Shown here in pieces: positions 1 through 37,282 of a stretch of 37,282 nt of DNA. Under the pieces are notes generated by a model, which saw only the letters and a program-made list of their open reading frames with translations, had not been told where the DNA came from and made no database searches. Position numbers and translations under genes: made by a program. Location: contig ONBQ01000041.1 in the NCBI GenBank assembly GCA_900316145.1, positions 1 through 37,282 on the forward strand, written 5' to 3'. The DNA comes from an uncultured Eubacteriales bacterium. GTDB taxonomy: Bacteria; Bacillota; Clostridia; Lachnospirales; Bianqueaceae. Numbering within the stretch: position 1 is the stretch's first letter; every line of letters begins with the position of its first letter.

Positions 1-703
1 ATTTGATCAGTGCCGCCCCGCGGTGGATGGCAATGTTCTGCGCATTCTGTCACGGTTATACGCAGTACCTGATGATGTCACCTCGAATTCCGTTAAAAAG
101 AAGCTTACGGCTTTGATATCAGGCCATATCCCGGACCAGGCGGCAGCCGCGTTCACTGAAGGCCTGATGGATCTGGGACAGGAGATCTGCATTCCCGGTT
201 CGCCCCGTTGTGAACGATGTCCGATCCGCACGTATTGCCGCGCCTTTGAGATGGGCCAGCAGCAAAAGCTTCCTGTCCGCAAGCCTAAAAAAAAGCAGCG
301 TGAGGAAGAACGGACGGTATTCATCGTCTGGAAGGACCATAAAGTGCTTTTGTGTCAAAGACCGGATCACACCGTGCTTGGCGGGTTGTGGGAATTCCCC
401 GGTGTTGACGGGAAAGGGGAGCTTCCATTATGGGAAAAGACCTTTGGGATCCCGGTTCCATCTGACATTACTGAAGCATTTACCTGTGAGCATACCTTCA
501 CCCATATCCATTGGACGATGCATGTGTATGAGATAGAAACGCTTATGGAGCATCCTGTTACAGACCGGGCCTGGATGTGGGCTGATCCGGCTGGATCGTC
601 AGGTGTCATGCTGCCGACGGCATTTCGCAAGATCCGGGAATATGCAGAAGACAAGTCAATGAACAGTAACAAAAACAAAGGCTTCCGAAAGACCGATGCT
701 TGA
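1..703 (+). CDS. mutY: A/G-specific adenine glycosylase MutY, 3' part (5' end outside window)
   Basis: MutY removes adenine mispaired with 8-oxoguanine in base-excision repair. The reading frame is open from base 2, so the gene starts outside the window and about 233 codons are visible. The first residues contain PAVDGNVLR, which carries the catalytic Asp of the helix-hairpin-helix glycosylase family. The four cysteines of the [4Fe-4S] loop follow with the expected C-x6-C-x2-C-x5-C spacing (CIPGSPRC, ERC, PIRTYC). After a basic linker comes a NUDIX-like C-terminal domain (TVFIVWKDHKVLLCQR, GLWEFPG, HTFTHIHW) that in this family recognises 8-oxoG. The stop codon overlaps the -35 box of the next promoter, and no terminator is seen after the gene. 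The assignment is secure; only the N-terminal third is missing. Confidence 0.95.
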   Translation, partial: FDQCRPAVDGNVLRILSRLYAVPDDVTSNSVKKKLTALISGHIPDQAAAAFTEGLMDLGQEICIPGSPRCERCPIRTYCRAFEMGQQQKLPVRKPKKKQREEERTVFIVWKDHKVLLCQRPDHTVLGGLWEFPGVDGKGELPLWEKTFGIPVPSDITEAFTCEHTFTHIHWTMHVYEIETLMEHPVTDRAWMWADPAGSSGVMLPTAFRKIREYAEDKSMNSNKNKGFRKTDA

Positions 704-728
704 AAGTCTTTCTTTCTTATGGTACAAT
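700..728 (+). promoter_or_regulatory. Sigma-A type promoter for the hlyD-like/sepF/lspA operon
   Basis: TTGAAA (700-705) and TACAAT (723-728) are separated by exactly 17 bp. The -35 box overlaps the mutY stop codon. A purine-rich ribosome binding site (AAAGGGAGA, about 755-762) precedes the GTG start at 769, so the leader is only about 35 nt. Confidence 0.75.
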
Positions 729-768
729 GAGATTTGATATTCTTTTCTAATGGAAAGGGAGAAGTATC

Positions 769-2169
769 GTGGCTTCGGTAAAGAAAAATAAGACCACCTC
801 AGGGTCTGGCGTTGGATTTACGGTTTTGATCGGCGCTGTGGTCCTGATCTATTTTCTCACAAGGCTGCTGGGCTTCACGGGGGATGACAGCAACCGTTAT
901 ATTATCGCGGAAAGCGGACGCATCGAGGATACGGTCACTTTGTCCTGCGTGATCACACGGGATGAGCAGCTGTTCCGGGCGGTTTCCGATGGAGTGGTAG
1001 AATACTATTATCCAGGCGGACGGCTGTTAAGCAAGAACACCGTGATCGCCTCGATCCAGGATGCGGATTATTATGGTTCGATCCTGAAGGATCGGGAAGA
1101 GGCTATTCAGGCCCGCATCCAGGAGCTGAGCGAGGATGACAACGCTTATTCAGAGGAATTTGATTCTTTGAAAAGATCTGTGGAAACACAAGTAAAACAG
1201 TATTTGCGCACCAGGGATCCCGGACGATATGTAACATCTTATGACCTGAAGGAAAAGCTTGTAGGAGCGGTGCATCAGCGCCAGGACCTGTATTCTCTGC
1301 TGTCCAGCGCGACCGCCAGGACCCTTCTCGAAGAGATGGACCTGTATCAATCGGTCGAGGGAGAGACTTCCGAAGATCTGTGGATCAGCGAAGCGGGCAT
1401 CATTTCCTATTCTTATGATGGATTTGAAGGCTGGGACAGCTCCATGATCGAGCCTTCTTTCGCGAAAGAGTATGATAGTCAGTATTCATTTCTGAATATC
1501 AATATGCAGGAAGTGTCCAAGGGAGATCCACTGTACCGTCTTATCACTTCCCAAAGCTGGTATCTGACAACGTTTATCAGCAACAAGATCATTGAAGCGG
1601 AAGAAATGGAGCCGAACAACAATCTCGCGCTTTTTGACGGGGATACAAGGCTTACCGGTATCATCGAATCGATCGAACCCAGCACTTCGGACACCAGCAA
1701 GGTCGTGATCCGTATGCAGGCACGTCTGGCCGATTATATGGACCAGCGTCTTGTCAATTTCACTTTGTCCCAGAATTCCTATGAAGGACTGAAGGTTTCC
1801 AACAAGTGTCTTACGGAAGAATTATTCTACAAGATCCCAATCACCTGTGTATATCGATCCGGAAAGGACTATGGCGTCATGGTACGCAATGCGGAGGGCG
1901 ATACCTTCGTTCCGATCGATTTTAGCTGGAACACGGATACGGAATACTATTTCAGCCAGCTTCCGGAAGGGATCACGGAGGGCTCAACGCTGCTGATCGC
2001 CGGATCGGAAGAGACCCATGCATTACAAGAACCGGTTTCCGTTTTCGGCGTCTATGTGATCAATGGTGTAACTGAGAAGTTTTATCATGTCGATGTGCTG
2101 TATCAGAACAACGACTATTCTATCATCAGCGGCATCAGTCTCTATGACCATGTTAAGGTGCTGAACTAA
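769..2169 (+). CDS. HlyD-like membrane-anchored periplasmic-adaptor-type protein
   Basis: This 466-residue protein has a short basic N terminus, one transmembrane segment at about residues 16-37, and a large predicted extracellular part. The region after the membrane (VTLSCVITRDEQLFRAVSDG and the following stretch) looks like the biotinyl-lipoyl beta domain of HlyD/membrane-fusion proteins. It is followed by a predicted helical hairpin (about residues 110-160) and a beta-rich C-terminal part. The start is GTG at 769, supported by the purine-rich site just upstream. No ABC ATPase or permease lies beside it. It shares an operon with a TPR lipoprotein and the yggS-sepF-ylmH division cluster, where an HlyD-like gene is often found in Lachnospiraceae. 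A role in envelope growth or division is an inference from context. Family-level confidence is moderate and the function is unknown. Confidence 0.75.
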   Translation: MASVKKNKTTSGSGVGFTVLIGAVVLIYFLTRLLGFTGDDSNRYIIAESGRIEDTVTLSCVITRDEQLFRAVSDGVVEYYYPGGRLLSKNTVIASIQDADYYGSILKDREEAIQARIQELSEDDNAYSEEFDSLKRSVETQVKQYLRTRDPGRYVTSYDLKEKLVGAVHQRQDLYSLLSSATARTLLEEMDLYQSVEGETSEDLWISEAGIISYSYDGFEGWDSSMIEPSFAKEYDSQYSFLNINMQEVSKGDPLYRLITSQSWYLTTFISNKIIEAEEMEPNNNLALFDGDTRLTGIIESIEPSTSDTSKVVIRMQARLADYMDQRLVNFTLSQNSYEGLKVSNKCLTEELFYKIPITCVYRSGKDYGVMVRNAEGDTFVPIDFSWNTDTEYYFSQLPEGITEGSTLLIAGSEETHALQEPVSVFGVYVINGVTEKFYHVDVLYQNNDYSIISGISLYDHVKVLN

Positions 2170-2181
2170 AGGGGAACGATT

Positions 2182-3276
2182 ATGAAATACAAATGGGCAG
2201 TGCTTTTGATCCTGATCCTTTTGCTGTGTGCCTGTTCGAAAAGCAAGAATACGGTCGACAATCTGTTGAATGAGGCGGATGAGGCTTATGATCAGGCCGA
2301 ATATGAGAAGGCTCTTTCGATCTATGATCAGGTGATCGAAAAGGAATCCCGCATTCCGACAGCCTACAATAACAGAGGCCTTACCTATTATCAGCTAGGA
2401 CGTATAGAAGAAGCGATCGCGGATTTCAAGACCGCGATCGATCTGGAAGACACCAAGGCGGAGTATCATTATAATCTGGGACGGGCCTGTTATGAAGCCG
2501 GACAGTTTGAAGACGCGGTCAAAGCCTGTTCCAAAGCGATCGAAAGGGACAGCCGTGTTGCATCCTATTACCTGAGCAGGGCACTGTCTTATCAGGAACT
2601 GGAGCAGAATGACCGGGCGGTCGCGGACTACACCCAGGCTGTCGCCTTGGATGAAAATGACGCGGCGATCTACAACAATCGCGGCACCTGTTATTTTAAG
2701 ATGGGTCAGTACGAAAAGGCCATCCAGGATTATAATACGGCGCTTGAAAAAGAACCGGAAGATACGATCTTGATCTATCGCAACCGGGCCGAGGCTTACC
2801 GGGCTATGAAGGACTATGAGAGCGCAGCCCAGGACTATCTCCAGATCTTGGATGAGGTCGAGGATCAAACCGTTATCGAAGAGAACCTCGCTACCATGTA
2901 TATGGAAATGGAGGAATATAAAGAAGCAGAGACCTGGTACAAGGCTTTGCTGGAAGAAGCTCCGGACAATACATTCTATGCAAGACAGCTGGCAGATATC
3001 TGCTATCATTTCGAGAGATTTGAAGAGGCCATAACATACTATTCCAAGTGCCTGCCAACGGAGGGAGACGCCGTAGGTTTTGGAAACCGGGGGGACTGTT
3101 ACTGGAAAACGGGTGACCCGGATAAAGCGATCGAAGATCTTGATAAGGCGATTGAACTGGATCCGGAATATGGCTGGGCTTACTATGTCCGCGGCAGCAT
3201 CTACATGGAAATGGAAGAGTATGCCAAAGCGGAAGAAGACCTGGCCAATGCACAGAAATATACAGAAGAGCAATAG
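2182..3276 (+). CDS. TPR-repeat lipoprotein
   Basis: The first residues form a signal peptide (MKYKWAVLLILILLLCACSK) ending in a lipobox-like LCAC. The protein is therefore probably lipid-anchored at the outer face of the membrane, and would be a substrate of the LspA encoded downstream. The rest of the 364 residues is a run of about nine tetratricopeptide repeats with the usual alternation of small and aromatic residues (AYNNRGLTYYQLGRIEEAI, YYLSRALSYQELEQ, WAYYVRGSIYMEMEEYAKA). TPR arrays are protein-interaction scaffolds, and no catalytic domain is visible. The gene starts 12 nt after the HlyD-like gene and is probably translated from the same transcript. The partner is unknown; the HlyD-like neighbour is the obvious candidate. 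Confidence 0.85.
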   Translation: MKYKWAVLLILILLLCACSKSKNTVDNLLNEADEAYDQAEYEKALSIYDQVIEKESRIPTAYNNRGLTYYQLGRIEEAIADFKTAIDLEDTKAEYHYNLGRACYEAGQFEDAVKACSKAIERDSRVASYYLSRALSYQELEQNDRAVADYTQAVALDENDAAIYNNRGTCYFKMGQYEKAIQDYNTALEKEPEDTILIYRNRAEAYRAMKDYESAAQDYLQILDEVEDQTVIEENLATMYMEMEEYKEAETWYKALLEEAPDNTFYARQLADICYHFERFEEAITYYSKCLPTEGDAVGFGNRGDCYWKTGDPDKAIEDLDKAIELDPEYGWAYYVRGSIYMEMEEYAKAEEDLANAQKYTEEQ

Positions 3277-3297
3277 TAAAGCAGGAGGATATCCCAA

Positions 3298-4005
3298 GTG
3301 ATCTCTTTTGAGACTTTAAAACAGAATTATGAGACCGTACGCAATAAGGTGCGGGATGCTGCCATTCGTTCGGGACGGACACCGGAAGAAGTGCTTCTGC
3401 TTCCGGTCACGAAAACGCAGAGCGTAGAAGTCCTTCAGATGGCTTATGATCTTGGCATGCGTCATGCCGGGGAAAACCGGGTACAGGAGATCCTGGCGAA
3501 GAAGGATCAGCTCCCGTCCGACCTGGATTTTCAGCTGATCGGGCATCTGCAAAAGAACAAAGTACGTCAGATCATTGGTCACGTATCTTTGATCCATTCG
3601 GTAGACAGTGTAGAACTGGCGCAGGTCATTGAAAAAGAAGCGGCCAAGGCCGATCGAATCGTTCCGATCCTTCTAGAGATCAATGCGGCGGAAGAGGAGA
3701 CGAAATTCGGGATCTCTCTTGATGAGGCCCTTCCGGTGGCGCAGCAGATCGCGCAGTTTCCGCATGTACAGATAAAGGGCTTGATGACGGTTGCGCCTTT
3801 TGTTGAGGATCCGGAGGATAATCGAAAAGTTTTTCGGGATATGCATGAGATTTTTATTGACATTCGCGAAAAAAGAATCGATAATGTAGCTATGTCGATA
3901 CTCTCTATGGGTATGACCAATGATTACGAAGTAGCGATCGAAGAAGGGGCTAATCTGGTCCGTGTAGGTACCGGCATTTTCGGCCCCAGACAATACAACG
4001 TATAA
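3298..4005 (+). CDS. yggS: YggS/PLPBP family pyridoxal-phosphate-binding protein
   Basis: This is a 235-residue single-domain protein of the alanine-racemase-like TIM-barrel fold that binds PLP but has no established catalytic activity. The family is known for PLP homeostasis and effects on amino-acid metabolism. The PLP lysine is K39 in LLPVTKTQ. Other family signatures are GENRVQE, FQLIGHLQKNK, and the C-terminal SMGMTNDYEVAIEEGA and VRVGTGIFG. The start is GTG at 3298, chosen because AGGAGG lies at 3283-3288 with a normal spacing. In Gram-positive bacteria this gene (ylmE in Bacillus) typically sits directly upstream of sepF, as here. Confidence 0.93.
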   Translation: MISFETLKQNYETVRNKVRDAAIRSGRTPEEVLLLPVTKTQSVEVLQMAYDLGMRHAGENRVQEILAKKDQLPSDLDFQLIGHLQKNKVRQIIGHVSLIHSVDSVELAQVIEKEAAKADRIVPILLEINAAEEETKFGISLDEALPVAQQIAQFPHVQIKGLMTVAPFVEDPEDNRKVFRDMHEIFIDIREKRIDNVAMSILSMGMTNDYEVAIEEGANLVRVGTGIFGPRQYNV

Positions 4006-4042
4006 ACATCCTTATTCAGTATATAAAGAACAGGAGAAAACC

Positions 4043-4753
4043 ATGAGCAAATTTGTAGACAAACTGACGTCAGCCCTCGGGATCTCCCGCGCGTATGATG
4101 ACGAGGCGGAAGATTTTGACGAGTATGATCCTTATGATCAGTATGATGAAGAACCCAAAGAACGGTCCGGTTCCCAGGCCCGTTCCGCTTCCAGAAGCAC
4201 CCGTTCTTCCTCTTATTCCTCTTCACGTGAAGGCTCATCTTCCTATGAGTCTTCTTCCAGCCGCCGCTATGGCAGCCGAAACTACGGGTCGTCTGAGAGC
4301 AGCTATTCCGGTTCTTCACGGTATGAGCGTACCCAGACTGCGGAAGCACCCAGAGAAAGCGCTCGTATTTCTTCCGTAGGAGCCACTTCTTTAAGCGCTC
4401 CGGCCAATTACAGCCGTCTGCGTAATTCCAAGGTGGTCAATCTGAACGCGAACATCCAGATGGAAGTCGTCATGGTCAATCCGGAATCGTTGGAAGAAGC
4501 GCGTGATATCGCTATGCAGATCAAAGACCGCAAGCCGGTCGTCATCAATCTTGAGTTTGCCGAGCCGTTAGTGGCCCAACGTATCACAGATCTTCTGTGC
4601 GGTTGCTGCTATGCTTTGAACGGCAACATTCAGCGCGTTTCCGATAAGATCTTCATGATCGCGCCGGATACGGTAGGATTTGCCGGAGATTTGGATATCC
4701 GCGAGAAGCTTCAGTCTGAAAATGGATTGATGTTCCCCTGGCAGGAGCAGTAA
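4043..4753 (+). CDS. sepF: Cell division protein SepF
   Basis: SepF binds the membrane with an N-terminal amphipathic helix and organises FtsZ filaments at the division site. The helix is visible in the first residues (MSKFVDKLTSALGI), followed by an acidic stretch to about residue 40. The SepF core occupies about residues 131-213 (VVNLNANIQMEVVMVNPES, VVINLEFAEPLVAQRITDLL, FMIAPDTVGF). Between them is an unusually long low-complexity linker, residues about 42-125, in which roughly half the residues are serine with interspersed Arg and Tyr. The total of 236 residues is well above the roughly 150 of Bacillus SepF. A good ribosome binding site (AGGAG, about 4031-4035) precedes the ATG. The gene lies between yggS and ylmH, the classic order. 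Confidence 0.94.
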   Translation: MSKFVDKLTSALGISRAYDDEAEDFDEYDPYDQYDEEPKERSGSQARSASRSTRSSSYSSSREGSSSYESSSSRRYGSRNYGSSESSYSGSSRYERTQTAEAPRESARISSVGATSLSAPANYSRLRNSKVVNLNANIQMEVVMVNPESLEEARDIAMQIKDRKPVVINLEFAEPLVAQRITDLLCGCCYALNGNIQRVSDKIFMIAPDTVGFAGDLDIREKLQSENGLMFPWQEQ

Positions 4754-4754
4754 G

Positions 4755-5552
4755 TTGGCGGGTTCATCAAAAGACGATACACTGTTTTTAAGACGAATGC
4801 AGGATCTAGCCGAGCGGGCCGACCGTATCGGCTTTCTTGTGTTTTCGGAATTTCTGGACGGGGGGCAGCGCTCCTTGGCAGCCCGTCTTACATGGCCCGC
4901 CCAGATCCAGGTGCAGTATCTTGGGGGATATGAAGACGCGGAACGAGTGACCGCGGTATTCTATCCCTCATTTCTTGACTATGAGGCGATCGAAGGCGCG
5001 CCTGATCCAAACTATGACAGCCCGATCGATGCCTTATATGTGCGCTTAAAAGGCGCGAAATTCGCCAGGAAGATCCCAGGTCACAGGGATTATCTGGGTT
5101 CATTGATGGGCCTGGGTATCAAAAGAGAGACCTTAGGAGATATCTTGCCGGATGATGAGGGGGCAGTGCTGATCGTCTCCCACTCGATCTCGGATTTCAT
5201 AAGACAAAACCTTCTGTCGGTTGGCAGTCTGGATGTTTCTATCGAAGATATCGCGTTTTCCGAGATCCGCCATCATGTCAAAGACGGAAAAGAGATGGTC
5301 ATTGGTTTTCAATCGGTCCGGCTGGATGCTGTCATCAGCAAAACGTTTGCCTTGGGCAGACAGGATGCCGTGAAGACGATCCAGAGCGGGCGGGTACAGG
5401 TCAATTGGAAGGATACGGATCGCAGCGATTATTCAGTCAAGGAAGGGGATCTGATATCGGTACGGGGTTTCGGACGCATCCGTATCGGAGAGCAGACAGG
5501 GACCTCACGATCGGGGCGTTCCCAGATCCGCGTGATACGTTATGGTTCTTGA
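4755..5552 (+). CDS. ylmH: YlmH, S4-domain RNA-binding protein
   Basis: This 265-residue protein has the N-terminal YlmH domain (FSEFLDGGQRSLAARL, VFYPSFLDYEAIEGAP, HRDYLGSLMGLGIKRETLGD) and a C-terminal S4 RNA-binding domain at about residues 183-250 (VRLDAVISKTFALGRQDAV, SGRVQVNWK, GDLISVRGFGR). In Bacillus, YlmH binds stalled 50S subunits and takes part in ribosome-associated quality control, so the older label 'cell division protein' reflects only gene position. The start is TTG at 4755, just after the sepF stop, with AGGAG at 4743-4747. In many Firmicutes divIVA and ylmG accompany this gene; neither is present here. Confidence 0.92.
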   Translation: MAGSSKDDTLFLRRMQDLAERADRIGFLVFSEFLDGGQRSLAARLTWPAQIQVQYLGGYEDAERVTAVFYPSFLDYEAIEGAPDPNYDSPIDALYVRLKGAKFARKIPGHRDYLGSLMGLGIKRETLGDILPDDEGAVLIVSHSISDFIRQNLLSVGSLDVSIEDIAFSEIRHHVKDGKEMVIGFQSVRLDAVISKTFALGRQDAVKTIQSGRVQVNWKDTDRSDYSVKEGDLISVRGFGRIRIGEQTGTSRSGRSQIRVIRYGS

Positions 5553-5564
5553 GGAGAAAAACTT

Positions 5565-6086
5565 ATGAAAAAATGGGGCAGATTTGCGTTTTGGGTCATC
5601 GTCCTGGTCGCGTTGGATCAATGGACCAAATACCTTGCGAAAACCGGTCTTAGCAAAAATATCGTGATCATTCCCGGAGTATTTGAACTGCAGTATGTAG
5701 AGAATCAAGGCGCTGCTTTCGGCATCTTGCAGAATAAGCTGGCGTTTTTCGTGATCTTTACTTTGATCATGGGAGCTGTGATCCTGCTCGTATACCGCCA
5801 TATCCCGGAAGAAAAAGGCTACGGATGGATACGCCTGTCAACGATCCTCATTTTTTCCGGTGCTATCGGGAACCTGATCGATCGGGTGATGAATCGTTAT
5901 GTCGTGGATTTCCTGTATTTCAAACCGATCGATTTCCCCACCTTTAACGTGGCGGACTCGTATGTTGTAGTAGGAGCGATCTCCTTCGTCCTTCTCTATT
6001 TCATTCAGAAAAAGAAGGTGGAAGAGGTGTTGAACAAGTTGGAAAGAAAGAAGAAGAGCGATGACGGAAACCTGGCAGATCAGTGA
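5565..6086 (+). CDS. lspA: Lipoprotein signal peptidase LspA
   Basis: LspA is the type II signal peptidase, an integral membrane aspartyl protease that cleaves prolipoproteins before the lipid-modified cysteine. The 173-residue protein has four hydrophobic segments (about 5-22, 58-78, 91-108, 128-148). The family signatures DQWTKY, ENQGAAFG, GNLIDR and FNVADS are present. The catalytic dyad should be D115 (VVDF) and D131 (NVADS). The C-terminal tail is short and lysine-rich. The end of the gene overlaps the start of rluD by 26 nt, suggesting translational coupling as in many Firmicutes. A probable substrate, the TPR lipoprotein, is encoded earlier in the same operon. Confidence 0.97.
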   Translation: MKKWGRFAFWVIVLVALDQWTKYLAKTGLSKNIVIIPGVFELQYVENQGAAFGILQNKLAFFVIFTLIMGAVILLVYRHIPEEKGYGWIRLSTILIFSGAIGNLIDRVMNRYVVDFLYFKPIDFPTFNVADSYVVVGAISFVLLYFIQKKKVEEVLNKLERKKKSDDGNLADQ

Positions 6087-7023
6087 AGAACAGAGCGGGC
6101 TGCGTCTGGATGTCTTTCTTCAGGAACAATTGGAAGATGTGACACGATCACATATCCGCAAATGGATCGATGATCAGGATGTCCTGGTCAATGGAAAGGG
6201 GCAGAAAGCCGGATATAAGCTCAAAAAAGGAGACGAAATCCTGCTGGAAGAACCGGACCCGGAGCCTTTGATGTCCGCTGATCCGGAGCCTATGGACCTT
6301 CAGATCGTGTATGAAGATGAAGATGTCGCGATCGTCAACAAACCGCAAGGAATGGTCGTGCATCCTTCGGCCGGACATCCGAACGGGACTCTGGTAAATG
6401 GTCTTATGTATCATTTCCAGGGCAGGTTATCCGCCATCAACGGAGTTCTCAGACCGGGGATCGTCCATCGTATCGATAAAGATACCTCCGGGCTGCTGGT
6501 CATCTGCAAGAGTGACAGGGCGCACCAGGCATTAAGCGACCGGTTAAAAGATCATGATATCACAAGACGGTACCAGGCCCTTGTGCTGGGCAATCTGAAA
6601 GAGGATGAGGGTACGGTCGATCTGCCCATTGGCCGGGCTTCAGAAGACCGAAAGAAAATGGCCATTGTCAGAGGCGGGCGAAGAGCGGTCACCCATTACC
6701 GCGTTCTTGAACGATTTGGAGCGCTGACATTCGTGGAACTGACTTTGGAAACAGGACGTACACATCAGATCCGCGTACATATGAAAAGCTTGCAGCATCC
6801 TGTTTTAGGAGACCCTTTATACGGTCCGTCCCAGCTTCCGTCAGACGCGGCCAGGCTTCTTTCCTCTGTGAAAGACCAGCTTGGCAATGGACAATTTCTG
6901 CACGCCAAGGTACTGGGCTTTGTACACCCGGTCACAGGAGAATATATGGAGTGGGAAAGCCCGCTGCCGGAGAATTTCCGTACAGTCCTGGAATCGTTAA
7001 GAGAGAGAGCTCTTAACAGATAG
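6061..7023 (+). CDS. rluD: RluD-like 23S rRNA pseudouridine synthase
   Basis: This is a pseudouridine synthase of the RluA/RluD family, 320 residues. An N-terminal S4 domain (about residues 11-70; LRLDVFLQEQLEDVTRSHIR, DVLVNGK) precedes the catalytic domain. The catalytic motif HRIDKDTSGLLVICKS contains the invariant aspartate that attacks the uracil. Further family motifs are NKPQGMVVHPS, RRYQALV, TGRTHQIRVH and HPVLGDPLYG. The ATG at 6061 lies inside the end of lspA. The exact rRNA positions modified cannot be read from sequence; RluD orthologues act on helix 69 of 23S rRNA, and the Firmicutes lspA-linked paralogue (YlyB) is the closest named relative. It is the last gene of the operon starting at 769. 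Confidence 0.92.
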   Translation: MTETWQISEEQSGLRLDVFLQEQLEDVTRSHIRKWIDDQDVLVNGKGQKAGYKLKKGDEILLEEPDPEPLMSADPEPMDLQIVYEDEDVAIVNKPQGMVVHPSAGHPNGTLVNGLMYHFQGRLSAINGVLRPGIVHRIDKDTSGLLVICKSDRAHQALSDRLKDHDITRRYQALVLGNLKEDEGTVDLPIGRASEDRKKMAIVRGGRRAVTHYRVLERFGALTFVELTLETGRTHQIRVHMKSLQHPVLGDPLYGPSQLPSDAARLLSSVKDQLGNGQFLHAKVLGFVHPVTGEYMEWESPLPENFRTVLESLRERALNR

Positions 7024-7028
7024 CATAC

Positions 7029-7056
7029 TTGTTTTTTTCCGCAACTATGGTATAAT
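7029..7056 (+). promoter_or_regulatory. Extended -10 promoter for rex
   Basis: TATAAT at 7051-7056 is preceded by TG one base upstream (extended -10) and by TTGTTT at 7029-7034 with a 16-bp spacer. It lies in the 87-bp gap between rluD and rex, leaving a leader of about 48 nt with a weak AGGTAGG ribosome binding site. No convincing palindromic Rex operator is visible in the gap. Confidence 0.65.
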
Positions 7057-7110
7057 TATGAACATGTTTGATTTGGCTTTACAACAGTAGAATGGTTTTA
7101 GGTAGGTTTT

Positions 7111-7746
7111 ATGACGTATAAGAATGATCGTTCGATCTCACAGGCAGTTGTACGCCGCCTTCCAAGATATTATCGGTATCTGGGAGAACTGATGGAGCGT
7201 GGGGTCACCCGCATTTCCTCCAGTGAATTAAGTACCGGTCTGGGCATTACGGCTTCTCAGATCCGTCAGGATCTGAATAATTTCGGTGGATTTGGCCATC
7301 AGGGCTATGGCTATAATGTGGATTATCTGCATGATCAAATTGGAGAAATCTTAGGTTTGACCCATGCTTATCCGGTCATTATCGTAGGTGCCGGTAACCT
7401 GGGCAATGCGCTGGCGCGGTATGAAGGATTTAAAAAACGCGGGTTTCACATTCAAGCCTTGTTTGATATCGATCCGAAAGTGATCGGATCCAAGACCGGC
7501 GAGCATATCGTTCGGGATATGAAAGGGATCGAAGAATATTTAAAGAAAAAACCGGCTCAGATCGCCATGTTGACACTGACCAAAAGCGCTGCCAAGGAAG
7601 CCGCGGACCGTTTGGTCAAAGCAGGCGTTCCTTCCATTTTGAATTTTTCTTCCATCGATCTTGCCTTTCCTGAAGAGAATGTCATCATTGAAAATGTCCA
7701 TCTTTCGGACTTCCTGATGATCCTTTCTTATCAGCTGGAAAACTAA
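7111..7746 (+). CDS. rex: Redox-sensing transcriptional repressor Rex
   Basis: Rex is a homodimeric repressor that senses the NADH/NAD+ ratio and controls fermentation and anaerobic respiration genes. The 211-residue protein has an N-terminal winged helix (about residues 10-80; SQAVVRRLPRYYRYL, GVTRISSSELS, ITASQIRQDLNNFG, GQGYNV-like GHQGYGYNV) and a C-terminal Rossmann domain with the dinucleotide loop GAGNLG at residues 93-98. Domain-swapping C-terminal residues (LSDFLMILSYQLE) complete the family pattern. It has its own promoter and is followed by a strong intrinsic terminator at 7762-7789. It appears as a single-gene unit that may read through into queA. Confidence 0.96.
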   Translation: MTYKNDRSISQAVVRRLPRYYRYLGELMERGVTRISSSELSTGLGITASQIRQDLNNFGGFGHQGYGYNVDYLHDQIGEILGLTHAYPVIIVGAGNLGNALARYEGFKKRGFHIQALFDIDPKVIGSKTGEHIVRDMKGIEEYLKKKPAQIAMLTLTKSAAKEAADRLVKAGVPSILNFSSIDLAFPEENVIIENVHLSDFLMILSYQLEN

Positions 7747-7761
7747 AAGCACATCATAAAG

Positions 7762-7789
7762 CGCTATATCATCAGGATATAGCGTTTTT
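7762..7789 (+). terminator. Intrinsic terminator after rex
   Basis: A perfect 9-bp stem (CGCTATATC, 7762-7770, with GATATAGCG, 7776-7784) with a 5-nt loop is followed by TTTTT. Only 21 nt separate the T-run from the queA ATG, so queA has no room for a separate promoter and must depend on readthrough or on a promoter inside rex. Confidence 0.85.
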
Positions 7790-7810
7790 AGAGGTAAAAA
7801 GAGGAAACAC

Positions 7811-8884
7811 ATGAACACAAGTGATTTTTATTTTGATCTGCCTGAAGAATTGATCGCTCAGACTCCGCTGGAAAAGAGGTCGGATTCACGGCTTTTAGTC
7901 ATGGACCGTAATACCGGTGAGCTGACCCATGATCATTTTTATCATATTGGAGAATACTTGAAGCCTGGTGACTGCCTGGTACTGAATGATACCAAGGTCA
8001 TGCCGGCCCGTCTTCTTGGCCAGAGAGCCGATACCGGTACGCCCATCGAATTGCTTCTTTTAAAGCGTCTGAGCCGGGAAGAACTTGACGCAAACGACTA
8101 TCCTGATGATTGCTGGGAAGTGCTGGTCCGTCCGGGAAGAAGGGTGCGTCCCGGCCATGAGCTTACATTTGGGGACGGCAAGCTGGGAGCGAAAGTTCTT
8201 ACGATCACAGAGGGCGGCAACCGCATCGTTCAATTCACTTATCAGGGAATCTTTGAAGAGATCCTGGATCAGCTGGGACAGATGCCGCTGCCTCCTTATA
8301 TCCATGAACACCTGGACGATCCGGATCGTTATCAGACGGTCTATGCCCGTGAGCAGGGATCCGCGGCGGCCCCTACGGCCGGCCTGCATTTTACAGAGGA
8401 TCTTCTTAATGACCTGCGGGCTAAAGGGATCCGTACGGCTTTTATCACGTTGCATGTAGGGCTTGGCACATTCCGCCCGGTCAAGGTAGAGAAGATCGAA
8501 GAGCATGAGATGCACAGCGAGTACTACCAGATCTCGGAAGAAGCCGCGGCCTTGATCCGCAAAACGCAGGAAGAAGGGGGACGCATCATCGCTGTCGGAA
8601 CGACCAGCTGCCGCACTCTGGAATCCGCCGCAAAAGACGATGGAACGGTACCGGCAACGTCCGGCTGGACCAATATCTTCATCTATCCCGGATATCGGTT
8701 CAAAGTCCTGAACGGACTGATCACCAACTTCCATCTTCCGGAATCCACGCTGATCATGCTGGTAAGTGCCTTTGCGGGAAGAGAGCATGTGCTGCATGCG
8801 TACGAAGAAGCGATCGAACAAAGGTATCGTTTCTTCTCCTTTGGGGATGCCATGTTGTTGATCGATAGGAAGGATAATAGATAA
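7811..8884 (+). CDS. queA: S-adenosylmethionine:tRNA ribosyltransferase-isomerase QueA
   Basis: QueA transfers and isomerises the ribosyl group of SAM onto preQ1 at tRNA position 34 to give epoxyqueuosine. The 357-residue protein is full length. Family motifs include [18 protein letters not shown] at the N terminus, [51 protein letters not shown] and the C-terminal [19 protein letters not shown]. The gene directly follows the rex terminator. The next step of the same pathway in gene order, tgt, lies 3.3 kb downstream in the same orientation with two envelope genes between them. Function is well supported. Confidence 0.97.
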
Positions 8885-8895
8885 GGACCTTCACG

Positions 8896-11283
8896 ATGAG
8901 TTACAAAAACAGACAGGGAGAATGGAGCGGAGCCAAGGTGTTCTTTCTCGCCTTGCTGACGGCCGCTGTTATCTTTCTCCCGGCTATGATATGGGACCGG
9001 GGATATTTCATTTTCCTGGGTGATTTCAATTCGCAGCAGATCCCGTTCTACCGGGTTGCCCATAGGGCGATCCGATCCGGCAATATGGGCTGGAACTGGT
9101 ATACGGATCTGGGTGTTAACTTTATCGGTTCCTATAGTTTTTACTTGCTGGGAAGCCCTTTTTTCTGGCTGACAGTCTTGTTCCCGGAAAGCTGGATCTC
9201 TTATTTCATGGGACCGCTTTTGATCCTGAAATTCGCCTGCGCGGCACTGACCTCGTATCTTTGGCTCAAGCGACATGTGCGCACCAGGGATTTTGCGACG
9301 CTTGGCGGGTTTTTATACGCTTTTTCAGGGTTTTCTATCTATAACATCTTCTTTAATCATTTTCATGAGCCCATGATCTTCTTTCCCTTGCTTCTGATCG
9401 GGATCGATGAACTCATGGACTATGGGACCAAGGGTGTTTTCGCGGTGACAGTCTGCCTGAATTGCGTGGTAAGCTACTTCTTCTTTGTGGGAGAGGTCGT
9501 ATTTACCGTGATCTATTTCTTCGTTCGTGTTTTCACGAAAAGCTATCAGTTTACCTGGAAACGCTTTCTGCAGCTGGCCTTTGAGGCCGTGCTGGGGATG
9601 CTTCTCAGCATGTTCCTGTTCTGGCCGTCTTTGCTGGTCATGCTCAGCAATTACCGGGTCAATAATTATGCTGATGGGTTCGATCTGTGGATCTATGGCA
9701 ATACCCAAAGACCCTACGCGATCCTCTTCAGCATGCTTTTCCCCAATGAGCTGCCTTCCAAGCAGGTGCTGCTGCCGGATGCCAGCGTTCGCTGGACCTC
9801 TCTGACGGCCTATCTGCCCATGTTTGGTATTTCCGGCGTGCTGGCCTTTTTGAAAACCCATCGGAAAAACTGGCTGAAGGTGCTGATCCCCGTCCTTATC
9901 GTGATGGCTATGGTGCCCGCGCTCAACAGCCTGTTCGTCGCTTTCAATAAGGCGTACTATACACGTTGGTTCTATATGTTTACCTTGATGCTGATCCTGG
10001 CTACGGTTCGTGTGCTGGATGAGGAAAGGGTGCGTGAATTGGAGAAATCCACCGTTCACCTGCTGATCCTGACATCAGTCTTGGTCCTGATCCTGGCCCT
10101 CACTCCGGATAAACTGAAAGACGGGACCTGGCGTATCGGCATTTTCAGCAGCGACTGTCCCTGGCAGTTCGCTCTGATCGTGGCCTTTGCCTTGATCGGA
10201 CCAGGAGTTTCATTATTATTGCTGGATTTCCTTCGGGAGGATCCCAAAAAGTATGTTTCCAAGGCGGTCCTGGCTGTCATGATCATTTCCATGCTCTATG
10301 GAAACTTTTACGTGATCTGGGGCAAGACCCGTTCCTATGATACCCATGAGTACTTTATTCCGGATGTACTCGAGGGTAAGTGGACCATAGAGGATGAGGA
10401 ATTCTTCCGTATCGATTCGGATGATTCGGTCATCAATATCGGCATGTTCTGGAACGTGCCGGATATACGGGCTTTCCATAGCCTGGTACCGGCCTCCGTC
10501 TTTAAGTTTTATGATTTCATCGGAGATGCCCGCGGCGTAAAATCCGTCCCGGAATATGAGGATTACGCGATCCGCTCTTTATTCTCTGTCAAGTATTTCG
10601 TGGATTCCAAAGATGAGGGAGATGATTTCCAGGATTCTTCTCAGGCGGAAGGAACTACGTATTATACGACGGAAATGCCGGATTATGTACCGATCCATAC
10701 CATCAATGATTATGATATATTCCTCAATAAACGGTTTATCCCGATGGGATTCACCTATGACGCGTATTGCACGGAAAGTGAGGCGGAAGAGATCTCTGAG
10801 TCCAGCCGGGGCCAGCTGATGCTTCAGATGCTGATCCTTCCGGATGATACCGATCCCTCCATTACGAAACTGCTTCGTCATGACAGCAATGTGGTGGATC
10901 GCAGCTATTCAGAGGAATCCTATGTGGCCGCCTGTCTGCAAAGACAGAAGAATGCCTGTGATTCGTTCGTGGAGGAAGGGGACAGTTTCCACGCTTCCAT
11001 CTACAGCGATAAAGAGAATCTGGTCTTTTTCAGTGTCCCTTATGAGACAGGCTGGTCCGCGAAGGTCAATGGACAGGATGCCGAGATCATTCAGGCGAAT
11101 GTCGGATTTATGGCAGTGAAGGTTCCGCGGGGAGAATCGAAGATCGAATTCACCTATGAAACACCGGGCCTTCGATTTGGACTCATCGTTTCTGCGGCCG
11201 GAGTCGTGATTTTGGCCGTCTATATGCTGGCAGCGCGCCTTCTGGGCTCGCGAGTGAAGCAAAGAAAGAAGGATCTGATATGA
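8896..11283 (+). CDS. yfhO: YfhO family polytopic membrane protein (GT-C type glycosyltransferase-like)
   Basis: This large 795-residue integral membrane protein has about a dozen hydrophobic segments in its first 480 residues, a soluble extracellular stretch (about 490-760) and a final transmembrane helix (about 765-785). The early motif GDFNSQQIPFYR (D43) matches the conserved acidic site of YfhO and related GT-C enzymes. In Bacillus, YfhO works with the polyprenyl-phosphate GlcNAc synthase CsbB to decorate lipoteichoic acid. Here the next gene is a CsbB/GtrB-like GT2 enzyme whose ATG overlaps this stop codon (ATGA), which supports the same pairing. The sugar and the acceptor polymer cannot be determined from sequence. 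Confidence 0.85.
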   Translation: MSYKNRQGEWSGAKVFFLALLTAAVIFLPAMIWDRGYFIFLGDFNSQQIPFYRVAHRAIRSGNMGWNWYTDLGVNFIGSYSFYLLGSPFFWLTVLFPESWISYFMGPLLILKFACAALTSYLWLKRHVRTRDFATLGGFLYAFSGFSIYNIFFNHFHEPMIFFPLLLIGIDELMDYGTKGVFAVTVCLNCVVSYFFFVGEVVFTVIYFFVRVFTKSYQFTWKRFLQLAFEAVLGMLLSMFLFWPSLLVMLSNYRVNNYADGFDLWIYGNTQRPYAILFSMLFPNELPSKQVLLPDASVRWTSLTAYLPMFGISGVLAFLKTHRKNWLKVLIPVLIVMAMVPALNSLFVAFNKAYYTRWFYMFTLMLILATVRVLDEERVRELEKSTVHLLILTSVLVLILALTPDKLKDGTWRIGIFSSDCPWQFALIVAFALIGPGVSLLLLDFLREDPKKYVSKAVLAVMIISMLYGNFYVIWGKTRSYDTHEYFIPDVLEGKWTIEDEEFFRIDSDDSVINIGMFWNVPDIRAFHSLVPASVFKFYDFIGDARGVKSVPEYEDYAIRSLFSVKYFVDSKDEGDDFQDSSQAEGTTYYTTEMPDYVPIHTINDYDIFLNKRFIPMGFTYDAYCTESEAEEISESSRGQLMLQMLILPDDTDPSITKLLRHDSNVVDRSYSEESYVAACLQRQKNACDSFVEEGDSFHASIYSDKENLVFFSVPYETGWSAKVNGQDAEIIQANVGFMAVKVPRGESKIEFTYETPGLRFGLIVSAAGVVILAVYMLAARLLGSRVKQRKKDLI

Positions 11284-12233
11284 CAAGGCTTTTTGTTGTG
11301 ATCCCTTGTTATAATGAACAGGAAGTCCTCCCTGAGACGGCCTCCCGGCTGAAGAAAAAGTTTCAGGATCTTCAGGCTGACGGTAGGATCTCTGAGGACA
11401 GCCGCATCCTGTTGGTGGATGACGGAAGCAAGGATGAGACCTGGTCCATCATCCGCAGGCTGCATGAGGAGGATCCGTTATACCAGGGCATCAAGCTCGC
11501 GCATAACCGCGGGCAGCAGAACGCGTTTATAGCCGGCCTCCATGAAGCGACAGGTCTGGCGGATTGCGTCATCACGATGGATGCAGATCTGCAGGATGAC
11601 ATTAACGCCATGGATGCCATGCTTCAGTCCTATGAAAACGGTTCGGATATCGTATTCGGCGTTCGTTCCAACCGGGATACGGATTCCTTTTTCAAAAAAC
11701 ATACCGCGCAAGGATATTATCGGTTCATGCGGATGATGGGCATCGAGCTGGTCTATAATCACGCGGACTACAGGCTCATGAGCAGCCGGGCTTTGACAGC
11801 GCTTGGTGAATACCATGAAGTCAACCTGTTTTTGCGAGGGATCGTTCCGGAATTGGGATTTCAAACGGATGTTGTTTATTACAAGCGCGCCGAACGTTTT
11901 GCCGGGGAGTCGAAATATCCATTAAGCAAAATGCTGAGCCTCGCTTCGGAAGGCATTACATCCTTCAGCGTACAGCCGCTGAAGGTGATCTCGTGGCTGG
12001 GTATATTCATAGCTTTCTTAAGTCTGGCCGGTCTGTTGTATGCCCTGATCTCCAAGTGGACAGGCAATGCGGTCTCCGGCTGGACAGCGATCGTTTGCTC
12101 CATCTGGTTCCTGGGAGGCCTGCAGCTTCTGTGCATCGGTGTAGTGGGAGCCTATATCGGAAAGATCTATAACGAAGTCAAGGCAAGACCACGGTATATC
12201 ATCGAAGAAAATACGTTAGAGAAAGAAGAATGA
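11280..12233 (+). CDS. CsbB/GtrB-like polyprenyl-phosphate glycosyltransferase (GT2)
   Basis: The 317-residue protein has a cytoplasmic GT-A domain (residues 1 to about 225) and two C-terminal transmembrane helices (about 235-258 and 266-294). Nucleotide-sugar motifs are VIPCYNEQE, VDDGSKDET and the metal-binding DAD at 101-103 (MDADLQDD). The interfacial RFAGESKYPLSKM motif is typical of DPM1/GtrB/CsbB enzymes that make undecaprenyl-phosphate sugars. The product would be flipped outward and used by a GT-C partner, here the YfhO-like protein encoded immediately upstream. Start and stop codons overlap both neighbours by 4 nt, indicating translational coupling with yfhO and tgt. The donor sugar is not predictable with confidence. 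Confidence 0.9.
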   Translation: MTRLFVVIPCYNEQEVLPETASRLKKKFQDLQADGRISEDSRILLVDDGSKDETWSIIRRLHEEDPLYQGIKLAHNRGQQNAFIAGLHEATGLADCVITMDADLQDDINAMDAMLQSYENGSDIVFGVRSNRDTDSFFKKHTAQGYYRFMRMMGIELVYNHADYRLMSSRALTALGEYHEVNLFLRGIVPELGFQTDVVYYKRAERFAGESKYPLSKMLSLASEGITSFSVQPLKVISWLGIFIAFLSLAGLLYALISKWTGNAVSGWTAIVCSIWFLGGLQLLCIGVVGAYIGKIYNEVKARPRYIIEENTLEKEE

Positions 12234-13366
12234 TCATGTATGAATTGTTAGGGACCCAAGGACGTGCCCGCCGGGGAAGATTTGTGACGCCCCATGGAAC
12301 GGTCGAAACACCGGTCTTTATGAATGTCGGTACGGTCGGCGCGATCAAAGGAGCGGTCTCTACTGATGATCTGAAAGAGATCGGCTGTCAGATCGAATTA
12401 TCCAACACCTACCATCTGCATGTCAGAACGGGGGATCCATTGATCAAACGGATGGGAGGACTGCACCGTTTCATGCACTGGGATCGTCCTATTCTGACGG
12501 ATTCCGGCGGCTTCCAGGTGTTCTCCCTTTCCCAGCTTAGAGGAAAGATCCGGGAAGAAGGGGTGACCTTCGCTTCCCATATCGATGGGCACAAGATCTT
12601 CATGGGACCGGAGGAAAGCATGCAGATCCAGTCCAATCTGGGATCGACCATCGCCATGGCCTTTGACGAATGTCCGCCCAGCAAGGCGGATCGTTCCTAT
12701 ATCGAATCCTCCGTGGCCAGGACCACAAGATGGCTGGAACGCAGCATCGCGGAGATGGACCGCTTGAATCAGAAAGAGGATACGCTCAACCGGGAACAGA
12801 TGCTGTTCGGTATCAACCAAGGAGGCATCCTGGAAGACGTACGGGTCGATCACGCCAGACGCATCAGGGATCTGGATATGGCCGGCTACGCGATCGGGGG
12901 CCTTGCTGTAGGTGAGACACATGAAGAAATGTACCGCATCCTGGATGTAACGGTGCCGGAACTTCCTCAGAATAAGCCCATCTATCTGATGGGTGTAGGC
13001 ACGCCGGAAAACATCCTTGAGGCGGTGGACCGGGGCGTGGACTTTTTTGACTGCGTGCTTCCTGCCAGAAACGGTCGCCACGGACAAGTCTTTACCCGCC
13101 ATGGGAAACTGAAGCTCAAAAACGCACAGTATGCAGAAGATGACCGTCCTATCGATGAGACCTGCAACTGTCCGGCCTGCCGAAGCTATTCCAGAGCCTA
13201 TATCCGTCATCTGCTGATGGCAGGAGAGATGCTGGGCCTGCGCCTTTGCGTTCTGCATAATCTGAACTTCTACAATCGCATGATGGCAGAGATCCGCGAC
13301 GCGATGGATCATGGAACCTTCGCGGAATACAAAAGACAAACCCTGGAAGGCTTCAAAGAGGGCTGA
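12230..13366 (+). CDS. tgt: tRNA-guanine transglycosylase Tgt
   Basis: Tgt exchanges guanine 34 for preQ1 in GUN tRNAs, the step before QueA in queuosine synthesis. The 378-residue TIM-barrel protein has TPVFMNVGTVGAIKG, LSNTYHLHVRTG, the general acid-base region ILTDSGGFQVFSL (D91), GGLAVGE, YLMGVGTPENILE and the nucleophile region FDCVLPARNGRHG. The zinc site is present as CNCPACRSYSRAYIRHL with a later histidine. The ATG at 12230 overlaps the upstream stop; an in-frame ATG at 12236 is a close alternative. The distance from queA and the coupling to a glycosyltransferase gene are unusual and discussed as a finding. Confidence 0.97.
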   Translation: MIMYELLGTQGRARRGRFVTPHGTVETPVFMNVGTVGAIKGAVSTDDLKEIGCQIELSNTYHLHVRTGDPLIKRMGGLHRFMHWDRPILTDSGGFQVFSLSQLRGKIREEGVTFASHIDGHKIFMGPEESMQIQSNLGSTIAMAFDECPPSKADRSYIESSVARTTRWLERSIAEMDRLNQKEDTLNREQMLFGINQGGILEDVRVDHARRIRDLDMAGYAIGGLAVGETHEEMYRILDVTVPELPQNKPIYLMGVGTPENILEAVDRGVDFFDCVLPARNGRHGQVFTRHGKLKLKNAQYAEDDRPIDETCNCPACRSYSRAYIRHLLMAGEMLGLRLCVLHNLNFYNRMMAEIRDAMDHGTFAEYKRQTLEGFKEG

Positions 13367-13411
13367 TTTTTCGCTTTTGCCACCATTTTGCCGTCAGGTT
13401 ATATAAAAAAC

Positions 13412-13440
13412 TTGACCAAAACGATATAATAGAGTATAAT
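13412..13440 (+). promoter_or_regulatory. Promoter for yajC
   Basis: TTGACC (13412-13417) and TATAAT (13435-13440) are separated by 17 bp. A second TATAAT at 13425-13430 has no matching -35. A strong ribosome binding site (TAGGAGGAA) precedes the yajC ATG. The 105-bp gap after tgt holds no terminator that I can see. Confidence 0.75.
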
Positions 13441-13471
13441 ATTTCTATCATATTTTTTAGGAGGAACGCTC

Positions 13472-13927
13472 ATGTCTTTTTTGCTGAGCAGTGAAGCACC
13501 AGCCGGCAGCAGTATGCTTCCGATGCTGGCCGTGTATGCGGTATTTATTGTTGTATTATATTTTATCATGATCCGTCCTCAGCGTAAGCGCCAGAAGCAG
13601 ACCGATCAGATGCAGAATTCCATCGGTATCGGTGACTGGGTGCTTTTGAGCAACGGTATGTATGGCAAGGTCGTCAATGTGATCAATGACTGCCTCATGG
13701 TCGAATTTGGAACCAACAAAAGCGTTATCATTCCGGTACGCCGTGATCAGATCCTCGCTGCCAATGAGCCGGATCTGACCCAGAAAACGGTCGATGAAAG
13801 CGCTGTAGAGCCCAAGGATGCTTTGGTGGAAGAAGATCTGGAAGAAGATGGCCTGGACAATTACGACAAGTACCTCATCGAGCAGGAGGAAAAGCGTAAC
13901 GGTAAGAAGGCTCGCTTCAAGAAGTAA
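13472..13927 (+). CDS. yajC: Preprotein translocase accessory subunit YajC
   Basis: YajC is a small single-pass membrane protein that associates with SecDF and the SecYEG translocon. After a short N terminus there is one transmembrane helix (about residues 14-36; MLAVYAVFIVVLYFIMIRPQ) ending in the hallmark IRPQRKRQKQ. The soluble domain follows (IGIGDWVLLSNGMYGKVVNV, VEFGTNKSVIIPVRRDQI). The protein is 151 residues, longer than the usual 85-115 because of an acidic then lysine-rich C-terminal tail. The order tgt-yajC is the standard bacterial one, although secD and secF do not follow here. Confidence 0.94.
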   Translation: MSFLLSSEAPAGSSMLPMLAVYAVFIVVLYFIMIRPQRKRQKQTDQMQNSIGIGDWVLLSNGMYGKVVNVINDCLMVEFGTNKSVIIPVRRDQILAANEPDLTQKTVDESAVEPKDALVEEDLEEDGLDNYDKYLIEQEEKRNGKKARFKK

Positions 13928-13967
13928 GAATGGTCAGGCCTGCTTGTGAATTTCTCCAAAAAAACTG

Positions 13968-13996
13968 TTGACGATGGAGATATTCATGAGTATAAT
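13968..13996 (+). promoter_or_regulatory. Promoter for rpsU
   Basis: TTGACG (13968-13973) and a perfect TATAAT (13991-13996) are spaced 17 bp apart, 41 nt after yajC. Transcription should begin near 14003-14005, exactly where the first helix of the predicted leader structure begins. Confidence 0.8.
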
Positions 13997-14003
13997 ATAT
14001 TTT

Positions 14004-14070
14004 AGTGCTTATCATATTTGGCCCCTAAGGTAGTAGGCACAATCTGTAACTGAGGGGAGGGTGGAGTAGA
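14004..14070 (+). promoter_or_regulatory. Structured rpsU leader, candidate pseudoknot over the Shine-Dalgarno
   Basis: Two crossing helices can be drawn in the 66-nt leader. Helix 1 pairs GTGCTTAT (14005-14012) with GTAGGCAC (14033-14040), 8 bp including two G-U pairs. Helix 2 pairs CCCCT (14022-14026), in the loop of helix 1, with AGGGG (14053-14057), which overlaps the purine-rich ribosome binding site. The arrangement is an H-type pseudoknot with loops of 9, 6 and 12 nt. It could allow autoregulation by S21 or another ligand; that function is inference only. Confidence 0.45.
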
Positions 14071-14247
14071 ATGTCTAACGTAGTCGTCAAAGAGAATGAG
14101 TCCCTGGATAGCGCGCTTCGTCGCTTTAAGAGAAATTGCGCCAAAGCTGGTATCATGCAGGAAGTTCGTAAAAGAGAGCACTATGAGAAGCCCAGCGTAA
14201 AGCGTAAGAAGAAGTCTGAGGCTGCCAGAAAGAGAAAGTACAATTAA
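14071..14247 (+). CDS. rpsU: 30S ribosomal protein S21 (bS21)
   Basis: This is a short gene of 58 codons. The protein begins [20 protein letters not shown] and continues with the typical [20 protein letters not shown], ending in a lysine/arginine-rich tail (AARKRKYN). bS21 is a small basic protein of the 30S platform near the anti-Shine-Dalgarno region. The length and the sequence match the family throughout. The gene has its own consensus promoter and is followed by a strong terminator, so it is a monocistronic unit with possible readthrough into topB. The ribosome binding site is the GGGAGG part of a long purine run at 14053-14061. Confidence 0.96.
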
Positions 14248-14262
14248 ACAACAAACAAATGT

Positions 14263-14296
14263 AAAGCCTTAGTCCCTGTGCGGGACTAAGGCTTTT
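14263..14296 (+). terminator. Intrinsic terminator after rpsU
   Basis: A 14-bp perfect stem (AAAGCCTTAGTCCC at 14263-14276 with its complement at 14282-14295) has a 5-nt loop and ends in TTTT. The topB start codon lies 32 nt after the T-run, with a ribosome binding site (GAAAGGAG) in between and no space for a promoter. Confidence 0.85.
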
Positions 14297-14328
14297 CAAA
14301 TCACATTAACAGTGAAAGGAGCCATAGA

Positions 14329-16242
14329 ATGCCCAAGATTCTGGTCATCGCGGAAAAACCCTCTGTAGCCAGGGATTATGCCCGGGTCTTAAAAGCCTCC
14401 ACTAAGGGGGAAGGCTTTCTTTACAATGATCGATATGTCGTATCCTGGGCTATCGGTCATCTGGTAGAACTATGCGAGCCGGACAGTTATGATGAGCGAT
14501 ACAAGAAATGGAACCGGGCTGATCTTCCCATCATGCCGGAGACCATGAAGCTAAGGGTCATTCGCGGGTCGGGTCCGCAGTTCAAAGTCTTAAAAGGATT
14601 GATGAAGGATCCGGAGATCTCATCCATCATCTGCGGCACGGATAGCGGAAGAGAAGGAGAACTGATATTCCGCTATATTTACCAGATGACAGGCTGTAAG
14701 AAACCCTTTCAAAGACTGTGGGTCTCCAGCATGACTACAGAAGCCATCACAGAAGGCTTCCAGAAACTGAAAGATGGCAGTGAGTATGACTCCCTCTATC
14801 AAAGCGCCAAATGCCGCAGCGAGGCGGACTGGCTGGTGGGCATGAACGCGAGCCGGGCTTTTTCCTTGCATTATAATGCTCTCCTTTCCATAGGCAGAGT
14901 ACAGACGCCCACCCTCGCCATGATCGTGAACCGGCAGAAGGAGATCGATGCCTTCGTGCCGGAGAACTATTGGGAGGTCGAGATCCAGACAGTCAAAGAG
15001 GAAGAACAGGAACCTGTCTTCCCAGCCAAATGGTTCCGGGAAGAACTGTCAAATGAAGAAGGGGAGCAGGAAAAAACGCGCCGAAACACCCGCATCTCTA
15101 CGGAGGCGGAGGCGAAAGAGATCGCTTCCCGCGCAGGAAAAGGGAAAAAGGCGGAAGTGGTCAGTGTGGAAACGGCTCACAAAAAGCAGCTGCCACCCTT
15201 GCTGTACGATCTTACGGAACTGCAGAGAGAGGGAAACCGGCGTTACGGGTATTCTGCTTCGAGGGTGCTGAATCTGGCGCAGGAGCTTTATGAAAAGCAT
15301 AAACTGATCACCTATCCGCGTACAGACAGCCGGTACTTAAGTGATGATATGAAAGAAACCGTGCGCAATACGCTGCACGCCCTCAATATACCCCAGTATC
15401 ACAAGTACCTGATGGGGATCCCGGAACTGAAATTTACCGGACGCATCATCGATAACAGCAAGATCACCGATCATCACGCCATCATCCCGACGGCTAAGAA
15501 GCCGGATCTGGACAAGCTTCCAGAAGACGCTCGCCGCATCTATGATCTGATCGCCATGCGTCTGATCACTGTTTTTTATCCGGCCTATGAGTATGACAGT
15601 ACGACCGTCGTCCTGAAAGTGGATCAGGATACGTTTCTTGCAAGGGGCCGTCATGTAACGGAGCCTGGCTTTATGGCCTTGCCCGCCAATCAGTCTTCTT
15701 CTAAGAAAAATGAAGATGCGGAGCTGCCTGCCTTGCAAAAGGGAGACATTACAGATATTTTAAAATCAAAGGTTCTTTCGCGTAAGACTACGCCGCCTGC
15801 TCCGTTCACGGAGGCTACGCTTTTGGGAGCGATGGAATTTGCCGGAAAGTACATCGAGGATGAAACATTAAGAGAACAAATGAAGAAAATGTCTCTGGGC
15901 ACGCCTGCTACCAGGGCTTCGACGATCGAACGCTTGCTGCGTGTCGGCTATATCGTTCGTAAGGGTAAGACCCTTATCCCGACGGATAAGGGAAAGGCCT
16001 TGATCGACGTGCTTCCCAAGGAGATCGTTTCTCCCGAAATGACGGCCAAATGGGAGCGAGCGCTGGATCGGATCTATCAGGGGACTATGGCGCCCCAGGC
16101 CTTCATGGGGAGCATCAGGAGGTATACGACCTTTCTGGTTGACGCGGCGGATAAGGCTCCCGGCGCGGGCAATGCCTTCGCAGACAGCCGTCCCAGAAAA
16201 AAGGCCTCATCCGGTAAGAATTTTACAAGAAAGAAGCAATAA
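14329..16242 (+). CDS. topB: DNA topoisomerase III (type IA), TopB
   Basis: Type IA topoisomerases pass one DNA strand through a transient break using an active-site tyrosine. The 637-residue protein starts with the Toprim domain (ILVIAEKPSVARDYARVLKA). The acidic motif is CGTDSGREGELIFRYI, in which the second acidic residue of the usual DxD is replaced by Gly, a variant I recall from many Gram-positive TopB proteins. The catalytic tyrosine lies in LITYPRTDSRYLSDDM. SIGRVQTPTLAMIV and LSLGTPATRASTIERLL-like sequence (SLGTPATRASTIERLL) complete the core. The C terminus is a short basic tail without zinc fingers. It follows the rpsU terminator, and its stop is 2 nt from the araC-family start. 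Confidence 0.93.
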   Translation: MPKILVIAEKPSVARDYARVLKASTKGEGFLYNDRYVVSWAIGHLVELCEPDSYDERYKKWNRADLPIMPETMKLRVIRGSGPQFKVLKGLMKDPEISSIICGTDSGREGELIFRYIYQMTGCKKPFQRLWVSSMTTEAITEGFQKLKDGSEYDSLYQSAKCRSEADWLVGMNASRAFSLHYNALLSIGRVQTPTLAMIVNRQKEIDAFVPENYWEVEIQTVKEEEQEPVFPAKWFREELSNEEGEQEKTRRNTRISTEAEAKEIASRAGKGKKAEVVSVETAHKKQLPPLLYDLTELQREGNRRYGYSASRVLNLAQELYEKHKLITYPRTDSRYLSDDMKETVRNTLHALNIPQYHKYLMGIPELKFTGRIIDNSKITDHHAIIPTAKKPDLDKLPEDARRIYDLIAMRLITVFYPAYEYDSTTVVLKVDQDTFLARGRHVTEPGFMALPANQSSSKKNEDAELPALQKGDITDILKSKVLSRKTTPPAPFTEATLLGAMEFAGKYIEDETLREQMKKMSLGTPATRASTIERLLRVGYIVRKGKTLIPTDKGKALIDVLPKEIVSPEMTAKWERALDRIYQGTMAPQAFMGSIRRYTTFLVDAADKAPGAGNAFADSRPRKKASSGKNFTRKKQ

Positions 16243-16244
16243 AC

Positions 16245-17039
16245 ATGCGGCTTTCCGAAGACGATCTTTGCTTTGAACTGAAAGCAGGGGTCAGAAGCGT
16301 GGATCTATGGACCATAAAGGCGGGAGAATACATGGATATCGATCTATCCGGGTTCTGCTGCCTTGTTTTTGTTGCAAGTGGAGAAGGAAAGGCAGAAATC
16401 GGACAGGAGCAATGGAAACTGCGATCAGAATATCTGTTCCTGATCCCCGCTGGATCTGCGCCATCCATTCGAATCAATGCACTGGAAGAACCTCTTTCCC
16501 TTTTTCTAGTAAGATTCCGCCTGACGATCTGGGAAACGGAAGGATTTGGAACGGGTATCCCTCGTATGTTCCGGATAGACGAGCCGGAGGATATGGTGGG
16601 GCGTTTTCAGACGATGTTGTTTTATTCCAGAAAGACAGAGCATAACGACGTGCTTCATCAGCAAGCAGCGCTCCTTAAAGTCCTGTCTGATATTGCTGAA
16701 GAGTGTCCGGCCTTCCTGAAATCTGATATCGATCCGGTCCTGCGGTATATCGATACTCATATGGCGGAAAAGATCCGATTGGAAGATCTGGCCGTTCTGG
16801 CGGGAGTGACTTCAGGAAGACTGCGGCAGGTGTTCCGCAAGCGCTATGGAGTCAGTCCGCATGAGTATATTTTGCAAACCCGGCTTTCACATGCCAGGAT
16901 GATGTTGAAACATTCCGACAAGAGCATTCAGAAAATCGCTGCCAAGATCGGATTTGGTCAGGCCAACTATTTTTCGAGGATCTTTCGTCAAAAGATCGGC
17001 TGCAGTCCCTTGGAATATCGTAAAAATAACAAAATGTAA
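16245..17039 (+). CDS. AraC-family transcriptional regulator, probable fucosidase regulator
   Basis: The 264-residue protein has an N-terminal cupin-like sensor half (CLVFVASGEGKAEIG, YLFLIPAGSAPSIRI) and a C-terminal pair of helix-turn-helix motifs at about residues 165-262 (IRLEDLAVLAGVTSGRLRQV, then SIQKIAAKIGFGQANYFSRI and the family signature IFRQKIGCSPLEYRK). AraC regulators with this layout usually bind a sugar or glycoside and activate adjacent catabolic genes. Two GH29 fucosidase genes follow, so a fucosylated ligand is likely, though this is inference. It starts 2 nt after topB with a weak ribosome binding site and may be co-transcribed with topB. Its stop codon lies inside a 17-bp inverted repeat that could be its own binding site. 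Confidence 0.9.
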   Translation: MRLSEDDLCFELKAGVRSVDLWTIKAGEYMDIDLSGFCCLVFVASGEGKAEIGQEQWKLRSEYLFLIPAGSAPSIRINALEEPLSLFLVRFRLTIWETEGFGTGIPRMFRIDEPEDMVGRFQTMLFYSRKTEHNDVLHQQAALLKVLSDIAEECPAFLKSDIDPVLRYIDTHMAEKIRLEDLAVLAGVTSGRLRQVFRKRYGVSPHEYILQTRLSHARMMLKHSDKSIQKIAAKIGFGQANYFSRIFRQKIGCSPLEYRKNNKM

Positions 17040-17072
17040 CAGAAATACGTAGGGATTTTGTTGCATTCTGTT
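17028..17072 (+). promoter_or_regulatory. Inverted repeat of tandem half-sites, candidate AraC-family operator
   Basis: The left arm AACAAAATGTAACAGAA (17028-17044) and the right arm TTTTGTTGCATTCTGTT (17056-17072) are inverted copies matching at 14 of 17 positions. Each arm itself contains two AACARAA units spaced 10 bp apart, one helical turn, as expected for the two HTH motifs of an AraC monomer. The dyad covers the araC stop codon and the -35 box of the fucosidase promoter. The binding protein is inferred from position. Confidence 0.55.
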
Positions 17073-17089
17073 GGAATTTCGGCTATAAT
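17061..17089 (+). promoter_or_regulatory. Promoter for the fucosidase genes
   Basis: TTGCAT (17061-17066) and TATAAT (17084-17089) are separated by 17 bp. The -35 box lies within the right arm of the inverted repeat at 17028-17072, so binding there would directly affect polymerase. An AAAGGAG site at 17123-17129 serves the first fucosidase. Confidence 0.7.
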
Positions 17090-17139
17090 CAAGACAACTT
17101 TACTTTCTTACCTCATTTTCAGAAAGGAGCACTTTGATC

Positions 17140-18432
17140 ATGGGAGTTATTCAACCGATGCCGACACCGGGCAACACCGAGTGGTTCAGAGCGGACCGTT
17201 TCGGACTGTTCATTCATTTTGGACTTTACGCGGAGGCCGCCCGTCATGAGTGGGTCAAGAGCCGGGAAGAGATCAGCAACGAGGATTATCAAAAGTATTT
17301 CGATCATTTCGATCCGGATCTGTATGATCCGAAAGCCTGGGCTAAAGCCGCGAAAAACGCAGGCATGAAGTACTTTGTCATCACGACGAAACATCATGAG
17401 GGTTTCTGCCTTTGGGATAGCGCCTATACCGATTACAAAGTTACCAATACACCGTATGGCAAGGACATTTTAGGACCGATGGTCGAAGCGTTCCGCGAGG
17501 AAGGGCTTAAGGTCGGCTTCTATCATTCCCTGCTGGATTGGCATCATCCGGATTATACCGTGGATGCCTGCCATCCGATGCGCAACAACAAGGAATACAT
17601 CGAGAAGGATAAAGAGCGTGACATCACCCGCTATGCTGATTATCTCTACAATCAGACGGAAGAACTGATGACCAAGTTCGGCAAGATCGATATCCTCTGG
17701 TTCGACTTCTCCGTCGCGCCTGGCATGGGATTTGAAGGGAAGGGCAAAGACATCTGGCAGTCAGAACGTCTTTTGAAGATGATCCGATCCTATCAGCCGG
17801 ATATCATCATCAATGACCGCCTTCAGATCGATCAGGATATCAAGACGCCTGAGCAGTATCAGCCGAGAGAATGGCTCAAGGTCAACGGACAGCCTGTCGT
17901 ATGGGAAGCCTGCCAGACATTGTCCGGATCCTGGGGTTATTACCGGGATGAAGAAAGCTGGAAGAGCGTGGAGATGCTCATCAAGATGCTGGTCGACTCC
18001 GTCAGCAAGGGCGGAAACATGATCCTGAATGTAGGCCCGACCGGACGTGGTGAATTTGATCACCGCGCTATGGCCGCCCTGGAGGGGATCGGTAAGTGGA
18101 TGCACTACAACAGCCGTTCCATCTATGGCTGCACGGCGGCGCCGGAAGAGTTCAAGTGCCCGGAGGATTGCCGTTTTACCTACAATCCCAAGACCAACCG
18201 TCTGTATGTCCATGTCTTCAGCTGGCCGTTCCGTCATCTGCATCTGGATGGTTTCGTTGGCAAAGTGGAGTATGCTCAGCTGCTCAATGATGCTTCCGAA
18301 ATCAAGATGGAAGTCGGCAAGGATGAGAATGCGGGTACGATCGATACAGCATTTGGTTCCAATACATTGTCTCTGATCCTGCCCATCAAAAAGCCGAATG
18401 AAGTTCCGGTCATTGAACTGTTCCTGAAATAA
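17140..18432 (+). CDS. Alpha-L-fucosidase, GH29, subfamily A-like
   Basis: This is a retaining glycoside hydrolase of family 29 that removes terminal alpha-L-fucose. The 430-residue protein has the N-terminal WFRADRFGLFIHFGLY, KYFVITTKHHEGFCLWDS, KVGFYHSLLDWHHPDY and the nucleophile motif IDILWFDFS (D189). GGNMILNVGPTGRGEFD closes the barrel and a small beta domain follows. I chose the ATG at 17140 because the AAAGGAG site at 17123-17129 is 10 nt away; an in-frame TTG at 17134 would be only 4 nt away. There is no signal peptide, so the enzyme is probably cytoplasmic and acts on imported fucosides. It is the first gene behind the regulated promoter and is followed by a terminator. Subfamily assignment is by motif memory only. 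Confidence 0.92.
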   Translation: MGVIQPMPTPGNTEWFRADRFGLFIHFGLYAEAARHEWVKSREEISNEDYQKYFDHFDPDLYDPKAWAKAAKNAGMKYFVITTKHHEGFCLWDSAYTDYKVTNTPYGKDILGPMVEAFREEGLKVGFYHSLLDWHHPDYTVDACHPMRNNKEYIEKDKERDITRYADYLYNQTEELMTKFGKIDILWFDFSVAPGMGFEGKGKDIWQSERLLKMIRSYQPDIIINDRLQIDQDIKTPEQYQPREWLKVNGQPVVWEACQTLSGSWGYYRDEESWKSVEMLIKMLVDSVSKGGNMILNVGPTGRGEFDHRAMAALEGIGKWMHYNSRSIYGCTAAPEEFKCPEDCRFTYNPKTNRLYVHVFSWPFRHLHLDGFVGKVEYAQLLNDASEIKMEVGKDENAGTIDTAFGSNTLSLILPIKKPNEVPVIELFLK

Positions 18433-18441
18433 AGTTCCATC

Positions 18442-18466
18442 AAGGCGCCGGTTCCGGCGCCTTTTT
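18442..18466 (+). terminator. Intrinsic terminator between the two fucosidase genes
   Basis: AAGGCGCCG pairs with CGGCGCCTT around a 4-nt loop, followed by TTTTT. The second fucosidase ATG is only 13 nt after the T-run, and its ribosome binding site abuts it. The downstream gene therefore depends on readthrough, which would lower its expression relative to the first. Confidence 0.85.
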
Positions 18467-18479
18467 GAAAGGAGATCCA

Positions 18480-19856
18480 ATGAAAGAATTTTTGAAGGCG
18501 GCAGCGGCCGTCAAACCGTCTAAACGTCAGTTGGATTGGTATGAACTGGGTTCGTACGCGTTCGTTCACTTTAGTCCGAATACCTACACGGATCGGGAGT
18601 GGGGTCTGGGCGATGAGGATGAAAAGATCTTTAATCCCGTTCGCCTGGACTGTGACCAATGGGTAGAAGCCATCAAGTCGGCGGGCATGAAGGGAATGGT
18701 CCTGACGGCCAAGCATCACGATGGATTCTGTCTGTGGCCTTCCAAATATACGGAGCACAGTGTAAAGAATTGTCCTCTCGATATCGATGTGGTCAAGGAA
18801 GCTTCAGAAGCCTGCCGCCGCGGCGGGATCAAATTCGGCTTCTATCTGTCTCCCTGGGACCGGAATAACAAGCTTTACGGCACTCCGGAATACAATGATT
18901 ACTTCTGCAATCAGCTGACAGAACTTCTGACCGGCTATGGAGAGATCTTCTACGTGTGGTTTGACAATGCCTGTGGAGAAGGTCCGAATGGAAAGAAACA
19001 GGTCTATGACTTCCCTCGTTACATCGAACTGATCCGAAAATACCAGCCGAATGCGGTCATCTTCAATGACTTTGGTCCGGATATCCGCTGGTGCGGCAAT
19101 GAGGCCGGTGTCGCGCGTCATTCCGAATGGGCCGTCGTGCCGAAGGAACTGTGCTTCTACAGCGATGTGCAGACCGGACCGGCGCCGATGAGCGATGAGG
19201 GCGATCTTTCCTTCATGTACAATACAGACCAGGAGATCGGCACTTTGCCTATCATCATGTATTCCAAGGGACTGACCTTCACTCCGGCCGAGATCAATAT
19301 GTCCATCCGTCCGGGCTGGTTCTGGCATGAGCAGGAGGAGCCGCATTCTCTGGAGCGCCTGTTCCGCACGTACATCACCTCCTGGGGCGCCAATGCCTGC
19401 ATGCATCTGAACCTTCCCCCGAACCGGGATGGACTGATCGACGAGCGCGATGTAAAACGTTTGAAGGAATTCGGCGAACTGATCAAGAAGGAATTCGGTA
19501 CCCCGATCCCTTGCCAGATAGAGAAGAGTGAAGATGGAAGCCTTACGCAGCCGGAGTATAAGATCCATCTTGAGGAAGTGCGTAAGGATGTAAAGTATAT
19601 CATCATTCGAGAGGATATTGCTCAAGGTCAGCGGATCGAGAGCTTCAAGATCATGGCGGATTTCGGCAGCGGTAATCAGTATCCGATCTACCAGGGCACT
19701 ACGGTGGGCAACCGGAAAGTATGCATGCTGCAGGATCCTTTCGCGCTGCAGAATCCCTTGATCGATGATAGACGCTTCCCGGGATTTAAAGATCTTACGA
19801 TCAAGGTCACATCGGCAAGAGATGAGGTCTGCCTTAAGAGCGTCGAGCTGTTTTGA
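18480..19856 (+). CDS. Alpha-L-fucosidase, GH29, subfamily B-like
   Basis: This is a second GH29 enzyme, 458 residues and clearly divergent from its neighbour. Motifs are GSYAFVHFSPNTYTDREWG, GMVLTAKHHDGFCLWPSKY, FGFYLSPWDRNN and the nucleophile region FYVWFDNACGEGPNGK (D162). The NACGEGPNG stretch resembles the GH29-B enzymes that act on alpha-1,3/1,4-linked fucose of Lewis-type glycans; that specificity is inference from motif similarity. The domain after about residue 335 is beta-rich and ends FKDLTIKVTSARDEVCLKSV. There is no signal peptide. The ATG at 18480 follows AAGGAG at 18469-18474; an in-frame TTG at 18465 lies inside the terminator T-run and was rejected. Confidence 0.92.
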   Translation: MKEFLKAAAAVKPSKRQLDWYELGSYAFVHFSPNTYTDREWGLGDEDEKIFNPVRLDCDQWVEAIKSAGMKGMVLTAKHHDGFCLWPSKYTEHSVKNCPLDIDVVKEASEACRRGGIKFGFYLSPWDRNNKLYGTPEYNDYFCNQLTELLTGYGEIFYVWFDNACGEGPNGKKQVYDFPRYIELIRKYQPNAVIFNDFGPDIRWCGNEAGVARHSEWAVVPKELCFYSDVQTGPAPMSDEGDLSFMYNTDQEIGTLPIIMYSKGLTFTPAEINMSIRPGWFWHEQEEPHSLERLFRTYITSWGANACMHLNLPPNRDGLIDERDVKRLKEFGELIKKEFGTPIPCQIEKSEDGSLTQPEYKIHLEEVRKDVKYIIIREDIAQGQRIESFKIMADFGSGNQYPIYQGTTVGNRKVCMLQDPFALQNPLIDDRRFPGFKDLTIKVTSARDEVCLKSVELF

Positions 19857-20010
19857 GTAAATATTCAATTCTTTCCATATTAATTGTATAATTGCTATAA
19901 TTAATAAAAATGTAATATGTTATTAATAAAATAGAAATAAATATACACTATAATTTTAATATCCTTTCTTTTTATGAAAAGATCCCCTCTTACTTAAAAA
20001 GAAGTGGAAG
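19857..20010. other. AT-rich intergenic patch after the fucosidase genes
   Basis: The first 115 bases or so are strongly AT-rich, unlike the rest of the window, and contain three TATAAT hexamers (19887-19892, 19896-19901, 19949-19954) without good -35 partners. No credible ORF is present. The second half holds a direct repeat AAGATCCC, at about 19979-19986 and again just before and into the terminator at 20011. It may be a scar of insertion of the fucosidase cassette or encode a short transcript; neither can be shown here. Confidence 0.5.
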
Positions 20011-20049
20011 ATCCCTGTTCTCTATTCTCCCCTTGAGACAGGGATTTTT
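20011..20049 (+). terminator. Intrinsic terminator upstream of rel
   Basis: ATCCCTGTTCTC (20011-20022) pairs with GAGACAGGGAT (20035-20045) with one bulged T, a 12-nt loop and a TTTTT tail. It isolates the fucosidase region from the rel promoter. Confidence 0.75.
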
Positions 20050-20070
20050 CATGTCTTATTCTGTAAAAGG

Positions 20071-20099
20071 TTGCGCAATCCGAAAAAAAACGATATAAT
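20071..20099 (+). promoter_or_regulatory. Promoter for the rel operon
   Basis: TTGCGC (20071-20076) and TATAAT (20094-20099) are separated by 17 bp. The leader to the ATG at 20136 is about 30 nt. Confidence 0.7.
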
Positions 20100-20135
20100 A
20101 AAGATTGCTTTATTTTTACTATGGGAAGTGAACGT

Positions 20136-22367
20136 ATGGATTATTCATTACAAGGTCTGGAGGATAGGATCCGCGTCTACCATCCGGCTCAGGATCTGGA
20201 AATGGTCGAGAAGGCCTATCGGGTTGCGGAGCAAGCGCATGAAGGACAGTTTCGGCAGTCTGGAGAGCCCTATGTTATCCATCCTATTCAAGTCGCCAAT
20301 TATCTGGCCGATCTGGAACTGGATCTGGAGACCATTATCGCAGGCCTCTTGCATGATGTCGTTGAGGATACCTATCTGACGCTCGATGAGATCCGCGATA
20401 TGTTTGGACAGGATGTCGCGACCCTTGTCGATGGTGTTACAAAACTGAAACAACTCAAATATGAGACCAATGACAAGGTCGAGATCCAGGCTGAGAATTA
20501 CAGGAAACTGTTCCTTGCGATGGCGAAGGATATCCGTGTCATCCTGATCAAGCTGGCAGACCGCCTGCATAATATGCAGACCCTGGAGTATAAGAGCCAG
20601 GAAAAGCAAAAAGAGATCGCGCGTGAAACGCTGGATATCTACGCCCCGATCGCGCACCGTCTCGGTATTTCCAAGATCAAGGTCGAACTGGAAGATCTTT
20701 CTTTGAAATTCCTGGAACCGGACATCTATTACGATCTGGTACAGAAGATCAACCGCAAGCGTTCCGAGCGGGAAAGCTTCGTGGAAAACATCGTGCATGA
20801 AATGCAGGAAGCCTTGGATAAGGTCGAGATCCATGCTCAGGTATATGGCCGGCCGAAGCACTTTTTCAGCATCTATCGTAAGATGGTCAAGAAGAACTAT
20901 TCTCTGGACCAGATCTACGATCTGTTTGCTGTGCGCATTATCGTGGATTCTGTAAAAGATTGTTATGGTTCACTCGGCGTCATCCATGATATGTACACGC
21001 CCATGCCCGGACGGTTCAAGGACTATATCGCCATGCCAAAGGCCAACATGTACCAATCTTTGCATACCACCTTGATCGGTCACGCTGGAGAGCCTTTTGA
21101 AGTGCAGATCCGGACCATCGACATGCACCGTACGGCGGAATACGGTATCGCCGCGCACTGGAAATATAAGGAACAGGGCGGATCCGGCACCGTTACGGAA
21201 GAAGAGAAGCTCAACTGGCTGCAGAAGGTCCTGGAATGGCAGCAGGATCTTTCCGATAACAAAGACTTCCTGAATGCCTTGCGTGTAGACTTTGACGCGT
21301 TCCAGGAGTCCGTTTATGCTTTCTCGCCTCGTGGCGATGTGCTAGAGCTTCCGGCAGGTTCCACTCCCATTGATTTCGCGTATCAGATCCACAGTGCCGT
21401 TGGTAATAAAATGGTCGGCGCCCGTGTCAACGGCCGCATCGTCACCTTGAACTATGAGATCAAAAACGGTGACCGCGTCGAGATCATCACTTCTCAGAAT
21501 TCCAAGGGACCGAGCCGTGACTGGCTCAATATCGTAGCGACGTCTCAAGCCCGCAACAAGATCAACCAGTGGTTTAAGAAAGAGTTCAAACAGGACAATA
21601 TCACACGTGGCCGGGAAGCGATCGAGCGGTATGCCCGCAGCAAGGGACTGGTCATGTCCGATCTTCTGCGTCCGGAATGGATGGAGATGGTCGAGCGCAA
21701 ATATGGATTCCAGGATTGGGACGCGATCCTCGCGGCTGTCGGACATGGCGGCTTAAAAGAAGGCCAGGTCGTCAACCGCTTGTATCAGGAATACGCGCGT
21801 GAGCAGAATGAGATGATGGAAGAGGAAGACATCATCAACAATCTGCAAAGCAAGATCCAAAGTCATCAGGACAATCCGGATCATAAGCATCGTCATAGGA
21901 TATCCAATCCGATCACGGTCCATGGCATCAACGATGTAGCGGTCCATTTCTCCAAATGCTGCAACCCGGTCCCGGGTGATGAGATCATCGGTTATGTGAC
22001 GCGCGGACGCGGCGTTTCGATCCATCGTACGGACTGTCAGAATATCATTCAGCTGTCAGAAGATGAGAGACAGCGCCTTCTGGATGCCGAGTGGGAGCTT
22101 GACGCCGGCAATCAGAAAGGCTTCAAATTCGTTTCCAGCATTCAGATCGCTGTGGAAGACAGAAAAGGTATTCTTCTGGATATCACCAGCGTTATCAGTA
22201 ATGCGGATATCATGATCACGCAAATGAACGCCCGCCGCAAGAAGGATTCCAACGAAGCGATCTTCAATATGTCCTTCGAGATCGGCTCGAAAGAACAGCT
22301 GCAGCTGATCTGCAATAAGATCCAGCAGGTGCCGGGCGTCTATGAGATCATTCGAAACAGTTACTAA
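20136..22367 (+). CDS. relA: Bifunctional (p)ppGpp synthetase/hydrolase Rel
   Basis: Rel makes and degrades the alarmone (p)ppGpp in response to amino-acid starvation. The 743-residue protein has all domains of the long RSH family. The HD hydrolase is at about residues 20-190 (HEGQFRQSGEPYVIHPIQVA, LLHDVVEDT, KLADRLHNMQTL). The synthetase is at about 230-360 (VYGRPKHFFSIYRKM, FAVRIIV, RFKDYIAMPKANMYQSLHTT), where RFKD is typical of bifunctional enzymes. TGS (about 395-455), helical and zinc-finger-like (SKCCNPVPGDEIIGYVTRGR) and C-terminal ACT domains follow. I chose ATG 20136 because GGGAAG at 20123-20128 is well spaced for it; the in-frame ATG at 20121 has no ribosome binding site. It heads a five-gene operon. 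Confidence 0.96.
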   Translation: MDYSLQGLEDRIRVYHPAQDLEMVEKAYRVAEQAHEGQFRQSGEPYVIHPIQVANYLADLELDLETIIAGLLHDVVEDTYLTLDEIRDMFGQDVATLVDGVTKLKQLKYETNDKVEIQAENYRKLFLAMAKDIRVILIKLADRLHNMQTLEYKSQEKQKEIARETLDIYAPIAHRLGISKIKVELEDLSLKFLEPDIYYDLVQKINRKRSERESFVENIVHEMQEALDKVEIHAQVYGRPKHFFSIYRKMVKKNYSLDQIYDLFAVRIIVDSVKDCYGSLGVIHDMYTPMPGRFKDYIAMPKANMYQSLHTTLIGHAGEPFEVQIRTIDMHRTAEYGIAAHWKYKEQGGSGTVTEEEKLNWLQKVLEWQQDLSDNKDFLNALRVDFDAFQESVYAFSPRGDVLELPAGSTPIDFAYQIHSAVGNKMVGARVNGRIVTLNYEIKNGDRVEIITSQNSKGPSRDWLNIVATSQARNKINQWFKKEFKQDNITRGREAIERYARSKGLVMSDLLRPEWMEMVERKYGFQDWDAILAAVGHGGLKEGQVVNRLYQEYAREQNEMMEEEDIINNLQSKIQSHQDNPDHKHRHRISNPITVHGINDVAVHFSKCCNPVPGDEIIGYVTRGRGVSIHRTDCQNIIQLSEDERQRLLDAEWELDAGNQKGFKFVSSIQIAVEDRKGILLDITSVISNADIMITQMNARRKKDSNEAIFNMSFEIGSKEQLQLICNKIQQVPGVYEIIRNSY

Positions 22368-22382
22368 GAAAGGATCGTAAGG

Positions 22383-22835
22383 ATGAGAGCAGTTGTACAG
22401 CGGGTCGACCGGTGCGGCCTGATCGCTGACGGACAGCCGCAGGGGGAGATCGAGAAGGGCTTGCTGGTCCTGGCCGGTTTTCAGTCTTCGGATGATGAAA
22501 AGGCCATGCGCTATATGATCGATAAGATCGCGGGTCTACGTATTTTCGAGGATGAGAATGGCCACATGAACCTTTCGGCCAGGGATCTGGGACTGTCCCT
22601 TTACCTGGTTCCCAATTTCACATTGTACGGGGATTGCCGTCATGGCCGCCGGCCCGGCTTTTCCGCGGGAGCGCCGGTAGCGGACGCGGAGCCTATGTTT
22701 GCCCGGTTCGTCGAGCTTGCCAGGCAGGAAGCCGGCGTGCCGATCTTGTCCGGTGTTTTTCAGGCTCATATGATCATCGATCCGGTTTTGAACGGACCGG
22801 TCACGTTGCTGATCGACAGCGATAAACAGTTTTAG
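22383..22835 (+). CDS. dtd: D-aminoacyl-tRNA deacylase Dtd with altered Ser-Gln motif
   Basis: Dtd hydrolyses D-aminoacyl-tRNAs and keeps D-amino acids out of protein. The 150-residue length is standard. It starts MRAVVQRVDRCGL, has KIAGLRIFEDENGHMNLS, and the Gly-cisPro element NGPVTLLID near the C terminus. The second family motif normally reads Ser-Gln-Phe-Thr-Leu, with Ser77 and Gln78; here it reads VPNFTLYGDC, so Pro77 and Asn78 replace Ser and Gln. The DNA there is unambiguous (gtt ccc aat ttc aca). The rest of the fold is intact, so it may remain active with changed geometry or have a shifted role. The position between rel and the MBL gene is usual. Confidence 0.9.
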   Translation: MRAVVQRVDRCGLIADGQPQGEIEKGLLVLAGFQSSDDEKAMRYMIDKIAGLRIFEDENGHMNLSARDLGLSLYLVPNFTLYGDCRHGRRPGFSAGAPVADAEPMFARFVELARQEAGVPILSGVFQAHMIIDPVLNGPVTLLIDSDKQF

Positions 22836-22843
22836 GAGGATCC

Positions 22844-23479
22844 ATGCAGCTCTATACGCTTACTGTCGGAATGATCGAAGCCAATTGCTACATCGTGGTG
22901 GATGAGTCTTCCATGTCTTGTGTTGTGATCGATCCGGGCGGGGACGGGGAAAAGATCATCTCTTTTCTGAAAGATAAGCAGCTGTGTCCCGCCGAGATCT
23001 GGATCACCCACGGACATATGGACCATTTTAAAGACGCGTTGCGCGTGAAAGATGAGTTCTCCTGCCGGATCCGCATGCATAAAGAAGAGGTCGGGTATCT
23101 GAACAGCGAGGCTGTTCAGCGCATGTTGTATTACAAGCCGATCTTTGACCGTTTTCAGGACGCTTTGAAAGAAGAAGATCTGCTGACGGATGGGTGTGTT
23201 CTTTCCGTCGGATCTCTACGTTTTCAGTGTATCGAAGTGCCTGGCCATACCGACCACAGCCTTTGCTTCTATGAAGCATCAGAGAAAGTCCTTTTCTCCG
23301 GAGATACCCTTTTCCATGGCAGCGTAGGGCGTACGGATCTTTACAATGGCCGTCCTTCGGATCTGCCGGTGTTCATTACCGGGCGGCTCATGGTCTTGCC
23401 GGATGATGTCAAGGTCTATTGCGGCCATGGCCCGTCAACGGATATCGGTTTTGAGAAACGATACAATCCATATTTATGA
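22844..23479 (+). CDS. Metallo-beta-lactamase-fold hydrolase, glyoxalase II-like
   Basis: The 211-residue protein has the dinuclear-metal motif THGHMDHFKD (H56, H58, D60, H61) and the further ligands PGHTDHS, FSGDTLF and YCGHGP. It resembles the short YqgX/YcbL type of hydroxyacylglutathione-hydrolase relatives that lack the glutathione-binding C-terminal domain. The substrate is therefore uncertain; a thioester or other small metabolite is likely. A ribosome binding site (TAGGAGG) at the end of dtd serves the ATG 8 nt after the dtd stop. The rel-dtd-MBL-hemZ order recurs in Clostridia, but no functional link is established by it. Confidence 0.88.
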   Translation: MQLYTLTVGMIEANCYIVVDESSMSCVVIDPGGDGEKIISFLKDKQLCPAEIWITHGHMDHFKDALRVKDEFSCRIRMHKEEVGYLNSEAVQRMLYYKPIFDRFQDALKEEDLLTDGCVLSVGSLRFQCIEVPGHTDHSLCFYEASEKVLFSGDTLFHGSVGRTDLYNGRPSDLPVFITGRLMVLPDDVKVYCGHGPSTDIGFEKRYNPYL

Positions 23480-23488
23480 TACAGACTT

Positions 23489-24958
23489 ATGATAGAGAAT
23501 AATCCACTTACGATCCGGAATGAAGCGGTCCAGGTAGATCTGTCTACAGGCCGGATGCCGGATCGATATGTTTATGAATTCCAGATGCTGATCCGGGAGT
23601 TCCTTCCCTTCGCGTCTTTTCAAGATCCTGGCCCGCAAGCGATACATATCTTAGCGGAGTCAGATCATGCGGAACTTGTCCGCGGAGATGTCCATCTTCG
23701 AAAAGAGTATGATCAGGAGGATCCGGGACTGACAGGAGATCCTTTAAAAAACCATGTCAAAAAAGCGATCTATGAGCTTTTGACAGAGTATAACGGGATC
23801 CATGTTCCGTGGGGCATCCTGACCGGCGTCAGGCCGACTAAGATCGCATACGCGGCACTGGATCAGGGGAAAAGCGAAAACCAGATCATGGATACATTGG
23901 TCCGGAGCTTTTGCCTGTCCCGGGAAAAGGCTTCCTTAATGACAGAAACAGCCAGACATGAGCGGCAGATCCTCTCCGGCTATGATGGAAAGGACGTAAG
24001 CATATATGTCGGGATCCCGTTTTGTCCGACCAGATGCGCGTATTGTTCTTTTGTTTCGTATGATTACAGCCGTTATGGCCAGCTGTCGGAAGACTATCTG
24101 GATGCCTTGATCCATGAGATCGAAGTCTGTCAGCCTATGATCGCAGGCCGAAGACTGCAGAGCTTCTATATGGGAGGCGGAACACCAACGGTCCTTTCCG
24201 CCGGGCAGCTGGAGCGCCTGATCCTTTCTATTCAAAAGGCATTCGGAGAAAATGTCTTCAAGGAATGGACGGTGGAGGGCGGCCGGCCGGATACGATCAC
24301 CAAGGAAAAGCTTAATGTCCTGCAGCAGCTGGGCATCCGGCGCATCAGCATCAATCCGCAAACCTTGAATCAGAAAACGCTGGATCGGGTCGGCCGGAGA
24401 CATACCGTGGAACAGATCTACGAAGCGTATGATCTGGCCAGAGAGGTCGGGTTCGACACCATCAATATGGACTTTATTCTGGGCCTGCCGGGAGAAGGTG
24501 TGGAAGAAGTAGAGCGGTCAATGGAAGGGGTCCTGCGTCTGAAGCCGGAGAACCTGACCATCCATACACTGGCCATCAAGCGATCTTCCGCTTTGAATCA
24601 GGAAGGGACCGGTTCCGATCTGGCCCAACAGGGGCCCTTGATCTCCCGGATGCTTGAGGTTACGCAAAGTACGGCGCAAGCGCTGGGACTGAGTCCTTAC
24701 TACATGTACAGGCAGAAGAACATGGCCGGCAATTTCGAAAATGTAGGCTATAGCCTGCCGGGTCATGAATGTACGTACAATATCGAGATCATGGAAGAAA
24801 GACAATCCATTCTCGCGTTTGGAGCCGGAGCGGTCAGCAAGATCTATTATCCGGATGAAAACAGACTGGAACGTGTCCCCAATGTCAAAAACGTGACAGA
24901 TTATATCGAACGAGTGGATGAAATGATCGAGAGGAAAAGGAGGGAACTTGGGGTATGA
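23489..24958 (+). CDS. hemZ: Radical SAM coproporphyrinogen dehydrogenase-like protein HemZ
   Basis: This 489-residue protein belongs to the HemN/HemW/HemZ radical SAM family. The [4Fe-4S] motif is GIPFCPTRCAYCSFVSYDY, the CxxxCxxC pattern. The glycine-rich SAM motif is FYMGGGTPTVLS, and downstream are EGGRPDTITKEKL, RISINPQTLNQKTL and MDFILGLPGEG. An N-terminal extension of about 170 residues distinguishes HemZ from HemN and HemW. HemZ proteins are annotated as oxygen-independent coproporphyrinogen oxidases, but many anaerobes carry one without other late haem genes, so the true substrate here is uncertain. The start at 23489 has only a weak ribosome binding site. The stop overlaps the next ATG by 4 nt. 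Confidence 0.9.
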   Translation: MIENNPLTIRNEAVQVDLSTGRMPDRYVYEFQMLIREFLPFASFQDPGPQAIHILAESDHAELVRGDVHLRKEYDQEDPGLTGDPLKNHVKKAIYELLTEYNGIHVPWGILTGVRPTKIAYAALDQGKSENQIMDTLVRSFCLSREKASLMTETARHERQILSGYDGKDVSIYVGIPFCPTRCAYCSFVSYDYSRYGQLSEDYLDALIHEIEVCQPMIAGRRLQSFYMGGGTPTVLSAGQLERLILSIQKAFGENVFKEWTVEGGRPDTITKEKLNVLQQLGIRRISINPQTLNQKTLDRVGRRHTVEQIYEAYDLAREVGFDTINMDFILGLPGEGVEEVERSMEGVLRLKPENLTIHTLAIKRSSALNQEGTGSDLAQQGPLISRMLEVTQSTAQALGLSPYYMYRQKNMAGNFENVGYSLPGHECTYNIEIMEERQSILAFGAGAVSKIYYPDENRLERVPNVKNVTDYIERVDEMIERKRRELGV

Positions 24959-25770
24959 ATGATAAGCAGCTGAAGATACAGCTGGCAAGCCGTGAATTAG
25001 GCTTGGGTGATATTTTTCAGGAATCCTACCGGATGCTTGCGTCCCGCCTCTCCTGGTTTATCCTTCTGACACTGATCATCTATATCCCGGCCAATGTGCT
25101 GACGGAACTGCTGTTGTATGGCATGCCGCAGGAGATCGGAATCGATGAATACAGTCGGGTCGTGATCGTGCAAGGCGCCGTCAGTGTGTACTCCATGATC
25201 GGTGTTTCTGTTACGGCTATCATCGTCCGGGATCACCTGGAAGAGACGGAGCAGGAAAGAGGATTCTGGGCCTGCTTTTCGGAAGGGATCCGCACGTGGC
25301 CGTATTTCCTTGTCACCTTATTGATGTTCATGGCAGTCGTGGTAGGCGCGATGGTCGTTATCATGCTCATAGCCGGTATGATCCCGCTGCTCTTGGTGCT
25401 GGGGATCACGGTCATGATCATCGGTTCTGTGCTGGCTGTCCTGTATGTATACGGGACCTGCATCATGGCCGCGCTGCACAGGTCCGTGTTCATGAAAAAC
25501 ATACGCCAGGTCACATTCGTTCTGAAAAACCATCTGGGCCGGAGCCTTGGGCTGATGATTCTTATCACCCTGGTTTCTTTGGCGGTTACGTTTCCGGTCT
25601 TGAATATGTCTCAGACGATCGCCATGGCGACTGGCAGTCCGGTCCTTGGCATTATTCTCAATGTGATCGTCGAAACGGTCCTTAGCATCTTCAATATCTA
25701 CATGAATATCGCCATGGTGCTTCGATTCATGAATCTGGAGCAGATTTGCAGGGAGAATTCTATATTTTAA
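24955..25770 (+). CDS. Polytopic membrane protein of unknown function
   Basis: I do not recognise a specific function. The 271-residue protein has about six hydrophobic segments (about 32-52, 70-92, 114-140, 144-172, 196-214, 222-250). A soluble amphipathic N terminus (LASRELGLGDIFQESYRMLA) and conserved-looking loops (ALHRSVFMKNIRQVTFVLKN) recall YciC/DUF975-like and glycerophosphodiesterase-type membrane domains, which also lack known activity. No catalytic motif is visible. The ATG overlaps the hemZ stop by 4 nt, implying translational coupling. The stop codon is followed directly by the -35 box of the tig promoter. Confidence 0.8.
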   Translation: MNDKQLKIQLASRELGLGDIFQESYRMLASRLSWFILLTLIIYIPANVLTELLLYGMPQEIGIDEYSRVVIVQGAVSVYSMIGVSVTAIIVRDHLEETEQERGFWACFSEGIRTWPYFLVTLLMFMAVVVGAMVVIMLIAGMIPLLLVLGITVMIIGSVLAVLYVYGTCIMAALHRSVFMKNIRQVTFVLKNHLGRSLGLMILITLVSLAVTFPVLNMSQTIAMATGSPVLGIILNVIVETVLSIFNIYMNIAMVLRFMNLEQICRENSIF

Positions 25771-25800
25771 TTGACAAAACCGCATACTGTGCGTTATAAT
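25771..25800 (+). promoter_or_regulatory. Consensus promoter for tig
   Basis: A perfect TTGACA (25771-25776) and a perfect TATAAT (25795-25800) are separated by 18 bp. It starts at the base after the stop codon of the preceding gene. The leader of about 43 nt ends in AAGGAGG (25834-25840), so strong expression is expected. Confidence 0.85.
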
Positions 25801-25849
25801 CATTTACTGAATGTAAAGAAGCGAGTCATACGCAAGGAGGACTTTATAA

Positions 25850-27121
25850 ATGAGCAACAAAGTTGAAATGTTAGAGCATAATATGGCAAAGATCACCATG
25901 AATATCGATCCGGCTGAGTTCGATCAGGCGATCCAGCGTGTTTATATGCGGAACCGCTCCAAGATCCAGATCCCTGGTTTCCGTAAGGGCAAGGCTCCCC
26001 GCAAAATGATCGAAAAAATGTATGGTGAGGGTGTATTCTATGAAGATGCTTTGAATGACATCCTGCCGGAAGCTTATGATAAAGCGGTTGAAGAGCTGGG
26101 CCTGACTACAGCATCCCGTCCGCAGGTCGATGTTGAGAATATCAGCAAGGAAGAAGTCATCGTAAACGCGCTGGTCGCAGTTCGTCCTGAGATCACCCTT
26201 GGTGATTACAAGAACCTGGATGTCGCTAAGGACGCGGTCATCGTTACCGAAGATGATGTCGAAGAAGAAGTCAAGAAGACGGCTGAGCGCAACTCCCGTA
26301 TGGTCGAAGTTACCGATCGCGCGGCTGAGCTCAATGATACCGTTACCATCGATTATGAAGGTTCCATAGATGGCGTACCGTTTGATGGCGGCAAGGCTGA
26401 GGACCACGCTCTGGTACTGGGCTCTCATTCCTTCATCGATACCTTTGAAGACCAGCTGGTCGGCAAGAACGTCGGTGATGATGTCGAAGTCAACGTCACC
26501 TTCCCTGAAGATTACAATGCCAAGGAACTGGCCGGCAAGCCGGCGCTGTTCAAGGTCGCTGTCAAAAAGATCCAGAAAAAGGAAGTTCCTGCGATCGATG
26601 ATGAGTTCGCTCAGGATGTTTCCGAGTTCGATACTCTGGATGAATACAAGGCTGATGTCCGCGTAAAGCTTACCGAAAGAAAGCAGCGCGAGGCTGATAA
26701 CAAGTATCGTCAGGATCTTCTGGATAAGCTGGTCGAGCAGACTGAAATGGATATTCCGGATGCCATGGTCGAGACCGAGGCAGAAGGCATGGTCAACAAC
26801 TTTGCGCAGAGCCTGGCTCAGCAGGGTATGAACATGGAGCAGTACATGAAGATCACCGGCGGCAACATGGCCTCTCTGATCAACACTGTTCGTCCGGAGG
26901 CGCTTAAGAATATCAAGCAGACGCTGATCCTGGATGCCGTTGCCAAAGCGGAAGGTCTCGAGATCACCGATGAAGATATCGATAAGCAGATCAAGGATAT
27001 GGCCGAGATGTACCGCATGGAAGAAGAGCAGGTCCGCACCGCTCTGGGTGAAGCCGGCATCGCTTCCATGAAGGATGACCTTCTCCGTCAGAAGGCCGGA
27101 GAAGCTTTGGTCCAGGCTTAA
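25850..27121 (+). CDS. tig: Trigger factor
   Basis: Trigger factor is the ribosome-bound chaperone that meets nascent chains at the exit tunnel. The 423-residue protein has the ribosome-binding domain with GFRKGKAPRKMIEKMYG near residue 45, the FKBP-type peptidyl-prolyl isomerase domain at about 155-245 (LNDTVTIDYEGSIDGVPFDGG) and the helical C-terminal domain (ETEAEGMVNNFAQSLAQQG). Codon use looks strongly biased toward ATC, AAG and GGC, as expected for a highly expressed gene. It leads the tig-clpP-clpX cluster from a consensus promoter. Confidence 0.97.
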   Translation: MSNKVEMLEHNMAKITMNIDPAEFDQAIQRVYMRNRSKIQIPGFRKGKAPRKMIEKMYGEGVFYEDALNDILPEAYDKAVEELGLTTASRPQVDVENISKEEVIVNALVAVRPEITLGDYKNLDVAKDAVIVTEDDVEEEVKKTAERNSRMVEVTDRAAELNDTVTIDYEGSIDGVPFDGGKAEDHALVLGSHSFIDTFEDQLVGKNVGDDVEVNVTFPEDYNAKELAGKPALFKVAVKKIQKKEVPAIDDEFAQDVSEFDTLDEYKADVRVKLTERKQREADNKYRQDLLDKLVEQTEMDIPDAMVETEAEGMVNNFAQSLAQQGMNMEQYMKITGGNMASLINTVRPEALKNIKQTLILDAVAKAEGLEITDEDIDKQIKDMAEMYRMEEEQVRTALGEAGIASMKDDLLRQKAGEALVQA

Positions 27122-27136
27122 TTTCAGACTATCAGA

Positions 27137-27173
27137 TCCCGTGCTCTTAGGCCTTCAGTCTAGGAGCATGGGA
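27137..27173 (+). terminator. Hairpin between tig and clpP, weak terminator or processing signal
   Basis: A 14-bp stem, with two G-U pairs, joins TCCCGTGCTCTTAG (27137-27150) to CTAGGAGCATGGGA (27160-27173) around a 9-nt loop. The downstream sequence AATTATTGCTTT is only partly T-rich, so termination would be incomplete. It may lower clpP expression relative to tig or protect the tig 3' end. Confidence 0.55.
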
Positions 27174-27230
27174 ATTATTGCTTTATAAAAGACGTGTATA
27201 TATTACATGTCACAGGTAAGGAGGTTTATC

Positions 27231-27821
27231 ATGAAAAACTCATTGGTTCCTTATGTTATTGAACAGACCAGCCATGGCGAGCGGTCTTTTGATATCTATT
27301 CCCGTCTTCTGAAAGACCGTATCATCTTTCTTTCTGAAGAAGTGAATGATGTGACGGCCAGCCTGGTCGTTGCGCAGCTTTTGTTCCTGGATTCCGAAGA
27401 TACGGAAAAGGACATCTATTTCTACATCAACAGCCCCGGCGGTTCTGTTTCCGCTGGCCTGGCCATCTATGATACCATGCAACACGTACGCGCGGATGTA
27501 TCCACGGTTTGTGTAGGCATGGCTGCCAGCATGGGCGCTTTCCTGCTTTCCGGCGGTGCCAAGGGCAAGCGTTTCGCGCTTCCAAACGCGGAAGTTATGA
27601 TCCATCAGCCCATGGGCGGCGCGCAGGGACAGGCAACGGATATCAAGATCTCTGCCGAGCATATCCTGCGTACGCGTGAGCGTCTTAACAAGATCCTTAG
27701 CGAGAACACCGGCAAGCCGCTGGAAGTGATCGAGAAGGATACAGAGCGTGACAACTGGCTCACAGCCCAAGAAGCAGTAGAATATGGCCTGATCGATAAG
27801 GTCATTGAAAAGAGAATCTAA
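27231..27821 (+). CDS. clpP: ATP-dependent Clp protease proteolytic subunit ClpP
   Basis: ClpP is the tetradecameric serine protease core used with ClpX. From ATG 27231 the protein has 196 residues, the usual length. The catalytic triad is S100 (GMAASMGAF), H125 (VMIHQPMGG) and D174 (TERDNW). [16 protein letters not shown] and the N-terminal axial-loop region are standard. I chose 27231 because GTAAGGAGG lies directly upstream of it; the longer frame from ATG 27207 would translate that ribosome binding site and add eight atypical residues. A TTGCTT/TATATT pair with a poor 15-bp spacer at 27178-27204 is a possible weak promoter. clpX follows after 21 nt. Confidence 0.97.
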
Positions 27822-27842
27822 ATCAACATTTGAGGTGCATAC

Positions 27843-29129
27843 ATGACTTCCAGACTGGATGACAACAGACAGTTCACCTGTTCGTTCTGCGGCAAGAGCC
27901 AGGACCAGGTCCGCAGGCTCCTGGCCGGGAACGGGGTATATATCTGTGATGAATGTGTAGAGCTGTGCGCTGATATCATTGAGCGTGAACTGGCAGAGTA
28001 TGAAGATACCGCGTTTGATGAAAAACTGCCTCGCCCGCGTGAGATCAAGGCATATCTGGATGAATACGTGATCGGCCAGGATCGGGCGAAAAAGGCTCTT
28101 TCTGTCGCGGTGTATAATCATTATAAGCGGGTATATGCGGTCAATCGGATCGATGATGTGGATCTGCAGAAGAGCAATATCATCATGGTCGGCCCGACCG
28201 GTTCCGGCAAAACATACCTTGCGCAGACATTGGCCCGGATCCTGAAGGTTCCCTTCGCGATCGCGGATGCTACCAGCCTGACGGAAGCCGGCTATGTCGG
28301 TGAAGATGTTGAGAATATTCTGCTGAAGCTGATCCAGGCGGCGGATCATGACATTGAGAAAGCTGAGCATGGCATCATCTATATCGATGAGATCGATAAG
28401 ATCGCCCGCAAGAGCGAGAATCCGTCCATCACGCGTGATGTCAGTGGTGAAGGCGTACAGCAGGCACTGCTTAAGATCCTGGAAAGCACGGTTGCTTCCG
28501 TTCCTCCGACCGGTGGAAGAAAGCATCCGCAGCATGAGTTCATCCAGATCGACACAACGAACATCCTCTTTATTTGCGGCGGCGCCTTTGATGGCCTGGA
28601 CCGCATCATCAAGAACCGGACCAATCAGAAGACCATCGGTTTTGGCGCGGAGGGCAGTGTCACATCCAAGGATTCCCAAGATGTTTTGAAGGATCTGATG
28701 CCGCAGGATCTGGTCAAATATGGACTGATCCCTGAATTCGTCGGTCGTCTTCCGGTCGTTGTTTCGCTGGAAGGTCTGACAGAGGACGCTCTGGTACGGA
28801 TCCTGAAGGAGCCGCGTAATTCTCTTGTAAAACAGTATGAAACACTGTTTGCCATCGATGATGTGGATCTGCAGTTCGAAGATGAAGCGCTGCAGGCTAT
28901 CGCGCATCAGGCGTATGAGCGCAAAACAGGAGCCCGCGGTCTGAAGGCTGTCATTGAAGATGTTATGGAAGATCTTATGTTCGAGATCCCCTCTATGGAG
29001 AACGTAGACCGGGTCACGATCACCAAGAAGGTCGTGGAGAAGCTTGATGATCCGATCATCGAATTCGCGGATCACGAAAAAGAGTCTGCTTCCCGTGACA
29101 AACTGCTCAGAAAAGGGCAGCCTGCATAA
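27843..29129 (+). CDS. clpX: ATP-dependent Clp protease ATP-binding subunit ClpX
   Basis: ClpX is the hexameric AAA+ unfoldase that feeds ClpP. The 428-residue protein starts with the zinc-binding domain (C13, C16, C35, C38: FTCSFCG and [10 protein letters not shown]). The Walker A motif GPTGSGKT is at residues 117-124, Walker B is [10 protein letters not shown], and the pore loop is [11 protein letters not shown] ClpP-docking IGF-type loop appears as [22 protein letters not shown] and the sensor-2 region [13 protein letters not shown] finish the family pattern. It is co-directional with clpP. In many Firmicutes lon lies between clpX and engB; here a terminator does. Confidence 0.98.
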
Positions 29130-29142
29130 TGAGAACATAAAT

Positions 29143-29170
29143 ACAAAAGCCGGTCATTCCGGCTTTTGTT
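29143..29170 (+). terminator. Intrinsic terminator after clpX
   Basis: ACAAAAGCCGG (29143-29153) pairs with CCGGCTTTTGT (29159-29169) around a 5-nt loop. The T-run lies within and just after the stem. engB begins 23 nt later with no visible promoter, so engB expression probably requires readthrough. Confidence 0.75.
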
Positions 29171-29193
29171 GTACATGAAAAGGAATTAGACCC

Positions 29194-29808
29194 ATGGTTA
29201 TCAAAAAAGCCAGCCTGGAGGCAGTAGCGGCCGTCAAAAAGCAATTTCCCGAGACCGGACTTCCTGAGATCGCCTTTATCGGAAAATCGAACGTAGGAAA
29301 ATCATCTTTGATCAATGCCTTAACAGGCCGCAAGGCTCTGGCCAGGACCAGTCAATCCCCTGGCAAGACCCGCACTATCAACTTTTACAACATCAATGAT
29401 CTGCTGTTTCTCGTGGATCTGCCCGGATACGGGTACGCCAAGGTCTCACAGGCGGAGCAGAAAAAATGGGGGCAGGTCATCGAATCTTACCTTCAGACAC
29501 GAAAGCAGCTGAAGGAGAGTGTCCTGCTTATCGATATCCGCCATGAACCCGGAGCCGGTGATAAGATGATGTACGACTGGATGACCTATTATGGGATCGA
29601 GCCACTGATCATCGCGACAAAGCGGGACAAGATAAGCAAAAACCAGCTGCAAAAGCAGCTGGCTGTCATTCGAAAAAGTTTAGGGATCGATCATATGGAT
29701 CGCATCATTCCGGTGTCTTCGGAAACAAAGGAAGGCATCGAACAGGTGTGGGAGCACATAGAGAAAACGATCGGGCTGGATCAGCCTTTCAGTTCCGAGA
29801 TCAGATGA
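29194..29808 (+). CDS. engB: Ribosome biogenesis GTP-binding protein EngB/YsxC
   Basis: EngB is an essential GTPase for late 50S subunit assembly. The 204-residue protein has G1 GKSNVGKSS, a G2 region (TSQSPGKTRTINFYN), G3 DLPGYG, G4 TKRDK and G5 SSETKEG, all in the correct order. Length is standard. The last 28 nt overlap the 3' end of the minus-strand DUF4364 gene, tail to tail. It is preceded by a terminator rather than by lon. Confidence 0.97.
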   Translation: MVIKKASLEAVAAVKKQFPETGLPEIAFIGKSNVGKSSLINALTGRKALARTSQSPGKTRTINFYNINDLLFLVDLPGYGYAKVSQAEQKKWGQVIESYLQTRKQLKESVLLIDIRHEPGAGDKMMYDWMTYYGIEPLIIATKRDKISKNQLQKQLAVIRKSLGIDHMDRIIPVSSETKEGIEQVWEHIEKTIGLDQPFSSEIR

Positions 29809-30290
29809 CGGTAAATGGTCATGCCTGATTTCTGCCAGCGGTTGCGGATGGCAAAGGCTTCCTCTTCCGTATCGGCAGAAAGAGTCAGAGCAAAAACGTC
29901 ATGGTCATAATCCCGGATGCCCAGGCGTACCTGATATCCTTTTTCCACGGGCTGGATCGTAGTATCCGCTTCCAGCATGGAAGAGCGGCGGAAGGCGGAG
30001 GTCCTTGCGTACTCCGTGATCTCATCGCGGATACTGTTCGGAATACGGGACCGAAATGTTTCCACAACTTCGCGGCCGGCCGAACTGAGCCGGTACTGAT
30101 CATTCGGACCCTTCATGACCAGCTCGGATTCTTCCAGCTCTGCAAGAAACTGCTGCATGGAAAAATAGTCCATGTATCCTTTGAAAATAATAAAATCCGA
30201 GAGCTCGATAGAGGATATCGTTTCTTTTTGCTGCAGGACATAGAGCAGGATCAACTTGTTTTCTGTAAGCTGCTGATCATCCATCGGCAT
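29781..30290 (-). CDS. DUF4364 family protein, predicted winged-helix regulator
   Basis: This is a 169-residue protein from the ATG at 30290, chosen because AAAGGAGG lies 8 nt upstream on this strand; a longer frame to 30329 would translate that site. The N-terminal half (LTENKLILLYVLQQKETISS, FMDYFSMQQFL-like YMDYFSMQQFLAELEESELV, YRLSSAGREVVETFRSRIP) has the look of a winged helix. The C-terminal half is a small alpha-beta domain (GYQVRLGIRDYDHDVFALTL, AEEAFAIRNRW-like). This matches the DUF4364 family of Clostridia, whose function is not established. It is the second gene of a minus-strand pair with the HPr-like gene and converges on engB with an ORF overlap. Confidence 0.82.
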   Translation of the reverse strand: MPMDDQQLTENKLILLYVLQQKETISSIELSDFIIFKGYMDYFSMQQFLAELEESELVMKGPNDQYRLSSAGREVVETFRSRIPNSIRDEITEYARTSAFRRSSMLEADTTIQPVEKGYQVRLGIRDYDHDVFALTLSADTEEEAFAIRNRWQKSGMTIYRHLISELKG

Positions 30291-30304
30291 GTTCCATACC
30301 TCCT

Positions 30305-30547
30305 TTACGAATCGGATCCTACGATACAATCTTTCAGTTCCGCGATCAGCCCATTGGCCGTCTCGTCATTGTGGATGATGAGCTTCAAAGGAGAACTGAT
30401 GTCCAGACTGAAAATACCCATGATGGATTTGGCGTCTATGATATAACGGCCGGTGGAAAGGTCCAGATCTCCCTCATAGGAAGAGACGGACTGTACGAAT
30501 TGTTTTACTTTTTCGATGGTATTTATTAATACAAAAACTTCTCTCAT
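30305..30547 (-). CDS. HPr-like protein lacking the active-site histidine
   Basis: This is an 80-residue protein from the ATG at 30547, with AAGGAGG 11 nt upstream on the minus strand. The middle IIDAKSIMGIFSLDISSPLK aligns well with the KSIMGI regulatory-serine segment of HPr phosphocarriers, and S41 would correspond to Ser46. The N-terminal part reads VFVLINTIEKVKQFVQSV where HPr has the GLHARPA motif, so the phosphorylatable His15 is missing. It cannot work as a normal phosphocarrier. A regulatory or decoy role, possibly through Ser phosphorylation by HPr kinase, is speculation. It is the first gene of the minus-strand operon with DUF4364, 14 nt upstream of it. Confidence 0.8.
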   Translation of the reverse strand: MREVFVLINTIEKVKQFVQSVSSYEGDLDLSTGRYIIDAKSIMGIFSLDISSPLKLIIHNDETANGLIAELKDCIVGSDS

Positions 30548-30588
30548 ACAGGGAAAAGCCTCCTTAGTATAAATTATAACGCACAAAT

Positions 30589-30617
30589 ATTATCCTCTAA
30601 TTCTATTTTTGTGTCAA
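30589..30617 (-). promoter_or_regulatory. Minus-strand promoter for the HPr-like/DUF4364 operon
   Basis: Read on the minus strand, TTGACA (30617-30612) and GATAAT (30594-30589) are separated by 17 bp. Transcription should start near 30582, about 35 nt before the HPr-like ATG. It is back to back with the mtaB promoter; the two -35 boxes are 22 bp apart. Confidence 0.7.
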
Positions 30618-30639
30618 TTGCCAAAATGATAAAAAATCG

Positions 30640-30668
30640 TTGAAAAGAGAGTCGTTTTTATATATAAT
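30640..30668 (+). promoter_or_regulatory. Promoter for the mtaB operon
   Basis: TTGAAA (30640-30645) and TATAAT (30663-30668) are separated by 17 bp. The expected transcription start near 30675 leaves a leader of about 95 nt before the GTG start of mtaB. Confidence 0.75.
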
Positions 30669-30689
30669 AAGAAAAGATATGTTCGGGTA

Positions 30690-30747
30690 GCCATCAAGGG
30701 CCGATTTGATCTTTCGCATGGGTTTTGGGCGGTTTGCGAGAGATGGC
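30690..30747 (+). promoter_or_regulatory. Structured mtaB leader, alternative pairings
   Basis: An 8-bp helix can form between CTTTCGCA (30711-30718) and TGCGAGAG (30735-30742). GCCATC (30690-30695) can pair with GATGGC (30742-30747), enclosing it. Part of the same 5' strand, ATCAA (30693-30697), can instead pair with TTGAT (30706-30710). These mutually exclusive choices just ahead of the ribosome binding site suggest a regulated leader, but no known riboswitch class is recognised. Confidence 0.35.
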
Positions 30748-30769
30748 CTTCAAAGAAACGGAGGATTCT

Positions 30770-32095
30770 GTGAGCGAGCATAATTCCATGCTCCGTGTTG
30801 CTTGTTATACTTTGGGCTGTAAAGTCAACGGCTATGAGTCTCAGGCTATGCTGGAGCAATTCGAAAGAGCCGGCTGTCAGGTCGTTTCTTCAGAAGAAGA
30901 GGCGGATGTTTACCTGGTCAATACCTGTACGGTCACACACATTGCCGCGCATAAATCCCGTCAGATGCTGCATCGGATGCGCACGCGCAATCCTTTGGCG
31001 CTGATCGTTGCGTGCGGGTGCTATGTCGATCAGAACATCGAGGCTTCGCAATCGCTGGATGGTCTGGCGGATCTTATCATTTCCAACCGTGATAAAGAAC
31101 ATATCGTTAAAAAGGTTTTTGAACGCCTGCAGAAGGATCCTGTCCTGCCGGCGGAAGAAGAAGGCTTTTTCATAAGCGACGCGGGTTCCCATACACGGGC
31201 CTTTTTAAAGGTCCAGGATGGATGCCGACAGTTCTGTTCCTATTGTATCATTCCCTATGTAAGAGGGCCATTAAAAAGCAAACCGCTGTCAGAAGCCGTA
31301 CAGGAAGCAAGAACGCTGGCTAAGAACGGGATCCGTGAGATCGTCCTGACAGGGATCCATCTCAGTTCCTATGGGCGTGATCTGGAAGACCATCCATCAC
31401 TGCCGGATCTGATCCTCGCTTTGGACGCGATCGATGGTCTGGAGCGTATCCGGCTCGGGTCTCTGGAAGTAGGGCTCATTACGGATGAATATATCGAGGC
31501 GGTTAAAAAGAGCACCAAGCTCTGTCCGCATTACCATCTGTCCTTGCAAAGCGGCGCGGCCGCAACGCTGAAGGCCATGAACCGTCGGTATACGCCGGAG
31601 GAATTCAAATTGGCCGCGGATAAGCTTCGGGGCGCGTTTCCGGATGTTGCCCTTACGACGGATGTGATCGTAGGGTTCCCTGGTGAAACGGAACAGGATT
31701 TTGAAGAATCAGCGCGCTTCATAAAAGAAATCGGGTTTGCCGATCTTCATGTATTTCCCTATTCAGCCAGAGGCGGAACGGCAGCAGCCCGCCGTACCGA
31801 TCTATTTGTGGATGATGGGACAAAACGGTCGCGCAGTGAGGCTATGATCGCGATCGCGAAGGAAAGTGAACTGAGCTTTGCCCGGCAGTTCGTTGGGCAA
31901 ACGCTTGATGTATTGATAGAGCAGCCGATCGGTGATGACTCGGTCTGGGAAGGGTATACGGCCAATTATTTACGTGTCAGAGTTGCTCTTCCGGAGGGTC
32001 CTCACCAAAACACCCTGGTCCCGGTCCAGATCCATTCCGTGGTCTCTGCGGGGAAGGGAACATATCTAATGGGGGTATATCATGCAGGAGAATAA
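30770..32095 (+). CDS. mtaB: tRNA (t6A37) methylthiotransferase MtaB
   Basis: MtaB is a radical SAM methylthiotransferase that converts t6A37 to ms2t6A in ANN-decoding tRNAs. From GTG 30770 it has 441 residues. The N-terminal UPF0004 cluster ligands are C17 (YTLGCKVNGYES), C53 (NTCTVTHIAAHKSRQ) and C84 (ACGCYVDQ). The radical SAM cysteines are C152, C156 and C159 (DGCRQFCSYCIIPYVRG). VGFPGETEQDF, HVFPYSARGGTAAA and a C-terminal TRAM domain follow. The GTG start is chosen because GGAGG at 30760-30764 precedes it; the frame extends upstream to a TTG at 30725, but that would include leader structure. The stop overlaps ireB. Confidence 0.94.
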   Translation: MSEHNSMLRVACYTLGCKVNGYESQAMLEQFERAGCQVVSSEEEADVYLVNTCTVTHIAAHKSRQMLHRMRTRNPLALIVACGCYVDQNIEASQSLDGLADLIISNRDKEHIVKKVFERLQKDPVLPAEEEGFFISDAGSHTRAFLKVQDGCRQFCSYCIIPYVRGPLKSKPLSEAVQEARTLAKNGIREIVLTGIHLSSYGRDLEDHPSLPDLILALDAIDGLERIRLGSLEVGLITDEYIEAVKKSTKLCPHYHLSLQSGAAATLKAMNRRYTPEEFKLAADKLRGAFPDVALTTDVIVGFPGETEQDFEESARFIKEIGFADLHVFPYSARGGTAAARRTDLFVDDGTKRSRSEAMIAIAKESELSFARQFVGQTLDVLIEQPIGDDSVWEGYTANYLRVRVALPEGPHQNTLVPVQIHSVVSAGKGTYLMGVYHAGE

Positions 32096-32354
32096 GACTC
32101 AGTATTTCAGTGTCATCAATGAGACGGAAAACAGGGTTTCTTCTATTCTGATCGATGTATACAAAGCATTGATCGAGAAAGGCTATAACCCGGTCAACCA
32201 GATGACAGGCTATATCATGTCCGGCGATCCCACCTATATCACCGGATTCAACAATTCACGCAGTAAGATCACGCAGATCAACAGAGATGATATCGTGGAA
32301 GAACTGGTACGCGCTTTCGTGGATTATCATCATCTGAATGATAAGAAAGAGTAA
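32082..32354 (+). CDS. ireB: IreB family regulatory phosphoprotein
   Basis: This is a small 90-residue protein of the IreB (formerly UPF0297/DUF965) family. In Enterococcus, IreB is phosphorylated on N-terminal threonines by the Ser/Thr kinase IreK and negatively regulates cephalosporin resistance. The sequence VNQMTGYIMSGDPTYITGFNNSR is the family hallmark and is nearly invariant, as is RDDIVEELVRAFV. T6 in the N-terminal tail is a possible phosphosite. The ATG lies inside the last codons of mtaB, suggesting coupling. The order ireB-ruvX-DUF1292 is the standard Firmicutes arrangement. Confidence 0.95.
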   Translation: MQENKTQYFSVINETENRVSSILIDVYKALIEKGYNPVNQMTGYIMSGDPTYITGFNNSRSKITQINRDDIVEELVRAFVDYHHLNDKKE

Positions 32355-32357
32355 GCA

Positions 32358-33164
32358 ATGGGCATGCGGATCCTGGGCCTGGATTATGGTGACCGTACGG
32401 TAGGATGCGCCATCAGCGATCCTTCCCGTACCGTTGCGACCCCTCTTGAGACCATCTGGAGGGATGAGCCGGAAGCATTAAAGAAAACGATCTACCGTCT
32501 TCGCGAGATCGTCAATGAATATCAGATCGAGACCATCGTGCTGGGGTATCCGCGCAATATGAATGACACGGAAGGCGTGCGTACGCAAAAGACAGAGGCC
32601 TTTCGCAAGCGTCTGCTCCGGGATATTTACCGGGTAGAGGTCATTCTCTGGGATGAAAGGCTTTCCACCCGTCTGGCGGAACAGCCGCTTAAAGAACTCA
32701 AAAAAGACCGTTTCGAGCGCAAACAGGTGGTCGATCAGTTAGCCGCGGTCATTATTCTGCAAAGCTATCTGGATCAGCTCAAGCACAAACAAGAGATCAA
32801 CACTATCGAGGAGAAGCCTATCATGGAAGGACAGGAAAAACAGATCACATTATATGAACCGACCGAACAGCTGAAATCCGTTCTGGATGTTTTCGAAACA
32901 TTGGAATGGAAAGGAAGCACATATTTCCTGGGTGCCGTGAATATGGGCGAGCCGGATCCGGATGATCCGGAAGAGGAAGAAGAAGACGGTGTCTTCATCT
33001 TCAAGATCTGCCCGGAGGCGGAGTCTGAGTTCCTGGTGCTGAAAGAAGACGGCACTACGGATTATTATGTAACGACCGTGCTCGAGGAGGACGAAGAGTC
33101 GGCCGTCATCGAAGCATTTCAAGAAATGGATGGGGACTTTGATCTGCTTCTGGATGAAGAATAA
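32358..33164 (+). CDS. ruvX: RuvX (YqgF) fused in frame to a DUF1292 domain
   Basis: Residues 1 to about 142 form a complete RuvX/YqgF RNase H-like domain, with catalytic acids D9 (ILGLDYGDRTVG), E100 (ILWDERLST) and D126 (VVDQLAAVIILQ). The family acts in 16S rRNA 5' maturation and as a putative Holliday-junction resolvase. Residues about 156-268 are a DUF1292 domain (YLITLYEPTE-like KQITLYEPTE, DGVFIFKICPEAESEFLVL, FDLLLDEE), normally a separate gene placed right after ruvX. No stop codon separates them. At the junction an intact ribosome binding site (GAGGAG, 32808-32813) is followed 9 nt later by an in-frame ATG at 32823 encoding the usual DUF1292 N terminus. Both a fusion and a free DUF1292 protein could therefore be made. 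The domain identities are secure. Confidence 0.9.
   Translation: MGMRILGLDYGDRTVGCAISDPSRTVATPLETIWRDEPEALKKTIYRLREIVNEYQIETIVLGYPRNMNDTEGVRTQKTEAFRKRLLRDIYRVEVILWDERLSTRLAEQPLKELKKDRFERKQVVDQLAAVIILQSYLDQLKHKQEINTIEEKPIMEGQEKQITLYEPTEQLKSVLDVFETLEWKGSTYFLGAVNMGEPDPDDPEEEEEDGVFIFKICPEAESEFLVLKEDGTTDYYVTTVLEEDEESAVIEAFQEMDGDFDLLLDEE
32823..33164 (+). CDS. Possible internally initiated DUF1292 protein within the ruvX fusion
   Basis: The in-frame ATG at codon 156 of the fused gene is preceded by GAGGAG (32808-32813) with a 9-nt spacer. A protein starting there would have 113 residues, begin MEGQEKQITLYEPTE as stand-alone DUF1292 proteins do, contain an acidic run (DPDDPEEEEEDG) and end with FDLLLDEE. 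The function of DUF1292 is unknown. Whether this start is used cannot be told from sequence. Confidence 0.45.
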   Translation: MEGQEKQITLYEPTEQLKSVLDVFETLEWKGSTYFLGAVNMGEPDPDDPEEEEEDGVFIFKICPEAESEFLVLKEDGTTDYYVTTVLEEDEESAVIEAFQEMDGDFDLLLDEE

Positions 33165-33195
33165 AACATATATATAAACTGAAAGGTGAACAATT

Positions 33196-34875
33196 TTGAC
33201 AAATACAAACACAATTGTGAAGAAGAGCCGTTCCAAGGTCCGTATCATTCCGTTAGGCGGTCTGGACCAGATCGGCCAGAATATGACATTGATCGAATGC
33301 CAGGATGAGATCCTGATCATTGACTGTGGTCTCGCGTTTCCGGAGACCGATATGCTTGGCATCGACTTGATCATACCGAACTTTGATTATCTAAGAAAAA
33401 ACAGTGAAAAAGTAAAGGGAGTCGTCCTGACGCACGGCCATGAGGATCATATCGGATCGCTGCCGTATCTGCTTCGGGAGTTTCATATACCGGTCTTTGG
33501 CACCAGACTTACGAATTGCCTGGTAGAAAACAAAATGAGAGAATTCGGCCTGAACGGTTACAGTCTGACCACGGTCCAGTATGGAGATGTGGTCAAGCTG
33601 GGGTGCTTCAGCGTGGAATTTATCCGGACCAACCACAGTATCGCGGACGCCGCCGCGCTGGCTATTACGACTCCGGCCGGTGTCCTGCTGCATACCGGTG
33701 ACTTTAAGATCGACTATACGCCCATCCATGGTGATATGATCGATCTGCAGCGGTTTGCTTACCTTGGTCGTAAAAAGGTCCTTGCGCTGATGAGCGACAG
33801 TACCAACGCCGGACGTACCGGTTTTACCATGTCCGAACGCAGCATCAGCAGCATGTTCAAGAATACATTCGCCAATGCGAAAGGCCGCATTCTGGTCGCG
33901 ACCTTCGCGTCCAATGTAGACCGTGTACAACAGATCATCAACGCGGCAGAATACTACGATCGCAAAGTTGTGGTCGTGGGACGAAGCATGGTCAATGTCG
34001 TCAATACGGCGGTCGATATCGGCTATCTTGATTTCGACGAAAACCGACTGATCGACGTGGAAGAAATGAATAAGTATGATGATGAAGAACTCGTCATCAT
34101 CACCACAGGCAGTCAGGGAGAACCCATGGCGGCATTGTCCCGCATGGCTTCCGGAGAACACCGGAACATCGTCATCAAAGAGGGCGATACGGTCATCTTC
34201 AGTTCCAAGCCGGTCCCTGGCAATGAAAAGGCCGTGACCCGTGTCATCAATGAACTGATGGAGCGCGGCGCGACAGTCATCTCCGAAGATACCCATGTTT
34301 CCGGACATGCCAGCCAGGAAGAATTGAAACTGATCTATAGTCTTGTTAAACCGAAATACTTCATTCCTGTTCACGGAGAATTCCAGCATCTGCGCAAACA
34401 CGCGGATCTGATCATCGGCCTCGGCCATGAAGAGAAGAATACCTTCCTCATGCGAAACGGCAATGTTCTGGAACTGGACAGCCATGGCGGGCATATCGTT
34501 GGCGATGTTGAGGTCGAGCCGCTTCTGGTCGATGGTCTGGGTGTTGGCGATGTCGGCAACATCGTTCTGAGAGATCGAAAGCTTCTTTCGGAAAACGGAC
34601 TGTTGATCGTAGTCATGACATTAAAGAAGCTGACAGGCGAGCTGATGGCCGGCCCGGATATCGTTTCCCGAGGGTTCGTATATGTGAGAGAATCCGAGGA
34701 ATTGATGGAAAACTGCAGGGAGGTCGTGCTGGATGCCTTCGAACTGTGCCGCTCCCACCATATCGTGGATTGGGGCAGCATCAAGACGGAGATCCGCGAT
34801 AGTCTGCGTGAGTATCTCTGGAAAGAAATGAAGCGCAGTCCCGTTATCTTACCGATCATCATGGAGGTGCGCTAA
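33196..34875 (+). CDS. rnj: Ribonuclease J
   Basis: RNase J is a metallo-beta-lactamase/beta-CASP ribonuclease with 5'-to-3' exonuclease and endonuclease activity, central to mRNA decay and rRNA maturation in Gram-positives. The 559-residue protein has the metal site LTHGHEDHIG (H80, H82, D84, H85), IRTNHSIADAAALAI, HTGDFKIDYTP, the beta-CASP segment (FASNVDRVQQIINAAE, GRSMVNVV) and the C-terminal VHGEFQHLRKHADL. The start is TTG at 33196 with AAAGGTG at about 33182-33188. No second RNase J gene is in the window. mltG follows after 2 nt, in the same transcription unit. Confidence 0.95.
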   Translation: MTNTNTIVKKSRSKVRIIPLGGLDQIGQNMTLIECQDEILIIDCGLAFPETDMLGIDLIIPNFDYLRKNSEKVKGVVLTHGHEDHIGSLPYLLREFHIPVFGTRLTNCLVENKMREFGLNGYSLTTVQYGDVVKLGCFSVEFIRTNHSIADAAALAITTPAGVLLHTGDFKIDYTPIHGDMIDLQRFAYLGRKKVLALMSDSTNAGRTGFTMSERSISSMFKNTFANAKGRILVATFASNVDRVQQIINAAEYYDRKVVVVGRSMVNVVNTAVDIGYLDFDENRLIDVEEMNKYDDEELVIITTGSQGEPMAALSRMASGEHRNIVIKEGDTVIFSSKPVPGNEKAVTRVINELMERGATVISEDTHVSGHASQEELKLIYSLVKPKYFIPVHGEFQHLRKHADLIIGLGHEEKNTFLMRNGNVLELDSHGGHIVGDVEVEPLLVDGLGVGDVGNIVLRDRKLLSENGLLIVVMTLKKLTGELMAGPDIVSRGFVYVRESEELMENCREVVLDAFELCRSHHIVDWGSIKTEIRDSLREYLWKEMKRSPVILPIIMEVR

Positions 34876-34877
34876 GT

Positions 34878-35999
34878 ATGGATTACGTCAATAAATTTCT
34901 GGCGCTGATCACGCGCAATATCAAAAAGCTGATCGTGCTGGTCGTGCTGGTTATCATCATCGCGCTGGCCGCTGTTATGTCCTATGACGCGGCATTCCAG
35001 TTCGTCGTGGGAGATAAGGCAGAAACCTATGATCCGAACGGACAAACGGTCATGCTCACGATCCCGAAAGGTTCCACCGCGAAAGATATCGCGGAGATCC
35101 TTGAGGAGAACGGCGTGGTCGAAAGCGCGACCAAGTTCCGTCTGCGCGCCAAGGTACTGGGCACGGAGAATGATTTCAAATACGGAACCTATTCCTTCGT
35201 CATCGGCATGCCGGATGAGGAGATCATGCGGATCCTGAGCAGCGGTACCAAGCAGGAAAGCGTACGTATCACCATTCCCGAAGGCTGGACCGTCGAGCAG
35301 ATCGCGGATTATCTGCAGGAGAAGGAAATCTGCCTGCGAGAGGAATTCCTGGCGGCCTGCAATGATACGTCTTATGATTTCGACTACTATACCATGGATA
35401 TGTATGGCGGCAACAGTAAGCGCCGCAATATTCTGGAAGGGTATCTGTTCCCGAATACCTATGATGTGATCCCTGAAAACGGAGCACAGGGCGTGGTAGC
35501 CCGTCTGCTGCGTCAGTTCGAGGTAGAGCTCACGGATTCCGATAAGCAGCGGATCCAGGAGCTGGGTCTTACGACCGATCAGGTCGTTACGATGGCCTCC
35601 GTTATTGAAAAAGAGGCTAAGCTGGATGAAGAGCGTCCCATGGTCGCGGCTGTTCTGTATAATCGTATGGAACAGAACATGCCCTGGCAGCTCAACAGTA
35701 CCGTCCTTTATGCCTTAGGAGAAGAAAGCAGCGGATCTGATAACCTTACCTACGCGGATCTGGAGATCGATTCCGGATACAACACCTATAAGTATGCCGG
35801 TTATCCGATCGGACCGATCTGTTCTCCGGGTAAAGCCTCTATCGAGGCGGTCTTGTACCCGGCGGAGTCGGATGCTTTGTACTTCATCCTTCGTGATGAC
35901 GGATCCAACTCTCATTTCTTCACCGCAGATTATGATGAGTTCCTGGCGGCCCGGGAAGGCAACTATCCGGACCAGGAATCCACTGAAGGCGGGGAGTAA
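34878..35999 (+). CDS. mltG: Endolytic murein transglycosylase MltG
   Basis: MltG cleaves nascent peptidoglycan strands at the membrane and sets glycan length. The 373-residue protein has one N-terminal transmembrane helix (about residues 16-34), a LysM-like region (GQTVMLTIPKGSTAKDIAEI-type, about 55-125) and the YceG catalytic domain. Key motifs are EGYLFPNTY (187-195), TMASVIEKEA with the catalytic Glu (about 239-247), LNSTVLYALG and YAGYPIGPICSPGKASIEA. In Bacillus the orthologue yrrL also follows the ruvX-DUF1292 region, but directly; here RNase J is between. Confidence 0.95.
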   Translation: MDYVNKFLALITRNIKKLIVLVVLVIIIALAAVMSYDAAFQFVVGDKAETYDPNGQTVMLTIPKGSTAKDIAEILEENGVVESATKFRLRAKVLGTENDFKYGTYSFVIGMPDEEIMRILSSGTKQESVRITIPEGWTVEQIADYLQEKEICLREEFLAACNDTSYDFDYYTMDMYGGNSKRRNILEGYLFPNTYDVIPENGAQGVVARLLRQFEVELTDSDKQRIQELGLTTDQVVTMASVIEKEAKLDEERPMVAAVLYNRMEQNMPWQLNSTVLYALGEESSGSDNLTYADLEIDSGYNTYKYAGYPIGPICSPGKASIEAVLYPAESDALYFILRDDGSNSHFFTADYDEFLAAREGNYPDQESTEGGE

Positions 36000-36007
36000 G
36001 AGCAAGC

Positions 36008-37255
36008 ATGATCATGGAATCGATAAAAGACCTGAGAAAGCCTGAGCTTCTGGTGCCGGCGGGCAGCCCGGAGGCGCTTCGTACAGCGATCCTGTATGGA
36101 GCGGATGCCGTCTATATAGGCGGTACGAACTACGGACTAAGAGCCCGGGCAGCCAATTTTGACCGGGATACTATGCGGGAATCCGTAGCCTATGCCCATG
36201 CTCATGGCGTAAGGGTCCATGTAACAGTCAATATCATCGCCCATGAAGATCAACTGGATGGACTGGAGGACTATCTCTTATTCCTTCAGTCCATTTCCGT
36301 AGACGCCTTGATCGTAGCGGATGCCGGGATCCTTTCCATCGCGAGGGAAGTCATCCCGGATATGGAGATCCACTTAAGCACGCAGGCCAGCGCTACGAAT
36401 TCTCGGACCATGTCCTTTTGGCACAAGCAGGGAGTAAAGCGGATCGTCGCGGCCCGAGAGATCAGCCTGGATCAGCTTGCCAGGATCCGTTTGAAGGTCG
36501 ACCCGGATCTGGATATCGAGGCGTTTGTGCACGGAGCCATGTGTATGTCCATATCAGGCCGTTGCCTGCTGAGCAATTACCTGGCGGGACGGGATGCCAA
36601 CCAGGGAGCCTGCGTACATCCCTGCCGGTGGAAATATCATCTGGTAGAAGAGACGCGTCCCGGTGAATACATGCCGGTATTTGAGGGTGAGGAAGGGACC
36701 TATATCATGAACAGCAAAGACCTGTGCATGATCGAATACCTTCCGCAGATGATCCAGGCCGGTGTAATAAGCTTTAAGATAGAAGGCCGTATGAAAACGC
36801 CTCTGTATGTGGCGATGACGGCCAAAGCCTACCGGGAAGCGATCGATGACCTCTTTGAGGATCCCGCGCTGTACGAAAAAAAGAAGCCCTATTATAAAGA
36901 GCTTCTGTCCATGGTAAGCCATAGAGATTACAGTACCGGATTCTACTTAGGAGATCCGGACCAGAATTCTTATAACTATTCATCGGCGGAATATCAAAAG
37001 AGCGCCGTGTTTGTAGGAAAAGTCCTTTCAGTCGGGAAAGATCAGACGCTGGTCGAACAACGCAATAAATTCTCGGTCGGGGATACGGTCTATTTGCTGG
37101 CTCCGAAGGGAGAGCCGATCCCTGTTACGGTTTCTTCTATCACCGATGAAGAGGGAAAGGCGCAGGAGTCCGCACCGCATGCGAGACAAAAAGTTTTCGT
37201 TTCCCTGCCGCAGCAGGCAGCGGAAGGCATGATCCTGATGAAGCAAATGAATTAA
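36008..37255 (+). CDS. U32 family peptidase-like protein, probable tRNA hydroxylation factor (TrhP-like)
   Basis: The 415-residue protein belongs to the peptidase U32 (collagenase-like) family. Motifs are PELLVPAGSPEALRTAILYG, ADAVYIGG, GVRVHVTVN, EIHLSTQAS, RIVAAREISLDQL and the cysteine-containing AFVHGAMCMSISGRCLLSNY and RDANQGACVHPCRW, where four cysteines may hold an iron-sulphur cluster. Characterised relatives (TrhP/YegQ, RlhA and Bacillus YrrN/YrrO) act in RNA hydroxylation rather than proteolysis, so a tRNA uridine-34 hydroxylation role is likely but inferred. The ATG at 36008 and an in-frame ATG at 36014 are both possible starts. The O-methyltransferase gene often found between mltG and U32 genes is absent. 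Confidence 0.88.
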   Translation: MIMESIKDLRKPELLVPAGSPEALRTAILYGADAVYIGGTNYGLRARAANFDRDTMRESVAYAHAHGVRVHVTVNIIAHEDQLDGLEDYLLFLQSISVDALIVADAGILSIAREVIPDMEIHLSTQASATNSRTMSFWHKQGVKRIVAAREISLDQLARIRLKVDPDLDIEAFVHGAMCMSISGRCLLSNYLAGRDANQGACVHPCRWKYHLVEETRPGEYMPVFEGEEGTYIMNSKDLCMIEYLPQMIQAGVISFKIEGRMKTPLYVAMTAKAYREAIDDLFEDPALYEKKKPYYKELLSMVSHRDYSTGFYLGDPDQNSYNYSSAEYQKSAVFVGKVLSVGKDQTLVEQRNKFSVGDTVYLLAPKGEPIPVTVSSITDEEGKAQESAPHARQKVFVSLPQQAAEGMILMKQMN

Positions 37256-37281
37256 AGCCGGTCACCAAAGACCGGCTTTTT
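37254..37281 (+). terminator. Intrinsic terminator after the U32 gene
   Basis: AAAGCCGGTC (37254-37263), overlapping the stop codon, pairs with GACCGGCTTT (37270-37279) around a 6-nt loop and ends in a short T-run at the window edge. It closes the mtaB-to-U32 unit. Confidence 0.85.
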
Positions 37282-37282
37282 C

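What the first reader, a model, noticed from the sequence alone, without database searches (positions are those of the whole stretch)
14004..14070. Candidate H-type pseudoknot in the rpsU leader covering the Shine-Dalgarno
The transcript should begin at about 14004, right at an 8-bp helix (14005-14012 with 14033-14040). The loop CCCCT (14022-14026) matches AGGGG (14053-14057) in the ribosome binding region, making crossing helices with sterically reasonable loops. Ribosomal protein leaders often use this kind of fold for autoregulation. I do not recall a described bS21 leader of this form in Clostridia.
Basis: partly seen in the sequence, partly recalled or inferred. Interest (0 to 1): 0.6.

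Follow-up and report, generated by a model that had tools for sequence, protein, structure and literature searches.

The report
Conserved pseudoknot leader before rpsU
The start of the messenger RNA for ribosomal protein S21 in these gut bacteria carries a conserved knotted fold that ties into its own ribosome-binding site, probably to let the protein control how much of itself is made; no such control RNA for this protein was found in the RNA-family database or in the papers I could search.

Summary
By itself it is only modestly above chance. Relatives make it real. The rpsU leader belongs to a conserved, rpsU-specific RNA element in at least eight family-level groups of one order of Clostridia (inferred: Lachnospirales). 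A covariance model finds one hit per genome, in 37 of 196 genomes of the order; the hit lies directly upstream of rpsU in all 27 genomes where I have that gene's position. The element is an H-type pseudoknot. P1 is GUGC/GCAC at the transcript's 5' end, extended to 5-8 bp in some families. P2 crosses it and ends in the Shine-Dalgarno purine run (CCC...CAGUUG/CAACUG...GGG in Lachnospiraceae, CUCCG/CGGAG in two other families, CCCCU/AGGGG here). P2 covaries. The P1 core is almost invariant; only its extension varies. A second leader type replaces P1 by a local 5' hairpin. The window is a weak, divergent member: it lost the upper half of P2, and a nested hairpin is predicted to compete. No Rfam match and no description in searchable papers. 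The likeliest function is translational feedback by bS21. It is untested. bS21 is known to bind an SD/anti-SD-like duplex in OLE RNA, and rpsU here has an unusually strong SD.

The parts
13968..13996 (+). sigma-70-type promoter of rpsU (TTGACG, 17 nt, TATAAT)
   Evidence: 11 of 12 matches; the same promoter stands at the same place in relatives
14004..14004 (+). probable transcription start
   Evidence: inferred from distance to the -10 box; not mapped
14005..14012 (+). P1 5' strand GUGCUUAU (core GUGC 14005-14008 nearly invariant; 14005-14010 kept in sister species)
14022..14026 (+). P2 5' strand CCCCU (anti-SD-like pyrimidine strand)
14033..14040 (+). P1 3' strand GUAGGCAC (core GCAC 14037-14040)
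14040..14052 (+). conserved CAAUCUGUAACUG: loop 3 plus the 3' strand of the upper P2 helix of relatives; its 5' partner CAGUUG is lost in this genus (at most AGU 14032-14034 with ACU 14049-14051 remains)
14053..14057 (+). P2 3' strand AGGGG, entering the Shine-Dalgarno purine run
14056..14066 (+). extended Shine-Dalgarno run GGAGGGUGGAG; calculated pairing with the 16S 3' tail -12.1 kcal/mol
14071..14247 (+). rpsU, ribosomal protein bS21 (58 aa)
   Evidence: PF01165 E 3e-25
14263..14295 (.). inverted repeat after rpsU, probable terminator; rpsU appears monocistronic
   Evidence: scored on the minus strand; use on the plus strand is inferred

Best explanation
This is a ribosomal-protein leader for bS21: a 5'-UTR element of about 65 nt that folds into an H-type pseudoknot, P1 at the 5' end and P2 ending in the SD run, and regulates rpsU translation. 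Most likely step by step: (1) rpsU is transcribed alone from its own promoter [sequence evidence]; (2) the leader folds so that a pyrimidine strand (CCC, CUCC, CCCC) pairs with the upstream half of the extended SD, making an intramolecular SD/anti-SD-like duplex at the junction of the pseudoknot [comparative evidence]; (3) surplus bS21, which is loosely held on the ribosome and binds such a duplex in OLE RNA, binds and stabilises the knot [inferred]; (4) 30S access to the SD is then blocked and bS21 synthesis falls [inferred]. No terminator lies in the short leader, so control would be of translation, not attenuation.
For: Specific to rpsU: one hit per genome in 37 of 196 genomes of the order, directly upstream of rpsU in all 27 where the gene's position is known. 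Held-out model R2, built without the window's family, gives as its only hit in each of 7 genomes of that family, including the window's (E 0.82) and the sister species (E 0.0016), the leader at rpsU (rpsU position known for 6 of the 7). P2 covaries: 92.3% of cells paired and 4 pairs with changes on both sides in A1, slid controls 26-48%; type II leaders 98.3% paired; SD-proximal P2 is CCCCU/AGGGG here, CUCCG/CGGAG in f2 and f24, CCCUC/GAGGG in f14. Strand swaps between families weaken P1 (-8.1 to -7.3 kcal/mol, p 0.010) and P2 (-12.2 to -10.1, p 0.032). A 5' hairpin replaces P1 in type II leaders (mean z -3.2). Literature: bS21 binds an SD/ASD-mimic duplex in OLE RNA P6 through two conserved G-C pairs (PMC12054373), and bS21 controls its own rpsU in Flavobacterium (PMC9976891).
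Against: No direct evidence of bS21 binding or regulation. The P1 core GUGC/GCAC is almost invariant, so covariation supports only its extension. In the window the nested MFE (-16.3 kcal/mol) beats the two pseudoknot helices (-8.5 and -7.4 before any loop or pseudoknot penalty). The window lacks the upper half of P2. Some genera of the window's own family (L089, L093, L101, L102) and other families of the order (f5, f11, f16, f17, f19, f23) lack the fold, so it is not essential for rpsU. The shuffles do not correct for relatedness, and rests on 8 families.
Confidence: 0.5

Rival explanations
1. Regulation by the ribosome rather than by free bS21: the extended SD favours 30S subunits lacking bS21, as in Flavobacterium johnsoniae, and the pseudoknot sets the threshold or the position for binding (standby or platform element).
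For: rpsU has the strongest SD of 7 genes in the window (-12.1 against -10.2 for the next) and relatives reach -13.4 kcal/mol, near the -13 criterion used for Bacteroidota. Extended SDs also occur in families of the order without the knot.
Against: The Flavobacterium mechanism depends on sequestration of the anti-SD by Bacteroidia-type bS21, bS18 and bS6; that is not known in Clostridia, where SD use is normal. It does not need a leader fold.
Confidence: 0.18
2. The leader fold is constitutive: a 5'-terminal helix that protects the mRNA from 5' exonucleolytic decay plus a helix that sets translation rate, without any ligand.
For: A 5'-terminal helix is kept in both leader types despite quite different sequences.
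Against: Conserved loop bases (A-rich CAA after P1, AACUG) and one-gene specificity are more than a generic stabiliser needs.
Confidence: 0.2
3. In this genome the working structure is a nested hairpin that sequesters both SD segments (14012-14026 with 14056-14070), not the pseudoknot.
For: It is the MFE structure (-16.3 kcal/mol).
Against: Its lower stem does not look conserved even in the sister species L003 (my reading of the sequence), whereas P1 and CCCCU/AGGGG are kept there. It excludes P1, which relatives keep.
Confidence: 0.1
4. Chance pairing in a purine- and pyrimidine-rich leader.
For: Single-sequence significance is modest (p 0.006-0.045; nested fold z 0.28).
Against: Conservation, P2 covariation, held-out detection and one-gene specificity.
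Confidence: 0.02

Closest known systems
Autogenous ribosomal-protein leaders (for example rpsO/S15, whose E. coli operator is a pseudoknot at the SD)
   Same: 5' UTR of a single r-protein gene, conserved fold specific to that gene, pseudoknot that reaches the SD
   Different: No leader for bS21 is in Rfam 15 by these searches or in the papers searched; the pairing pattern is different; regulation is not shown. The S15 comparison is from memory, not tested.
rpsU of Flavobacterium and other Bacteroidota (PMC9976891)
   Same: Very strong SD on rpsU; bS21 as the proposed sensor
   Different: There the element is the SD alone, with an occluded anti-SD; no pseudoknot is described
OLE RNA P6, a bS21 binding site (PMC12054373)
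   Same: A duplex resembling SD paired with anti-SD, with essential G-C pairs
   Different: A large non-coding RNA, not a leader; strand order is purine first there, pyrimidine first here; binding to the leader is untested

Membership tests
H-type RNA pseudoknot | Two helices in ABAB order with loops long enough to cross | tested here: met
   in the window loop 1 is 9 nt, loop 2 is 6 nt and loop 3 is 12 nt with the 8-bp P1
H-type RNA pseudoknot | Both helices supported by covariation | tested here: inconclusive
   P2 yes; P1 only in its extension, core invariant; between-family swap p 0.010 and 0.032
H-type RNA pseudoknot | Helices form together in the RNA | not testable with these tools
   needs probing; nested MFE competes in the window
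Ribosomal-protein leader | Conserved structured element in the 5' UTR of one r-protein gene | tested here: met
   one hit per genome, 37 genomes, all 27 with known rpsU position adjacent to it
Ribosomal-protein leader | Encoded protein binds the leader and represses | not testable with these tools
Any Rfam 15 family | Covariance model match | tested here: not met
   no match to the leader in the window or in 26 other loci
Flavobacterium-type rpsU control | rpsU SD pairing below -13 kcal/mol | tested here: inconclusive
   window -12.1, relatives -12.1 to -13.4; energies computed here with a simple duplex model
OLE P6-like bS21 site | bS21 binding dependent on G-C pairs in an SD/ASD-like duplex | not testable with these tools
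   a similar duplex is present (CCC/GGG, CUCCG/CGGAG); binding unknown

The most novel reading that the evidence does not exclude
A previously undescribed leader class in which bS21 recognises an intramolecular SD/anti-SD duplex in its own mRNA, held in a pseudoknot that has switched during evolution between a knotted and an in-line 5' helix. It would give bS21 a feedback mechanism of its own in Clostridia and the same recognition logic as in OLE RNA.
Probability: 0.35. Interest if true: 0.75.

Novelty: new member of a known kind. Interest (0 to 1): 0.56.

Why it matters
bS21 is a late-joining, exchangeable ribosomal protein that affects which mRNAs are translated, and how its level is set outside Bacteroidota is open. 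A conserved leader in a very common gut order makes that directly testable, adds a candidate RNA family to Rfam, and offers a second natural RNA in which to study how bS21 reads an SD/anti-SD duplex.

Tried and rejected
Nested folding of the leader gave no signal (z 0.28). Rfam at gathering and relaxed thresholds gave no match to the leader; the weak Spy491738 hit upstream is noise (18.2 bits against a 91-bit cut-off). Transcription attenuation was rejected: no terminator in the leader. A class-wide search found the element only within the order: 5 of 341 genomes, all of the same order. Model R2 did not detect the f2, f24 and f4 leaders, so their relation rests on the shared architecture, P1 sequence and gene context. 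The automatic parser mis-assigned P1 in a few sequences (for example L056, L069, L071), and MAFFT misplaced a few rows of A1 (L085, L119, L032, L029, L040); these lower the counts of paired cells. The parser failed on L084, L085, L087, L088, L119 and L190. The 224-candidate paper of Weinberg 2017 and the Francisella bS21 paper are not in the library, so an earlier mention there is not excluded.

Full report
OBSERVATION. The pairings are present as stated. The gene at 14071-14247 is bS21, with its own promoter and an inverted repeat after it, flanked by yajC upstream and a topoisomerase gene downstream. On one sequence the evidence is modest: nested folding z 0.28; crossing-helix score p 0.045; the exact two-helix pattern in 0.6% of shuffles with the SD kept.

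RELATIVES. bS21 was used to fetch 80 named Lachnospiraceae loci. It was also searched in 146 genomes of the window's order, from which 80 upstream stretches were fetched. The leaders share one plan: promoter, then AGUGC almost at the predicted start, an A/U-rich stretch, ACCC (or CUCC), CAGUUG or similar, GCACAA, CAACUG, then GAGGGAGG before rpsU.

STRUCTURE. GUGC pairs with GCAC (P1), and CCC...CAGUUG pairs with CAACUG..GGG (P2). The order of strands makes this an H-type pseudoknot. On the 41-sequence alignment A1, 92.3% of cells pair, against 26-48% when the partner is slid, and four P2 pairs have changes on both sides. P1 pairs in 95.7% of cells, but its core hardly varies, so conservation there is not proof of pairing. 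The P1 extension does vary consistently: UUUA/UAAA in f2 and f24, UUAU/GUAG in the window, UUUU/AGAA in f8; on alignment A2 (f2, f24, window, sister) P1 is 97.8% paired, with two pairs changed on both sides. Swapping strands between families weakens both helices (8 families, so p 0.010 and 0.032 are only moderate).

THE WINDOW WITHIN THE FAMILY. The window and its sister species L003 keep P1 (8 and 6 bp) and CCCCU/AGGGG while the loops differ. The upper P2 strand CAGUUG is lost, although its partner AACUG remains. A model built without the window's family (R2) has a single match in each of 7 genomes of that family, at the rpsU leader in the 6 whose rpsU position is known; for the window's own genome that single match is 14001-14058 at E 0.82, weak in score but in the right place. 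Other genera of the same family have partly lost the fold (L089, L093, L101, L102). The nested alternative (-16.3 kcal/mol) is calculated to be better than the knot here, so for this genome the knot is likely but not sure.

DISTRIBUTION AND SPECIFICITY. Model R1 has one match in each of 37 of 196 genomes of the order and no second match in any; in the 27 of these whose rpsU position is known the match ends about 10-16 bases before rpsU. R1 was built from some of these sequences, so the point is the absence of matches elsewhere. Across the class it was found only within the order (5 of 341). The pseudoknot architecture was seen in groups f1, f2, f6, f8, f14, f21, f22 and f24; it was not seen in f5, f11, f16, f17, f19 and f23.

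TWO LEADER TYPES. A sizeable part of Lachnospiraceae (for example Butyrivibrio, L083) has instead a local hairpin at the 5' end followed by AAUAACCC and P2 with CAGUC/GACUG. P2 pairs in 98.3% of cells on alignment A4. The 5' hairpin is strongly selected, with mean z -3.2 over 25 leaders and quite different stems (leaders are related, so the combined score overstates). A 5'-terminal helix plus an SD-touching P2 is therefore the common denominator, knotted in one type and in line in the other. In Oribacterium (L034, L038) the leader is reduced to ACCC-GAA-GGGAGGU, which suggests that the pairing of CCC with the SD is the core.

MECHANISM. Shown: a conserved, rpsU-specific fold that overlaps the SD run, an unusually strong SD, and no attenuator. 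Inferred: bS21 is the ligand and represses. bS21 is lost and exchanged readily, controls rpsU in Flavobacterium (PMC9976891), and binds a duplex resembling SD with anti-SD in OLE RNA through two conserved G-C pairs (PMC12054373). The leader presents such a duplex, with the pyrimidine strand first. I give about 0.5 to feedback by bS21 on this leader, 0.2 to a constitutive stabiliser or rate setter, and 0.18 to sensing by the ribosome itself.

NOVELTY. No Rfam 15 family matches the leader. A 2023 review of extraribosomal functions describes no structured bS21 leader in the passages found, and the candidate-RNA papers that could be searched do not mention rpsU or S21. Two relevant papers were not held and supplements could not be read. 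It is a new candidate member of a known kind, the ribosomal-protein leaders.

Noticed in passing
14056-14066: rpsU has the strongest calculated SD/anti-SD pairing of seven genes examined in the window (-12.1 kcal/mol); relatives reach -13.4, close to the criterion used for bS21 autoregulation in Bacteroidota.
   Followed up: partly
L050, L064, L068, L083, L118 and others, 5' end of the leader: Many Lachnospiraceae rpsU leaders carry a local 5'-terminal hairpin in place of the knotted P1, with very different stem sequences.
   Followed up: partly
L034:564-600 and L038:564-600 (Oribacterium): The leader is reduced to a tiny ACCC-GAA-GGGAGGU hairpin at the SD.
   Followed up: no
L115:130-220 and L120:32-121: Group f8 leaders carry an extra hairpin inside the P2 loop whose stem differs on both sides between the two genomes (GGCAAA/UUUGCC against GGUAG/CUACC).
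   Followed up: no
L088:2021-2249: A T-box leader (RF00230, 122 bits, E 3.5e-27) lies downstream of rpsU in a genome of the window's family.
   Followed up: no
14263-14295: Strong inverted repeat AAAGCCTTAGTCCC/GGGACTAAGGCTTT between rpsU and the topoisomerase gene, probably a terminator.
   Followed up: no
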